Source: an uncultured Gammaproteobacteria bacterium (GTDB taxonomy: Bacteria > Pseudomonadota > Gammaproteobacteria > Ga0077536). Taken from it: 56,230 nucleotides of DNA. The translations under genes and the position numbers were made by a program. Positions 1 through 56,230 of this stretch are shown piece by piece (positions within the stretch are counted from its first letter, which is position 1; the number at the start of each line of letters is the position of its first letter). The notes beneath the pieces are model-generated. The model was not told where the DNA came from, did no database searches, and worked only from the letters and a program-made list of their open reading frames with translations. The stretch covers positions 1-56,230 of the forward strand of contig CALJHG010000003.1 of NCBI GenBank assembly GCA_938075585.1, read 5' to 3'.

Positions 1-2
1 CA

Positions 3-170
3 AAGAAAAAAGCAAGCGCTAAAAAAACCGTTGTTAAAAAACCCGTAACAAAGAAAAAAGCAGCCGCTAAAAAAACCGTTGTCAAAAAACCCGTAACAAA
101 GAAAACAGCAAGCGCTAAAAAAACCGTTGTCAAAAAACCCGTAACAAAGAAAACAGCAAGCGCTAAAAAA
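3..170 (+). repeat. 48-bp in-frame tandem repeat (about 3.5 copies)
   Basis: Copies begin at 3, 51, 99 and 147. Each is 48 bp and encodes 16 residues of the pattern KK(K/T)A(S/A)AKKTVVKKPVT. Copies differ at only a few bases, so the array looks recently expanded. The last copy is partial and runs into a diverged basic segment. The array probably continues left of the window. Confidence 0.9.
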
Positions 171-740
171 ACTGCCTCGAAGGAACAGATAGTCGCAAAA
201 AAACTTACCAGAAAAAAATCACGTAGTTCTTTTAAAGCGAACCTGGCGCAAGCAGTCCAAAGTAAGACCGAGAAAATTACAAATGCAAAGGGATTTTCGC
301 GAGGAAAAGGGTTAGATTTAGATAAGATAGAACTCCCTAGCGGCTACAGACCGACAGCGGAAGAGGAGCATATGAACCCATCCCAACTGCTCTATTTTCG
401 TAATAAGCTTCTTGCGATGCGCGAAGAACTTATTGGAGAGTCTGAGCAAACCATTCTCGGCCTGAAAAGTGAGACTCGTGATATTGGTGATGACGCTGAA
501 CGAGCAAGTCGGGAAACAGAAAATATTTTAGAGCTCAGAAACCGAGACAGAGATCGGAAAATGCTGGCAAAAGTCGGTGCAGCGCTTCGTCGTATCGAAG
601 AAGGAACCTACGGCATATGTGAAGACACAGACGAGCCTATTCCTGTGGCAAGACTAGATGCTCGCCCACAAACGACACTCACCTACGATGCCCAAGAGCG
701 AAGAGAAATGCTCCAACGGCAATATAGAAGTGAGCGATAG
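3..740 (+). CDS. dksA: DksA-family RNA polymerase-binding regulator with Lys/Ala-rich N-terminal tail (5' end outside window)
   Basis: The frame is open from the window edge and runs without a stop into the DksA domain that begins at the ATG at 372. DksA binds the RNA polymerase secondary channel and, with ppGpp, tunes rRNA and amino-acid promoters. The coiled-coil core is clear from 372 on: the tip has DDAERAS where E. coli has DPVDRAA, followed by ELRNRDRDRK. The zinc finger is degenerate: only one of four cysteines remains (GICEDTDEP), as in zinc-independent DksA proteins. Upstream lie at least 123 extra residues, first 16-residue repeats of the type KKTVVKKPVTKKTASA, then a basic linker ending PSGYRPTAEEEH. 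The tail resembles histone H1-like or AlgP-like DNA-binding tails. A start at 372 alone would leave a shorter protein, but the uninterrupted reading frame argues for one long protein. The true start is not visible. Confidence 0.85.
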   Translation, partial: KKKASAKKTVVKKPVTKKKAAAKKTVVKKPVTKKTASAKKTVVKKPVTKKTASAKKTASKEQIVAKKLTRKKSRSSFKANLAQAVQSKTEKITNAKGFSRGKGLDLDKIELPSGYRPTAEEEHMNPSQLLYFRNKLLAMREELIGESEQTILGLKSETRDIGDDAERASRETENILELRNRDRDRKMLAKVGAALRRIEEGTYGICEDTDEPIPVARLDARPQTTLTYDAQERREMLQRQYRSER

Positions 741-753
741 TAATCATATAGGT

Positions 754-3700
754 TTACGCGTTCTCTTGGTAATCCCACTGTCGCCATGCATCTAAAAGAG
801 GGAAATATAATCCGAGCTTTATTGGTCCCGGATTTATATTATGCATGATATTCGCATAGTGATTTAACTTTGATTTATAACGCTGCTCCTCCGAGTCTAA
901 GTATTCAGATAACCCACCCCCTGAGTGAGCACCCGTCTTATAATCGATGATCCAACGCACACCCGCACTGTCAATAAAGGTCCTATCTAACACGGCGGTC
1001 TGTAATGAGCCGTCTGCCAGCTCGCAAGACAAAACCAATTCAGAGTCAGCCAGTATATGGTCTTCGGAAAAGATCCAACTCCCTCTTTCACTGAATAACG
1101 AGGTTTCTAGAGCCTTCATGACTGATTTGACCGCAAAAACTAAGTCATTATTAGCAACGCCGAGCGACTTTAGCTGATTTTTGGCGAAAGGTTCGGCTGC
1201 TTCAATTAATCTATCAAGTGACCTCCTCCTGAGCATATTTTTACTTAATAGCTCTAACATTCGATGGATAACCGTCCCAATCTGCTTAGCTAAATCACTT
1301 GCCCAGTCGAACTCTATTGATTCATCATGACGCGGGTTGATCGCCTTATAATATTGATTGTAGTCAGGTAGTGTCTCTGGAACCGCCCTAACCACCCGGA
1401 GGTTTCGGTCTTCCTGAGCACGATCCTGTATTTCCACCGCGGAAATCCATTTTTTTTCAGCTGATTCATCAAACACCGGACCTAATGTTGGCCACAGTAA
1501 CGCCAGGAGCGATCCTGCGCTAGGCTTCCAGACTTGATTTTTTTTATCTTTATTAGCATGACCAAGCAGATATACTTTTGTCTTCGCTCTAGTAAGGACA
1601 ACATAAAGTAACCTAGCTAGTTCCGCTTGCTTCGCGCGGGAATCAGAGTAATGCAAATAATCATAAAGTTTATTCTCCGTGTTCGGTGCGCCGATAGGCG
1701 CAAGCAATAACGTTGGTAAATTCGATTCTCCGTAGTTCTGCTGCCAATGCAAGAGAGGCTTCGTTCCAGGTCTCACACCAGAGCCTAAACCCGGAATAAT
1801 GACGTGCTCAAACTCGAGGCCCTTGGCCTGATGCATAGTCATAACCTCAATTGAATCACCGTGAATATGGGCTTTGCCTTCTGAATAATGATGCGCCACG
1901 GCAGAGCGAAGTCTCTGCGGCGTGAGCAAAATACCCTCAGCTTCCAGGCGAGCCAATATAGTGAAAAACTTTTTAGCATCAGATAGACTCTGCTCTCCAC
2001 GAAATATTGACGGTCCCCCTAGTGCTAGCCAACATTCCTGAACTACTCGACTAAAAGGTTTCTCCGCGCTTTCCGCCATCGCAAGGTTAAAAATCGAGCA
2101 AAGTCGTGCTACTCGATTTCCCTGCTCTCCTGATACTAGATTTTGCTCAACCGATAGACCAAGTGCATCTAAAAAAGTAGAACACATTACTGAAAGCTGA
2201 TGTAAAGTCTGAAGACTTAAACCGGCCCATGGCGCTCTTAGTAAAGCCAACCAAGCCATCCTATCGCCCAAATGCTTCAAAGCATTAGTCAGAGACGTTA
2301 GATCTTTGATCACCGGTCTACTTTCCAGTAACTCAAGTTCGCGATTAGATACACTTATTTTTGCGGAAATCAGCTGACGTGAGATCTGCTTTAAATGTGC
2401 TCTACTGCGAACTAGTATCGCGATCGATGCTCCAGGGCTGTGTTCTCGAATAGATGTAATTATTTTAACTACCTGATCGGCTTCATTTTTTTCACTTTTC
2501 TCAAAAAAAGGGTAGAAAGAAAATGGATTTCCGCTCTCAACGCGACTAGCTTTCTGCGCTTCAAAGTAATTTTCACTTTGCCCTGCCTCTCGAACTATCA
2601 GCGGAATTATTGTGTTCACCCAGTGCACTAGCGAACCTTGCGAGCGAAAATTTACGGACAATGATAATAATTCTACACTCATATTCCCGATAAAACCGGC
2701 ATCTGCGACCTGCTTGAACAAACCAACTTCGCTCTGCCGAAATCTATAAATAGACTGCATCGGATCACCAACTAAAAATATACTTTTCTGTCCACCATCC
2801 ATCCAACCGGCAATTAAACGACGTACTAATTCAAACTGGGTCACCGAGGTATCCTGAAACTCATCGATTAGGAGATGATTTATTTGGTAGTCCAAACTTA
2901 GTGCTAAATCCGTTGGTTTATCCTCATCTCCTAGTGCGTCCAAGGCGGCCATAGAAAAAGCGGTAAAGTCGGTACGGCCAGTACGATCAGACAAAACTAT
3001 GAAATGAGCTGCAGCTAAAAGTAATAGCTTGACTAGCGAATCAGTTATTTCCCAGTCTTTTTCACCGTAAACGTCAAGCGGTAAAGCTAGGATTTCTCTT
3101 AACGGGCTGGCCTGTGTCACTAAAGTATTCACAACATGTGTCCATCTCTCCTTCATTTGTTTAGCATCTTGTGGGTGCTTAGTTGGAAAGCCGATCTTGA
3201 TATTCGCAGATTTTCTGAGAGCGCCAGCTTTAGTCATAAATAATTCCAGCATAGTTTGCCACTGCCGCAAATCTGCTTGTTTATGAGTAGGAAAAGACTT
3301 TATTTGAGAAAGGTAACTATCTTGTAAATTGCCGGCAGCATATTTGACAAGGCTTAACATCTCACTCTTTGTAGATTCATCTAATTGGTCTGATATTAAT
3401 GCCAGTTTTGAACTAACGAACTCACTATACCCCTTCTTGAAAGCAATTCTGTCCTGCGTTTTAGTTACAAAACTTAACCACTGATCCCTTTTAGGGAGCA
3501 TCTCAGCTATTAAGCCTTCTAACTTACCCCAATCGTTGTCAAAGTAAGCAAGAGCTTTCACAACCGTAGAGTTCATATCCGTCGCTCCAATCTCTTCACA
3601 TGCAGATCTCGCCGCTTGCTTATATAGTCGTGAGCGACTGAAATTATCTTCAATAGTTGTGAGTCCTGCCATACCAGACATCATAGGCATCTGTCTTACG

Positions 3701-4074
3701 ATGTTTCGACACAAGGCATCAATGGTCAACACTCTTAGTCGGGACGGGTGACGAATAAGATCCCATCCCCTTCGTTGATCGTTCTCTAACGCGATGACTG
3801 CCAGCTCATAGGTATCTCGATCAACCTGCTCTATTGGAGGAACTCCTGACTTGGCAGTTAATAAGGCTTCGGTAACCCGATCTCGCATTTCTTGCGCGGC
3901 CTTCCGAGTAAACGTTACGGCGACGATCTCCTCAGGATGTTCTGCTACCCCTAGTAAACGCAAAAATCGACGTATGAGCACCGTAGTCTTACCTGAGCCC
4001 GCTGGTGCTCTCACTAAAAATGATCGACTAGGGTCAAGCGCAGTCTGACGAACAGCGAGGTCTTCCAAAATCAT
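754..4074 (-). CDS. addA: AddA-type UvrD/RecB helicase-nuclease
   Basis: This is a UvrD-like superfamily 1 helicase fused to a C-terminal RecB-type nuclease, 1106 residues. It would be the motor subunit that resects double-strand breaks for RecA loading. Walker A is seen near residue 24 (RAPAGSGKTTVLIRR), motif Ia as VAVTFTRKAAQEM, the DEFQDT motif for ATP hydrolysis, and helicase motif VI as LARLLYVVLTRAK. The nuclease motif WIIDYKTG lies near the C-terminus. Its start codon overlaps the addB stop by 4 bp (ATGA), so the two are translationally coupled. Its 3' end converges on the DksA gene with only 13 bp between stops. Family assignment is firm; the choice between AddA and other RecB-like helicases rests on the neighbour. 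Confidence 0.88.
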   Translation of the reverse strand: MILEDLAVRQTALDPSRSFLVRAPAGSGKTTVLIRRFLRLLGVAEHPEEIVAVTFTRKAAQEMRDRVTEALLTAKSGVPPIEQVDRDTYELAVIALENDQRRGWDLIRHPSRLRVLTIDALCRNIVRQMPMMSGMAGLTTIEDNFSRSRLYKQAARSACEEIGATDMNSTVVKALAYFDNDWGKLEGLIAEMLPKRDQWLSFVTKTQDRIAFKKGYSEFVSSKLALISDQLDESTKSEMLSLVKYAAGNLQDSYLSQIKSFPTHKQADLRQWQTMLELFMTKAGALRKSANIKIGFPTKHPQDAKQMKERWTHVVNTLVTQASPLREILALPLDVYGEKDWEITDSLVKLLLLAAAHFIVLSDRTGRTDFTAFSMAALDALGDEDKPTDLALSLDYQINHLLIDEFQDTSVTQFELVRRLIAGWMDGGQKSIFLVGDPMQSIYRFRQSEVGLFKQVADAGFIGNMSVELLSLSVNFRSQGSLVHWVNTIIPLIVREAGQSENYFEAQKASRVESGNPFSFYPFFEKSEKNEADQVVKIITSIREHSPGASIAILVRSRAHLKQISRQLISAKISVSNRELELLESRPVIKDLTSLTNALKHLGDRMAWLALLRAPWAGLSLQTLHQLSVMCSTFLDALGLSVEQNLVSGEQGNRVARLCSIFNLAMAESAEKPFSRVVQECWLALGGPSIFRGEQSLSDAKKFFTILARLEAEGILLTPQRLRSAVAHHYSEGKAHIHGDSIEVMTMHQAKGLEFEHVIIPGLGSGVRPGTKPLLHWQQNYGESNLPTLLLAPIGAPNTENKLYDYLHYSDSRAKQAELARLLYVVLTRAKTKVYLLGHANKDKKNQVWKPSAGSLLALLWPTLGPVFDESAEKKWISAVEIQDRAQEDRNLRVVRAVPETLPDYNQYYKAINPRHDESIEFDWASDLAKQIGTVIHRMLELLSKNMLRRRSLDRLIEAAEPFAKNQLKSLGVANNDLVFAVKSVMKALETSLFSERGSWIFSEDHILADSELVLSCELADGSLQTAVLDRTFIDSAGVRWIIDYKTGAHSGGGLSEYLDSEEQRYKSKLNHYANIMHNINPGPIKLGLYFPLLDAWRQWDYQENA

Positions 4075-6638
4075 GGGGCAACCTTACTTTCTAATTCGCC
4101 CGTAGCAACTTCTACTAGGGAGGACGCTCCTTGTTCACAGTAAGCACAGGTGTTCCTCTCATCTATTTGAGGGACGGCGATACCACCTAATATCTCTTCC
4201 GCAAGAATTTTTATATCTTGCTCCCAACGATTAGTCCACTCGTCCCAATCCTCCGCCGGAGGATCGCTAGCCGGAACCTCGATCCAGCGGGGCTTCACGG
4301 TATTTACATGTGCGAATGCGATACTAGTTGCAGAATATAAAGGATGAAAAATTGCGTACATCGGTAGCTGAGGTGCCGACAGTCGCGGCCCTACCCAATC
4401 ACTTCGGGAGCATGCTCCTGTTTTATAGTCAACAATACGAGTATCGCCACTTTCCAGTTGATCAATTCGATCGGGTTTTATTTTAACCGGCACTCCAAAA
4501 ATATTAACGGAAACTTTTTCCTCCTGCGATATGACACGAAATGGTCGTAACGTTAACTCAAAATCAGTCCACGCTTGAATCAATTCGATCAACCTACCGA
4601 TTTCTATCTTAAATAACTCAGTCTCTATAGATGTCGCGAAGTGATCCTTCTTAAGCTCTCCGTGTACTATCTGTTTCACGTATTCCAACTTTTCCTCCGA
4701 GGAAAATTTTTGAAGCGCGGATGAGGTTTTTAGTCCTCGCCAAAACGCGTTCATTACCCGATGGACTATCACTCCTTTTTCTCGGTGATTAATTCCTCGA
4801 ATCGGCTCAAAAACTGGCGTTGCACTTAAACGATGCAAAGCAAAAGCCTTAAACGGACACACGGCTTGATCGTAGAAAACAGCCACACCACCGACTAACG
4901 GTTGAGTAGAGTCAAGAGCCGGGCCAATGAAGTCAGAATACTCTTGAAGCTTTGCGGCGGGCTGATTCCAACTAGGAACAGTAAATCTCTGTATTTTTTC
5001 AGACTCAACTTTAGCAAGCTTTGGGAAAAATGGAGAAAAAGAAACTCGCTCATCTCCTTGGAACGTACTGTAACTAACGTGACGTTCTGTACCAAGCGCA
5101 GTAAGCATCGATATGACCGATTCTACATGCGTTTTATCGCTCACTGGGTTCAACCCGGGGATACCAAGGAGTCTCTGGCTGTTTATAGGTAGAAATGGTG
5201 TTCCCATACGCTCAGAGACGAAGGATTTGCTACTCGCATTCGCCACCCAAAGGTGAGTTGGATCTACAATAAAAGCATCATCTGTAGGCATAATGAAAAT
5301 ACCAGTGCTTTTCTCTCCAGCAAAAACTGTTGTTTGTTCTACATGTCTTTTCAAAATAGACAGTGCTTCTCCCCGAGTAACAAATTCCATTACAGCATCC
5401 AATGATATGACCTGATCGCAAACTCTACTCCAATGAACCTCCAAACTATTCCTTGAACTAGTTTTGTCTCTTAAACCGATTACTCCTACCGACCTTAGAA
5501 TCTTGTTAAAATGAGAGATCCAATACGAGAGACTGCTAACGCGAGGGCTAGTTAATAAAGCAGCTTCCACTGAACGGAAAAATTCTAATAAATATAAGCA
5601 ATCACCACTTTGTTCTAGACGATTTATAATTAGTGGTAGATCTAACTCGTAGCGGTTCTCATCCCGCAACCGCGCATCAAATACTGAGCGCTGGTGCTTC
5701 TCTTCATCAAACCCTTTTAAAAGGGGGTGACGAATCAATTCGCTTATGGTGTCCCATTTACACCGCGGCCTGACACCTAAGACTAGAAGTGCAATTTGAA
5801 TAGCTGGATAGCCACCTAATATGTCCCGGTATTTGGCAAAATATGGTATCTCGGGACTATCCCAAATTTGACCAAAAACATCCGCGCCACAGCGATGTAC
5901 TTCATCCGTATGACTCGAGAACGAATCGACACCAACCACCACGCGGGAGTCTCTATCACGTTCCCAAATGCTCTTAGCCCAAAGCATAGCCTCATGAAGC
6001 TCGTCCTCAAAAGAGTCGTATACGTGTGGAACAAAATTTGAGGTATCCAATCGATCATCTGCGGTCCAAAGAAACTTATCCTGATTCAGCCAGGATCTTA
6101 AAGTTGGCGAAGGACGGCGAAAGCCCTGAGCAATAAAATTGAGATCTTTAGTCATATGCTTCGAAAAAAATGTTGCTCGATCGATTGCACCTATTTTTTT
6201 CAATTCTTGGGAAAAACCCTCACTCCAACGCAAAAAAGCGTCGGCATCCGGAGGGCGGTTAATGGTCTCATCACTATTCCCAACCTGCCAAACGTTTTGT
6301 AGTTGCCAAGCGTGCTGCAACAGTTGAGCAATTATTTCGGGCGCACGTAACTGTTCTGATCCTTCACGTGACACAACACCAGCCCATACGGCTCGCTCTT
6401 GCTCTCTCGATAACAAAAAACAATCGCGTAATTCACTCTTAGGATCCAACGAGTCTAAAGCGAAGCTGTAATCAATCGCTTTGTCAAAAGTAACAATATC
6501 GGGCGCTCTCCAGGCCAACGCACCGCTAGATTTCCGACACCAGTTCATGGCGGAACTTAGTGCCTGCTGATGCGCTCGATTCTCAACAAGTATAGATTGT
6601 TTGGATCCTTCTAATTCGTCAAAAGAGTGGTAGTACAC
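4071..6638 (-). CDS. addB: AddB-like PD-(D/E)XK nuclease (AddAB partner)
   Basis: The protein has 855 residues, shorter than Bacillus AddB, in the range of the proteobacterial AddB-like DNA repair proteins. The C-terminal nuclease domain is recognised by VKIKPDRIDQ followed by RIVDYKTGA (about residues 710-740). AddB nucleases usually hold a 4Fe-4S cluster with one cysteine before and three after the nuclease core. Here I see AVCPFKAFALHRL and then CAYC (831 and 834), but the last expected cysteine is Ser840. The N-terminal helicase-like part is inactive in this family. It is the first gene of a two-gene operon with addA, overlapping it by 4 bp. A divergent or truncated AddB is the best reading. 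Confidence 0.8.
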   Translation of the reverse strand: MYYHSFDELEGSKQSILVENRAHQQALSSAMNWCRKSSGALAWRAPDIVTFDKAIDYSFALDSLDPKSELRDCFLLSREQERAVWAGVVSREGSEQLRAPEIIAQLLQHAWQLQNVWQVGNSDETINRPPDADAFLRWSEGFSQELKKIGAIDRATFFSKHMTKDLNFIAQGFRRPSPTLRSWLNQDKFLWTADDRLDTSNFVPHVYDSFEDELHEAMLWAKSIWERDRDSRVVVGVDSFSSHTDEVHRCGADVFGQIWDSPEIPYFAKYRDILGGYPAIQIALLVLGVRPRCKWDTISELIRHPLLKGFDEEKHQRSVFDARLRDENRYELDLPLIINRLEQSGDCLYLLEFFRSVEAALLTSPRVSSLSYWISHFNKILRSVGVIGLRDKTSSRNSLEVHWSRVCDQVISLDAVMEFVTRGEALSILKRHVEQTTVFAGEKSTGIFIMPTDDAFIVDPTHLWVANASSKSFVSERMGTPFLPINSQRLLGIPGLNPVSDKTHVESVISMLTALGTERHVSYSTFQGDERVSFSPFFPKLAKVESEKIQRFTVPSWNQPAAKLQEYSDFIGPALDSTQPLVGGVAVFYDQAVCPFKAFALHRLSATPVFEPIRGINHREKGVIVHRVMNAFWRGLKTSSALQKFSSEEKLEYVKQIVHGELKKDHFATSIETELFKIEIGRLIELIQAWTDFELTLRPFRVISQEEKVSVNIFGVPVKIKPDRIDQLESGDTRIVDYKTGACSRSDWVGPRLSAPQLPMYAIFHPLYSATSIAFAHVNTVKPRWIEVPASDPPAEDWDEWTNRWEQDIKILAEEILGGIAVPQIDERNTCAYCEQGASSLVEVATGELESKVAP

Positions 6639-6668
6639 GAATCATTTCACCATATAGGTAAACAGCAC

Positions 6669-7115
6669 CTAACGCGCATCTATCTTTGCCTTAATAAAAT
6701 CACCATGCGTCAGATTAAGTAAATCGCTGATTTTACGAATATAGTGCTCTTCATATTTGTCGACCCGACCGTCGGCGTACGCTACTTTCCATAGAAGTTG
6801 TACTAGCTCGCATTTTTTGTCACGGGAGAATTTTTCATTCACCTCAGACGTAAAATCATATAACGATATAGACTCGTCCACCGACTCATTGACTTCGTCA
6901 ATAAACTCTCTAACCTCTGCCACTTTTAGATTAGTAGCATTTACAACGGCATCACAAATAGTCGTCATCTCTGCGTCATCTACCTCTTTATCTGATCTAG
7001 CGATTTCTAACAACAAGGCAGTCGAGGCAAAGACTAGATCTTTCGTCGATTCGTCTTCATCTTTTTGAACTTCCCCATTCTCCGAACTAAAAATTTTTTT
7101 TAATTTGCCAAGCAT
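6669..7115 (-). CDS. TerB-family (tellurite-resistance-like) protein
   Basis: This is a 148-residue acidic helical protein. The pattern ALLLEIARSDKEVDDAE plus a second helical repeat LWKVAYADGRVDKYEE is characteristic of TerB/DjlA-like domains, in which paired acidic motifs (SDKEVDDAE, ADGRVDKYE) sit between helices and can bind metal. The first ~25 residues are a basic then acidic linker. TerB proteins are cytoplasmic or membrane associated; their molecular role is not settled. It lies 30 bp upstream of addB on the same strand, so co-transcription is possible. There is no tellurite operon around it, so a tellurite function should not be assumed. Confidence 0.8.
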   Translation of the reverse strand: MLGKLKKIFSSENGEVQKDEDESTKDLVFASTALLLEIARSDKEVDDAEMTTICDAVVNATNLKVAEVREFIDEVNESVDESISLYDFTSEVNEKFSRDKKCELVQLLWKVAYADGRVDKYEEHYIRKISDLLNLTHGDFIKAKIDAR

Positions 7116-7240
7116 AATGAATCTTCTACTCTGATTGTTTACAAAAAATAAAACTTGATTTGATGTATTCCTATCTTAATGATTTTATAACGCTCTGAAT
7201 ACTGCATTTAACCAAAGGCGTTTAGTGTAAACTTAAACAT

Positions 7241-7969
7241 ATGATAAGAATTCACACCACATCTAATCTTTCCGTAGGAACAAATATTTTGCTCGACGAA
7301 AACGCGAGCCACCATCTAAGAAACGTTTTAAAGACGCCACTGCATAGTCAAATTCAATTATTCAATGATGTAGGGCAGGTTTGCGAGGGAATGATCATCG
7401 AATTATCTCGCTCAATAGTGACAGTAAAATTGATGCAAGCCCTTGATATAAATACAGAATCTCCGCTAAATGTGACATTAGTGCAGAGTGTTTCTCGGGG
7501 TGACAGGATGGATTATACATTACAAAAATGTGTTGAATTAGGAGTAAACAAAATAATTCCTGTTATCAGCTCAAGGACGGTTGTACGTTTGGATGAAAGA
7601 AAAAAAACGAGTAGGTTGAGGCACTGGGCTGGCATAGTTAAACATGCAACTGAACAAAGTGGCCGCGTAAAAATCGCGGCATTAGAAAAAATAGAATCGT
7701 TAGAAAATTGGGCGAATATACCAACAGCAGGCGAAATAATGGTCTTAGACCCTATAGCTGGAACTTCTTTAGCCAAACATACTCTCAAGTCGACATCGGT
7801 TACGATAGTAGCGGGTCCCGAAGGCGGTTTTGCTAAAGACGAATTAGAACTTATAAAAAGGAAAAAGCAATCGACATCTGTGTCACTGGGACCTCGCACT
7901 CTCAGAAGCGAGACTGCTGCAGTTTGCGCGATTTCAATCTTGCAAGCCCTGTGGGGTGATTTAGCGTAA
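7241..7969 (+). CDS. rsmE: 16S rRNA (uracil1498-N3)-methyltransferase
   Basis: RsmE methylates N3 of U1498 in 16S rRNA using S-adenosylmethionine. The 242-residue protein shows an N-terminal PUA-like domain (HHLRNVLKTP) and the SPOUT trefoil-knot SAM site in VAGPEGGFAKDEL and LGPRTLRSETAA near the C-terminus. Length is normal for the family. It is divergent from the TerB-like gene, with a 125-bp AT-rich spacer holding both promoters, and is followed on the same strand by an alpha/beta hydrolase. Confidence 0.95.
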   Translation: MIRIHTTSNLSVGTNILLDENASHHLRNVLKTPLHSQIQLFNDVGQVCEGMIIELSRSIVTVKLMQALDINTESPLNVTLVQSVSRGDRMDYTLQKCVELGVNKIIPVISSRTVVRLDERKKTSRLRHWAGIVKHATEQSGRVKIAALEKIESLENWANIPTAGEIMVLDPIAGTSLAKHTLKSTSVTIVAGPEGGFAKDELELIKRKKQSTSVSLGPRTLRSETAAVCAISILQALWGDLA

Positions 7970-8024
7970 GTCAACTAGGACAAGAACTGTACTATCGAAC
8001 ACAAATGCAAAAAAGGTAAAGATA

Positions 8025-8810
8025 ATGCCTATAACAACGTTAGATGACTTAAGTATTTATTACAAACATAACAAAGCTGAGGCTAACTCAAAAACTAAAA
8101 AGGTGCTTTATATCCACGGAACTGGGTGCAATAGTAGTGTATTTCTACCTCACATGGAGCTCATGCAAGCATCAAGAGACACGATCGCAATAGATCTTCC
8201 GGGCCACGGTCGTTCTTCAGGCAAAGGATTCAGAGGGGTAGCCGATCATGCATATATTTGTAGCGAACTAATTAGGTCGATAGGTTGGACAGACTGTGTA
8301 GTGGCAGGACATTCTCTAGGCGGAGGAGTCGCATTAGCTCTGGCGTTAAGCAATCCCGAACAGGTGAGCGAACTAGTCATGATAGATAGTGGCGCCCGAC
8401 TACGAGTCAATCCAGCAACGATTAAATTAGCGAAACTTCGGGCCGCAGGACAAATTGCTACTGACCCCAATAATCGAATGGGATTTGCTAAGGCCGCCAG
8501 CACCAGTCTCGTTATCCAAACAAATCAATTGATGGCAGATTGTGATCCTAGAGTCACACTGCGCGATTGGATGGCGGACGATACATGCGACTTCATGGCC
8601 CGAATTAAAGACATTTGTATCCCCACCTTAGCTATTTGTGGGCGAGAAGATGAGCTAACGCCGATCAAGTATTCGGAGTACCTTGCCAAAACAATGCCAA
8701 ACTGTACGCTAAAAATTATCGAAGATGCCGGTCATTGGACATTTCTAGAACAACCTGATGTTTTCTTCGACTATGTGAATGAGTGGCTCTCGAAAATTGA
8801 GCGAAATTAA
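8025..8810 (+). CDS. alpha/beta-fold hydrolase
   Basis: A 261-residue cytoplasmic hydrolase of the alpha/beta fold. Visible landmarks are the oxyanion-side YIHGTGCNSSVF, the nucleophile elbow VAGHSLGGGVAL (catalytic Ser), the acid region ICGREDELTP and the catalytic His in DAGHWTFLEQP. A full triad is therefore present. There is no signal peptide. The substrate cannot be deduced; esters, lactones or C-C bonds are all possible. It sits between rsmE and argH on the same strand. Confidence 0.85.
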   Translation: MPITTLDDLSIYYKHNKAEANSKTKKVLYIHGTGCNSSVFLPHMELMQASRDTIAIDLPGHGRSSGKGFRGVADHAYICSELIRSIGWTDCVVAGHSLGGGVALALALSNPEQVSELVMIDSGARLRVNPATIKLAKLRAAGQIATDPNNRMGFAKAASTSLVIQTNQLMADCDPRVTLRDWMADDTCDFMARIKDICIPTLAICGREDELTPIKYSEYLAKTMPNCTLKIIEDAGHWTFLEQPDVFFDYVNEWLSKIERN

Positions 8811-8897
8811 TACGTTTAAAAATAAGATAATAAAGTCAACTTTTATCTGATATATACTAAGCTAAGCATGAACCTAGAATAATTGGGTGATCCGAAT

Positions 8898-10295
8898 ATG
8901 ACCGAAAGTAATAAAAATACTAAGCTCTGGGGTGGAAGATTTAGCTCACCCACGAACCTGTTCGTAGAGGAATTCACCGCTTCTGTAAAATTTGACCAGC
9001 GTCTCGCACTTTACGATATTGAAGGTTCGGTAGCCCATACCAAAATGCTTTCAGCAGCGAAAATCATTTCGCCTAAAGATGAAGATCTTATCCTTTCGGG
9101 TCTAGAAGATATACGACAAAGTATCATTAGCAATAACTTCCATTGGACAATCGCGCTTGAGGATGTCCATATGAATATTGAGCACGCCCTGATTTCAAGT
9201 ATCGGAGACACTGGAAAAAAACTACACACAGGAAGATCTAGAAACGATCAAGTCGCAACCGATATTAGACTGTATCTGAGGACAGAAGTTGATCTGCTTG
9301 TGAGTCAACTAGAATCACTCCTCGAAGTGCTAATAGACTTAGCCGAGCGTGAAGCCGATACTTTAATGCCTGGCTATACTCACCTACAGGTAGCTCAACC
9401 CATCACTTTTGGGCACCATATGCTCGCGTGGCACGAAATGATCGTGCGAGATGTAACCCGGCTGAAGGATAGTAGGAAGCGAATTAATATTTTGCCTTTA
9501 GGCTCCGGAGCGCTTGCCGGAACCACCTTTCCTATAGATAGGAAACTTGTTGCCGAGCTCCTCGATTTTGAAGGAATCTCTGAGAATTCACTCGACGCTG
9601 TCAGTGATAGAGATTTTGTTGTTGAGTTTTTATCGAATGCCTCACTGACAATGATGCACTATTCTAGAATCTGTGAAGAATTAGTACTTTGGAACTCTCA
9701 AGCCTACAGTTTTATCTCACTGGATGACGCCTTTTGTACTGGCTCTTCTATGATGCCTCAGAAAAAAAACCCCGACGTACCGGAACTAATTCGAGGAAAA
9801 ACTGGCCGAGTTTATGGCAGTCTTACGGGACTCTTAACTCTAATGAAGTCACAGCCGCTTGCGTACAACAAGGACAACCAAGAAGATAAAGAACCTCTAT
9901 TTGATGCTGTTGACACACTAAGCGACTGTACCCGCGCGTTGCTAGAACTTATTCCATCTTTGAAAATAAACAAAAATAAAATGCGAACTGCCGCTGCGAA
10001 GGGATTTATAACAGCAACAGATCTGGCAGATTACCTCGTGAAACAAAACATACCTTTTCGGGATGCTCATGAAATCGTTGGAAGAGTAGTGGCTCGGGCC
10101 TTAGAGAAAAACTGTGAGCTAGATCAACTCGACGAGCAAGATTTCAAAAATATAAGCTCAGCTTTGACTCTTGATATTTATGATGTACTCAACATGGATA
10201 ACGCGCTAATAGCTAGAGGTCACTATGGGGGAACGGCTCCAAGTGCCGTACAAGATGCATGCAAACGTGCACGTAAGCGATTAAAAAATAATTAG
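8898..10295 (+). CDS. argH: argininosuccinate lyase
   Basis: ArgH splits argininosuccinate to arginine and fumarate, the last step of arginine synthesis. The fumarase/aspartase-superfamily signature GSSMMPQKKNPDVPE is intact, along with KLHTGRSRNDQVATD and the N-terminal KLWGGRFSSP. I place the start at the ATG at 8898, which puts KLWGGRF close to the N-terminus as in other ArgH proteins; an in-frame TTG at 8883 would add five residues. A GGGTGA stretch precedes the ATG. Length (465 aa) is normal. The gene is followed by the asmA-like gene after 27 bp. Confidence 0.95.
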   Translation: MTESNKNTKLWGGRFSSPTNLFVEEFTASVKFDQRLALYDIEGSVAHTKMLSAAKIISPKDEDLILSGLEDIRQSIISNNFHWTIALEDVHMNIEHALISSIGDTGKKLHTGRSRNDQVATDIRLYLRTEVDLLVSQLESLLEVLIDLAEREADTLMPGYTHLQVAQPITFGHHMLAWHEMIVRDVTRLKDSRKRINILPLGSGALAGTTFPIDRKLVAELLDFEGISENSLDAVSDRDFVVEFLSNASLTMMHYSRICEELVLWNSQAYSFISLDDAFCTGSSMMPQKKNPDVPELIRGKTGRVYGSLTGLLTLMKSQPLAYNKDNQEDKEPLFDAVDTLSDCTRALLELIPSLKINKNKMRTAAAKGFITATDLADYLVKQNIPFRDAHEIVGRVVARALEKNCELDQLDEQDFKNISSALTLDIYDVLNMDNALIARGHYGGTAPSAVQDACKRARKRLKNN

Positions 10296-10322
10296 TCTTA
10301 GCCAAATTTAGCCCAGCCCTTG

Positions 10323-11216
10323 ATGCGTAAACTGCTTAAAAAAATTATGTTGATGGTAGTCTGGACCTTACTTACCTGCGCTGTTGTAATTGTATTAGTA
10401 TTCTCAACCATCAACCCAAATCACTTCCGATCGCTTATTTCAGACCGTATTGCTGCATACAGTGACTATAGTGTAATTATAGACGGAGATCTGTCCTGGC
10501 AATTTTGGCCAATGCTTTCGCTAGAGGCCAAAAACGTTCGGGTTGAAAAAAGTTTTATTAATTCTTCGTTACCACTGTTAGAAGTGCAAGTCGTTTCTGC
10601 GTCAATTAGCAGTAAACAAATTTTACAAGGGGATTTGAAAGAAATCGCACTGAAAGTCAACAATGGTGCCGTTAAGGGTTTGGATGTAAGCGGAATCATA
10701 CTGGTACTAAAAAAGATGGCCAAATGCCTATGCTTAGTCCCGGTACCAAGCGGAGGCGAAACGCACTTTTCAGAACTAACCGCAAACATCGTCTATTCTG
10801 AAAACATTTTAAAAAACGATGATCTGCTCCTAAAGGGCAAGGAGTTCTCTGTGACGGGTTCAGGTACCATCGCGAACCTCAATACTGACCTGACCAATTA
10901 TAATCTTTTTCTACGATTCGAGAACTCAAATTACCAGCCGGAAGGCCGCTTAAAGTTCTTATCTGAAACACCGATACCAATACATTGCAAAGGTCTGATA
11001 GAGGCTCCCGTATGTGGGCTAAAATTAGACCAGATTCTTAAGAAAATAGTCGATTACCAGGCTAAAACTCAGATTAACAAGCTAGAAGGTGAGATAGAAA
11101 AGAACATAAAAACAAAAATTGATAAAGCGCTCAAAAATGCAAAAAAAGATGTCGAAGGCATTATGAGTGAATCAATTGATGCAGATCAGATCCTAAAACG
11201 TATCTTTAAATTCTAG
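10323..11216 (+). CDS. AsmA-like membrane-anchored protein (short form)
   Basis: The protein has an N-terminal transmembrane anchor (about residues 7-28) and then a periplasmic part that starts with INPNHFRSLISDRI and LSWQFWPMLSLEAKNVRVE. These are the hallmarks of the AsmA N-terminal domain, where a short helix precedes a beta-rich bridge-like repeat. AsmA proteins act in phospholipid transfer or outer-membrane homeostasis. At 297 residues it is only about half the usual length and ends in a charged coiled-coil-like tail (KTKIDKALKNAKKDVEG). I use the ATG at 10323; a TTG lies directly before it. An asmA gene upstream of mutY is common in Gammaproteobacteria, which supports the call. Confidence 0.72.
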   Translation: MRKLLKKIMLMVVWTLLTCAVVIVLVFSTINPNHFRSLISDRIAAYSDYSVIIDGDLSWQFWPMLSLEAKNVRVEKSFINSSLPLLEVQVVSASISSKQILQGDLKEIALKVNNGAVKGLDVSGIILVLKKMAKCLCLVPVPSGGETHFSELTANIVYSENILKNDDLLLKGKEFSVTGSGTIANLNTDLTNYNLFLRFENSNYQPEGRLKFLSETPIPIHCKGLIEAPVCGLKLDQILKKIVDYQAKTQINKLEGEIEKNIKTKIDKALKNAKKDVEGIMSESIDADQILKRIFKF

Positions 11217-11260
11217 TTATAACTCCGCCTCAAAGGACTTAGTCTTAAAATAAGATCAAA

Positions 11261-11812
11261 ATGACTAAATATGTTCAAAAACTAATATTCCTGACGATAT
11301 TAATTCCTTGCGAAACATATAGTGATATCTCTCTGAATACAGGGTTTGATTATTCTGAAGGCACCTACACATATGCATATTCTCAACAAATAAATGGCTC
11401 CAGGGAGCAAATTTTTGGAATTCTCACTGACTATGGAAAATACACAAAGCTAAATTCAAATGTACAAGAGAGCCGGATCATCAGTGCACCTGGCCAGCAG
11501 ATAAAACGACTATTAAAAATACGACAATGCATATTTTTCTTTTGTTTTAACCTTCAAATGGTTGAGGAGGTCGTCCAATCAAAATTTTTCATTGAAAGTT
11601 CTATTATAAAAGATGAAAGCAATTTCTTATCAGGTTTATCTTCTTGGGAATTGGTAAAAATTAGTAATAATAAAACTTTGGTTCGTTTAAAAGCTTCCCA
11701 GACGCCAGCTTTTTGGATACCTCCATTCATAGGTCCACCCCTGATAAAATCTGTACTTTTTAGAGAACTAGAAGAAACCTTTACCAATTTGGGGATCTTA
11801 GCGTCGAGCTAA
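11261..11812 (+). CDS. secreted SRPBCC/START-like protein
   Basis: A 183-residue protein with a hydrophobic N-terminal segment (KLIFLTILIPCETYS) that looks like a signal peptide. The rest fits the START/polyketide-cyclase fold: YAYSQQINGSREQIFGILTDYGKYTKLN is the classic opening strand-helix, and the C-terminal helix appears as LIKSVLFRELEETFTNL. Such proteins bind hydrophobic ligands; enzymatic activity is not implied. It lies between the asmA-like gene and mutY on the same strand, with 9 bp to mutY, so all may be one operon. No specific function can be assigned. Confidence 0.65.
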   Translation: MTKYVQKLIFLTILIPCETYSDISLNTGFDYSEGTYTYAYSQQINGSREQIFGILTDYGKYTKLNSNVQESRIISAPGQQIKRLLKIRQCIFFFCFNLQMVEEVVQSKFFIESSIIKDESNFLSGLSSWELVKISNNKTLVRLKASQTPAFWIPPFIGPPLIKSVLFRELEETFTNLGILASS

Positions 11813-11821
11813 TAACTACCC

Positions 11822-12892
11822 ATGACAAATAATAATGAGCATAGCAAATTCGCGAGAGCACTCCTGCGGTGGCACTCCACGGGAGGCCGGCACAACCTTC
11901 CTTGGCAGAAAAACCAAACTGCCTACCGAGTTTGGCTATCCGAAATCATGTTACAACAAACTCAGGTCAAAACAGCTATCCCGTATTTTAATAAATTTGT
12001 AGCCAAATATCCGACGATTAGTGATTTGGCTAACGCAGATATCGATGAGATTCTAAAGCTCTGGGAAGGACTAGGCTATTATAGTAGAGCTCGGAATTTG
12101 CACAAAACAGCCCTAATCGTTTCGTCAAATTTCGCTGGTAGATTTCCCAAAACTATCCACGGATTAATGGCTCTCCCTGGGATCGGGCGCTCCACAGCTG
12201 GCGCAATATTGTCGTTAGCATTCCAAATACCCACAGCCATACTAGACGGAAATGTGAAACGTGTTTTAACTAGGTATCACGCTATAAGGGGTTGGCCTGG
12301 AGATGCCAAAACCGAGAAAAAACTTTGGGCATTTGCCGAAGAGTATACTCCCTCCCTATATATCAGAAACTACACACAAGCTATTATGGATCTAGGCGCT
12401 ACTCTTTGCACACGGTCCAACCCATGTTGCTCTAAATGTCCTCTAAATTCTGATTGTGTGGCGTATAATGATGCTATCGTCTCGAAATTTCCTGAGAAAA
12501 AAGAAAAAAAAATAAAGCAACAAGATTTATATTTATGTGTCATAACGAACCAAGAAAATGAAGTCGTGCTTGTACAGCGCGCAGCTAAAGGGATCTGGGG
12601 AGGGCTCTGGTGCTTCCCTGAGAGAACCGATGGCACTGGCGTCAACACACTGTTGGAGTCTCTCGGGATTGGGAAAGCTAAAAAAATTGAACAGCTGACT
12701 CCTTTCAATCACAAACTCTCGCATATTAACTTTAAAATTTTTCCAATATTGGTTTCTGTAACGAATCAGAAAAAAGTTAGCTCGTCCTTTATTTGGCAGT
12801 CATTAACCGAAGATTGGTGTGTTGGAGTTCCAAAATCTGTAACTAAAATAATAGACATACTAGTCGGTTGTAAACCTAAGCTGTTACAATGA
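11822..12892 (+). CDS. mutY: A/G-specific adenine glycosylase
   Basis: MutY removes adenine mispaired with 8-oxoguanine. The N-terminal HhH-GPD glycosylase has WLSEIMLQQTQV with the catalytic Glu, the helix-hairpin-helix LPGIGRSTAGAILSL and ILDGNVKRVL with the catalytic Asp. The 4Fe-4S cluster ligands follow the C-x6-C-x2-C-x5-C spacing in CTRSNPCCSKCPLNSDC. The C-terminal Nudix-like 8-oxoG recognition domain begins near residue 235. The stop overlaps an ATG of yggX by 4 bp; mutY-yggX is a widespread gammaproteobacterial pair. Confidence 0.96.
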   Translation: MTNNNEHSKFARALLRWHSTGGRHNLPWQKNQTAYRVWLSEIMLQQTQVKTAIPYFNKFVAKYPTISDLANADIDEILKLWEGLGYYSRARNLHKTALIVSSNFAGRFPKTIHGLMALPGIGRSTAGAILSLAFQIPTAILDGNVKRVLTRYHAIRGWPGDAKTEKKLWAFAEEYTPSLYIRNYTQAIMDLGATLCTRSNPCCSKCPLNSDCVAYNDAIVSKFPEKKEKKIKQQDLYLCVITNQENEVVLVQRAAKGIWGGLWCFPERTDGTGVNTLLESLGIGKAKKIEQLTPFNHKLSHINFKIFPILVSVTNQKKVSSSFIWQSLTEDWCVGVPKSVTKIIDILVGCKPKLLQ

Positions 12893-12897
12893 TTACC

Positions 12898-13167
12898 ATG
12901 ACTACTCGTATTATGTGTAACAAATTACAAAAAGAGGGAGAGGCCTTAGATCGCGCGCCTTATCCAGGTGATTTGGGGGAAAGAATACTTTCGAGTATCT
13001 GCAAAGAAGCGTGGCAAATGTGGTTGCAGCACCAAACGATTCTTATCAATGAGTATCGGCTTACTCCAATCGAGGCGAAAGATCGCCAATTTTTAGTAGA
13101 TGAGATGGAAAAATTCTTTTTCGGAGAGGGCTCCGATGCTCCAAAAGAATTTGTGGCACCTGAGTAA
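12898..13167 (+). CDS. yggX: Fe(2+)-trafficking protein
   Basis: YggX is a small iron-binding protein linked to protection and repair of Fe-S clusters under oxidative stress. The ATG at 12898 gives MTTRIMCNKLQKEGEALD, which lines up with the usual M-x-R-x-I-x-C start containing the conserved Cys; an upstream ATG at 12889 overlaps the mutY stop and would add three residues. Conserved YPGDLGERI and KEAWQMWLQHQTILINEYRL are present. Length of 89 residues is typical. Confidence 0.93.
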   Translation: MTTRIMCNKLQKEGEALDRAPYPGDLGERILSSICKEAWQMWLQHQTILINEYRLTPIEAKDRQFLVDEMEKFFFGEGSDAPKEFVAPE

Positions 13168-13405
13168 CTATGAGAAATACGGCGTAATTTGGATAAATAC
13201 CACCAGTTGCGGCGAAGATAGTTGCAGTCCAAAAAATGCTGAATAATGGCATCGCTATTTCACACAAAACGACCTCACCTAATCTCGCGTTGAAAGTAAC
13301 AGACAGTGGCGAGCTAGCCCGCGACAACGACGAAGATGGCGAACCTGACTTTTCTTTCCATGGACACTGAATGGGTGTTCTTTCGACCACTGAAGTTCAG
13401 TAAGA

Positions 13406-14194
13406 CTAGAAATAATTATAAAGCAACCAGCGTAATCCAACTAAAATTAGCGCTACGGCAGGCAGAAATCTCGAAATAGATTGGCTGGGTATGAGCCGCT
13501 CGGCTAACAAAAACGCACTCAATGCTGCCATGGTCACGATGCTCATCACCCCCCCAGAAAACATCAGTAGCATCAGCATCCAACAACAGCCTAAACAAAA
13601 TAGACCATGACTTGAACCCATTTCAAATGCACCAAAACGACCATCACGCCAACTATTCATAAAGAAACTGATTGGACTTTGACACCGGGCTAAACACGCG
13701 TTTTTAAAAGGAGTTAACTGATACAGACCAACAAATATAAATAGTAGTCCTGGTAGGGGGCCGCTAACCGAAAACGACATAGCCTGAAAATAGCCCCCGT
13801 AATGTATGGTCCACTGCCCTAAAGCTGCAATAAGCGCAAATGCAAACCACACTACAAAATAGCCTCCAAGAAACATTATGCTATCCGCAAGTAATTCGCC
13901 ACTTTTGTGGATTTGACGAAAAATAATGAGGGTGGGGATCACTACCGGTACCATCATAGCTATCATCATGATGGCCCACATTGCAAAGGCGAAGAAAATA
14001 TAGCCCGACACCAGCTCTGGCTTCATCATCTTCATCATCACGAAAGACATGAAAGATTGCTCTTTTCCTGTGGGAAACGGTAGCAATAACCACCATGCTA
14101 CGGCGGCGATACAAATTAAACTAGACCAACTTAAAAGTCGCGAAAGCTTCTCAAAGCTTATTGAAGTGATTGTCAGGCTACCTCGCCACTCCAA
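13406..14194 (-). CDS. DUF2182 integral membrane protein
   Basis: A 262-residue polytopic membrane protein with about seven hydrophobic segments. Recognisable DUF2182 features are WAIMMIAMMVPVVIPT near the middle, LYQLTPFKNACLARCQSP and SHGLFCLGCCWMLMLLMF, the last two rich in cysteine and histidine and suggestive of metal binding. The 5' end overlaps the upstream DUF1326 gene by 22 bp, so the two are coupled. DUF2182 with DUF1326 is a recurring pair of unknown function; metal or heme handling is a guess. Confidence 0.82.
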   Translation of the reverse strand: MEWRGSLTITSISFEKLSRLLSWSSLICIAAVAWWLLLPFPTGKEQSFMSFVMMKMMKPELVSGYIFFAFAMWAIMMIAMMVPVVIPTLIIFRQIHKSGELLADSIMFLGGYFVVWFAFALIAALGQWTIHYGGYFQAMSFSVSGPLPGLLFIFVGLYQLTPFKNACLARCQSPISFFMNSWRDGRFGAFEMGSSHGLFCLGCCWMLMLLMFSGGVMSIVTMAALSAFLLAERLIPSQSISRFLPAVALILVGLRWLLYNYF

Positions 14195-14799
14195 TTGAAT
14201 GGAGCAAAATGTCCGTTATTACCGCCACTGTTGTCTTCCCAATCAATCCCGAATGCACTAATGACATTACGCACCGCACTAGCTAGATTTAATCTTTTAT
14301 TTACCGGATGAAAAGTATTGTCGATAACCACGCACTCTCCTTGAGCCGACATGCTCTCGACTCCTACAAGCGATTGCTCGAGCAAACCAACGATCTTCAC
14401 ACTCACATTATTTCCATCCGAAACAAATTCAATGGGATGCCTCTCAACTCCCCGAAAATCAGTAACTAATGGAGCAAACTTGCCTAACCCATCGCCTGAA
14501 TCGCGGGTACATATAGTGGTAATTGCCTCAACTTGAGCATCTATTGCTCCGGAATCGACAACTAACCCGCCGATCCAGTCACCTTCACTCATAATAGCCT
14601 TGGATTGTGCAAAAAAGACCCAACGGATCCCATCTAGCGAGACGTTACCATAACTTCCCTCCGTAACCTCAAATGCGAGGGCGACTTTGCAGAAATCATG
14701 TGTGGCTGGAGTTGTTGAATTTTTCGGAATACAGGGACATAAGAAATCACAACTACATGCTTCCATGTATTCCCCTTTTATATGCCAATTAATCGCCAT
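14173..14799 (-). CDS. DUF1326 domain protein
   Basis: The N-terminal motif YMEACSCDFLCPC, followed by a further Cys in HDFCKVALAF, identifies DUF1326. The cysteine cluster suggests metal or redox chemistry. I choose the ATG at 14799, giving MAINWHIKGEYMEACSC, because family members begin just before this motif; an in-frame ATG at 14829 would add ten residues. There is no signal peptide. It overlaps the DUF2182 gene by 22 bp, and the two should act together. Function unknown. Confidence 0.82.
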   Translation of the reverse strand: MAINWHIKGEYMEACSCDFLCPCIPKNSTTPATHDFCKVALAFEVTEGSYGNVSLDGIRWVFFAQSKAIMSEGDWIGGLVVDSGAIDAQVEAITTICTRDSGDGLGKFAPLVTDFRGVERHPIEFVSDGNNVSVKIVGLLEQSLVGVESMSAQGECVVIDNTFHPVNKRLNLASAVRNVISAFGIDWEDNSGGNNGHFAPFNWSGEVA

Positions 14800-14979
14800 C
14801 GCTACCCACGTTCCCCAGTTGAAAATCAAAACGACTCAGCCATCATCTCCACAACAGCTTAAAAAAGCAACAGCCCCGTGCTTTGGGGGGACTAGAGTCA
14901 ATTAAGACTATGACTAATAATTATAGCCATGGTAAAATATCATTTGTCCGCACTTAACTTAGAGAGAGATGATGATAAG

Positions 14980-15009
14980 TTATCCTCTTGGATAGAAAAA
15001 CCTTATAAT
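14980..15009 (+). promoter_or_regulatory. probable promoter of tRNA-Phe
   Basis: A perfect TATAAT lies at 15004-15009, 16 bp before the mature tRNA. It is followed by GCGGCC, a GC-rich discriminator of the kind that makes stable-RNA promoters sensitive to ppGpp and DksA. The best -35 candidate is TTATCC at 14980-14985 with an 18-bp spacer and is weak. Confidence 0.6.
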
Positions 15010-15025
15010 GCGGCCTTCCAATTAT

Positions 15026-15101
15026 GGCCAGGTAGCTCAGTCGGTAGAGCAAGGGACTGAAAATCCTTGTGTCGGTGGTTCGATTCCACCCCTGGCCACC
15101 A
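15026..15101 (+). tRNA. tRNA-Phe (anticodon GAA)
   Basis: The cloverleaf is complete. The 7-bp acceptor stem is GGCCAGG/CCTGGCC, the D arm contains AGCTCAGTCGGTAGAGC, the anticodon loop is CTGAAAA with GAA, the T loop is GGTTCGATTCC, and the CCA end is encoded (15099-15101). Total length is 76 nt. It reads as a single-gene unit. Confidence 0.98.
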
Positions 15102-15145
15102 TAATCTTAAATAGCTTTTGATAAACCCCTTCAGTGAATTTTTTT

Positions 15146-16477
15146 CTAAAGGAAAAATTGATTCTTGGGCGTTTCAAGACCAAGATGCTGCCTTAAGGTC
15201 CGACCCGAATATTTTTGTCTGAACAAACCCCGTTTTTGTAACTCCGGTACAACGAGGTCCACAAAATCATCTAATCCTTGGGGAAGAAAAGGAAACATAA
15301 TATTAAAGCCGTCGCACGCTCTACCTTCAAACCACTCCTGCATCTGATCAACGATGGTTTCAGGAGTTCCCATGATCTCTAAGGACGAAAAACTTCCCCC
15401 GACCTGTCGAGCTAACTCGGCTACGGTGAGATTATCGCGCCTAGCCATATCAATCATTTTCTGACGGCCAGACTGTGTAGCTTCACTGGGTGGAATATTA
15501 GGTAGCGGCCCGTTTGGATCGAACACCGAAGCGTCACAACCTAGAAGAACACTAAGTGACGCTATGCCGCTATCAGAGTGTATTAACGAATCTAACAACT
15601 CTTTTTTGTCGATCGCTTCTTGCTGTGACTTTCCTACAACCACAAAAGCACCCGGAAGAATCTTTGCGCTTTTAGGATCGCGTCCGACCTTGGACATCCT
15701 CGCTTTAATATCCGAGTAATACGATTTTCCATCCTCAATTGTATTCGCCGCACCAAAAAGAACTTCAGCTGTTTCCGCCGCAAGTTGGCGACCAGCTTCG
15801 GAAGCGCCAGCCTGCACTATTACTGGCCAACCTTGAATAGGACGCGCAACGTTCAATGGCCCCCGAACCTTTAAGAATTTCCCATGATGATTAAGAATAT
15901 TCAATTTTTCAGGGTCAAAATAAACTCCCTTTTCAACATCTCTTATAAAAGCATCATCAGCCCAAGAGTCCCAGAGACCTGTCACCACGTCATAAAATTC
16001 TCTAGCTTTAAGATACCGTTCATCGTGAGAAGCATGAGAATCGAGTCCAAAGTTACTCGCTTCATGGGGATTATACGAGGTAACAATATTCCAACCCGAT
16101 CGACCCTCACTAATATGATCGAGAGACGCAAATTTTCGAGCGATATGGAAGGGATCATTGTAGGTGGTAGATGCGGTCGCAATGAGACCAATTTTTTCAG
16201 TCGCGACCGCTAGAGCAGGTAAAAGCGTTAAAGGATCAAACGAGGACACAGTAGCGCTGCGCTTTAGCGCCGCCATAGGCATGTTGAGAACCGCGAGATG
16301 ATCGGCCATAAAAAAAGCATCAAAACACCCTCTCTCTAGTGTCTGAATAAAAGACTGATAGTGGCCAAAATTAAAATTAGCATCAGAGTATGAGTCAGGA
16401 TATCTCCATGACGCTGTATGCAGACTGACAGGGCGCATAAATGCTCCTAGATGCATTTCTCTTTTTTTTTCAACCAT
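15146..16477 (-). CDS. NtaA/SnaA/DszA-family flavin-dependent monooxygenase
   Basis: A 443-residue bacterial-luciferase-like protein of the class that uses FMNH2 supplied by a separate reductase. Typical landmarks are the opening MHLGAFMRPV, SWRYPDSYSDANF, FDAFFMADHLAVLN, RSGWNIVTSYNPHEASNFG and WPVIVQAGASEAGRQLAA. Relatives act on nitrilotriacetate, dibenzothiophene sulfone or dimethyl sulfide. The substrate here is unknown, and no flavin reductase is adjacent. Translation may begin at the first Met or at Met8. It is divergent from the MOSC gene. Confidence 0.88.
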   Translation of the reverse strand: MVEKKREMHLGAFMRPVSLHTASWRYPDSYSDANFNFGHYQSFIQTLERGCFDAFFMADHLAVLNMPMAALKRSATVSSFDPLTLLPALAVATEKIGLIATASTTYNDPFHIARKFASLDHISEGRSGWNIVTSYNPHEASNFGLDSHASHDERYLKAREFYDVVTGLWDSWADDAFIRDVEKGVYFDPEKLNILNHHGKFLKVRGPLNVARPIQGWPVIVQAGASEAGRQLAAETAEVLFGAANTIEDGKSYYSDIKARMSKVGRDPKSAKILPGAFVVVGKSQQEAIDKKELLDSLIHSDSGIASLSVLLGCDASVFDPNGPLPNIPPSEATQSGRQKMIDMARRDNLTVAELARQVGGSFSSLEIMGTPETIVDQMQEWFEGRACDGFNIMFPFLPQGLDDFVDLVVPELQKRGLFRQKYSGRTLRQHLGLETPKNQFFL

Positions 16478-16660
16478 ACTTACAATAACCTACGCTCAAT
16501 CTTGACCTCTGTTCATACTTTAAAGATTCTTCTCGAAATATACACCAGAAAACCTCTGTCAGAGGCACGTTGTTAAAAAATTTCCAGCTTCAACGCCTTT
16601 TAAGCTAGCATAGCTCTGGTAGTATTTTTATTTCAAATTATTCAGGCAGAGGACGCTGCA

Positions 16661-17449
16661 ATGATCGTGCAACAAATTGGACAAGTAGTCGTCAAAGCTA
16701 CTCAATTCACAAATCCTACACAGGTCGAGATCACGAAAAATGGTATTCGCAACGATCGATTATTTGCTTTGGTCGAAGCGACTGATAAGTTCGTGGGATC
16801 CTCGGAGCACAGTGAATTTATTCCTCTAAAATTCAGTATGGAATACGGGAGTTCAGACCTTACACTCGAACTTCCTGATGGCCGAATCATCAAAAAGCCC
16901 GCCAACTGTAACACTCAGACTTTTGGAGTGGAGCATGCGGGTCTTCGAACAATTGAGGTCGCGGAAATAGGAGGGCCTTGGACAGAAATATTAACTGAGT
17001 ATTCTGGAAGACCGATAAGACTGGTCAAATGCTTATCTCCCGGCGGCGCTATCGACGTTTTTCCCTTAACCTTTGCTACAACCGGTTCACTGCGGAGACT
17101 TGAAAGAGAGGTTGGAGAACCGATCAATCCTGCGCGATTGCGCGCAGGTTTGATTATCGCAAACGAGATCGAACATGAAGAAGATAACTGGGCGGAGAAA
17201 AATTTAACCATCGGCTCAGTAATAATCAAAGTCAGGACAGGAGTTCCGCGTTGCCAAGTTGTGGGATTCAACCCAAAGGGGGGCAAACGTGATCAGGATA
17301 TTATGAAGGCTCTAGTAAAATATCGAGCAAAAGTAAACCTGCCTGATGGGTTACTACCCAATTACGCGACGCCGGGGTTTGCTACTTATGCCGAAGTCGT
17401 TAAAGAGGGCATCATTAAGGTTGGGGATAAAGTAGAATTGGTCGAATAA
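16661..17449 (+). CDS. MOSC-domain protein with N-terminal beta-barrel domain
   Basis: The 262-residue protein has the MOSC N-terminal domain (IGQVVVKATQF, GIRNDRLFALVE) followed by the MOSC core (RLRAGLIIANE, DNWAEKNLTIGSV) with the conserved Cys in VPRCQVVGFNP that binds the molybdenum cofactor. MOSC proteins of the YiiM/YcbX/mARC type reduce N-hydroxylated compounds. A role in detoxifying N-oxygenated amides or bases would suit this neighbourhood but is inference. It is followed by a hydroquinone reductase gene on the same strand after 50 bp. Confidence 0.85.
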   Translation: MIVQQIGQVVVKATQFTNPTQVEITKNGIRNDRLFALVEATDKFVGSSEHSEFIPLKFSMEYGSSDLTLELPDGRIIKKPANCNTQTFGVEHAGLRTIEVAEIGGPWTEILTEYSGRPIRLVKCLSPGGAIDVFPLTFATTGSLRRLEREVGEPINPARLRAGLIIANEIEHEEDNWAEKNLTIGSVIIKVRTGVPRCQVVGFNPKGGKRDQDIMKALVKYRAKVNLPDGLLPNYATPGFATYAEVVKEGIIKVGDKVELVE

Positions 17450-17499
17450 GATAGTAAATATAGAATCTAGATATTAAACGAATAAAGGCGCAGAAAATA

Positions 17500-18450
17500 A
17501 TGGGGCTACTTCAAGACGGACAGTGGGTCGACCAATGGTATGATACTAAAAGTTCTGACGGAAAATTTTTAAGGGAAGACTCACAATTTAGGCACTGGAT
17601 TACCTCGGATGGTTCAGGGGACTCTAGCCAACCTAATAACTTCCCAGCTGCAACTGATAGATATCATCTTTATATATCTCACGCGTGTCCATGGGCTCAT
17701 CGCACCGCCATATTTCGTGCTCTGAAGGGTCTTGAGAAAATAATTTCTATGTCAATCGTACACTGGTACATGGGCGAACAAGGATGGTCGTTTCAGCACG
17801 ACGAGAACGCTTACGGTGACGAAGTGAACAACGCGAAGTTTCTGCATCAAATTTATACTTCAGCTTCCCCGAATTATAGTGGACGCGTTACGGTGCCTGT
17901 ACTTTGGGACAAAGAAACAAGTACGATTGTGTCAAACGAATCCTCCGAAATCATTAGAATGATGAACAGCTCATTTGATCATCTAGGCGCATTGCCAGAG
18001 GATTTTTATCCTCAAGAAAAGCAAAAGGAAATTGACTCTTTAAACGACAGAATTTATACCGCCGTCAATAATGGCGTATATAAAGCTGGCTTTGCGACTA
18101 CTCAAGAAGCCTACGAGCAAGCAGTAACGTCACTCTTTGAGACTCTCGATTGGCTTGAAGAAAAATTACGAGGACAAAAATACCTCACAGGAACGGAGTT
18201 AGTTGAGTCTGACTGGAGATTGTTCACTACCCTAGTGCGTTTCGATGCCGTGTACGTAGGCCATTTTAAATGCAATATTAAAAGGATTGCCGACTATCCT
18301 AACCTATCACGATACCTAAGCGACCTGCTCGACTATCCCGGAGTTTCGGCAACGATACAGATGGATCACATAAAAAATCACTACTACGGGAGTCATCCGT
18401 CGATTAACCCTTCGGGCGTAGTTCCAATCGGGCCGGCATTAGACTTCTAA
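17500..18450 (+). CDS. yqjG: glutathionyl-hydroquinone reductase (YqjG/Xi-class GST)
   Basis: Xi-class glutathione transferases reduce glutathionyl-hydroquinones. The catalytic CPWA motif is in YISHACPWAHRTAIFRAL, and VHWYMGEQGWSF, RVTVPVLWD and SNESSEIIRMMN are also characteristic. The C-terminal helical GST domain carries SDWRLFTTLVRFDAVYVGHF. Length (316 aa) matches the family. It likely protects against quinones. Confidence 0.92.
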   Translation: MGLLQDGQWVDQWYDTKSSDGKFLREDSQFRHWITSDGSGDSSQPNNFPAATDRYHLYISHACPWAHRTAIFRALKGLEKIISMSIVHWYMGEQGWSFQHDENAYGDEVNNAKFLHQIYTSASPNYSGRVTVPVLWDKETSTIVSNESSEIIRMMNSSFDHLGALPEDFYPQEKQKEIDSLNDRIYTAVNNGVYKAGFATTQEAYEQAVTSLFETLDWLEEKLRGQKYLTGTELVESDWRLFTTLVRFDAVYVGHFKCNIKRIADYPNLSRYLSDLLDYPGVSATIQMDHIKNHYYGSHPSINPSGVVPIGPALDF

Positions 18451-18571
18451 AAAGACGGTATCTTAACCTAGCGTAGGAAGTTACAAAATAAAAACTGAAA
18501 CATAGCTAAGAGCAGATGTAACAACTAATCGACCGAATCTTTTCAGGCAATTCAATTTAAGGAGTAAATCC

Positions 18572-19687
18572 GTGGATCCTACTACTGGTTTTTTTCATGA
18601 CGAACGGTGCCTTTGGCACAGTACGCAAGGGTTATTTTCTTTAGTATTGCCAGTCGGTAACTGGGTACAACCACCAGCATCAGCAGGCCTTGCCGAATCA
18701 CCAGAATCAAAGCGGAGGGCAGTATCCTTGATGCAGGTTTCAGGACTCGCTGAGAAAATCAAAATTCTTTCAGCTGACAAGGCGACCACCGAAGATCTCC
18801 TCCGAGTCCACCCTACAAGCTATCTAAAGGAATTCGAAGAATTATCTGCAGCGGGGGGTGGTGAGCTCGGAATTACCGCGCCGTTTGGGCCGGGTAGTTT
18901 CGATATTGCAAAACTATCAGCTGGCCTCGCAATTCAAGCCGTGGAATCTGTAGCGAATGGAACGTTTAAAAACGCCTATTCGATGTCTCGCCCTCCAGGG
19001 CATCACTGCCTTGCGGACAAACCAATGGGGTTTTGTTTATTAGCAAATATCGCGCTGGCTATTGAGTCGGCCAAAGTGAAATATGGTATTGAGCGAGTCG
19101 CAGTAGTCGATTGGGACGTTCACCATGGTAACGGAACGCAGTCAATTTTTTTTGAACGCTCAGACGTGCTTACTATTTCCATGCACCAAGAAGGATGTTT
19201 TCCTCCTGGCTATAGCGGTGGTGAGGATATCGGGAGAGGGCAAGGGGAGGGTTACAACATAAACTTGCCCTTATTGCCCGGAGGAGGTCATGAGGTATAC
19301 AAATATGCTATGGAGCGGGTAGTGATGCCCTCTTTGGATCGCTATAAGCCTGAATTGATCATAGTAGCGTCTGGTTATGACGCCGGAGGGTTCGACCCTT
19401 TGGGGCGAATGCTGTTACACAGTAATTCCTACCGAATGCTGACCGAGACTATAATGAGTGCCGCTGACATTTATTCAAATGGAAAATTAGTCTTGGTGCA
19501 TGAGGGAGGATACGCAGAGTCTAATGTTCCTTTTTGCGTACACTCAGCAATCGAGGCCTTAGCTGGGGAAAAAACAGATGTATTAGACCCTAGTTTAGCC
19601 ATGATAGAAGCTTGGCAGCCTAATTCACGCGCTCTCAACCTACAAAAAGAAATAATAGATGAAATCGGACTTTTTCATAAATTATGA
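18572..19687 (+). CDS. class II histone-deacetylase-like amidohydrolase
   Basis: A 371-residue zinc deacetylase of the HDAC/acetylpolyamine amidohydrolase superfamily. The active-site motifs are intact: SRPPGHHC with the His pair, VDWDVHHGNGTQ with Asp and His zinc ligands, and SGYDAGGFDPLG with the second Asp ligand. Bacterial members deacetylate polyamines or other N-acetyl substrates. Translation starts at GTG 18572, supported by an AAGGAG stretch about 8 bp upstream. This is another enzyme of amide-bond chemistry in the window. Confidence 0.9.
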   Translation: MDPTTGFFHDERCLWHSTQGLFSLVLPVGNWVQPPASAGLAESPESKRRAVSLMQVSGLAEKIKILSADKATTEDLLRVHPTSYLKEFEELSAAGGGELGITAPFGPGSFDIAKLSAGLAIQAVESVANGTFKNAYSMSRPPGHHCLADKPMGFCLLANIALAIESAKVKYGIERVAVVDWDVHHGNGTQSIFFERSDVLTISMHQEGCFPPGYSGGEDIGRGQGEGYNINLPLLPGGGHEVYKYAMERVVMPSLDRYKPELIIVASGYDAGGFDPLGRMLLHSNSYRMLTETIMSAADIYSNGKLVLVHEGGYAESNVPFCVHSAIEALAGEKTDVLDPSLAMIEAWQPNSRALNLQKEIIDEIGLFHKL

Positions 19688-19776
19688 CCGCCGAGAATTG
19701 CGCATGTTTAGGGTTAGCTAGTAAAGGTGTTGACAGCAATTTATTGGATCGCATTATCCGCTCAGACCAATTTACT

Positions 19777-20949
19777 TCAAGACGAAGGCCGACTGTATCC
19801 TCCGTCCACCCCATTTGGACTTAGAACCAGTTGCCATAAGTCTAAATTGCGTGCTCTGAATAGACCTGCAAACATCAAGAGATAATAATTCCATAGTCGA
19901 TAAAACCTTCTATCATGCTTACTTGCGTACTTCTCCCAGCATCCAACGAAATTCGCCTGCCAAGCAAGAAGAGTCTTATCATAGTCTGCACCAAAATTGT
20001 GCCAATCTTCGAGCTTCAGCGTGCCTTCAATGGCGGTTGAAATTCTAGCGATTGTAGGGACCTCACTATTAGGAAAAATATATTTTGCCACCCATGGATC
20101 AATTCCGTTCGTTTTATAACTTAACCCGACCGTCTGAATAAGAGCTAATCCATCTGTATTAAGATGCTGTCGAATATACCTCATATAATATTTATAGTTT
20201 TTCCGACCAACGTGTTCGAACATACCAAGCGATACTATTCGGTCAAATTTTTCGTCGTTCTCTAAAGCTCGATAGTCCTGTATCCTAATATCGACGGGAA
20301 ACCCTGCACACCTCTCTCTCGCAATGTGTCCTTGCTCTCGAGATATAGTCACGCCTGTAACTTTAGCTTCACGCACTTGGGCAACATACTGAGCTAAACT
20401 GCCCCATCCACAGCCTATGTCTAGCACGTGCATACCTTCTTCGATTCCTAGTTTATCGCAGACTAATTCCAGCTTTTTCTCTTGTGCCATATCTAGGTCT
20501 ATGGAATCTTCCCAATACGCGCAAGTGTAAACCATACGCTCACCTAGCATATCTCTGTATAGATCGTTGTCTAAATCATAGTGCTGCATACCTACTAATT
20601 TAGAGCGACTGATGCTCTGCAAATTTCGAAATTTTGCGGTCAAGCCCCACAATAGTTTGGGAATATTTAAGACCTTTTGCTCAGCCCGCAATTTAGCTAA
20701 TCGATAAACAAGTTCATCTACGCTAGGCGCATCCCACCAGCCGTCTGTATAGGCCTCGCCAAAACCTAGCGTTCCATACAATCCAATCTTTTTCCACAAA
20801 CGTCCGTCATGGATCTGGATATCCCAAGGCTCGTTACCATCTATCGTTATTCCCGCCTCTTGTAGCAGTTGTTGATAACGACACTTTGACACTCTCCCAA
20901 TTAAATCTGACGCATGGGTCGAATTCACGCTATTTCGCTTCAAAAACAT
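19777..20949 (-). CDS. cfa: cyclopropane-fatty-acyl-phospholipid synthase
   Basis: Cfa transfers a methylene from S-adenosylmethionine to double bonds of membrane phospholipid chains. The SAM-binding motif HVLDIGCGWGSLAQYV is clear, together with GFGEAYTDGWWD in the N-terminal lipid-binding domain, YTCAYWEDSIDLD and VSLGMFEHVGRKNY. The 390-residue length matches E. coli Cfa. It is transcribed alone, divergent from the VOC gene, and convergent with the deacetylase gene. Confidence 0.94.
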   Translation of the reverse strand: MFLKRNSVNSTHASDLIGRVSKCRYQQLLQEAGITIDGNEPWDIQIHDGRLWKKIGLYGTLGFGEAYTDGWWDAPSVDELVYRLAKLRAEQKVLNIPKLLWGLTAKFRNLQSISRSKLVGMQHYDLDNDLYRDMLGERMVYTCAYWEDSIDLDMAQEKKLELVCDKLGIEEGMHVLDIGCGWGSLAQYVAQVREAKVTGVTISREQGHIARERCAGFPVDIRIQDYRALENDEKFDRIVSLGMFEHVGRKNYKYYMRYIRQHLNTDGLALIQTVGLSYKTNGIDPWVAKYIFPNSEVPTIARISTAIEGTLKLEDWHNFGADYDKTLLAWQANFVGCWEKYASKHDRRFYRLWNYYLLMFAGLFRARNLDLWQLVLSPNGVDGGYSRPSS

Positions 20950-21116
20950 AACAGCTCCCCGCTACTGCTTTTAAATATTATTTGAACCTATCCTAAATTA
21001 CATAGAAGAAACAAGCTGTTTAGTTAGTTCTGGGCAAACTAGTAACTTTAGGTATTAACGCTGATCACTAAGAATCAGCTAAAATTTGTGACCATCACAT
21101 GATTTGAGAGCTTAGA

Positions 21117-21608
21117 ATGACCGTATCAATAAATGGAATTGCGCACATACAACTTACCGTAAATACACCCGAACTATGTATTCCTTTTTGGGAAAGGCTG
21201 TGCCACTTCTTAGAAATGGAAACACTTGTGAAAAGCTCAGATACAGTCTACTGCATCGGAAGTCGCACCGGTATAATGGTGAAAGGGGCACCGGACGGAA
21301 GTGATAAAAGAGCGTTTGATCAGTATTCAGTTGGCCTGCACCACCTGTGCTTTCGAGCGCGTAGTGAGAAAGATGTTAATGAGATCTATCAATTCGTAAC
21401 AGAACAACTTAAACCCAAAATCATTCATGCACCTGAGCTAGGTGGATGGGCAGAAGGCTATTATTCCTTCTTGTTTGAAGATCCTGATGGCATACGAGTC
21501 GAATTTAATTTCGTCCCTGGCAAGGGCCATTTCGGTGACACCGGAAGGCTTGGACCACAGGGCGATGGACCGGCAAGTGACTACTCTGGTAGGGGCTTTG
21601 ACGCATAA
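21117..21608 (+). CDS. VOC-family (glyoxalase/dioxygenase-fold) protein
   Basis: A 163-residue single vicinal-oxygen-chelate domain. It opens with GIAHIQLTVNTPELCIPFWE, has the second metal-ligand region GLHHLCFRARSE, and ends with YYSFLFEDPDGIRVEFNFVP, where the Glu would complete a metal site. Members range from glyoxalases to ring-cleavage enzymes and resistance proteins. No substrate can be assigned. Confidence 0.85.
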   Translation: MTVSINGIAHIQLTVNTPELCIPFWERLCHFLEMETLVKSSDTVYCIGSRTGIMVKGAPDGSDKRAFDQYSVGLHHLCFRARSEKDVNEIYQFVTEQLKPKIIHAPELGGWAEGYYSFLFEDPDGIRVEFNFVPGKGHFGDTGRLGPQGDGPASDYSGRGFDA

Positions 21609-21651
21609 ACATCCGTCAGACACGGTATATAAAAATATAAAAACTTTGAGC

Positions 21652-22266
21652 CTATGAACAAAACGGCCAGAACTTATACCATTGCCTGCATCTAAGTCGT
21701 ACCTCACATGTTGCTAGCTGAGCCCCATACGTATCAGAGGTCTCGGCAACCTTATCTGCTACTTTCAAGAGTTGCGGCTTTTTGTTGTAACTCCCGCTTC
21801 TATACCCCCCATGCCCCTCGTGATACGCGAGGTACATTTCTTTCGGATTCCATTTTGAGATCCCCAGTCTTTTATTAGTTCGATGGTTGTACCAACCAAT
21901 AAAATCTAGCGCATCCTTCATATCAGTCCGTCCCCGAAGCAATGAGCCGCGTTCTTCTTCGTACTCGCTCCAAACAGGATCCTGCGCCTGAGCATAGCCT
22001 TTAGCCGAAGACCCCCTGCCAAGTGGAATCACTAGGAACCACTTAAACGGAGGCTTAGCATGGCTCCGATAGCTCGATTCTTGCTTCACAAATGCCATCA
22101 AAGTTTGCTTAGGGGTGCCCCATTTTTCCTGTGAGGCCGCTGCATAATCGTACCACTTGGGGTATTGGTCGAATACGGCACATAGATTGCTCTGGTTATT
22201 CGGTGGGGGGGTCGCGCAGGACGAAACAAATAAAACCATGGAAATAGAAAAAGCTAATTTAAGCAT
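21652..22266 (-). CDS. lytic-transglycosylase-like lipoprotein (SLT domain)
   Basis: A lipoprotein signal peptide ends at the lipobox VSSC (Cys17). The mature 188 residues contain a lysozyme-like core: FVKQESSYRSHA has the catalytic Glu, followed by GYAQAQDPVWSEY, FIGWYNHRTNKRLGIS and YLAYHEGHGGY. Such enzymes cleave peptidoglycan glycan strands from the outer-membrane side. Three Cys near the C-terminus may form disulfides. It is monocistronic and converges with the VOC gene. Confidence 0.87.
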   Translation of the reverse strand: MLKLAFSISMVLFVSSCATPPPNNQSNLCAVFDQYPKWYDYAAASQEKWGTPKQTLMAFVKQESSYRSHAKPPFKWFLVIPLGRGSSAKGYAQAQDPVWSEYEEERGSLLRGRTDMKDALDFIGWYNHRTNKRLGISKWNPKEMYLAYHEGHGGYRSGSYNKKPQLLKVADKVAETSDTYGAQLATCEVRLRCRQWYKFWPFCS

Positions 22267-22343
22267 AATTAGTCTCTAGCAGATCGGATATTTTTCGTAA
22301 AAATTACATTGAATCGACTCATCTATATGGACCTCACCAAGGC

Positions 22344-23120
22344 CTAGCAGCCATCAATTTTCGTGAAATCAGGCATTCTTTTATTAAAAAATGCATCTAT
22401 TGCCTCCCGATTAGCCGGGGATCCCATAAGTCTCGTATACGCCTGAACCTCTCTGCCATGAGCACGACGTCCTACTTCATACTTTCCAGATTCTAACATG
22501 AGCGCTTTGGTTTCAACTAAAGATGAAATCGGGTTGGCAGCTATCTTTGCCGCTATCTTCATAGTCTCACCCATCAATTCTTCTGGCGCTAATAAGCGCC
22601 ATGCAAAACCCAACTCTACCGCTTCATTGCTTGTAATCCAGTCTCCTGACATCAGAACGTAAGCCGCATTTTGCCAACCAACCTGCTGGGGGAAAAGGCC
22701 GCTACTACCTGCTTCAGGCGCCAAACCCAGCTGAGGGAATGGTGCACGCAGTCGAGCTTTTTCAGAAATCAGAACTAAATCACAATAAGCCAGTAGCGTC
22801 ATCCCAATGCCAACTCCTACTCCATTAACTGCAGCTATGAGAGGCTTATTAAACGCCGCTACTACGGCTAAAAATTCTGGGAAATCGATAGACTCCTCAG
22901 TACCTTTGATCTTTCGTCTCATATCCTCCAAGTCGGCCCCTGCAGAAAACGCTTTGCCCGCGCCAGTTAACACAACTACGGCAATATTTGGATCAACTTG
23001 AGCCGCACTTAATGCCTCACGAGTTTCCGCAAATTGCTGGCAATTAAAAGCATTAAGTTGTTCAGGCCTATTAAACTCAATTAGTCTCACTCGGCCAAAT
23101 TCTTTTATAATTAACGCCAT
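22344..23120 (-). CDS. enoyl-CoA hydratase/isomerase family protein
   Basis: A crotonase-fold protein of about 258 residues. The oxyanion-hole segments GAGKAFSAGADLEDM and AAVNGVGVGIGMTLLAYCDL are present, and FPQLGLAPEAGSSGLFPQ covers the region of the second catalytic Glu. The C-terminal trimerisation helix region follows. I place the start at 23120 (MALIIKEFGRVRLIEFNRP), where family members begin; an upstream in-frame ATG at 23159 would overlap the preceding gene by 20 bp. It belongs to a two-gene unit with the upstream hydrolase. The CoA substrate is unknown. Confidence 0.87.
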   Translation of the reverse strand: MALIIKEFGRVRLIEFNRPEQLNAFNCQQFAETREALSAAQVDPNIAVVVLTGAGKAFSAGADLEDMRRKIKGTEESIDFPEFLAVVAAFNKPLIAAVNGVGVGIGMTLLAYCDLVLISEKARLRAPFPQLGLAPEAGSSGLFPQQVGWQNAAYVLMSGDWITSNEAVELGFAWRLLAPEELMGETMKIAAKIAANPISSLVETKALMLESGKYEVGRRAHGREVQAYTRLMGSPANREAIDAFFNKRMPDFTKIDGC

Positions 23121-23139
23121 ATGATTCTTCTTGTCACAG

Positions 23140-24015
23140 TTATTGGAAAACTCCATCATAAAGCTGTATCAAATCAGGCGAGGAATCGTTAGATGAGGGA
23201 ACATTAATCCGAGAAAACTTGACTAACTCTAACTCAGCATCTATCAATGCACGGGCTTGAAGCGTTGCAACTCTGTCATATGCCAACTCAGTATGGTTAT
23301 CAAACCAATGTCGCGCGCCACTAAAACCTATAAACTCCACATCGCCGCCCTTCCGTGCTATCGACTTAGCTTGGAGCCGACACTCTCGTGCCTTTGTAAT
23401 GCGATCCTCTAAACCGTGGAATAACAAAACTTTTGTATGGGGAGGAAATCTTCCGGAGGAAGCCTTAGTACCAACTCCACAATACGGATAAAACAAAATT
23501 GCCGCCTTAAAATTATCAACGTTCAAATCGAAAGCATTTTTTTCACGACTCGTAGCTACCAGAGTCAAAAAATCAGAGACAGACCAACCGCCATGTGACC
23601 AACCCATTAGAATAGTTTTAGTTTGATCAATATCCGATCGCGCCCAAATATTTGGCAAAATTTCAGCTAAGTCTGTTGCTCGGTCGTAGCCAGACATAAG
23701 ATTCCCAGTGCAAACTTGAGTTCTCATCACGCTTTTTTTCGTTATGCCTCTGGCCCCAAAGCTATCTAGGTATAAAACCGCGTAACCCTGTTTTAATAAC
23801 CTTTTTTTCCAGCGAGTATGATGCGGGTGCCAATTCAGGCAACCAGGGAACAAAATAGCTAAGGGATTCACAGCACCGGAACGGGGCACACTGAGCGACA
23901 CAAAAGAGGTTAAGTCACTTACTCGGTCATTAGAAGTGCAGTTGCCGCTAACAGCAGCCAAAATAAACCCAAATAACGCAACTTGTTGTCTTAATTTCAT
24001 AAATTGTCGTTTCAA
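23140..24015 (-). CDS. exported dienelactone-hydrolase-like alpha/beta hydrolase
   Basis: The N-terminus has a signal-peptide-like segment (QQVALFGFILAAVSGNC). Whether it is a lipoprotein is unclear, since the sequence before the Cys is not a standard lipobox. The hydrolase part shows LAILFPGCLNWHPHHTRW, a nucleophile elbow ILMGWSHGGWSVSDF, the acid region LLFHGLEDRITKA and a His in FSGARHWFDNH. This pattern fits the dienelactone hydrolase family acting in the periplasm. The substrate is unknown. It lies directly upstream of the enoyl-CoA hydratase gene on the same strand. Confidence 0.77.
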   Translation of the reverse strand: MKRQFMKLRQQVALFGFILAAVSGNCTSNDRVSDLTSFVSLSVPRSGAVNPLAILFPGCLNWHPHHTRWKKRLLKQGYAVLYLDSFGARGITKKSVMRTQVCTGNLMSGYDRATDLAEILPNIWARSDIDQTKTILMGWSHGGWSVSDFLTLVATSREKNAFDLNVDNFKAAILFYPYCGVGTKASSGRFPPHTKVLLFHGLEDRITKARECRLQAKSIARKGGDVEFIGFSGARHWFDNHTELAYDRVATLQARALIDAELELVKFSRINVPSSNDSSPDLIQLYDGVFQ

Positions 24016-24136
24016 TCTCAGCTAGATACCTACAAGGTATGAAGCTAATAGTCACACATCCTTTTATAGAAAATCAAAAAAATGAGATACTATAATGGGA
24101 TACTTCAGATACAAAATAAAAATAACGAGAATCATT

Positions 24137-24787
24137 ATGCTCGACAAAGCAAACTGGTATTTTGACTTTATTTCACCCTACGCGTATCTTCAATTTAAAC
24201 ATTTTCGTAAATTACCCGAGTCGCTTGAAATCTCACTACATCCGATATTATATGCTGGGCTTCTGGCACACTGGGAAACAAAAGGCCCCGCAGAAGTACC
24301 GGAAAAAAGACGTCAAACATATCAATACTGCGACTGGTATGCGCAAAAATTAGGAATAGCATTCAAAACGCCTCCGGCACATCCGTTTAATCCCCTAAAG
24401 CTCCTCAGACTCGCTATAAGTCAGGGAGCCTCCCACGAAATAGTGGAAACAATTTTTGACTATACCTGGGGAGAAGGAGGAGACGTCCACACTGATGACG
24501 GGTTTCTAATATTATGCAAGAGACTTGGGATAAGTGATCCTGACTCGGCAATCTCATCCAGATCTGTCAAAGAGGCGTTAAAAATAAATACCGAGCAGGC
24601 TATAAAAAGCGGGGTCTACGGAATTCCGAGCTTTGTGTACAATAAAACCGTGTTCTGGGGATTTGACTGCATGGATATGTTTATCGAAACGTTAAAAGAT
24701 CCCAACTTGCTTTTAACGCCGGAAATGCAGAGGCTAGCTGACCTGCCGACAGCGCAAGAGCGTAAAGAATCCAAGCTTGGTAGTTAG
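24137..24787 (+). CDS. 2-hydroxychromene-2-carboxylate isomerase-like (DsbA-fold, kappa-GST type)
   Basis: A DsbA/thioredoxin-fold protein of 216 residues. It opens with WYFDFISPYAYLQF, where the Ser after FI replaces the CxxC of DsbA, typical of HCCA isomerases and kappa-class GSTs. HPFNPLKLLRLA and SGVYGIPSFVYN (cis-Pro) are also diagnostic. HCCA isomerase uses glutathione to isomerise a naphthalene-pathway intermediate, but many genomic homologues act on other compounds. I choose ATG 24137 because the fold starts there; an in-frame ATG at 24095 would add 14 residues. It is followed by a PNPOx-like gene after 5 bp. Confidence 0.86.
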   Translation: MLDKANWYFDFISPYAYLQFKHFRKLPESLEISLHPILYAGLLAHWETKGPAEVPEKRRQTYQYCDWYAQKLGIAFKTPPAHPFNPLKLLRLAISQGASHEIVETIFDYTWGEGGDVHTDDGFLILCKRLGISDPDSAISSRSVKEALKINTEQAIKSGVYGIPSFVYNKTVFWGFDCMDMFIETLKDPNLLLTPEMQRLADLPTAQERKESKLGS

Positions 24788-24792
24788 CTTTT

Positions 24793-25224
24793 ATGCCGAA
24801 TAGAATGTCAACTTGGGAAAGGGAGAGTTTTCTATCGGAAGTGCAAGTGGGGATTGTTGGTATTGACGAAAAGAACCGTTCTCCCAGAATTGTCCCTCTT
24901 TGGTACAGTTTTGATCCCAAAATCGGAATTACTATCATAGTTAAAGAGACCTCGAAAAAGCTTAAGCTCCTAAAATTAGCTATGCGATTTTCACTGTGTG
25001 TTCAAAAAGCGACCCTTCCCTACAAGCATGTCAGCGTACAAGGACCTATTGTCGATGTTAGGCCGTGCGATGATCTAATTGATCTGCCAAAAATGGTTTA
25101 TCGCTATATGAGTGCTATTGCAGGTGCTGAATACCTGAATAAAAGACCTGCCGAAAATTCTGTCGTACTGGTGATGAAGCCTGAGAAATGGATTACTGCC
25201 GATTACACAGGAGTGGCAGGCTAA
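24793..25224 (+). CDS. pyridoxamine-5'-phosphate-oxidase-like flavin-fold protein
   Basis: A 143-residue split-barrel flavin-binding-fold protein. The pattern SPRIVPLWYSFDPKIGITII, then a LCVQKATLPYKHVSVQGPI strand-loop, resembles the PNPOx-like/F420-FMN oxidoreductase family. It is too short for vitamin B6 metabolism proper, so a flavin, heme or F420-dependent redox role is more likely. It is in a probable two-gene operon with the isomerase-like gene. Confidence 0.75.
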   Translation: MPNRMSTWERESFLSEVQVGIVGIDEKNRSPRIVPLWYSFDPKIGITIIVKETSKKLKLLKLAMRFSLCVQKATLPYKHVSVQGPIVDVRPCDDLIDLPKMVYRYMSAIAGAEYLNKRPAENSVVLVMKPEKWITADYTGVAG

Positions 25225-25338
25225 GAAAAATCTTCACATCTAGTTCACGCTAAAAATAGTAATATTTTGTCTGTAAAAGTAAGGTAGACAAGGGGAGCTG
25301 TTCTATCGAGTGAAACTATAATGTAAGGAATAAACCTA

Positions 25339-26712
25339 ATGTTTAGAATAAGTACATTTGCACTATTTGCGCTAGGTGTTGTCACATCTATGTCAGCAAG
25401 TGCGTTCAACGCTGAAGACCATCTAGCGTGGATAAAAGCGAACCAAGAGGCCCAACCACAGTTTGTTGAAGGTGATGTCATCACCTATGACAAAGCTGAT
25501 CTAATTCGTCCTTTCATACCGAAAGAACAACAAGAAGATCTTATTTTTCCTGGCATGGAGATGACTATAAAAGATGCTGGCGATTTAAGCCCTGCTGAAG
25601 CGTTCCAAACCGCGACGAAAAAATACTATGGTACCGCCACTATCGCCGACAATGGTGCGATTGGCAATTATCAAGCCGGAATGCCCTTTGATCCAGAAAA
25701 TTTTACAGCAGGCAGTAAAGACGACGGTTGGAAACAAGTTTGGAACTGGACTTTCAGATGGAACAATGATGGGCTGAAAATCAATGAAGTTCACTGGGCT
25801 TGGGTTCGTAAAGGTGGAGAGCATGACAACCATGAAGTAATGTCAACCTCGGGTGGAAAATATTCAGACTATTACACTGGTGGTGGCACGTTCGAGCGCG
25901 TGCTAGCCGGTCCTTACCAGAGAGTTATCATGTCGCATAGAGCCGACTTGCCTGAGTCTGGTTATCGGATGAACAACGGAAAGGGCTTTGCTAAAAACAC
26001 AAATTTTCGTGAATATACTGGATTCACTTCTCCGTTTGACATTGCAGGTACGGCATTTTTAATCCTTCGCTATGACGACGTAATGAAGGCAGATGATTCC
26101 TGGGCTTACATACCAAGTCTCAGAAGAGTACGTCGTATTTCAGTAGAAGTTAAATCCGATTCTCTATTAGGTACCGACCATACATTAGAGGATTTTTACG
26201 GATTTAATGGTCGCCCGATGGAGCACACTTGGGAATATGTCGGTACTGCAAATCTACTAGCAGTGATTCGATCCAAACATACTGATACCGTATTTTATGG
26301 GCCGAATGGATGGGCACCAAAAGATGATTGGGCCCTGCGTAAAGTGGATATCTTAAGGATGTACCCTGGAAGGGCTAATCACCCTTACTCAACGAAATTC
26401 ATTTACATGGACCGTCAATCTACTGAAGCGTTGTATGCGAATGCTTTCGATAAAGCGGGCGAACTTTGGAAGATCTGGCAGATCCAGAAAAGCTGGACTG
26501 AAGATCCACAGTACGCTGCGCAAAGAGAAAAATTTAAAGGCGACGTCACTAATCCTGGGACTCGCGTTTTAAGCTTTCAAAGTATCAATGTGATTGATAA
26601 GCAAAATAATCGAGGAACATTAGTTCCCTGTCGAGGTGTTAGTTATCCTGACACAACAATCAAGAAAGTTAAGCGTACCCACGACGTTAACTACCTAACA
26701 GAAGGTCGTTAA
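25339..26712 (+). CDS. DUF1329 exported protein
   Basis: A 457-residue protein with a cleavable signal peptide (FALFALGVVTSMSASA) predicted to be cleaved before FNAEDHLAW. The mature part is a lipoprotein-localisation-like beta fold: KADLIRPFIPKEQQ, GTAFLILRYDDV, DDSWAYIPSLRRVRRI and DFYGFNGRPMEHTWEY are DUF1329 landmarks. Homologues are found near hydrocarbon, steroid or fatty-acid degradation genes and are thought to handle hydrophobic compounds in the cell envelope. The gene has its own AAGGA ribosome site and is followed by a strong hairpin. Confidence 0.9.
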   Translation: MFRISTFALFALGVVTSMSASAFNAEDHLAWIKANQEAQPQFVEGDVITYDKADLIRPFIPKEQQEDLIFPGMEMTIKDAGDLSPAEAFQTATKKYYGTATIADNGAIGNYQAGMPFDPENFTAGSKDDGWKQVWNWTFRWNNDGLKINEVHWAWVRKGGEHDNHEVMSTSGGKYSDYYTGGGTFERVLAGPYQRVIMSHRADLPESGYRMNNGKGFAKNTNFREYTGFTSPFDIAGTAFLILRYDDVMKADDSWAYIPSLRRVRRISVEVKSDSLLGTDHTLEDFYGFNGRPMEHTWEYVGTANLLAVIRSKHTDTVFYGPNGWAPKDDWALRKVDILRMYPGRANHPYSTKFIYMDRQSTEALYANAFDKAGELWKIWQIQKSWTEDPQYAAQREKFKGDVTNPGTRVLSFQSINVIDKQNNRGTLVPCRGVSYPDTTIKKVKRTHDVNYLTEGR

Positions 26713-26726
26713 TATCATATTATTCA

Positions 26727-26749
26727 GTGCCCAGAATTTTTCTGGGCAC
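26727..26749 (+). terminator. hairpin behind the DUF1329 gene
   Basis: A perfect 10-bp stem (GTGCCCAGAA/TTCTGGGCAC) closes a TTT loop, 14 bp after the stop codon. The run of T expected for intrinsic termination is poor (CGAATTTAATTT), so it may instead stabilise the mRNA 3' end. Confidence 0.6.
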
Positions 26750-26929
26750 CGAATTTAATTTCAGCTTCCTTTACTCATCAAATTTCATAATCCAAAACGC
26801 CAATTCTCCCCCTGACGCAAGAGTCACGAAAAAATTGCCTTATAATATAGTGAGGCTGCCTCGAATCTATAATACTATCTATCGACAAAAATATTTAATA
26901 CGTGACCTTTAAAGAGGATATTTAGTCTA

Positions 26930-28273
26930 ATGAAAAAGACATATGAGAATGCTGAAAAAGCGCTAGCTGGATTGCTAACAGACGGTCTAACGATAGCAGC
27001 GGGTGGGTTTGGGTTGTGCGGTATTCCAGAAAATTTAATCGGAGCAGTTGTAAATTCAAACATTAAAAATATCACTATTGTAGGTAACAACGCCGGAGTA
27101 GACGACTTTGGAATGGGCCTACTCCTAAAAAATCGACAGGTTAAGAAGGTCATAGCTTCATATGTTGGCGAAAATAAGGAATTTGAAAGACAAGTATTAG
27201 CTGGGGAACTAGAACTATAATTAAATCCTCAAGGAACTTTAGCCGAACGACTCCGAGCCGGAGGGGCCGGGATCCCTGGGTTTTTCACGCGAACCGCTGC
27301 GGGCACTAAGCTAGCTGAGGGAAAGGAAACAAAGATTTTTGATGGGATTGATTACGTAATGGAAACGGGCATAAAGGCAGATGTATCTATTGTGAAAGCG
27401 TGGAAAGGTGACCCTGAAGGTAACTTAATCTATAGAAAGACAGCAAGGAACTTCAATCCGATGATTGCCACTTGCGGAAAGACCTGTGTGGCAGAAGTAG
27501 AAGAATTAGTAGGTACGGGCGAGCTTGATCCTGACCAAATTCATACGCCTGGGATTTACATTAACCGAATTTTTCAGGGGCACAATTACGAGAAACGAAT
27601 AGAATTCCCGACTACAGCTGAATCAGATACTAAAGGGGTATCGGTTGGACGTGAGCTTATGGCACAAAGAGCTGCTAAAGAGCTAAAAGATGGGTTTTAT
27701 GTCAACCTAGGGATAGGTATACCGACACTAGTTGCTAATCACGTCCCTGAAAATATTGATATTACGTTGCAGTCTGAAAATGGTCTGCTGGGCATCGGCC
27801 CTTTCCCCGAACAAAGTGAAATAGATGCAGATTTAATAAATGCTGGGAAACAGACTATATCAGCTAACACCGGGGCAAGCTTTTTTTCTAGCGCGGAATC
27901 ATTTGCAATGATCAGAGGCGGTCACGTTGATATCTCGATTTTAGGCGGCCTAGAAGTGGGCGCAAATGGAGATCTTGCTAATTTCATGGTTCCTGGAAAA
28001 ATGATTAAAGGTCCTGGGGGTGCTATGGACCTGGTATCAGGCGTAAAACGGGTAGTAGTACTTCTCGAGCATACTGCAAAAGACGGCAGTCCAAAGATAC
28101 TAGATGAATGTTCTCTTCCTGTCACCGGAAAAAATGTCGTAGATCTGATCATCACGGATCTATGTGTCTTTGAAGTCTTGCCGGATGGGGAAGGACTAAA
28201 GCTCGTGGAGCTCCACGCCGGAGTTAGCCTAGACGACGTGGTCGCCAAAACAGGTTGCCAATTTTCTATGTAA
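26930..28273 (+). pseudogene. single-chain 3-oxoacid CoA-transferase (SCOT), interrupted by one in-frame TAA
   Basis: SCOT moves CoA between succinyl-CoA and acetoacetate. The 448 codons read as subunit A followed without a break by subunit B, like fused SCOT enzymes. The first part has GGFGLCGIPENLI and VGNNAGVDDFGMG, and the end of domain A shows DQIHTPGIY. Domain B has NLGIGIPTLVANHVP and the catalytic Glu in LQSENGLLG (codon 283). Codon 97 (27218-27220) is TAA, but the same frame continues at once with LNPQGTLAERLRAGGAG, which the family expects; the expected residue there is usually Glu (GAA). So a single base change explains the break. It reads as 26930-27220 plus a possible restart at ATG 27359 (to 28273), though a restart would lose about 46 residues of domain A. 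A recent pseudogene, sequencing error or readthrough are the options. Confidence 0.85.
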
Positions 28274-28633
28274 ATTAAGCGAATCTAGGCTAGTTCTGGC
28301 ACTGTGGGCAATCTTGAAAAGCGCCATACCAAGACTTCGGGTAAGCCCCAACTTTTGAGCTAGTTAATAGAATAGCCTCTTTAGCTAACTAGGTTAAGCG
28401 TAAATCTGGGCTGGTTTGAACCTAAGTGTGCCCTCAATATTTATGACAATACAAGAGAGGCCTGAAGAAATGCCCTACCAATGCCTAATCCTATCATCAA
28501 AACAAGATATCCAACTCGGTAAGTTAAATTAGAACTGAAGTCGGTCGTTTAATTAACAATGTCGCGTGCGGCGAAGTCTCAAACAGGCTAAGATTACTCT
28601 TTATGAAAATTACTTGTGTGATATTCGGGGAGT
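28274..28633 (+). other. 360-bp non-coding stretch before the first dimethylformamidase-like pair
   Basis: I find no convincing gene here. There is an inverted repeat CTAGTTA/TAACTAG (28360-28366 and 28386-28392, 19-nt loop) with no T run. A 29-codon reading frame at 28443-28532 has no ribosome site or recognisable similarity. The control region of the downstream operon should be in this stretch, but no clear -35/-10 pair is visible. Confidence 0.5.
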
Positions 28634-28639
28634 GTGGGA

Positions 28640-28960
28640 ATGGAGAAAAATCTTGGAGAAAAATTTATATCATCTTCTAACGACAGGGAACTTATAGCCG
28701 AGTTTAAACGAAATCCAATCGGTCACCACAGCCCTGAGCTACAAAGACTTCTCACTCAATTTCGTGGTATCCCCATGAAAGATAAATTCTGCTTGCTGGT
28801 CATTCAACCAAATCGACTTTGGCAACTTGCCAAGACATCCGGAGTGCCTGGAAAGCCAGTACAGAAATTACCAAAAACCTTCAGCAACCAATCCGATGCG
28901 GAGTGGTATATCTTCCGTAAAAGATGGAAGTCTTTAACGGGAGAGACACTCAAACCTTAA
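28640..28960 (+). CDS. N,N-dimethylformamidase alpha (small) subunit-like, copy 1
   Basis: A 106-residue basic protein directly upstream of a large protein of the dimethylformamidase beta family. In characterised DMFases (dmfA1A2) a small alpha subunit of about 15 kDa is encoded just before the beta subunit and is needed for a stable enzyme. The C-terminal half follows the pattern shared with the second copy: PELQRLLTQFRGIPM, then a Trp-containing strand, then SDAEWYIFRKRWKSL. I use ATG 28640 because GGGGAG lies 7 bp before it; GTG 28634 is an alternative. It is shorter than copy 2 (140 aa). Assignment rests on context plus weak similarity. Confidence 0.7.
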   Translation: MEKNLGEKFISSSNDRELIAEFKRNPIGHHSPELQRLLTQFRGIPMKDKFCLLVIQPNRLWQLAKTSGVPGKPVQKLPKTFSNQSDAEWYIFRKRWKSLTGETLKP

Positions 28961-29018
28961 ACAACTTAGTAGAGACCGTCGAGGTTTATTCAGTAAAAAA
29001 TTATGGGGGCCTTTTAAA

Positions 29019-31286
29019 ATGACGATGAAGATAACTGCTTACGCAGACCGAACTAGTGTCGCACCAGAAGAATCAATTAACTTCATGGTTAACTGTCAGG
29101 CCAACTCCTTTAAGGCCGACTTCGTCAAACTAATATGCGGCGATCTAAATCCGGACGGACCAGGATATAAAGAACGTCCGATCAAAACAAAAGCGAATGG
29201 AACCTACCCGGGTAAACGGCAGGTTATTCATGCGGGCTCCTTTATACAATTAGAAGAAAGTGAACATTTTAATTCTCTAGAAAGCTTCACATTACAGGCG
29301 TTTATTTGGCCAACACTGCCGGAAAACGGTAAGCAGGTAATTATAGGGAATTGGTCCCAACGGAATTCAAACGGAGCCGATCTCTCGCTTGGGGCCCAAA
29401 ACTCCGGTCTAATGCTAACACTCGGATTTGGAAAAGGTAAGCTGGAAGAATTTTCGACAGGAAAAAGCTTCTTGCCCAGGAACTGGTACTTCGTAAGCGC
29501 TACTTACGATGCAAAAACGAAAAGCGTGTCCTTAACGCAAGAAGCATTACATAATCACGCAAAAATTAATGATTCGGCTAAAAAGAAATATAAAGTCCAC
29601 AATCATGGGATGAAAAACTGCGAACGAATGGCAACTATAGGCGCTAAATTCCTCAAACTAGATAAAAATAGAACTGTTTGTCAGAATCACTTCAACGGTA
29701 AAATAGATAGTCCTGCTATTGCATCTAGAGCTCTAAATGCTATGGAAATAGAGCAACTGAAACACCGCCAAAATCAAAGCTTAATGTCAACAGACGTTTT
29801 AGCCGCGTGGGACTTTTCAAAAAACATTAAATCCGTGAATGTTTCTGATGTATCTAGCAATCGTATTAACGGAAAGCTTGTCAACATGCCGGTGCGTGGA
29901 ATGACCGGATGGAATTGGGATGGCGACGAAATGAACTGGAGTCATGCACCACATCAGTATGGAGCGATACACTTTCATGACGATGATGTGCATGACGCAG
30001 GATGGGAGGTAGACGTTACACTTAAAATCCCAAAAGGTCTGAAAAGTGGTTTATATGCGGCTAGATTACGATGCGGTAACAATCTAGAAGAAGAAGACTA
30101 TGTACCATTTGCCGTTCTACCTCCTAAAGGGAAAGCTACAGCAAAAATTTGTTTTCTACTGCCCACAGCTAGTTATATGGCTTACGCTAATGAGCACATG
30201 GGGACCGATGCACCTATCGCCCAATTACTAGCCGGACGATTGGTCGAACACCAGCACCAAGATCTCTACAGGAACGAGCATCGAGAGTATGGTCCCAGCT
30301 GTTACGACGTGCATACTGATGGATCCGGAGTATGCTATTCGTCCCGTTTGCGACCTATACTGAATATGCGTCCAAAGTATAAAAGCTGGCTTGGTGGGAA
30401 AGGGTCCACCCTTTGGCAATTTAATGCTGATACACACATTATAAATTGGCTTGAAGCAATGAAATATGACTATGACGTAATCACAGACGAAGAACTACAC
30501 TATGAGGGAGTTGACTGTTTAGAGCGATACAAAGTTGTACTATCCTCATCGCACCCTGAATATCATTCAAAAGAAATGTGGGACGCGATGGCTACCTACC
30601 AAGATAGAGGTGGTCGCCTAATGTATCTTGGCGCAAATGGTTGGTACTGGCGTATTGCCTTCCACGAGGAGGCAGACGGAATCATAGAGGTACGAAGAGC
30701 TGAAGGAGGCATTCGAGGGTGGGAGGCGCAAACTGGAGAGTATTATCATTCCTTTACTGGGGAATATGGTGGCCTCTGGCGAAGAAATGGCCGCGCGCCG
30801 CAAAAAATCGTCGGATCGGGTTTTACTGCACAAGGTTTTGACATTTCCTCATTTTATACTCGAAAACCGGATAGCTTTAAAAAACCTGTCAAATGGATAA
30901 TGTCAGGAGTGAAGCCTGACGAAAAAATTGGAGACTTTGGACTCGTCGGAGGAGGTGCTGCTGGGCTTGAGCTGGATAGAGCTGATGTAAGCTTAGGCAC
31001 CCACCCAGACGCTTACGTCCTCGCTTCGTCCGAAGACCATACCGATCTTTACCTACTTGTTTGTGAAGAGCTACTAATTAACTATCCAGGGCTTGGTGGA
31101 CAGGAAAACCCACTGGTCAGAGCTGACCTGGTCTTTTACGAGACCGACAATGGGGGAGGTGTATTCTCAACTAGCTCAATAGCATGGTCAGGCTCACTTT
31201 CCCATAATAATTACAAGAATAATGTCTCTAAAATTACTAAAAACGTGTTGGATCGTTTTGTGAAAAATGGCCCAATAATCGACTAA
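29019..31286 (+). CDS. N,N-dimethylformamidase beta (large) subunit-like, copy 1
   Basis: A 755-residue protein of the DMFase beta family, which hydrolyses N,N-dimethylformamide to dimethylamine and formate using a mononuclear iron. Domains in order: an N-terminal Ig-like region (1-65), a LamG/concanavalin-like domain (about 70-245), then a glutamine-amidotransferase-like core. The known iron site uses two Tyr and a Glu with a nearby His. Here SHPEY gives His512 and Glu514, and Tyr389 (SYMAYAN) and Tyr429 (SCYDVH) are conserved with copy 2 and spaced like the known ligands; that alignment is my inference. GLVGGGAAGLELDR near 641-654 is a further family block. There is no signal peptide. ATG 29019 follows a GGGGG ribosome site. 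The natural substrate is unknown. Confidence 0.82.
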   Translation: MTMKITAYADRTSVAPEESINFMVNCQANSFKADFVKLICGDLNPDGPGYKERPIKTKANGTYPGKRQVIHAGSFIQLEESEHFNSLESFTLQAFIWPTLPENGKQVIIGNWSQRNSNGADLSLGAQNSGLMLTLGFGKGKLEEFSTGKSFLPRNWYFVSATYDAKTKSVSLTQEALHNHAKINDSAKKKYKVHNHGMKNCERMATIGAKFLKLDKNRTVCQNHFNGKIDSPAIASRALNAMEIEQLKHRQNQSLMSTDVLAAWDFSKNIKSVNVSDVSSNRINGKLVNMPVRGMTGWNWDGDEMNWSHAPHQYGAIHFHDDDVHDAGWEVDVTLKIPKGLKSGLYAARLRCGNNLEEEDYVPFAVLPPKGKATAKICFLLPTASYMAYANEHMGTDAPIAQLLAGRLVEHQHQDLYRNEHREYGPSCYDVHTDGSGVCYSSRLRPILNMRPKYKSWLGGKGSTLWQFNADTHIINWLEAMKYDYDVITDEELHYEGVDCLERYKVVLSSSHPEYHSKEMWDAMATYQDRGGRLMYLGANGWYWRIAFHEEADGIIEVRRAEGGIRGWEAQTGEYYHSFTGEYGGLWRRNGRAPQKIVGSGFTAQGFDISSFYTRKPDSFKKPVKWIMSGVKPDEKIGDFGLVGGGAAGLELDRADVSLGTHPDAYVLASSEDHTDLYLLVCEELLINYPGLGGQENPLVRADLVFYETDNGGGVFSTSSIAWSGSLSHNNYKNNVSKITKNVLDRFVKNGPIID

Positions 31287-31294
31287 AATTATCT

Positions 31295-31312
31295 CCAGTA
31301 GACTGGTTTTTT
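31295..31312 (+). terminator. weak intrinsic terminator of DMFase operon 1
   Basis: A short CCAG/CTGG stem with a TAGA loop is followed directly by six T, 9 bp after the stop codon. The stem is short, so termination would be partial. Confidence 0.4.
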
Positions 31313-31368
31313 CTATTTTGGAGAACCAGCTAGTACAATTTGGAAAGACACTTGTTCTATTTTATATG

Positions 31369-31396
31369 TTGCGACGCATCATGCCGCTTGTATAAT
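31369..31396 (+). promoter_or_regulatory. promoter of small RNA 1
   Basis: TTGCGA (31369-31374) and TATAAT (31391-31396) are separated by 16 bp, close to the sigma-70 consensus. No protein gene follows on this strand before a strong terminator. The -35 region and spacer start (GTTGCGACGCATCAT) resemble those of the second unit (GTTGCGGCGCACCAT), suggesting duplication. Confidence 0.72.
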
Positions 31397-31402
31397 ACAC
31401 AT

Positions 31403-31485
31403 CCCTATTAGTAATTCGATCTCCCCTCGAATCTAATTCTGGGACCTCCCAAAAAGCCGGAACTCAATGTTCCGGCTTTTTTTTG
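31403..31485 (+). ncRNA. candidate small RNA 1 with C-rich (anti-Shine-Dalgarno) loop
   Basis: The unit runs from a good promoter to a strong intrinsic terminator and is about 83 nt long. It contains a perfect 6-bp hairpin ATTCGA/TCGAAT (31414-31432) whose 7-nt loop is TCTCCCC, then an unpaired GACCTCCC (31443-31450) just before the terminator stem. Repeated CCUCCC in loops and linkers is the hallmark of C-rich small RNAs that pair with ribosome-binding sites. The transcription start is estimated from the -10 box. On the opposite strand the same loops would read GGGGAG. I know of no named family with this sequence. Confidence 0.62.
31451..31485 (+). terminator. strong intrinsic terminator of small RNA 1
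   Basis: The stem AAAAGCCGGAAC/GTTCCGGCTTTT closes a TCAAT loop and ends in a run of eight T. The stem is flanked by A on the left, so it could also act on the opposite strand. Confidence 0.92.
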
Positions 31486-31553
31486 GTGCAGGCTGTTCCA
31501 TTTTAGAGCAGCTAAGTTTCCCATACGGAAATACTCATTTTCAATTTAGCATG

Positions 31554-31582
31554 TTGCGGCGCACCATTCAGAAAGGTAAAGT
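31554..31582 (+). promoter_or_regulatory. promoter of small RNA 2
   Basis: TTGCGG (31554-31559) and TAAAGT (31577-31582) with a 17-bp spacer. The sequence around the -35 box is close to that of the first unit. Confidence 0.55.
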
Positions 31583-31588
31583 ACATGC

Positions 31589-31705
31589 ATCTAGAAGATG
31601 CTTGAACCTCCCCTTCAGCGCTTTTAGAAACACTTGAGTAACTTGACCTCCCCTTCAATTTATTCAAGTCTCCCTAAAACCGGACCTCCTTGGTCCGGTT
31701 TTTTT
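31589..31705 (+). ncRNA. candidate small RNA 2 with repeated CCTCCCC loops
   Basis: About 117 nt from the estimated start to the terminator. It opens at a tight hairpin GCATCT-AGA-AGATGC (31587-31601, so the real start may be slightly upstream). Next comes a hairpin TTGAA/TTCAG whose loop is CCTCCCC (31602-31618). A third segment repeats this, TTGA-CCTCCCCT-TCAA (31643-31658), with an alternative longer stem ACTTGA/TCAAGT (31641-31669). TCTCCC follows at 31669-31674, and the terminator loop itself carries CCTCC. Five C-rich elements in one transcript make chance unlikely. No reading frame of interest is present. Confidence 0.58.
31677..31705 (+). terminator. strong intrinsic terminator of small RNA 2 (probably bidirectional)
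   Basis: The stem AAACCGGACC/GGTCCGGTTT closes a TCCTT loop and is followed by a T run to 31705. On the minus strand the same stem ends in TTTT and lies 17 bp past the stop of the KdsC-like gene, so it may end that transcript too. Confidence 0.92.
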
Positions 31706-31721
31706 ATTAGTCCTGACCGTA

Positions 31722-32240
31722 TTAAGTGGCCAAGGCGTTCAAAATAATAGAACAAAACTCTTCTACAACCCCATGACCACTATTTTTGGAAGAAGTAAGA
31801 GTAGCTGTGGAAATAACCTCCTTGGGAGCATCGGCAGAACACACCGAGATTCCTACCGATGACATACATTCAAGATCTTTAATATTACTGCTTATAAAAC
31901 TCATCTCTTTCATGGGCAAGACCCATTCGTTACTCAAACTTTTTAACAATGTGTACTTATTAGACACGTTAGTATAATACTCACAAAATGGCAGATTTTT
32001 AATCCATTTTCGGGTTGGCTCGTCGTCGCTGGTATTTATTATGCAGAGCCGAATACCCTTTTTTTCAATCAACTTCATCGCATCTACATCATGTGCAAAA
32101 AAACGTTTTGCACAAATCCCTTCGGCACTGAAATAAACGGTCCCATCAGTTAATATTCGATCAACATCTATAACTAATACCTTAAGAACTCTCAGTTTAG
32201 GAGATATGTGTTCTATCAACATACTCAATTTCACCTTCAA
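31722..32240 (-). CDS. KdsC-like HAD phosphatase, divergent
   Basis: A 172-residue HAD-superfamily protein of the KdsC/CMP-sialate-synthase-C-terminal type, without a cap domain. Motif I is VLVIDVDRILTDGTVYF with nucleophile Asp25 and general acid Asp27. KdsC normally has a Gly where this has Arg28. Motif II is IINTSDDE, motif III is likely NKYTLL, and motif IV is FISSNIKDLECM where KdsC has GDDxxD. SSNIKD still fits the loose HAD motif IV. No KDO or LPS genes are adjacent, so an LPS role is doubtful; activity may be altered. It is monocistronic and backs on to the small-RNA region. Confidence 0.72.
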   Translation of the reverse strand: MKVKLSMLIEHISPKLRVLKVLVIDVDRILTDGTVYFSAEGICAKRFFAHDVDAMKLIEKKGIRLCIINTSDDEPTRKWIKNLPFCEYYTNVSNKYTLLKSLSNEWVLPMKEMSFISSNIKDLECMSSVGISVCSADAPKEVISTATLTSSKNSGHGVVEEFCSIILNALAT

Positions 32241-32282
32241 GAATTATCTAAAAACACATCATACAGCGTGAATACAATATAT

Positions 32283-32795
32283 TTACCAATGACTGGTGCC
32301 CGGTCCACCTTTAATCGGACCTAAGATATCCTTCGTAATCCAACCACCATAAAATTCGCCAGGCTGAGCCTGAACCGGTTCCGTATCCAAGAAACAATTT
32401 AAAACTCTCGGATAAAAAGAAGCATAACCTTTTAACAATTCAAAACCGTCCGATGGATCTTCGTAAGACCAACCCGCTATCACCTCTATTTCACCACCTG
32501 TGTATATTAAATAGCTGGCTGATCCTTTCCATTCACACCATGAAGAGTGTTCGATTTTCCTTAAAAAAGTCCAGTCAATAGATGAATGCGGTAGATAATA
32601 AACAGGGGGAGAGGCTGTTTCGATAACTCTGAGTGCAGATAACGTTTCCGCAATCAATCCTTTACTCGAAATTACACGAACCTGTTTAACCGAGCATTCA
32701 ATCCGCGGAGGTCTTGGATAGTCCCAAACAGACTCCTGTTGAATTCCGGGCTCGTCGGCAAAAGGCGGCCTCGAAGACCCGTCATATTCCCACAT
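32283..32795 (-). CDS. DUF427 domain protein
   Basis: A 170-residue protein with the DUF427 core: RPPRIECSVKQVRVI, ETASPPVYYLPHSSIDW, EWKGSASYLIY, and IAGWSYEDPSDGFELLKGYASFYP. DUF427 proteins are small beta-rich cytoplasmic proteins with no assigned reaction. It lies upstream of the KdsC-like gene on the same strand (42 bp) and is divergent from the formamidase-like gene, sharing a control region of 124 bp with it. Confidence 0.87.
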   Translation of the reverse strand: MWEYDGSSRPPFADEPGIQQESVWDYPRPPRIECSVKQVRVISSKGLIAETLSALRVIETASPPVYYLPHSSIDWTFLRKIEHSSWCEWKGSASYLIYTGGEIEVIAGWSYEDPSDGFELLKGYASFYPRVLNCFLDTEPVQAQPGEFYGGWITKDILGPIKGGPGTSHW

Positions 32796-32919
32796 ATCAA
32801 TTTATACTCGCTGATGTTGGCCTCAGTCGACACTTATTGTATTCAAATTCATTGAATATTAAAGTTGGTTTTAAAACTTGTCGCAATTTCGGCAGATATC
32901 AATTGAGGGGGAAGAACTA

Positions 32920-33930
32920 ATGAAGATTTTAAAAAGAGGGAAAGTCCAAAAATATGCTTTCGACAATCGCGATGAGCCTTGCCTATACGTGGAATCGGGC
33001 GAAACTTTTCAAGTCGAAACAGACGATGCTCTGTCCGGCATGATATCGGACGATTCCGACGATCCAACTATCCAAGGGTTTAGTGGTAAGCACTTTTCGG
33101 AGTTAGCAGATGCAACTCCCGGCCTATTCAATCCAGTTGTCGGTCCTATTTTTATTGAAGGATGTCACTCAGGCGATGTTGTCGCAGTAGATATCGACTG
33201 GGTGGATCCTTGGCGTTACGGATTCTCCGGAATTTTACCGAAGATTGGCCCTCTAGGAGACTCGCTCCGTTATCACGAATGTACCGAAGGTCATGTTCAG
33301 GTGATAGAGCACCTCAAAGGACCAAGTGGGTTTACCAGAGATGGCACAGCGAAATACTCTGAAAACCTGAGCTGGCCTCTTGAACCATTTGTGGGCACAT
33401 TAGCTACCGCACCCGAACGCGAGGTGTTTACATCAGTGCTTGGACAAGGTCCGTTCGGTGGCAACATTGATTGTAGAGATGTTTGTGCCGGTCATACTAT
33501 TTATCTGAACTCTTATAATGAAGGTGGTCTCCTCTATATAGGCGATGTGCACGGCGGACAGGGGGATACAGAATTTACCGGTATTGCTGATGAGACTCGA
33601 GCCACGGTCCAACTCTCCTGTAGAGTGATTTCTAATAAACGCCTACCCTGTGTCAGAATAGAAAAGCCTGAAAGTATTGTAGCTATAGGTATTAATTTGC
33701 CAATGGAGCATGCGGTCTACGACGCGACGGATAACTTAATGCAATGGCTGGCAGATGAATATGAAGTACCGCCGAAAGACCTGTATATTCGTATGTCCTG
33801 TGACCCTGCTTTTAGGATCCGAACTTACCAGATGGTGCGTCTTCAAACCATTCAACACGTTGTAGGCGCAGAATATCCCAAAAGTAGGTTGTTCGATGCC
33901 ATTAATTCCCCTACTAAGGTTAACAGATGA
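32920..33930 (+). CDS. acetamidase/formamidase family protein
   Basis: A 336-residue member of the FmdA/AmdA family, which hydrolyses formamide or short amides to the acid and ammonia. Typical segments are VGPIFIEGCHSGDVVAVDI, GPFGGNIDCRDVCAGHTIYL, GGLLYIGDVHGGQGDTE and the C-terminal MSCDPAFRIRTYQM. I choose ATG 32920, which follows GAGGGGGAAG; a TTG at 32878 would add 14 residues. Its stop overlaps the next start by 4 bp (ATGA), coupling it to an LLM-type oxidoreductase. Being near two DMFase-like operons, it could clear formamide or related products (inference). Confidence 0.87.
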   Translation: MKILKRGKVQKYAFDNRDEPCLYVESGETFQVETDDALSGMISDDSDDPTIQGFSGKHFSELADATPGLFNPVVGPIFIEGCHSGDVVAVDIDWVDPWRYGFSGILPKIGPLGDSLRYHECTEGHVQVIEHLKGPSGFTRDGTAKYSENLSWPLEPFVGTLATAPEREVFTSVLGQGPFGGNIDCRDVCAGHTIYLNSYNEGGLLYIGDVHGGQGDTEFTGIADETRATVQLSCRVISNKRLPCVRIEKPESIVAIGINLPMEHAVYDATDNLMQWLADEYEVPPKDLYIRMSCDPAFRIRTYQMVRLQTIQHVVGAEYPKSRLFDAINSPTKVNR

Positions 33931-34763
33931 AAATAGGCGTATCTCTCCCAGTCAGGGAGCTCAAAAATGATATCGTAGCGATCAAAGATTTTTGCCAGAC
34001 GGCAGAGCAGCTAGGCTACAATCACCTCCGCATTCCAGACCAGATCTTGAGGCCTGGAAACAAACATCTCCACGAACCCCTTACGCTAATGGCTTATCTT
34101 GCCGCCATTACGGAATCAATCGAGCTGACGCCTTCCGTCATTATATTGCCTGCACGACAGACTGTGTTAGTCGCTAAGCAAGCAGCAGAAATCGATGTCC
34201 TTTCCGGCGGAAGGCTCAGACTAGGGATAGGAGTTGGCGGCAGCGAAGAAGAATATGCTTTCTTAGGGGAAAACTTCAAAAATCGAGGAAAGCGGTGTGA
34301 CGAGCAAATGCGCTTACTAAAAGCACTTTGGACACAAGATCAGGTTACCTTTAATGGCGATTGGCACTCTATCTCAGATAGCGGCCTTAATCCCTTGCCG
34401 GTGCAAAGGCCAATACCTATGTGGATTGGAGCTAAGGCGTCCCCAAATAGCGCAGTAGTAAAACGGATTGCTACCCAATCTAACGGTTGGTTTGTCTTGT
34501 GCACTCCAGAAGAGTTTCCTAGATTACATGAGAAAATCACATCGTGCGCCGCTGTGGCAGGCCGCAATCCTCTCGAAATTGGGACAGAAGCTGGGGTCGC
34601 TGTGGTCGGACCACGAGAAGCTGAGTGGGAAGATCGAGTCAGAAAATGGAATGAGATAGGCTTATCTCATCTTTGCATCCGAACGCTAGGCGGAGACCTC
34701 TCGCCAAACCAGCATCTTGCTAAACTAGAAGAAGTATCTCAATGCTTAGTAAATTTATTTTAA
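33927..34763 (+). CDS. LLM-class flavin/F420-dependent oxidoreductase
   Basis: A 278-residue luciferase-like monooxygenase-fold protein. GYNHLRIPDQIL, TPSVIILPARQTVLVAKQ and GGRLRLGIGVGGSEEEYAFLG match the TIGR03619-type subgroup usually labelled F420-dependent; in proteobacteria FMN is equally possible. The start overlaps the formamidase-like stop by 4 bp. One could imagine oxidation of a nitrogenous compound before or after amide hydrolysis, but the substrate is not visible. Confidence 0.85.
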   Translation: MKIGVSLPVRELKNDIVAIKDFCQTAEQLGYNHLRIPDQILRPGNKHLHEPLTLMAYLAAITESIELTPSVIILPARQTVLVAKQAAEIDVLSGGRLRLGIGVGGSEEEYAFLGENFKNRGKRCDEQMRLLKALWTQDQVTFNGDWHSISDSGLNPLPVQRPIPMWIGAKASPNSAVVKRIATQSNGWFVLCTPEEFPRLHEKITSCAAVAGRNPLEIGTEAGVAVVGPREAEWEDRVRKWNEIGLSHLCIRTLGGDLSPNQHLAKLEEVSQCLVNLF

Positions 34764-34788
34764 ACAACTCAAATACAACGTCCTAAAG

Positions 34789-35667
34789 CTAGTCCCAAAA
34801 TTTATTCAGTGTCTCCAAAAATAATTGTAGTTGGTCATGGTGGACCCAATGCCCAGCATCAGCAAACCCTTCGACCTTGGCATTGGAAAAAAATTTGATC
34901 CGACCATCATCCTCTGGACTAGATGCCCAACTTTCTTCACCATATACTAAGAGGGTGGGACATTTAATCTTCCCCCAGAGCGCCTGCAACTCGTCAGTCG
35001 GCATATCATAGGCTGGCCAATTTCGAACATAATTGTCAAACTTCCACGAATAAGTACCATCCTCATTTTGCACAGTCCCGTGAACTGTTAAGTGATAAGC
35101 CTGTTCTGGAGACAAATGCTTATTTTCTCCCTGCATTCGTCCTAACGCCTCTTCAATAGACTGATAGCGTCTAGGAAGTCTCCCAGCGAAACTTCTTTTC
35201 TCTTCTATCCAGTCTCTCAACCTCTCATCAAAGGTTTTTTTTGCTCGCTCCGCTAGGACTTTAGGAGGCCACCCCAGCCCTTCAATCGCAACAATAGATT
35301 TAACTGTATCGGGGTAAAGTCCGGCGTACCGAAGTGCGATATTCCCGCCAAGAGAATGCGCGAGAATTGTGACCGGCGCCAGGCCCTTCTGATGAATAAG
35401 CTGAGCTAAGTCGTAGACATAACTTGCCATATCGTAATGACCATCAGGAGACCAATCACTATCACCATGCCCACGTAAATCCGGCGCAATGATATGCCAT
35501 TTTTCCCTCATAGAATGCGCTATCCAATCCCAATTACGGCAATGATCCCGACCGCCATGAATCATTAATAAAGGCTCTAAATCAGAATTACCCCAGTCTA
35601 CATAATGCAGCCTGAGTCTTTGGGATAAAAAACGATGTGACGTAGGTCCTGGGGCCGACTCAATCAT
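34789..35667 (-). CDS. alpha/beta-fold hydrolase
   Basis: A 292-residue cytoplasmic hydrolase. The oxyanion-side LLMIHGGRDHCRNWDW, nucleophile elbow ILAHSLGGNIALRY and C-terminal GFADAGHWVHHDQ with the catalytic His are seen. The acid is probably in LVYGEESWASSPEDD. It resembles epoxide hydrolase/esterase-type members. It is co-directional with the upstream KPR-like gene, 20 bp apart, so the two probably form an operon. Confidence 0.85.
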   Translation of the reverse strand: MIESAPGPTSHRFLSQRLRLHYVDWGNSDLEPLLMIHGGRDHCRNWDWIAHSMREKWHIIAPDLRGHGDSDWSPDGHYDMASYVYDLAQLIHQKGLAPVTILAHSLGGNIALRYAGLYPDTVKSIVAIEGLGWPPKVLAERAKKTFDERLRDWIEEKRSFAGRLPRRYQSIEEALGRMQGENKHLSPEQAYHLTVHGTVQNEDGTYSWKFDNYVRNWPAYDMPTDELQALWGKIKCPTLLVYGEESWASSPEDDGRIKFFSNAKVEGFADAGHWVHHDQLQLFLETLNKFWD

Positions 35668-35687
35668 GAGGTAAAATAACTCCTCTG

Positions 35688-36647
35688 CTAATTCTTTAGG
35701 GATTTTTGAATATGATTAACACCCGAAACTATATTGTACGACATCTGCAGACAGGGACAATCTAATCCGAGCGATATAGCTTCTTTACACAAAAATCCTA
35801 ACGTCTCTTCAACTTCTAATTCTCTACCAAAAGACAAATCTTGCACTGCCGACATGCGATGGCCTGGAGCTTCACGAGTAAAATCTTCCCCAATTTTTAT
35901 CACTTCACCCGTCGCATCCTCTAGTGACGCCGCCGAGATTGTCGCCACAGGAAATGGCGCACGATCAATTAGCGTAACTCCTTGTTTCGACGCTATTAAG
36001 CTAGATTCGTAAATTATAGTAGCCGCAATTTGAGCCAAATAAGGGTTAGCTAATGTAGCTCCTGTGTCAGTCCGCGCGATCACAGACGTAACTAATAAAG
36101 CAGCCCAACCAACAAATTTAGACCACTCTTCAGTTTCTATATTGTCACTATAAATTGTATTTATCCCAGCAGTATTCATAGTTGCGGCTATACTTCTTAC
36201 GTGCGTCGACAGACCTCCAATATAAACCGCGACATTGCGCGTAAAATTAGCCACACCATCACTACCCAACTCCCCACTAAAATTTGCCATACACCCTAAG
36301 ACACTTGACTCTGGGTAAAGATTTTTCAAAAGACGAGTCTTCTCGACACCATTAGCTAAGGAAAATACTGCCCGCGGGTTACAGTTACCCACATCCGAAA
36401 ATGCGTGCTCGAACTGGTAGGTCTTAACAGCGTAAACCAAGATATCTTTTTGCACCGGCCTATTGATGGTCAAACTTCCGCGGCCACTTCCCGAAATATT
36501 CCTCAAGCCTTTGACGCGGAGCCCGTTAGCCTCTATTTGCGTTTTCCGAGCTCCCCTCACTCGGACATTGACTACGTGACCGGCCTGCAATAGGTGGGCA
36601 CCGAGTATAGTTCCTAACGCACCGCACCCAACTATAGTAAAACGCAA
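35688..36647 (-). CDS. ketopantoate reductase (PanE/ApbA)-family dehydrogenase
   Basis: A 319-residue NAD(P)-dependent 2-oxoacid reductase-like protein. The Rossmann fingerprint is FTIVGCGALGTILGAHLLQAG, followed by VYAVKTYQFEHA and SLANGVEKTRLL. The catalytic Lys is expected in EEWSKFVGWAALLVTSV, and LGLDCPCLQMSYNIV closes the C-terminal helical domain. Family members outside pantothenate synthesis reduce other 2-oxo compounds. Context (paired with a hydrolase) favours a catabolic role over pantothenate. Confidence 0.83.
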   Translation of the reverse strand: MRFTIVGCGALGTILGAHLLQAGHVVNVRVRGARKTQIEANGLRVKGLRNISGSGRGSLTINRPVQKDILVYAVKTYQFEHAFSDVGNCNPRAVFSLANGVEKTRLLKNLYPESSVLGCMANFSGELGSDGVANFTRNVAVYIGGLSTHVRSIAATMNTAGINTIYSDNIETEEWSKFVGWAALLVTSVIARTDTGATLANPYLAQIAATIIYESSLIASKQGVTLIDRAPFPVATISAASLEDATGEVIKIGEDFTREAPGHRMSAVQDLSFGRELEVEETLGFLCKEAISLGLDCPCLQMSYNIVSGVNHIQKSLKN

Positions 36648-36768
36648 TTGCTATCACTCCAATAAAATAGTTGCAACTATATTAATCCAACACCAAATCT
36701 AATATTCTCATTATAAATATAACATCGAAACTCTAGTAAAAAATTTAATTATTTAAGGTTAACAAAGT

Positions 36769-37998
36769 ATGCGTTGTGAAGTTGTCGCCATAGGAACAGA
36801 ACTCCTTCTAGGTCAAATTATAGATACAAACTCATCCTGGATAGGGGACCACCTAGCTCAAATTGGAATCGACTCCCTCCACCAAACTAAAGTAGGGGAC
36901 AATCACGAGCGTATAGTAGATGCTCTGAAAACCGCACTGAAAAGAAGTGACGCTGTAATATGCTGCGGTGGTCTTGGCCCGACACAAGACGATATCACTC
37001 GAGAAGCCATTGCTGAAGTAATGGGTGTGGAACTCGAATTAGATCCCAATATTGTTGAAATAATCAAAAGGATGTTCGAATCTCGCGGGAGAACGATGCC
37101 TGATAATAACTTAAATCAAGCAAGGATCCCAAAGGGGGCTGCCGCAATTGCAAAACAACCTGGGACCGCTCCTGGCCTCATATGCCCTATTGGTAATCAA
37201 GTGATATACGCCGTGCCTGGCGTGCCTTATGAAATGCATCAAATGATGGAGTCAGCAATTCTACCTGACCTACTCAAGCGTTCAGGAACAAAAGCGGTCA
37301 TTAAAAGTAGAGTTTTGAAGACGTGGGGACACAGCGAAAGCCGTCTAGCAGAGCTCCTGTCTAAAAGGATCGAACAGCTGGATGAAAAAGGGAATCCTAC
37401 GCTGGCGTTTCTCGCTAGCGGCATAGAAGGACTGAAGGTAAGGATCACGGCTAAAGGGGAAACTGAAGCCTCGGTGTTGCGTACTATCGAAAAAGAAGAA
37501 GCTATTGTTAGAGACTTGCTGGGAGATAGTATATTTGGGAGTGATGAGGAAACTATGGAATCGACCGTTATCAAGTTGCTTAAACAGCACAGCCTCACAA
37601 TGTCTGTTTCGGAAGTTACCAGTGGAGGGATCGCAAGTGCTCGGTTATCAAGTAAAGATCCTTTCGGAGAAGTATTTGTTGGGGGCCTAGTGCCCAGGTC
37701 CTCTATAGTGCGAAAACATATCCTTGGCCTAAAAGACGATCTCATCGGGACCAAAGAAGGCGCGAAAAATCTCGCGAAAGCGACGCGAGAATTTTTTGGA
37801 AGCGATATTGGCCTCGCTACTACAGGAGAACATGATTTACCAAGGAAGAGTGCGGCTGGGCAAACATTTTTAGGTATCGCGGATTCAAAGGGTGAGCGAG
37901 TGGAACTAGTGAAATTACCCGGCGATTACGAGAGAGTCCGACAATTTAGTGTTATCAGTCTCTTAAATGCTCTACGACTCGAGATAATTAAAAAATGA
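36769..37998 (+). CDS. cinA: CinA-family protein with altered C-terminal motif
   Basis: A 409-residue two-domain CinA. The N-terminal MoCF/COG1058 domain (1-170) is canonical: IGTELLLGQIIDTNSSWI, CGGLGPTQDDITREA, YAVPGVPYEMHQMM. It is associated with ADP-ribose pyrophosphatase activity. The C-terminal domain is usually an NMN deamidase marked by ESCTGG; here residues 282-287 read EVTSGG, and the following GGLVPRSSIVRK lacks the usual YSN. The amidase activity is therefore doubtful. Its stop overlaps the start of the SelW-like gene by 4 bp (ATGA), so they are translationally coupled. Confidence 0.85.
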   Translation: MRCEVVAIGTELLLGQIIDTNSSWIGDHLAQIGIDSLHQTKVGDNHERIVDALKTALKRSDAVICCGGLGPTQDDITREAIAEVMGVELELDPNIVEIIKRMFESRGRTMPDNNLNQARIPKGAAAIAKQPGTAPGLICPIGNQVIYAVPGVPYEMHQMMESAILPDLLKRSGTKAVIKSRVLKTWGHSESRLAELLSKRIEQLDEKGNPTLAFLASGIEGLKVRITAKGETEASVLRTIEKEEAIVRDLLGDSIFGSDEETMESTVIKLLKQHSLTMSVSEVTSGGIASARLSSKDPFGEVFVGGLVPRSSIVRKHILGLKDDLIGTKEGAKNLAKATREFFGSDIGLATTGEHDLPRKSAAGQTFLGIADSKGERVELVKLPGDYERVRQFSVISLLNALRLEIIKK

Positions 37999-38216
37999 AC
38001 ATTAGTATCAAATACTGTGTGCAGTGAAACTATAAGCCCGAAGCACTCCGTGTGAGATCGCTGCTGCTGGAATACCAAAAAATTGAAGTTATCCTGATAG
38101 AAGGCGACGGTGGTGTTTTTGAGATAAGTAAATCAGATAAAACGGTCTTTTCTAAAAAGCTAAGCGGAAGGTTTCCGACAGAGACTGAGGTGCGAGCTAT
38201 GGGCAAAGAAGTCTAG
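37995..38216 (+). CDS. SelW/Rdx-family selenoprotein, Sec encoded by in-frame TGA
   Basis: Starting at ATG 37995, which overlaps the cinA stop, the frame reads MNISIKYCVQ, then TGA (38025-38027), then NYKPEALRV and on to TAG at 38214. With TGA read as selenocysteine this is a 73-residue Rdx protein. Cys8-V-Q-Sec11 is the family redox motif CxxU, NYKPEA is the segment that follows it in bacterial SelW-like proteins, and GDGGVFEI and VFSKKLSGRFP are the two other signature blocks. SelW-type proteins have a thioredoxin-like fold and act as small thiol redox proteins. The candidate SECIS hairpin behind the TGA is listed separately. Ordinary gene calling stops at codon 10 and misses it. A degraded Cys homologue is the alternative, but every other position is intact. 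Confidence 0.82.
38042..38062 (+). promoter_or_regulatory. candidate bacterial SECIS element
   Basis: Downstream of the TGA the mRNA can form AGC/GCU, an internal loop A versus AUC, then CUC/GAG with apical loop CGUGU (38049-38053). The loop begins 22 nt after the TGA and has G as its second base. Both fit the published bacterial SECIS rules (16-37 nt, G among the first two loop bases). The stem is short, so this is only a candidate. Confidence 0.45.
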
Positions 38217-38220
38217 TACG

Positions 38221-38484
38221 ATGCTGGTCACACTGTGGGTAAAAGACGCTCTGCAAAAACCCTATAGTACTTTTGATCACATAAATACTTATGCGGTACA
38301 ACAATCTATAGCAATGGGGATCGAAACTTCTCCCGCTGAAGTTAAAGCGGCGCTGGATAAACTTATTGAAAAAAATATTGTCGAAACGCACCAATACCTG
38401 GCTGAAGAAAAATATTATGCTGAGACTATTTATGACAAAAGTAATATTTACTGGTATTTTTTTAAACTTAAAGGACCCGATTAA
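38221..38484 (+). CDS. small protein of unknown function next to the SelW-like gene
   Basis: An 87-residue protein, start 5 bp after the SelW-like stop. I do not recognise it. It looks helical with mixed charge, including SPAEVKAALDKLIEKNIV, which resembles the second and third helices of winged-helix domains, followed by a hydrophobic strand-like IYWYFFKLKG. There is no signal peptide or cysteine motif. It sits in a same-strand row with cinA, the SelW-like gene and an amidase gene (29 bp downstream). A DNA-binding role is only a guess. Confidence 0.6.
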   Translation: MLVTLWVKDALQKPYSTFDHINTYAVQQSIAMGIETSPAEVKAALDKLIEKNIVETHQYLAEEKYYAETIYDKSNIYWYFFKLKGPD

Positions 38485-38513
38485 GCAGTCATCAAGAATC
38501 TAAGGAGAGCGAA

Positions 38514-39920
38514 ATGGCTATCGAATCCGACTTACTAACTCAAACTATCGAAACTGTAGCTCCGCTCATCAAAAGCAAAGAAATATCACCCGTTGCATTA
38601 ACAGAGGCAATGCTGGATAGAATACGTAAAATAGATAAAAAACTTAATAGTTACATCTCAATATCAGACGAACTCGCCCTTAAAGGGGCAGCTCAGGCCG
38701 AATCAGAAATCAAAAAAGGATTGTATCGAGGGCCACTTCATGGAGTTCCTATCGCCCTCAAAGACCTTGTCAATGTTACTGGAATAGAAACAACTTGCGC
38801 TTCGACAATACGAAAAAAGTTCAAAGCAGAACACGACGCCACGGTAGTCGAAAAACTTAAAAGCGCGGGCGCAGTGATATTAGGGAAACTCAATCTAACC
38901 GAATTTGCTCTCTATGGTTACCATCCTGACTATAGGCCTCCGAATAATCCCTGGAACATTGAACATTGGTCAGGAGTGTCTTCCAGTGGTTCAGGAAGCG
39001 CGACTGGAGCCTCCCTTTGCTTTGCTAGCCTCGGAACTGATACCGGTGGATCAATTCGGTTCCCTTCAGCAGCCTGCGGGGTCGTAGGTATCAAACCTAC
39101 TTTTGGAAAAATAAGCAGGTATGGCGTTTTCCCATTATCTGACACACTCGATCATATTGGCCCTATGGCTCGCAGTGTGCGTGACGCGGCGATGGTCCTA
39201 GAGATACTTGAGGGGCGTGACTCACGCGATGGATCTACCCGTTCCGATAAAAGTAGCGACTATTTATCCGCTGCTAATCAAGGCTTAAGGGGCATCACCG
39301 TAGGGTTTGATCAGCAATATTCATCTACCGACTGCGACCCTCAAATGTTTCAAGCTACAGCCACTGCAGTTGAGCTAATGAGACATGAAGGCTCTCAAAT
39401 TATAGAAATTAATCGGCCAGAAATCGTCGAAGCCGCCGATCATTGGATGACAATATGCTCAGTTGATGCTTTGTGTGGGCATGAAGGTTTGTTCCCAGAA
39501 AAAGCCGATGATTACGGTCCAGTTTTCCGCTCACTTCTAGAACATGGCCTACAAGTAAGTGCGAAAGAGTATGCGAAAGCATGCAAACAAAGACAAGCTA
39601 CACGAGCGTTAATCAATGAACTCTTAGAGACAGTAGACGTACTTGTTTGTCCTGCCATGCCTGGATTAGCAGGGCCCCAATCGGATTATCCGCCGCAGCA
39701 AGTAGCTGCGATAGACGATATAGCACCCTTGGTACGATTTGCCGCACCCACAAACTTTTCAGGTCATCCCAGCATTACCGTACCAAATGGCTTTGACGCT
39801 TCTGGAATGCCTACTGCTATGCAATTTATTGGGAAATTAGGTGATGAATCGTCCATCATAAGGGCGGCCGCGGGATATGAAGATCTGACCGAATGGCACA
39901 CAATGCGACCAGACTTATAA
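38514..39920 (+). CDS. amidase-signature family amidohydrolase
   Basis: A 468-residue amidase-signature enzyme with the complete Ser-cisSer-Lys triad: Lys83 in PIALKDLVN, the cis-Ser in GVSSSGSGSATGAS (about 157-158) and nucleophile Ser180 in TDTGGSIRFPSA. The C-terminal block YPPQQVAAIDDIAPLVRFAA and APTNFSGHPSITVPNGF is normal. It is not GatA: the neighbours gatB and gatC are absent and the C-terminus is shorter. Likely substrates are small amides, biuret or allophanate-type compounds; this cannot be decided. A ribosome site AAGGAG precedes ATG. Confidence 0.9.
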   Translation: MAIESDLLTQTIETVAPLIKSKEISPVALTEAMLDRIRKIDKKLNSYISISDELALKGAAQAESEIKKGLYRGPLHGVPIALKDLVNVTGIETTCASTIRKKFKAEHDATVVEKLKSAGAVILGKLNLTEFALYGYHPDYRPPNNPWNIEHWSGVSSSGSGSATGASLCFASLGTDTGGSIRFPSAACGVVGIKPTFGKISRYGVFPLSDTLDHIGPMARSVRDAAMVLEILEGRDSRDGSTRSDKSSDYLSAANQGLRGITVGFDQQYSSTDCDPQMFQATATAVELMRHEGSQIIEINRPEIVEAADHWMTICSVDALCGHEGLFPEKADDYGPVFRSLLEHGLQVSAKEYAKACKQRQATRALINELLETVDVLVCPAMPGLAGPQSDYPPQQVAAIDDIAPLVRFAAPTNFSGHPSITVPNGFDASGMPTAMQFIGKLGDESSIIRAAAGYEDLTEWHTMRPDL

Positions 39921-39951
39921 AATAGTAATAGCTCCTCAGAAAACACCGCAA

Positions 39952-41133
39952 TTATTTTTTACTGCGTGACAAATCCAGAATTCGCCATAGATACCAGCTA
40001 GCGATACTACGATACGGCCGCCACCGTTCCCCATACTCGCGTAAAGTCTTTCTATCAGTCTCTCGACCACTACTCACCAAGATCGCATGGCCCAACCTCA
40101 AGCCGAGATCATCAACAGATAAAACGTCAGGACGACCGAGACGAAACATTAAAACCATTTCTGCGGTCCACTTCCCTATGCCCTTAACATTCGACAAAAC
40201 CTCCACTACCTGTGCATCGTCCATCCTTCTTAATGCTGCCAATCCGGGTACTCTCTTCGATAAAGTTTTCTCCGCCAGATCCCCTATTGCTGCTACTTTA
40301 TTTCGAGACAAACCTACGCTGCGAAGCTCAGTCTCGTTTATCGATAAATAATTTTGGGGCGTCAGGCCGCTCGGACCCCGAGGTAATATGCGACAAAAAC
40401 GTTCGAAAATTGTCGCTGCTGCCTTAGTACTCAACTGCTGACCTATTATAGTACGTGTAAGTGCGGCAAAAATTGTTGAGGTTTTGCGTATTGTTAAACT
40501 TGGCATGCCGATTTGATCAATAAAATGTCCTAAATATTCGTCTCGAGTTTTCAAATACGCGGCGGCACGCCGAGGACTATATAGAAATCCTCCGCTGTGT
40601 TCCAACCTCATACGCTCAATCTCTAAAAGGTATTCTTTCAAGCCAACTCCACCAGCTGCGCTAAATCCAGTCAGAGCTCCATCAGCTGCTACCACGCGAT
40701 GACAGGGAACCAATAAAGGAATGGGGTTAGCCCCAAGTGCACGGCCAACTGCTCGCGCGGAATTAGGACTACCAATCCTCTTGGCCAACTCTCCGTAAGA
40801 AATCGTTTTCCCTGCAGGGATCGCTCTGGTAAATTCATACACCCTTTTACTAAAAGGAGTTAACGTCGATATGTCGATACTTATCGCGGAAAAATCCTGA
40901 GCCCTACCCTCGACGTGCGACAGCACATCACGACAAAGATTGGCTATTAACCTACTTGGGACTGCATCCCCAACAAGATTTGGGTACTGACCTCGCATTT
41001 TTTTTTCAGTGAGCTCTTTGGTCGCCTCAGGTAACTGGAAACCCAAAATATTGTTGCCGTCCCAGGCTAAGCCACACCAACCGATCGCCGTATAAAAAAA
41101 GGTTAATCCCTTATTACTCATGGCTACACACAT
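39952..41133 (-). CDS. Ogt-AlkA fusion: O6-alkylguanine methyltransferase plus 3-methyladenine DNA glycosylase
   Basis: A 393-residue two-domain DNA alkylation repair protein. The N-terminal part (about 1-178) is an Ogt/MGMT: IPAGKTISYGELAKRIG, RAVGRALGANPIP and the acceptor PCHRV with Cys144. The C-terminal part (about 200-393) is an AlkA-type HhH-GPD glycosylase: IIGQQLSTKAAATIF, the hairpin VKGIGKWTAEMVLMF and the catalytic Asp in LSVDDLGLRLG (341/342), then WRPYRSIASWYLWR. There is no Ada N-terminal methylphosphotriester or AraC domain. One chain would thus repair both O6-alkylguanine by direct transfer and N-alkylpurines by excision. Confidence 0.9.
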   Translation of the reverse strand: MCVAMSNKGLTFFYTAIGWCGLAWDGNNILGFQLPEATKELTEKKMRGQYPNLVGDAVPSRLIANLCRDVLSHVEGRAQDFSAISIDISTLTPFSKRVYEFTRAIPAGKTISYGELAKRIGSPNSARAVGRALGANPIPLLVPCHRVVAADGALTGFSAAGGVGLKEYLLEIERMRLEHSGGFLYSPRRAAAYLKTRDEYLGHFIDQIGMPSLTIRKTSTIFAALTRTIIGQQLSTKAAATIFERFCRILPRGPSGLTPQNYLSINETELRSVGLSRNKVAAIGDLAEKTLSKRVPGLAALRRMDDAQVVEVLSNVKGIGKWTAEMVLMFRLGRPDVLSVDDLGLRLGHAILVSSGRETDRKTLREYGERWRPYRSIASWYLWRILDLSRSKK

Positions 41134-41238
41134 TACTAGAGATGAAACAAACTATCTAACAATTTACATTTTGGACTTGTCTTCATTAATGTAATAAAGG
41201 TATTGTCTCGTTTTCACATTTCTAAACGGAGCTAGGGC

Positions 41239-41751
41239 ATGATTTACAGTTTGGGAAGTAACAGCGTTCAAGACGAAGGTGCCTGTTTTATAGCGCCAGA
41301 TGCTTCTGTTATTGGAAATGTCCGCTTAAAACATAATGCGAGCATCTGGTTCGGGGTTGTTATACGGGGCGATAATGACCTAATCACTATCGGAAAAAAT
41401 TCCAATGTGCAGGATTTATCGGTTTTGCATACCGATCCAGGTTGTCCTTTAACAATTGGGTCTAATTGCACTATAGGACATAAAGTCATGCTACATGGAT
41501 GCACTATTGGGGATAACTCACTGATAGGAATAAATGCTGTTATTTTGAACGGTGCTACAATTGGAAAAAACTGCCTGATCGGCGCAGGAGCACTGATCAC
41601 TGAAGGGAAAACGATACCTGATGGTAGCCTCGTGCTTGGCTCGCCTGGAAAAGTCGCTCGAGAACTATCGGCGACCCAAATAGCAAATCTCACCGCATCC
41701 GCTGAAGGCTACGTTAAAAACGGAAAACGTTTTTCTGCAGAGTTATCCTAA
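41239..41751 (+). CDS. gamma-class carbonic-anhydrase-like hexapeptide protein (YrdA/PaaY type)
   Basis: A 170-residue left-handed beta-helix protein built of hexapeptide repeats. The three metal ligands are visible at His64 (VLHTDPG), His81 and His86 (IGHKVMLHG). Family members hydrate CO2 or act as thioesterases or carriers; carbonic anhydrase activity varies. It is monocistronic and divergent from the repair fusion. Confidence 0.92.
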
Positions 41752-41797
41752 AGATATAAGCTAAATTTAGAACCACTACTTATCAAAAAAGTTCCAA

Positions 41798-43009
41798 TCA
41801 GTGGTCGGAAGCGTAGCGATTAATAATTTGTTTGCCTAACGCCATCATATGGACTTGATCAGGACCATCCGCCTGTCGGCACCATCTCGCGTAGTTAAAT
41901 GCCTCCGCCATGCAATAATCACCCGTCAGGCCTCCGGCACCATGTATTTGCATGCATCGATCGATGACAGTTTGTGCCATAAGAGGTACCGTGATTTTTG
42001 CCGCCGCTATAAAATCCATCGCGCTTTTCGCACCTAGTTCATCCATCTTAGCGGCCGTTTTCATCGTTAGTAACCGTGCCTGTTCTATTTCACAAAATGA
42101 CTTGGCGATATCTTCTCTAATTGATTGATGCTGAGAGAGTGTTTTACCAAAAGTCGAACGGGAGACTGTTCGCTTACAGGCAAGCTCTAGAGCCCTCTGT
42201 GCGCCACCAATTAATCGCATGCAGTGATGGATCCTTCCAGGTCCCAGTCGACCTTGAGCGATCTCGAATCCGCGCCCCTCACCAAGTAAAATATTTTCGA
42301 CCGGAACTCGCACATTATCAAACCTAACCTCAGCATGCCCCTGAGGTGCATCATCGTAGCCTAATGTGGTTAACGGTCTTGTTATAACGAGTCCATCAGT
42401 ATCTTTAGGAACTAAAATTTGGCTTTGTTGCAGATGTCGATTAGGATTCTCTGGATCGGTTTTCCCCATGACGATAAAGATTTTGGTCCTCTCGAACATG
42501 GCGCCAGTGATAAACCACTTTAAACCATTAATCACATACTCATTACCGTCACGCACAATTGAGGTTTGTACGTTAGTAGCATCGCTTGAGGCAACATCCG
42601 GCTCGGTCATAGCAAAAGAGGAACGTATTTCTCCGGCTAAGAGAGGCTGCAACCAGTCAGCTTTTTGCTGTTCTGTAGCATATTTTATAAAAACCTCCAT
42701 ATTTCCTGTATCCGGAGCATTACAATTAAATACTTCTGAGCTCCAATAAACACGGCCCATGATTTCAGCAAGCGGGGCATATTCTGCATTGCTTAGTCCG
42801 CCATAGTCCTTTGGCATAAATAGGTTCCATAAGCCCTGTTCTCTGGCTAAAGTCTTTAGCTCTTCAACAAGAGGGATAGTAGAAAATCTATCTTCGAGGC
42901 CTGATAATTCTTCGTGATACCGATGCTCGTTAGGATAAATGTGCTGTCCCATGAACTGTTCTAACTGAAGCTTTAATTCATCCGTCGATACGGTAATATT
43001 CGCGTACAT
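41798..43009 (-). CDS. acyl-CoA dehydrogenase
   Basis: A 403-residue FAD-dependent acyl-CoA dehydrogenase. [17 protein letters not shown] and [13 protein letters not shown] cover the flavin and substrate region, [21 protein letters not shown] the third domain, and [34 protein letters not shown] the C-terminal region in split form. The family position often holding the catalytic Glu is not obvious as in short-chain enzymes; the DGPDQVH block resembles the FadE-like and ACAD10/11-type proteins. It is divergent from the second DMFase-like operon. Confidence 0.92.
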
Positions 43010-43020
43010 AAACTTTTCCC

Positions 43021-43043
43021 GTAAAATTTTTCGAATATTTTAC
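43021..43043. promoter_or_regulatory. inverted repeat between acyl-CoA dehydrogenase and DMFase operon 2
   Basis: GTAAAAT and ATTTTAC are perfect 7-bp arms separated by 9 bp, 12 bp upstream of the dehydrogenase start. The size and location would suit a dimeric repressor operator. A mere AT-rich coincidence is possible, and no regulator gene is adjacent. Confidence 0.4.
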
Positions 43044-43177
43044 CTCTAATTTGCATTCGTTGGTATTTCAATCACTATTCGCATTTACAAGAATGAAAAA
43101 AAATGATGTGATGGTACCCAATGGATTAATAGCTTAATTTCCCCTATCAAAGATAAACAAATTCAAGGTAACGGCTA

Positions 43178-43600
43178 ATGGCTCAAAACAAAACATTAAC
43201 TGCACTCCAGCAAAACTACGCTCTGACTGCTGTAGACGATTATGATATGCGAATGTATGTCCTGGAGCACCTGAGAGATAAAGACAAACGTAATGCGCTT
43301 ATAGCGGAACATCGTCAATTTCCAAGGGGTGGGGCGACTCAACCTGGAACGCCACCGCCTTTGCAGAGCCCCGTATTAAAAAAGTTAGTCGACAAGCTAA
43401 GAATGTTCCCACAGAAGGGAAAACATACCATCGTGGAGACCATTCCTTGGAAAGAATACTCAATCGGAGTACTGCCTGGAGCGCGAGGTAATGCGGTAAA
43501 AATCACTAAAGAAAAGTATAGTACTAGAGAAGATGCAGAGCATGCGATCTTCTGTAAAAGACTAAAATCACTGTGCGCTCATTACGAAATACGCATGTAA
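43178..43600 (+). CDS. N,N-dimethylformamidase alpha (small) subunit-like, copy 2
   Basis: A 140-residue basic protein 23 bp upstream of the second DMFase beta-like gene. Its length is close to that of the characterised alpha subunit (about 130 aa). The N-terminal half contains YDMRMYVLEHLRDKDKRN; the C-terminal half SPVLKKLVDKLRMFPQKGK, IPWKEYSIGVLPGARG, REDAEHAIFCKRLKSL follows the pattern shared with copy 1. ATG 43178 is preceded by AAGGTAA. Assignment rests on position, size and the shared pattern. Confidence 0.78.
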   Translation: MAQNKTLTALQQNYALTAVDDYDMRMYVLEHLRDKDKRNALIAEHRQFPRGGATQPGTPPPLQSPVLKKLVDKLRMFPQKGKHTIVETIPWKEYSIGVLPGARGNAVKITKEKYSTREDAEHAIFCKRLKSLCAHYEIRM

Positions 43601-43623
43601 AAAATAAAGTAGGGAGCAAGTAA

Positions 43624-46032
43624 ATGAAACAAAATTCAATGTTGCGTATCACGGGGTATTCTGATCAATGCTCGGTGGAGCCTGGAGATGAAATCACCTT
43701 CTACGTTCATAGTGAATTTGGTGAACCGTATCAATCAGATATTGTTCGACTGATCAACGGCGATACCAACCCTGAAGGTCCTGGATTCAAGGAAAAAGTA
43801 TTTCGTACGAGCGTCAACGGAAAGTACAAAGGGGCAAATCAGCCACTTATGGCCGGCAGCTATATTTTGGGGCCCCAAAGTGAGCTATTTGATTTAGAAA
43901 GTCTGACTATGTGTGCCTATATCTATCCTACAACGCCAGTTATTGATACAGAGGGCGTCGCGGTTGGAGAACAAGCTCTGTTAGGAAAGTGGGACGACTC
44001 CAAAAAAGTAGGCTACGGACTATTTATTAACGACGCAGGGGCGCTGGAATTTAAAATTGGAAAGGGTCGAGGAAAAATAGAAACCTTTAGCACCAAAAAG
44101 GCAATGATGCGGAAAGTCTGGTACAAGGTCATGGTCAGTTATGACGCGAGTAACGGGAAAGGCTTTATCTGTCAGATACCTTACTTAACTGCTACAAACG
44201 GAGGTCATGGACCGAGCATGCTGCATCCTCGGTCAGATACAGAGGCGGAGAAAAATTTTAAAGTAAAAAATGGACCGGCAAAAATAACGTCAGCACCATT
44301 TATGATGGCCTCTAGTGCAAAAGACCCCGACTGTGGACGAACTGTTTCAGGTGCGCACTATGGCCAGCTCGCCGAGCCATGGACTATTCCAGAGCATACT
44401 CAAAAATATAACGGTAAAATAGATCGACCACGTATAACTAACCGCGCCTTAAGTAGAGCCGAAATCGAGCTAATAATGGGTGCCCCAAGAATGGAAGCTA
44501 TTCCAACAGAGCTTAGAGAGAGCGTAGTTGCTGCGTGGGATTTTAGCGCCAATATACGTGATAATGCGGCCTCTACGCACATCGTAGATATGGGACCTCA
44601 TAGACTACATGGAGTGGCAATTAACTTGCCCGTGCGAGGTACACCGGGACACAACTGGTCCTCACACTTCATGAGTTTTATCCACGGGCCACAAGAATAC
44701 GGAGCTATTCACTTTCATGATGAGACCGTTGACGATGCTCGTTGGCGACCTAGTTTCACTATGAAAATTCCTGATAGGATGGTTAGCGGCGTTTACGCTG
44801 CTCGCTTAAGGGTAAAAGGCCAATCAACACCTGAATACGAAGACTATATCCCGTTTTTTGTCAGGCCGCCCAAAGGAACTACCACGGCAAAAATTGCGCT
44901 CATTATGCCAACTCATAGTTACATGGCTTACGCCAACGATAATCTCAGCGTAAACTCTGTTGTAGCGCAATTGCTAACAGGACAAGTACCTCTGCTGCAG
45001 CCAGGTGATTTACTTCTAAATCAAGAAAGAGGTTACGGGCTTGGTACTTATGCATCCTATCGTGATGGCTGGGGCGTCAATGTTTCGTCAAGACTTCGCC
45101 CAATCCTTAATATGCGACCAAAGTATCTGCATGTACTATCACCATCCATTTGGCAGTTTAATGCCGATCTGCATTTAGTTGATTGGCTGCACGAACTCGA
45201 TTATGACGTCGACATCTATACAGACGAAGACGTTCAGAGAGAGGGCGTAGATCTTTTAAACCGTTATCCAATCGTATTAACGGGACACCATCCGGAATAT
45301 ATCTCTGAAGAGCAAATGGATGCTTATCATGACTACCAATTACAGGGAGGAAGATTCTTATATTTGGCTGCTAACGGCTTTTATTGGATCACTGTGCCGC
45401 ATCCTGACAACCCAAATATTGTGGAAGTTAGAAAAGGTGATAACGGAACTCGCGCCTGGACTATTAATCCAGGAGAGTACTGCAATGCTTTCGACGGAAA
45501 GCATGGTGGACTCTGGCGAGTGAGAGGTCGAGCGATGAGTAAATTATTAGGCGTCACTTTTACCTCGTTTGGATTAACCTACTCGTCGTACTATCGCAGA
45601 GCTCCCGATAGTGAGCTACCTGAATGTAAATGGATAATGAAAGGGATCGGGTCCGACGAAGTCATCGGTAATTTTGGTCTTGTCGGCGGAGGTGCTGCGG
45701 GATTGGAACTTGACCGGTATGATTTAGAACTAGGGACTCCAAATAGAGCCTACCTTCTCGCTCACTCTGAGGGACATAATGATATTTTTGTGTCTGTTAC
45801 GGAAGAATCGACATTCAATGCGAGAGGATATACTCAAGGCGGTACTGGCGACAATAATCCCTGGACGCGTGCCGATATTGTCTACTATAAAACACCCAAT
45901 GACGGCGCTGTATTTTCGGTAGGTTCGATGTCATGGTGTGGTTCTTTGCAGCACAATGATTATAAAAACAACGTTTCGCAAATTATGCAGAACGTTCTAA
46001 ACGGATTCTTAAAATCAGGGGCGCTGCCTTGA
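43624..46032 (+). CDS. N,N-dimethylformamidase beta (large) subunit-like, copy 2
   Basis: An 802-residue paralogue of the copy-1 beta subunit with the same domain order: N-terminal Ig-like part, LamG-like domain (about 75-285, with an insertion compared with copy 1), and amidotransferase-like core. The iron-site candidates are Tyr436 (SYMAYAN), Tyr476 (LGTYAS), His556 and Glu558 (HHPEY); their spacings (40 and 82) are close to those known for the Paracoccus enzyme. GPQEYGAIHFHDE and FGLVGGGAAGLELDR are strictly shared with copy 1, but much of the rest differs, so the two should prefer different substrates. Its stop overlaps the TTG start of the next gene. Confidence 0.86.
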   Translation: MKQNSMLRITGYSDQCSVEPGDEITFYVHSEFGEPYQSDIVRLINGDTNPEGPGFKEKVFRTSVNGKYKGANQPLMAGSYILGPQSELFDLESLTMCAYIYPTTPVIDTEGVAVGEQALLGKWDDSKKVGYGLFINDAGALEFKIGKGRGKIETFSTKKAMMRKVWYKVMVSYDASNGKGFICQIPYLTATNGGHGPSMLHPRSDTEAEKNFKVKNGPAKITSAPFMMASSAKDPDCGRTVSGAHYGQLAEPWTIPEHTQKYNGKIDRPRITNRALSRAEIELIMGAPRMEAIPTELRESVVAAWDFSANIRDNAASTHIVDMGPHRLHGVAINLPVRGTPGHNWSSHFMSFIHGPQEYGAIHFHDETVDDARWRPSFTMKIPDRMVSGVYAARLRVKGQSTPEYEDYIPFFVRPPKGTTTAKIALIMPTHSYMAYANDNLSVNSVVAQLLTGQVPLLQPGDLLLNQERGYGLGTYASYRDGWGVNVSSRLRPILNMRPKYLHVLSPSIWQFNADLHLVDWLHELDYDVDIYTDEDVQREGVDLLNRYPIVLTGHHPEYISEEQMDAYHDYQLQGGRFLYLAANGFYWITVPHPDNPNIVEVRKGDNGTRAWTINPGEYCNAFDGKHGGLWRVRGRAMSKLLGVTFTSFGLTYSSYYRRAPDSELPECKWIMKGIGSDEVIGNFGLVGGGAAGLELDRYDLELGTPNRAYLLAHSEGHNDIFVSVTEESTFNARGYTQGGTGDNNPWTRADIVYYKTPNDGAVFSVGSMSWCGSLQHNDYKNNVSQIMQNVLNGFLKSGALP

Positions 46033-46445
46033 GAAAAGAAGAAAAAGAGGTCGAACTGGAACGAGATCACTATTGGTGGCTCCACCCAGCACTTAGAGGA
46101 CAAGAGTCGATGGGTAGCGATGTCGAGGGAGCTCTTCCATGGCAATGGGAAGAAACAGCCGAATTCGACAGTACTGAGCATCTTGAAACGATTGACCCCA
46201 GCGGCCCCTACGCCGACTTTGCAAAACTTTTGTACAAACTTAATGGCTACAAGCCAGGCCCAGTTACCGGCTGGTATATAGTCTTATCTCCAAAAAAAGG
46301 ACAGTACGCAGTAGGCCAACTTTGCGTCGATCCGAACGTACCCGTAATTCTTTTCAAAGACAGGGTCTTTGCTACTGAAAGTGAAGCACGTGAGGCAGCT
46401 ACTCTCCTCAAACAAGCACATCCGGGACTGATCCATACGAGCTAG
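46029..46445 (+). CDS. additional small protein of DMFase operon 2, alpha-subunit-like
   Basis: A 138-residue acidic protein read from TTG 46029, which overlaps the beta stop (TTGA). The N-terminal half is Trp- and Glu-rich (DHYWWLHPALRG, LPWQWEETAEF). The C-terminal half, FAKLLYKLNGYKPGP, TGWYIVLSPKKGQYAVGQ and FATESEAREAATLLKQ, follows the order seen in the two alpha-like subunits: helix, strand with aromatic, strand, then a helix rich in Ala/Glu. It may be a third subunit or a specialised alpha paralogue. The first ATG (codon 28) would give a shorter form. I do not recognise a named family. Confidence 0.68.
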   Translation: MRKEEKEVELERDHYWWLHPALRGQESMGSDVEGALPWQWEETAEFDSTEHLETIDPSGPYADFAKLLYKLNGYKPGPVTGWYIVLSPKKGQYAVGQLCVDPNVPVILFKDRVFATESEAREAATLLKQAHPGLIHTS

Positions 46446-46472
46446 TCCCGATTTACACAAATCAACAATAGA

Positions 46473-47720
46473 ATGAGTAAACAGCGACGCTTTTGGGCAC
46501 TTATCTCTCTAATTGTAGCCGGTGAGCTAATATTCAGCCTGCCATTCCATGTTCCACGCTACTTCCGACCTTCCTTGCTTGAAGCATTTAGTCTAACAAA
46601 TACTGCTCTTGGAAATATCTTTGCCGTGTACGGAATAACGGCAATCCTAGCTTACTTCCCGGGCGGGATTCTGGCCGATCGCTTCGATCCTAAACGCCTC
46701 ATCATAGTGTCCCTGATTTTAACAGCTCTAGGAGGAATCTATTTTTCTAGCATACCCGATACTTTCAATCTTGGTATTCTCTATGGGTACTGGGGATTTA
46801 CCACTATATTCTTATTTTGGGCTGGCTTAATGCGAGCCACAAAAGCCTGGGGAGGAGATACTTCACAAGGAAAAGCTTTCGGCTTTTTAGACGGTGGGCG
46901 TGGTCTGATAGCAGCTATCTTTGCGAGTGTCGGGGTGTGGCTTTTCTCTAACGCACTCCCGCCGACAGATCTCATTGAAGTGACTGAAAGAAAATCAGCT
47001 CTGACCATTGTTATCCTCTCCTACAGCCTAGCGACCGCTATGGCGGCACTACTTGTTCTTATATGTCTCCCAACTCAAATCAGGGGCAATGTCCCTGATT
47101 CAATGCCGAAGAATACTCTGCTGACTGTGCTAAGTAGACCAGTAGTTTGGTTAAAAGCATTAATTATCTTCTGCGCATACTGCGGTTATAAAGGTCTTGA
47201 TAATTATGGTCTTTACGTGCACGAAGTCTTGAGACTAAGTGAAATAGAATCCGCAAAATTCATGGCATACATGGCGTTCCTGAGACCAGTGGCAGCCGTA
47301 CTTGCCGGATTTCTAGCTGACCGGTTTCTAGCGAGTAGTGTTATAAAATGGTCATTTCTGTTGTCATCAGGCGGCTACATCGGCAATATAATTGTGAACG
47401 GACAAATCGCTCTAGCCAATATTGTATTTGTCACACTTATCATCACTTTTCTCACAGTGTTTGCATTACGGGGCGTTTACTTCGCACTTTTGGCAGAAAC
47501 CCAGACTCCCACTAGATTGACTGGAACTACTGTGGGGATAATATCAGTGATAGGGTACAGCCCTGACATATTTTTTTCGCCATTAGCGGGCAGGATCCTA
47601 GATGCATTTCCAGGGGCTCAGGGTTATACGTATTATTTTTCTCTGCTAACCTTGTTTTCGCTAACTGGATTACTTACTACTATTATTTTAATCAAAAAAA
47701 TCAACGAAGGGCGAGTATGA
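46473..47720 (+). CDS. MFS transporter
   Basis: A 415-residue polytopic protein with about 12 hydrophobic segments. The loop motif between helices 2 and 3 appears as PGGILADRFDPKRLI and its second-half counterpart as LAGFLADRFLASSVIK. Major facilitator family is clear; the substrate is not. It is 27 bp after the DMFase operon 2 and overlaps the next SDR gene by 4 bp, so it likely carries a substrate or product of this cluster. Confidence 0.9.
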   Translation: MSKQRRFWALISLIVAGELIFSLPFHVPRYFRPSLLEAFSLTNTALGNIFAVYGITAILAYFPGGILADRFDPKRLIIVSLILTALGGIYFSSIPDTFNLGILYGYWGFTTIFLFWAGLMRATKAWGGDTSQGKAFGFLDGGRGLIAAIFASVGVWLFSNALPPTDLIEVTERKSALTIVILSYSLATAMAALLVLICLPTQIRGNVPDSMPKNTLLTVLSRPVVWLKALIIFCAYCGYKGLDNYGLYVHEVLRLSEIESAKFMAYMAFLRPVAAVLAGFLADRFLASSVIKWSFLLSSGGYIGNIIVNGQIALANIVFVTLIITFLTVFALRGVYFALLAETQTPTRLTGTTVGIISVIGYSPDIFFSPLAGRILDAFPGAQGYTYYFSLLTLFSLTGLLTTIILIKKINEGRV

Positions 47721-48448
47721 AAAATAAAATATGTGCGATTGTTGGCGCAGGCCAAGGGTTAGGACAGGCCCTGGCCCGACGTTTTGCCAAAGGAGGCTAT
47801 ACGCTAGCGCTAATCACTCGTTCGCAAGAAGGCGGCTCAGCAGCACTTATCGCAGCTCAAGAAGCAGCGCCAGAGCTAGCGCATGAGTATTATCAAGCGG
47901 ATGCCACCAAGCCAAAGGAATTAGAAGACACCCTAAAAGAAATTATCCTGAGCAAAGGCGATATTACTACTCTGATATACAACGTAAGAGGTGGCTATGC
48001 CACTAATGACCCGCTAGACATGTCCTATAACGACGTTGAATCTATATTAAATCTTGAAGTGGTGGGTGCATTCGCAGCAGCTAAATCTGTGCTCCCTGAT
48101 ATGCTAACCAAATCAAGCGGAAATATAATATTCTCCAGTGCAACAGCCGCCTTCCGCGGATCCGGTACAAATCCCTTGTACGCAATCGGCAAATTTGGTC
48201 TACGTGGTCTCTCGCAGAGCTTAGCCAAAGCCTACGGCAAAAACGGCGTACATGTGACTCACGTTCGGCTGGACTGTGAGTTAGATGTACCTGATGTTCG
48301 ACAATGGATGGGCGACGAATTTGATATTGATAAAACCAGTAATGTTGATGATGTTGCAGAGACCTATTGGTGGACACACGAGCAACCAAAATCTGCTTGG
48401 AGTAACGAAATTGAGATCCGCCCCTACTCCGAAAACTGGACTTACTAA
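47717..48448 (+). CDS. short-chain dehydrogenase/reductase (first of two)
   Basis: A 243-residue SDR. The cofactor fingerprint is a variant (AIVGAGQGLGQALARRF), and the usual NNAG is YNVRGG. The catalytic Ser is probably in FSSATAAFRG and the YxxxK motif is YAIGK. Its start overlaps the MFS stop (ATGA). It is followed by a second, classical SDR; they are not obviously duplicates. Confidence 0.88.
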   Translation: MKNKICAIVGAGQGLGQALARRFAKGGYTLALITRSQEGGSAALIAAQEAAPELAHEYYQADATKPKELEDTLKEIILSKGDITTLIYNVRGGYATNDPLDMSYNDVESILNLEVVGAFAAAKSVLPDMLTKSSGNIIFSSATAAFRGSGTNPLYAIGKFGLRGLSQSLAKAYGKNGVHVTHVRLDCELDVPDVRQWMGDEFDIDKTSNVDDVAETYWWTHEQPKSAWSNEIEIRPYSENWTY

Positions 48449-48478
48449 AACCACTGGGACAAAAAGGAACTTTGTAAC

Positions 48479-49252
48479 GTGTCAAAAAAATTCATTGGTA
48501 AAGTAGCTGTTGTAACCGGCGCAAGCCGAGGAATCGGCAAATCAATTGCTTTATCATTAGCCAGTCAGGGCGCCCGAGTAGTCTGTACCGCGACGATTGC
48601 CGAAAATGCAGATACTACCGTAGCAGACATTAAAGAGGCAGGTGGCCAAGCGATGTCTATCGGGTGCCGAGTAGAAGATCCGGATATGGTTAAAGACTCG
48701 TTTGCTTTAATTCATCAAAACTATGGTTCCGTTGACATACTTGTTAACAATGCAGGGATCTCAAAACCAATGCTGACCATGGAAATGAGTGAAGAAAACT
48801 GGGACATCCACATGGATATCAACTGTAAATCTATTTTTTTGTGCTCCCAAGCAGTGGCGCATCAAATGAAAGAAAATGGAGGTGGATGTATCATTAACAT
48901 CGGCTCTATTCTTGGTCAAAATGCCTTTCCAGCTACGCTAGGTTACTGTGCCTCGAAGGCTGCCGTTGATCAAATGACAAAAGTCATGGCTATAGAATGG
49001 GCACGATTTGGTATTCGCGTAAATTGTATTTCACCTGGCTACATTAGGACCGAGTTAATTGATCAGCTTGCACGGGAGGGGAAATTAAAACTATCTGACC
49101 TAGAAAGGCGAACGCCCCAAAGAAGGCTAGGAACAGGCGCAGATGTCGCTAATGCAGTAAATTTTGTTGCTAGCGAAGATGCGAACTTCATGACCGGTGA
49201 AACGCTGATAATCGATGGCGGATGGAACGCGTTCGGTTATTACCAAACTTAG
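48479..49252 (+). CDS. short-chain dehydrogenase/reductase (second, classical)
   Basis: A 257-residue classical SDR with all landmarks: TGASRGIG, LVNNAGIS, catalytic Ser in INIGSILGQNAF, YCASK for YxxxK, and a C-terminal LIIDGGWNAFGYY. It starts at GTG 48479, preceded by AAAGGA. NAD(P) oxidoreductase of an alcohol or keto group; substrate unknown. It lies in the same-strand row with MFS, SDR and M20 genes. Confidence 0.92.
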   Translation: MSKKFIGKVAVVTGASRGIGKSIALSLASQGARVVCTATIAENADTTVADIKEAGGQAMSIGCRVEDPDMVKDSFALIHQNYGSVDILVNNAGISKPMLTMEMSEENWDIHMDINCKSIFLCSQAVAHQMKENGGGCIINIGSILGQNAFPATLGYCASKAAVDQMTKVMAIEWARFGIRVNCISPGYIRTELIDQLAREGKLKLSDLERRTPQRRLGTGADVANAVNFVASEDANFMTGETLIIDGGWNAFGYYQT

Positions 49253-49308
49253 TTTAAAGCTTTCAAAATATTGGCACATCAGCCAATTTTAGCCTATGGT
49301 ATTTGTCC

Positions 49309-50475
49309 ATGACTGTAATAAAAGAAATCACGGAAAATAATTCAAAATACATGGGCTGGCGTAAACAACTGCACTCGATACCCGAACTCGCCTATAAAGA
49401 AAACGAAACCTCTAACTTTATTGCTGAAAAACTCGAGAGTTTTGGTATTCCGATCGTCCGCGGGTTAGGCAAAACCGGATTAGTCGGAACTATAAGATCG
49501 GGAAATAGCGATCGTTCAATCGGGCTTCGAGCTGACATGGATGCTCTGCCAATAAACGAGCTAAATACTTTCGCACACAAGTCAAAGCATGCGGGAATAA
49601 TGCACGCATGCGGACATGATGGTCATTCGGCAACACTCCTTGCCGCTGCTGAGTATCTTTCTAAAAATAGAAATTTTGACGGTATCGTGCATTTTATCTT
49701 CCAACCTGCCGAAGAAGGAGAAGCTGGTGCCAAGGCCATGATAGAAGATGGGCTATTTGAAGATTTTCCCATGGAGTCAGTCTACGCGATTCATAACTGG
49801 CCCGGCCTTCCGATTGGTGAAATTGCAATGCGTAGTGGTCCAATAATGGCTGCAATGGATGTGTTTGAAATAAAAATTATTGGTAAAGGTGGCCACGCCG
49901 CATTGCCCCACTTAGTGATTGATCCTATCCCAGTTGGTGCCCAAGTAGTACTCGCGTTACAAAATATCGTATCGAGAAATCTCAGCCCTACCGATACCGC
50001 AGTGGTATCAGTCACTCAATTTCATGCTGGAGATGCCTGGGCCGTGGTTCCCAAAGAGATCATACTAAAAGGTACCGTTCGGAGCTTCACGCCCAACGTT
50101 CAAAAATTGATAGAACAACGTATGAAAGAAATAACTTCAGGGATTTGTACCGCGAGTAATTGCGATTTCAATTGGTGGTATGAAAAGCGATTTCCCCCGA
50201 CAGTTAACTCCTCAGTAGAAACAGAGCTGGCAGCAAAAGCTGCACGGTCAGTATGCGGAAACGAATCAGTAAACGCTAACGTAGAAATGGTAACCGGCTC
50301 TGAAGATTTTGGTTATATGCTGCAAGAAAAACCTGGATGCTATGCGTTCCTTGGTAACGGGCCAGGAGAAGGAGGGTGCATGCTGCATAGTGCACATTAT
50401 GATTTTAATGATGAAATCATACCGGTGGGGGCAAGCTATTTTGTGCAATTAGTAACAGAAGAATTAAAAATTTAG
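49309..50475 (+). CDS. M20-family amidohydrolase (hippurate/N-acyl-amino-acid hydrolase type)
   Basis: A 388-residue M20D metallopeptidase-like amidohydrolase. LHSIPELAYKENETSNFI opens it, RADMDALPINE and MHACGHDGHSATLL supply metal ligands, PAEEGEAGAKAMIEDG the catalytic and metal Glu, and AGDAWAVVPKEIILKGTVRSF the dimerisation-domain end. These enzymes release acyl groups from N-acyl amino acids or related amides. I choose ATG 49309; a TTG lies two codons upstream. Fifth amide-bond hydrolase within about 22 kb. Confidence 0.92.
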   Translation: MTVIKEITENNSKYMGWRKQLHSIPELAYKENETSNFIAEKLESFGIPIVRGLGKTGLVGTIRSGNSDRSIGLRADMDALPINELNTFAHKSKHAGIMHACGHDGHSATLLAAAEYLSKNRNFDGIVHFIFQPAEEGEAGAKAMIEDGLFEDFPMESVYAIHNWPGLPIGEIAMRSGPIMAAMDVFEIKIIGKGGHAALPHLVIDPIPVGAQVVLALQNIVSRNLSPTDTAVVSVTQFHAGDAWAVVPKEIILKGTVRSFTPNVQKLIEQRMKEITSGICTASNCDFNWWYEKRFPPTVNSSVETELAAKAARSVCGNESVNANVEMVTGSEDFGYMLQEKPGCYAFLGNGPGEGGCMLHSAHYDFNDEIIPVGASYFVQLVTEELKI

Positions 50476-50508
50476 CTTAGTACACGTCAGTACACTAAAG
50501 GAGTAGTA

Positions 50509-50901
50509 ATGAACAAACATAAAGAACTAATTACGGCTGGGTTTAACGCGTTAGCCGATGGTGATTCAGGGCCGTTAATGGGGTTATTTGACGACAGCGT
50601 TCAGTGGCGAATAATTGGAGACACAAAATTTTCCGGACTGTATGAAGGAATGGAGGAGGTCACTGGGCGACTTCTCGGTCCATTGTCCGAGCTACTTGAC
50701 GGTCATCTTCATATATTCGTGGACAACCTAATTTCGGAAGGTGACTATCTCGTTTGCCAAGGCAGGGGCGAATCAAAAACTATATCCGGCGGCACATATA
50801 ATAATACCTACTGCTGGGTATACAAATGGTCTGGCGATAAAATTACGGCGGTAACTGAATACTTAGATACTGAAATACTAAGGGCCTCTTTTGAAAATTA
50901 G
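50509..50901 (+). CDS. SnoaL/NTF2-like protein
   Basis: A 130-residue cone-shaped NTF2-fold protein, recognised by LITAGFNALADGDSGPLMGLFDD, VQWRIIGDTKFSGLYEG and the strand series DNLISEGDYLVCQGRGES. Members bind or isomerise small hydrophobic ligands. It follows the M20 gene after 33 bp with a good AAGGAG site and ends the accessory row before the convergent ychF. Confidence 0.82.
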   Translation: MNKHKELITAGFNALADGDSGPLMGLFDDSVQWRIIGDTKFSGLYEGMEEVTGRLLGPLSELLDGHLHIFVDNLISEGDYLVCQGRGESKTISGGTYNNTYCWVYKWSGDKITAVTEYLDTEILRASFEN

Positions 50902-50933
50902 ACCACGGTGGGGGCTAAGAATAGATCAAAGTA

Positions 50934-52031
50934 CTAGACATTAAAACGAAAATGCATGACGTCACCATCTTTTACAAGATACTCTTTCCCTTCGACCCTT
51001 AACTTGCCAACCTCTCTTGCCTTAGGCTCTCCCTCACATTCTATATAGTCTTGATAACCAATAACTTCTGCTCTAATGAAACCTCTCTCAAAATCAGTAT
51101 GTATAACACCAGCAGCCTGAGGGGCTAAAGCGCCTTGCTTTACGGTCCATGCTCGGCTCTCTTTTGGTCCCGCTGTGAAAAAGCTCTGCAAGCCCAATAA
51201 ACGATATCCAGCTCGAATCACTTTATCTAGACCAGACTCCTCAATTCCTAAGTCTTTCAAAAACTCATCTCTATCAGACTCTGGTAACGCGGCTATTTCC
51301 GCTTCTATCTCTGCACAAAGAAAAATACATTCGGCTCCGATCTCGTTCGCGTAGGCTTCTACCAGCGATACTTGGGGGCTGTGTTGCAGTTGGTCTTCTG
51401 AAACATTCGCTATAAAAAGCATAGGCTTCACAGTTAATAGTGAAAGCTCTTTAGCTAATATTAGAGCAGGATCAGCAATAGCAAGATTAGCCGCGCGGAT
51501 AGCGACACCGTTTTCTAAGTTCTTCAAAAGTATAGTGAAGCACTCGACACGTTGACGCTGTTCCTTGTCGCCGGATCTGGCTTGCTTTTCTGCCTTTTCC
51601 AAACCACGCTCGCATAATTCCAAGTCAGCAAGCAATAACTCCGTCTCAATGATATCGATATCCGCGACTGCATCAATTCGTCCCGAAACATGCGTAACGT
51701 TATCGTCTTCAAAGCAGCGAACGACGTGTGCGATCGCGTGCGTTTCTCTGATATGCGCTAAAAATTTATTTCCCAAGCCTTCGCCATTAGACGCCCCTTC
51801 AACTAACCCTGCGATATCAACAAATTCCATGGTGGAAGGAATGACCTTCTTTGAACTTGCGATCGAAGCTATGCGAATTAATCTCTCGTCGGGAACAGAA
51901 ACTATACCGACATTAGGTTCTATCGTACAAAACGGATAATTCTCGGCCGCAATTTCAGCGCTGGTAAGCGCATTAAATAAAGATGACTTGCCGACATTCG
52001 GTAATCCAACAATTCCACACTTAAAACCCAT
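50934..52031 (-). CDS. ychF: redox/ribosome-associated GTPase/ATPase YchF
   Basis: YchF is an Obg-related ATPase. The 365-residue protein has P-loop GLPNVGKSSLFNALT, switch ENYPFCTIEPNVG and VDIAGLVEGASNGEGLGNKFL, and the NxxE nucleotide motif (NVSE) in place of NKxD. The C-terminal TGS-like domain shows FFTAGPKESRAWTV. It is the last gene of prs-rplY-pth-ychF on the minus strand. Confidence 0.97.
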   Translation of the reverse strand: MGFKCGIVGLPNVGKSSLFNALTSAEIAAENYPFCTIEPNVGIVSVPDERLIRIASIASSKKVIPSTMEFVDIAGLVEGASNGEGLGNKFLAHIRETHAIAHVVRCFEDDNVTHVSGRIDAVADIDIIETELLLADLELCERGLEKAEKQARSGDKEQRQRVECFTILLKNLENGVAIRAANLAIADPALILAKELSLLTVKPMLFIANVSEDQLQHSPQVSLVEAYANEIGAECIFLCAEIEAEIAALPESDRDEFLKDLGIEESGLDKVIRAGYRLLGLQSFFTAGPKESRAWTVKQGALAPQAAGVIHTDFERGFIRAEVIGYQDYIECEGEPKAREVGKLRVEGKEYLVKDGDVMHFRFNV

Positions 52032-52046
52032 TAAATATCACTCACG

Positions 52047-52631
52047 TTAGTTATCATCTCGACGGTTCAAAACATTCATAGCACTTTCAAAGGAACCAGA
52101 CATGATTTCATCAGACAGTGCCAGAACATCATCTATGCGAGAAGAGATGATCAACCGCTCTTTGGCACCGGGTTTACCTAAAACAAAACTGCTGACATCG
52201 CGACCTGACTCAGGCCGACCTATGCCTATTCGGACTCTATAGTACGCGTCTGATCCAAGACTTTGGGTAATACTTCTAAGCCCATTATGTCCTCCATGAC
52301 CACCACCATATTTGAGGCGAACGCAACCCACACTTAAATCTAAATCATCGTGAGCGACTAAAATATTTTTAGCTTCGATACTGTAATAGTTAGCGTAAGA
52401 CGCCACGCTTTGTCCACTCAGATTCATATAGGTGGTTGGCTTCAAAAAGCTTACGCCATTTGGACATTTACCAGAGATTCCTGAATGTCGTACACTGGGG
52501 CTTAGTGAGGCTTCATTTTTACTAGCCCACCCATCTACAAGCCAAAAACCGACATTATGTCGATCATTTTGGTGACTTTCTCCCGGGTTTCCCACTCCCA
52601 CGACTAACCGTATTTCTTTACCGCTGGTCAT
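52047..52631 (-). CDS. pth: peptidyl-tRNA hydrolase
   Basis: Pth recycles tRNA from dropped-off peptidyl-tRNA. The 194-residue sequence has VGVGNPGESHQ (Asn15), catalytic His25 in NDRHNVGFW, the catalytic Asp in LVAHDDLDL, and GGGHGGHNGLRSI. It is 15 bp from ychF. Confidence 0.97.
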   Translation of the reverse strand: MTSGKEIRLVVGVGNPGESHQNDRHNVGFWLVDGWASKNEASLSPSVRHSGISGKCPNGVSFLKPTTYMNLSGQSVASYANYYSIEAKNILVAHDDLDLSVGCVRLKYGGGHGGHNGLRSITQSLGSDAYYRVRIGIGRPESGRDVSSFVLGKPGAKERLIISSRIDDVLALSDEIMSGSFESAMNVLNRRDDN

Positions 52632-52670
52632 CGCTACCTACAACCAACGCTAAGAATTTTCTCCCCAAAG

Positions 52671-53357
52671 CTACTCTGAAGGATCTGTGCCAGCGTCATC
52701 GGTCGCAGTATCTTCTCCGTCTGAGGTCTCATCCGCGCCGTCAACCTCTTCAGTATCAGGTCCTTCCTCTTCTTCGACCATTCTAGGCATCGTCACCTGA
52801 ACTATGGCCGCCGCGCCGTCCCCGCCACTGGTGATGGCTGTAATCTCAACACCATCAGGCAGCACCAAGTCAGCAAGATGAACCGCTTCACCCACACTTA
52901 GATTAGCTACATCTACTTCTATAGATTCTGGCAGATCTTTCGGCAAACAGGTTATTTCAATTTCTGTCATTAAACGCGCAATAACTCCGCCTTCCTGCTT
53001 GACGCCGATACAGTCCTCTTCATTCAAAAAGTGCACTGGGATGCGGATGCTAAGCGCAGCGGACTCATCCACCCGCTGAAAATCCATGTGCATGACAAAT
53101 GGCTTATAAGGGTGCCGCTGCATATCCTTCAGAACTACTCGCTCAACCTTTCCGTCTATAGAAAGATCTAAGATCTGAGAATAAAAAGATTCTTGCGAAG
53201 ACGACTTCAAAACATCTGAGTGTTTGAGTTGTATCGACAAAGCTGCTTTCTTTGCCCCATAAACAATAGCTGGAACTATTTCTGACTTACGTAGGCGGCG
53301 GCTCGCACCCTTGCCCGTATCGCCGCGACTTTCCGCGACTAAAGTAAATTCATTCAT
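52671..53357 (-). CDS. rplY: 50S ribosomal protein L25 (CTC-type two-domain form)
   Basis: L25 binds 5S rRNA loop E. The N-terminal L25 domain (LVAESRGDTGKGASRRLR, VPAIVYGAKK) is followed by the TL5/CTC beta domain and a very acidic tail after VEEEEGP. The 228-residue length is the long CTC form rather than the E. coli short form. GGAG lies 11 bp before the ATG. Its 72-bp leader is listed separately. Confidence 0.96.
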   Translation of the reverse strand: MNEFTLVAESRGDTGKGASRRLRKSEIVPAIVYGAKKAALSIQLKHSDVLKSSSQESFYSQILDLSIDGKVERVVLKDMQRHPYKPFVMHMDFQRVDESAALSIRIPVHFLNEEDCIGVKQEGGVIARLMTEIEITCLPKDLPESIEVDVANLSVGEAVHLADLVLPDGVEITAITSGGDGAAAIVQVTMPRMVEEEEGPDTEEVDGADETSDGEDTATDDAGTDPSE

Positions 53358-53429
53358 TTCTAATCTCCAATAAATAACACAAAATTAAGCGGTTCCCGCC
53401 CGCGACCAGACGGTCCCACACTCGATATA
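53358..53429 (-). promoter_or_regulatory. candidate L25 autoregulatory leader (5S loop-E mimic)
   Basis: Between the prs stop and rplY the transcript carries GAGTGTGGGACC, a GACC/GGTC hairpin (53404-53415), then GCGGGCGGGAACCGC. In 5S rRNA the L25 site reads GTAGTGTGGGG, hairpin, then GCGAGAGTAGGGAAC. The order GTGTGGG-hairpin-GCG-GGGAAC is shared. L25 feedback on rplY translation is known in E. coli. The match is by eye only. Confidence 0.35.
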
Positions 53430-54383
53430 CTAATCAACAAACATTGAGCTCAAAGATTGGCTCGAATTAATCCGACGAATACTTTCGGCTAACAATCCTG
53501 CCACAGATAACTGGCGGATCTTACCCGAATCTATCGCTTCTTGCGACAATGGAATGGTGTCTGTCACAACTAGCTCATCTAGCGGAGAGCCACAAATTTT
53601 TTCTATGGCATTGCCTGACAACACAGGATGCGTGCAGTAAGCTACCACTTTTTTCGCTCCGCTTTCTTTTAATGCAGACGCCGCGCTGCACAGAGTGCCC
53701 GCTGTATCGACCATATCGTCAACCATGACACAGGTTCGATTTCCGACATCACCAATAATATTCATGACTTTAGATTCATTTGCTTTAGGTCGTCTCTTGT
53801 CTATTATGGCTAAATCGGCATCATCTAGACGTCGCGCGATAGCCCGCGCCCTCACAACACCGCCAACATCGGGCGACACAACCATCAAATCTTCGTACTC
53901 GTGCTTCCATATATCTCCAAGAAGCACCGGTGACGCGTATACATTATCCATTGGAATATCAAAAAAACCCTGTATTTGCTCAGCATGCAAGTCCACCGTT
54001 AGAAATCTAGTAGTGCCGACATGCGTTATCATATTAGCAACCACCTTAGCGGTAACCGGGACCCTCGCCGAGCGAGGTCTACGATCTTGACGCGCATAGC
54101 CGAGATACGGCACGACTGCTGTTATACTTTGAGCAGAAGCTCGCCGCAGCGCATCAACCATTATGAGTAGCTCCATAAAATTATCGTTCGTTGGTGCGCA
54201 GGTGGATTGAATAACTATTGCATCTCGACCACGTACATTTTCAGCAACCTCAACCATGGTTTCGCCGTCACTAAAGGCACCGACTACTACCTTCCCGAGT
54301 GGCACATGAAGATGCTTGGCAATAGCAACTGCTAGCGCAGGATTCGCATTTCCGGTACACAGCATTAGGGAGTCATCAATCAT
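53430..54383 (-). CDS. prs: ribose-phosphate pyrophosphokinase
   Basis: Prs makes PRPP from ribose-5-phosphate and ATP for nucleotide, His and Trp synthesis. The 317-residue sequence has [18 protein letters not shown], the [18 protein letters not shown] region and the PRPP loop [16 protein letters not shown]. Length is standard. Downstream of tRNA-Gln on the same strand, as in many Gammaproteobacteria. Confidence 0.97.
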
Positions 54384-54494
54384 CGGTTTAAGCGCCTCAT
54401 CGCATCAAGAGTATGCCACAGTAAATTTGAAAGCAGAGCCTCATATAAAGATTATCCCATTTTAATGGCGATAAACCTATCACCTGCCAAAATA

Positions 54495-54569
54495 TGGCTG
54501 GGGTGCCAGGATTCGAACCTGGGAATGCTGGGATCAAAACCCAGTGCCTTACCGCTTGGCGACACCCCA
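54495..54569 (-). tRNA. tRNA-Gln (anticodon TTG)
   Basis: The minus strand gives a 7-bp acceptor stem TGGGGTG/CACCCCA, the D arm with GCCAAGCGGTAAGGC, the anticodon arm CTGGG-TTTTGAT-CCCAG with TTG, the T loop GGTTCGAATCC and an encoded CCA end. The sequence is close to E. coli tRNA-Gln. It sits between ispE and prs. Confidence 0.98.
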
Positions 54570-54581
54570 AAACTTCTGACG

Positions 54582-55445
54582 TTAGCCCTTCAAACCGTCG
54601 GACTCTTCATCAATCTTCTTCAACAAAGGAGAGTGATTCTCTCGCTCCGCTGCGAAACCAATCCACTCACTTGGAAGAGCACGCTCCACAACCTCTAACT
54701 CTTCGCGACACTCAAAAAGTGCAAAGACGCTTGATCCTGTTCCACTCATTCGAGATGGGCGATAGTGACCAAGCCAATCAAGCGCATCCCCGACGCGAGG
54801 GTATAAACGACGAGTGACTAACTCGCAATCATTCCGACTGCTAGCCATTGAAAATTCATGCATTTTGATGGCGTCAGTATCCCGTGTCAACAAAGGATCG
54901 TTAAATATCTCTTGTGTCGGCACCTCACAATTAGGAATAATAACAAAAATAGGTCCTACTTCTGGAGAAAAAGGGGACAATTTCTCCCCGATCCCCTCTG
55001 CCCAAGCGCTTTTCCCCCTTACAAAGATAGGTACATCAGCACCTAGCCTGAGCCCTAAGGCAATCAGCTCACTTTCGGGCAAATTGAGTCCCCAGATAAT
55101 ATTCAAGGCAACTAATACGGTAGCAGCATCGGAACTCCCCCCGCCTAAACCAGCACCCATTGGAATGCGTTTATGCACCGAAATTGTTACGCCTTTCGAA
55201 CCCGGCACATGCTCTCTTAACAACTTTGCCGCCTTGACGGTTAAGTCATCTTCACTAGACACTCCGCTCAGGTCAGAATCTCTCTCAATAATTCCGTCAT
55301 CTCTTACTTGAAAATCAATTTGATCGCATACATCAATGAATTGAAAAATGGTTTGTAAGTTATGATAACCATCCTCGCGCCTCCCGTTTATCTGCAAAAA
55401 GAGATTGATTTTAGCAGGAGCCGGCCAACCCTTAGATATAATCAA
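54582..55445 (-). CDS. ispE: 4-diphosphocytidyl-2-C-methyl-D-erythritol kinase
   Basis: IspE phosphorylates CDP-ME in the MEP isoprenoid pathway. The GHMP-kinase motifs are WPAPAKINLFLQINGRRED with the catalytic region, IPMGAGLGGGSSDAATVL as ATP loop, and MSGTGSSVFALF. Only a TTG (55443-55445) is available as start, directly after the lolB stop with no spacer; the protein then begins right before WPAPAK, as in the family. Translation is probably coupled to lolB. Confidence 0.95.
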   Translation of the reverse strand: MIISKGWPAPAKINLFLQINGRREDGYHNLQTIFQFIDVCDQIDFQVRDDGIIERDSDLSGVSSEDDLTVKAAKLLREHVPGSKGVTISVHKRIPMGAGLGGGSSDAATVLVALNIIWGLNLPESELIALGLRLGADVPIFVRGKSAWAEGIGEKLSPFSPEVGPIFVIIPNCEVPTQEIFNDPLLTRDTDAIKMHEFSMASSRNDCELVTRRLYPRVGDALDWLGHYRPSRMSGTGSSVFALFECREELEVVERALPSEWIGFAAERENHSPLLKKIDEESDGLKG

Positions 55446-56087
55446 TTATCGAATCTCCCATTTTTTTAATACTATCCGCGACTTAACGTCTTGACAGCCA
55501 ATTGACAACTTCCTAGGCACATTAGGGTGCCGATCGTCGTAGTAATCTTTGTAGACAACCTCACAGCCAAATTGAAAAAAACTAACGTATCTACCCACTT
55601 TATCCGTTAACTCGGTCACTAAATTGTCCCGACTGCTTTGATCTGGAATACCTACTAGCCAGTATCGTAATTGCGACAAAGGAACACTCCAGCCGAGCTG
55701 CGCCAACATCAATTCCTCAGGCGTACTCGCTAAAAAAGACTGACCATCAGAAGTTAACAAAATTACCTTTGTATTATTGCCACGAATAGTCAGCGCGCCA
55801 CTACCAAATGGACCTGAAAGCCGCAGATTATAAGCGGCGCCAATTTGAGTCCAAATCAAATCTGCACTGAGGGAATCTTCACTCGTCTGCACCGATATCC
55901 TGGCCCGAGCCGTCCAATGGGTTAAAGCCGCGATCTTTGCTTCGTGATCTTCTACAGACTTTAACTGCAAAACCTTCGGTTGCTGATCATTATTACTAAT
56001 GATTGAACATGAATGCAAAATCAAACAAGAACACGCAACAAGTAAAATTCGGAGGGTAACCTCGAGCTTGGTAAGCTTAAGCGTCAT
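55446..56087 (-). CDS. lolB: outer-membrane lipoprotein receptor LolB
   Basis: LolB takes lipoproteins from LolA and inserts them into the outer membrane. The signal peptide ends at the lipobox LHSC; the mature part shows LTHWTARARISVQT, ADLIWTQIGAAYNLRLSGP and FGSGALTIRG, all LolB-like. Length of 213 aa is normal. It abuts ispE. Confidence 0.93.
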   Translation of the reverse strand: MTLKLTKLEVTLRILLVACSCLILHSCSIISNNDQQPKVLQLKSVEDHEAKIAALTHWTARARISVQTSEDSLSADLIWTQIGAAYNLRLSGPFGSGALTIRGNNTKVILLTSDGQSFLASTPEELMLAQLGWSVPLSQLRYWLVGIPDQSSRDNLVTELTDKVGRYVSFFQFGCEVVYKDYYDDRHPNVPRKLSIGCQDVKSRIVLKKWEIR

Positions 56088-56230
56088 TTATTGTCAAAAC
56101 CTAAGTAGTTGTACTTTTTTATTGCACCATCAAGGTATCATCACCGACTGTCGCGCCACAATGAAATCTTAAAAGAAATTTTTGCAGCAGTAGGTAGGAA
56201 AGCCCAGATTGCTCTATAATAAATAAAAAA
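56088..56230 (+). promoter_or_regulatory. divergent upstream region at the window edge with a TATAAT box
   Basis: A perfect TATAAT lies at 56215-56220 on the plus strand, without a clear -35 box. In many Gammaproteobacteria a gene such as hemA is divergent from lolB; the next gene is outside the window, so this is inference. No gene lies in this stretch. Confidence 0.3.

Follow-up and report, generated by a model that had tools for sequence, protein, structure and literature searches.

A putative SelW-type selenoprotein gene adjoining cinA in a gammaproteobacterial genome

The 56,230-nucleotide stretch of DNA analysed here (the window) very likely harbors a functional bacterial gene, selW, in which selenocysteine (Sec) is inserted at UGA 38025 and whose product would be a CxxU oxidoreductase translated after cinA. 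Identical TGA codons in homologous loci of related genomes, an almost frozen hairpin core immediately downstream of them, and genes for the Sec machinery in the same genome (G000) support this assignment.

Results

Gene organization and predicted product

The features of the window discussed here are as follows.
36769..37998, + strand: cinA, with COG1058 pyrophosphatase, KH and degenerate PncC deamidase domains; first gene of the presumed operon.
37995..38216, + strand: selW, Rdx/SelW-type selenoprotein gene of 73 aa with Sec as residue 11, assigned from the TGA=U translation, Pfam and homologues.
38025..38027, + strand: in-frame TGA read as Sec, at the second position of the CxxU motif, assigned by family and class comparison.
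38042..38062, + strand: candidate SECIS element with outer pairs AGC/GCU, inner pairs CUC/GAG and pentaloop CGUGU at 38049-38053.
38221..38484, + strand: small conserved gene of 87 aa after selW, with homologues in the same place.
38514..39920, + strand: amidase of the amidase signature family (Pfam Amidase, E-value of 9.5e-111), last gene of the conserved cluster.

The selW frame starts with ATG 37995 and continues past the TGA to the next in-frame stop, TAG 38214-38216. With TGA decoded as Sec (U), the product is MNISIKYCVQUNYKPEALRVRSLLLEYQKIEVILIEGDGGVFEISKSDKTVFSKKLSGRFPTETEVRAMGKEV, with the CVQU redox motif at residues 8-11. The initial annotation described a complete 73-residue Rdx/SelW protein obtained by read-through, with its sole in-frame stop at the redox-active position and a gene that standard callers miss. 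All of these points hold: the frame and the Pfam and NCBIfam scores agree, TGA 38025-38027 is the only stop before the TAG, and the standard translation ends after 10 residues. The read-through product matches Pfam PF10262 (Rdx) with an E-value of 7.3e-16 and 58.6 bits (cut-off, 22.6) and TIGR02174 (CXXU_selWTH) with 51.5 bits (cut-off, 34.2). Its AlphaFold model (pLDDT 92.6) has the thioredoxin-like SelW fold, and Foldseek comparisons gave TMq values of 0.83-0.92 with bacterial Rdx structures, including 2fa8, 2ojl and 2obk, and 0.68 with mouse SelW (2npb). The protein also retains every residue that is invariant, or nearly so, in the family alignment. An Rdx search of the whole genome hit one site only, the selW locus, with a single TGA inside it. 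A script scan for other TGA read-through genes in the window gave no further convincing selenoprotein.

Conservation of the TGA codon

Within the family of the studied genome, 26 of 36 genomes contain SelW loci (27 in total), and TGA occupies the Sec position in 27 of 27. No Cys form of SelW was found in these 36 genomes. The observation is far beyond chance because the 27 homologous loci keep the TGA. In a class sample of 369 genomes, TGA-form Rdx genes were found only twice, both in members of the same family, while the other 48 Rdx loci are uninterrupted by stops, and the ones inspected carry CxxC aligning with U11. A genome-contig search with the SelW alignment, which uses Cys codons at the Sec position and is blind to TGA forms, returned two distant Cys forms. 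The anticipated Cys at residue 11 thus occurs in distant relatives, whereas close relatives keep the TGA and the SECIS core instead.

SECIS element

The candidate SECIS element contains an inner hairpin, CUC(CGUGU)GAG, at 38046-38056, whose loop lies 21 nt past the UGA. Three inner pairs, a bulge and three outer pairs form a helix of about -3.4 kcal/mol; a competing CAC/GUG pairing has similar energy, and the minimum free energy (MFE) of the 54-nt segment is -7.5. The published bSECIS model places a G within the first two loop positions and the loop 16-37 nt from the UGA, and further sets an upper stem of 4-16 bp and an MFE of at most -7.5 (PMC13188914). The CG[U/G]G loop and its distance from the UGA (CGUGU, 21 nt) fit this model, but the selW sequence taken alone does not pass the strict test, with an upper stem of 3 bp against the 4-bp rule; most relatives have 5 bp. 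An Rfam search gave no SECIS match. Therefore, the proposal of a hairpin within known bacterial SECIS limits stands for its position, its CGUGU loop and its spacing from the UGA, but not for its stem, which is weaker than had been implied: three consecutive pairs with a small outer helix.

The hairpin is backed by comparison across genomes more than by its own energy, as the lone fold is weak in the window. The 27 loci align without gaps from the TGA and have a common CTCCG[T/G]G core with a five-base loop. The stem pairs are CUC/GAG across these loci, with CUC/GGG in two. Codons +7 to +10 past the TGA read CTC CGT GYG AGR and are nearly frozen synonymously (CTC, 27/27; CGT, 25/27, with CGG in two; GTG or GCG, 27/27; AGA or AGG, 25/27), while nearby Pro, Ala and Leu codons vary freely among four or more forms each. 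Computed from local codon frequencies with each genus represented by one locus, and uncorrected for shared ancestry, the joint chance of this codon pattern is ~10^-24. One stem pair shows compensatory changes from C-G to U-A, which is modest evidence on its own. The CG[U/G]G loop core is common to the selW genes and to a second group of selenoprotein genes described below. The frozen codons together with this common loop are, at the sequence level, a SECIS signature.

Sec machinery and a second selenoprotein gene

Contig C30 of the studied genome encodes selA (566 bits), selB (418 bits) and tRNA-Sec with anticodon TCA (70 bits). The fourth component sought, selD, could not be located in the assembly, which is 92% complete in 76 contigs; of the Sec machinery on which the initial annotation made its proposal depend, selA, selB and tRNA-Sec are thus present, but selD is not among the genes found. 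The only selD match in the assembly, on contig C40, was rejected as ThiL by its sequence. Above-cut-off selD genes occur in 29 of the 36 family genomes, three of them congeneric with the studied one; most lie in open frames of ~740-800 aa, compatible with the published Ndh-SelD fusion (PMC2398784). Given the incompleteness and fragmentation of the assembly, we read the missing selD as an assembly gap and infer that the gene lies in the unassembled part of the genome.

A further selenoprotein gene was located just upstream of selA.
L049:5291-6388 (contig C30): AhpD-like selenoprotein gene with a single TGA in a CFYU motif.
It encodes an AhpD/carboxymuconolactone decarboxylase-like protein of 365 aa, and TGA is present in 19 of the 19 loci found across the family. 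In the studied genome, its SECIS element has a 7-bp stem and a CGUGC loop located 24 nt past the TGA. This gene, too, would be truncated by standard calling.

Taken together, Sec is very probably inserted at UGA 38025. In the proposed mechanism, SelB and Sec-tRNA(UCA) would recognise the CGUGU-loop hairpin just 3' of this codon, selenocysteine would be inserted there, and the product would be a SelW/Rdx-family thiol/selenol oxidoreductase with a thioredoxin fold and a Cys-x-x-Sec motif.

The cinA neighborhood

The genes cinA, selW, the 87-aa gene and the amidase gene follow each other on the + strand. As first reported, the selW start overlaps the cinA stop: the ATG shares bases with the TGA of cinA in an ATGA sequence at 37995-37998 (4-nt overlap). 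The two genes are probably co-transcribed, and selW would be translated after cinA from their common mRNA. The ATGA overlap occurs only in the studied genome, its closest relative (G002) and a decayed copy in a sister genome (G005). More widely, selW immediately follows a co-oriented cinA in 12 genomes belonging to five genera, and the two genes are divergent neighbors in three genomes from two further genera; in the remaining selW-bearing genomes, cinA is located elsewhere or was not found. The amidase gene adjoins selW in 10 of the loci examined. Homologues of the 87-aa gene occupy the same place with 38-45% identity in four genomes and 95% in a fifth. The 87-aa protein has no Pfam family above the cut-off. 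Its C-terminal SNIYWY segment is invariant, and the gene directly follows selW in six genomes.

CinA proteins active as NMN deamidases carry AESCTGG and YxNxxK at the PncC site (PMC3855486, PMC4246079). The CinA in the window has SEVTSGG and RSSIVR at these positions and so lacks the residues of an active deamidase. The site is degenerate family-wide, with or without an adjacent selW, and the degeneracy is therefore not tied to selW. The coupling of SelW to a degenerate CinA, proposed in the initial annotation, is accordingly correct with respect to the altered site and to the adjacency in much of the family, but the former is also seen without the latter.

Decay and selection of the cinA-linked copy

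One cinA-linked copy of selW has degenerated.
L071:2727-2890 (G005): decayed selW in which the TGA is kept, Cys-8 is lost and the 3' part is deleted.
The CinA of this sister genome is 92% identical to that in the window. G005 and G002 each have another, intact Sec-SelW elsewhere. Degradation of the downstream part, which had been named as an observation that would count against the gene, is thus seen in one sister genome, but since that genome retains another Sec-SelW, we read the decayed copy as the loss of a duplicate and as no argument against Sec here. An Rdx search of the whole assembly found no second SelW in the studied genome, and the copy in the window is therefore not evidently redundant. 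The second locus of the G005 and G002 type was likewise not found in it; its flanking regions are split between two contigs, and as one of these stops near the break, the locus may still be present.

Between the closest genomes, G000 and G002, selW shows 2.5 synonymous and 7.5 nonsynonymous changes, near the neutral expectation, as against 106.5 and 43.5 for cinA (Fisher p 0.002-0.01); the amidase gene also differs from selW in this respect. The dN/dS analysis of these genomes gave no sign of constraint on selW and hints at relaxation, and constraint on this copy may have been relaxed. Over 36769-39500, synonymous divergence between the two genomes was 0.50 for cinA but 0 for the 87-aa gene and 0.13 for the amidase gene. 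The sharp drop from cinA to the 87-aa gene suggests a recombination mosaic.

Discussion

If UGA 38025 were a normal stop codon or the result of a sequencing error, the remainder of the frame would be a pseudogene or a Cys gene. The termination of standard translation after 10 residues and the fragmented draft state of the assembly would suit such a reading, but the same TGA recurs in 27 loci of 26 assemblies, the synonymous sites just past it are frozen, and the genome encodes Sec machinery. We give this reading practically no credence, and at the level of sequence it can be regarded as refuted. There is a small chance that constraint on this selenoprotein gene has recently been relaxed and that selW, although it looks intact, is dispensable and dying, as in G005. 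The decayed copy at the same place in G005, the presence in G002 of a second Sec-SelW beside this copy, and the neutral-looking substitutions, unlike those in cinA, point in this direction. However, only ~10 changes were counted, both G000 and G002 retain an intact frame with Cys-8, the TGA, the SECIS core and all (nearly) invariant positions, and no second SelW was found in G000. A functional Sec-containing SelW is the reading we prefer.

A separate question is the role of the neighboring genes. SelW and CinA might cooperate, for example if SelW kept a thiol of CinA or of its substrate pathway reduced and thereby coupled the turnover of NAD or ADP-ribose to redox state. The recurrent adjacency of the two genes and the identification of COG1058 as an ADP-ribose pyrophosphatase (PMC4246079, PMC3680494) are in line with such a partnership. 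Nevertheless, we regard it as improbable: in other genomes of the family, the two genes are separated or only one of them was found, the deamidase site is degenerate also without an adjacent selW, and the amidase and 87-aa genes are linked as well, so that common descent of the operon accounts for the linkage. The initial annotation's speculation about redox control of NAD metabolism finds no support in these data. It is similarly doubtful that Sec-SelW serves as a dedicated redox partner to a CinA lacking deamidase activity, the 87-aa protein and the amidase in an undescribed selenium-dependent nucleotide or thiol repair module.

A gene that standard callers truncate after 10 residues is thus very likely a real selenoprotein gene. 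The 27 putative SECIS elements of the family, together with a second selenoprotein family having the same loop, should help to delimit what SelB recognises in this lineage, and the conserved cinA neighborhood suggests where to look experimentally for the physiological partner of bacterial SelW. No description of a SelW-cinA linkage, or of a SECIS loop common to two unrelated selenoproteins of this lineage, was found in the literature searched.

SelW-like proteins are among the most abundant marine bacterial selenoproteins, with 427 sequences from Global Ocean Sampling (GOS) (PMC1088965, PMC2398784). The protein in the window resembles those of the Sargasso Sea and GOS data in being a short Rdx protein with a CxxU motif and, putatively, in its SECIS element right past the UGA. 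With the Rdx family PF10262, represented by the Cys form Atu0228 (2fa8) and mouse SelW (2npb), it has in common the fold, the position of the CxxC/CxxU motif, and the GGVFEI and xGRFP segments. It differs from the bacterial Rdx proteins of solved structure, which are ~30 residues longer, and, in contrast to PF10262 at large, every SelW found among the 36 family genomes is a Sec form. The best-scoring NCBIfam model is NF041051, SelTWH_Campy (SelT/SelW/SelH family (seleno)protein), but the score of 81 bits is below the cut-off of 88, and the protein is therefore not an equivalog of that model. SelW here is an additional member of the already known CxxU SelW-like selenoproteins, and its less usual feature is the location of selW beside cinA in most relatives.
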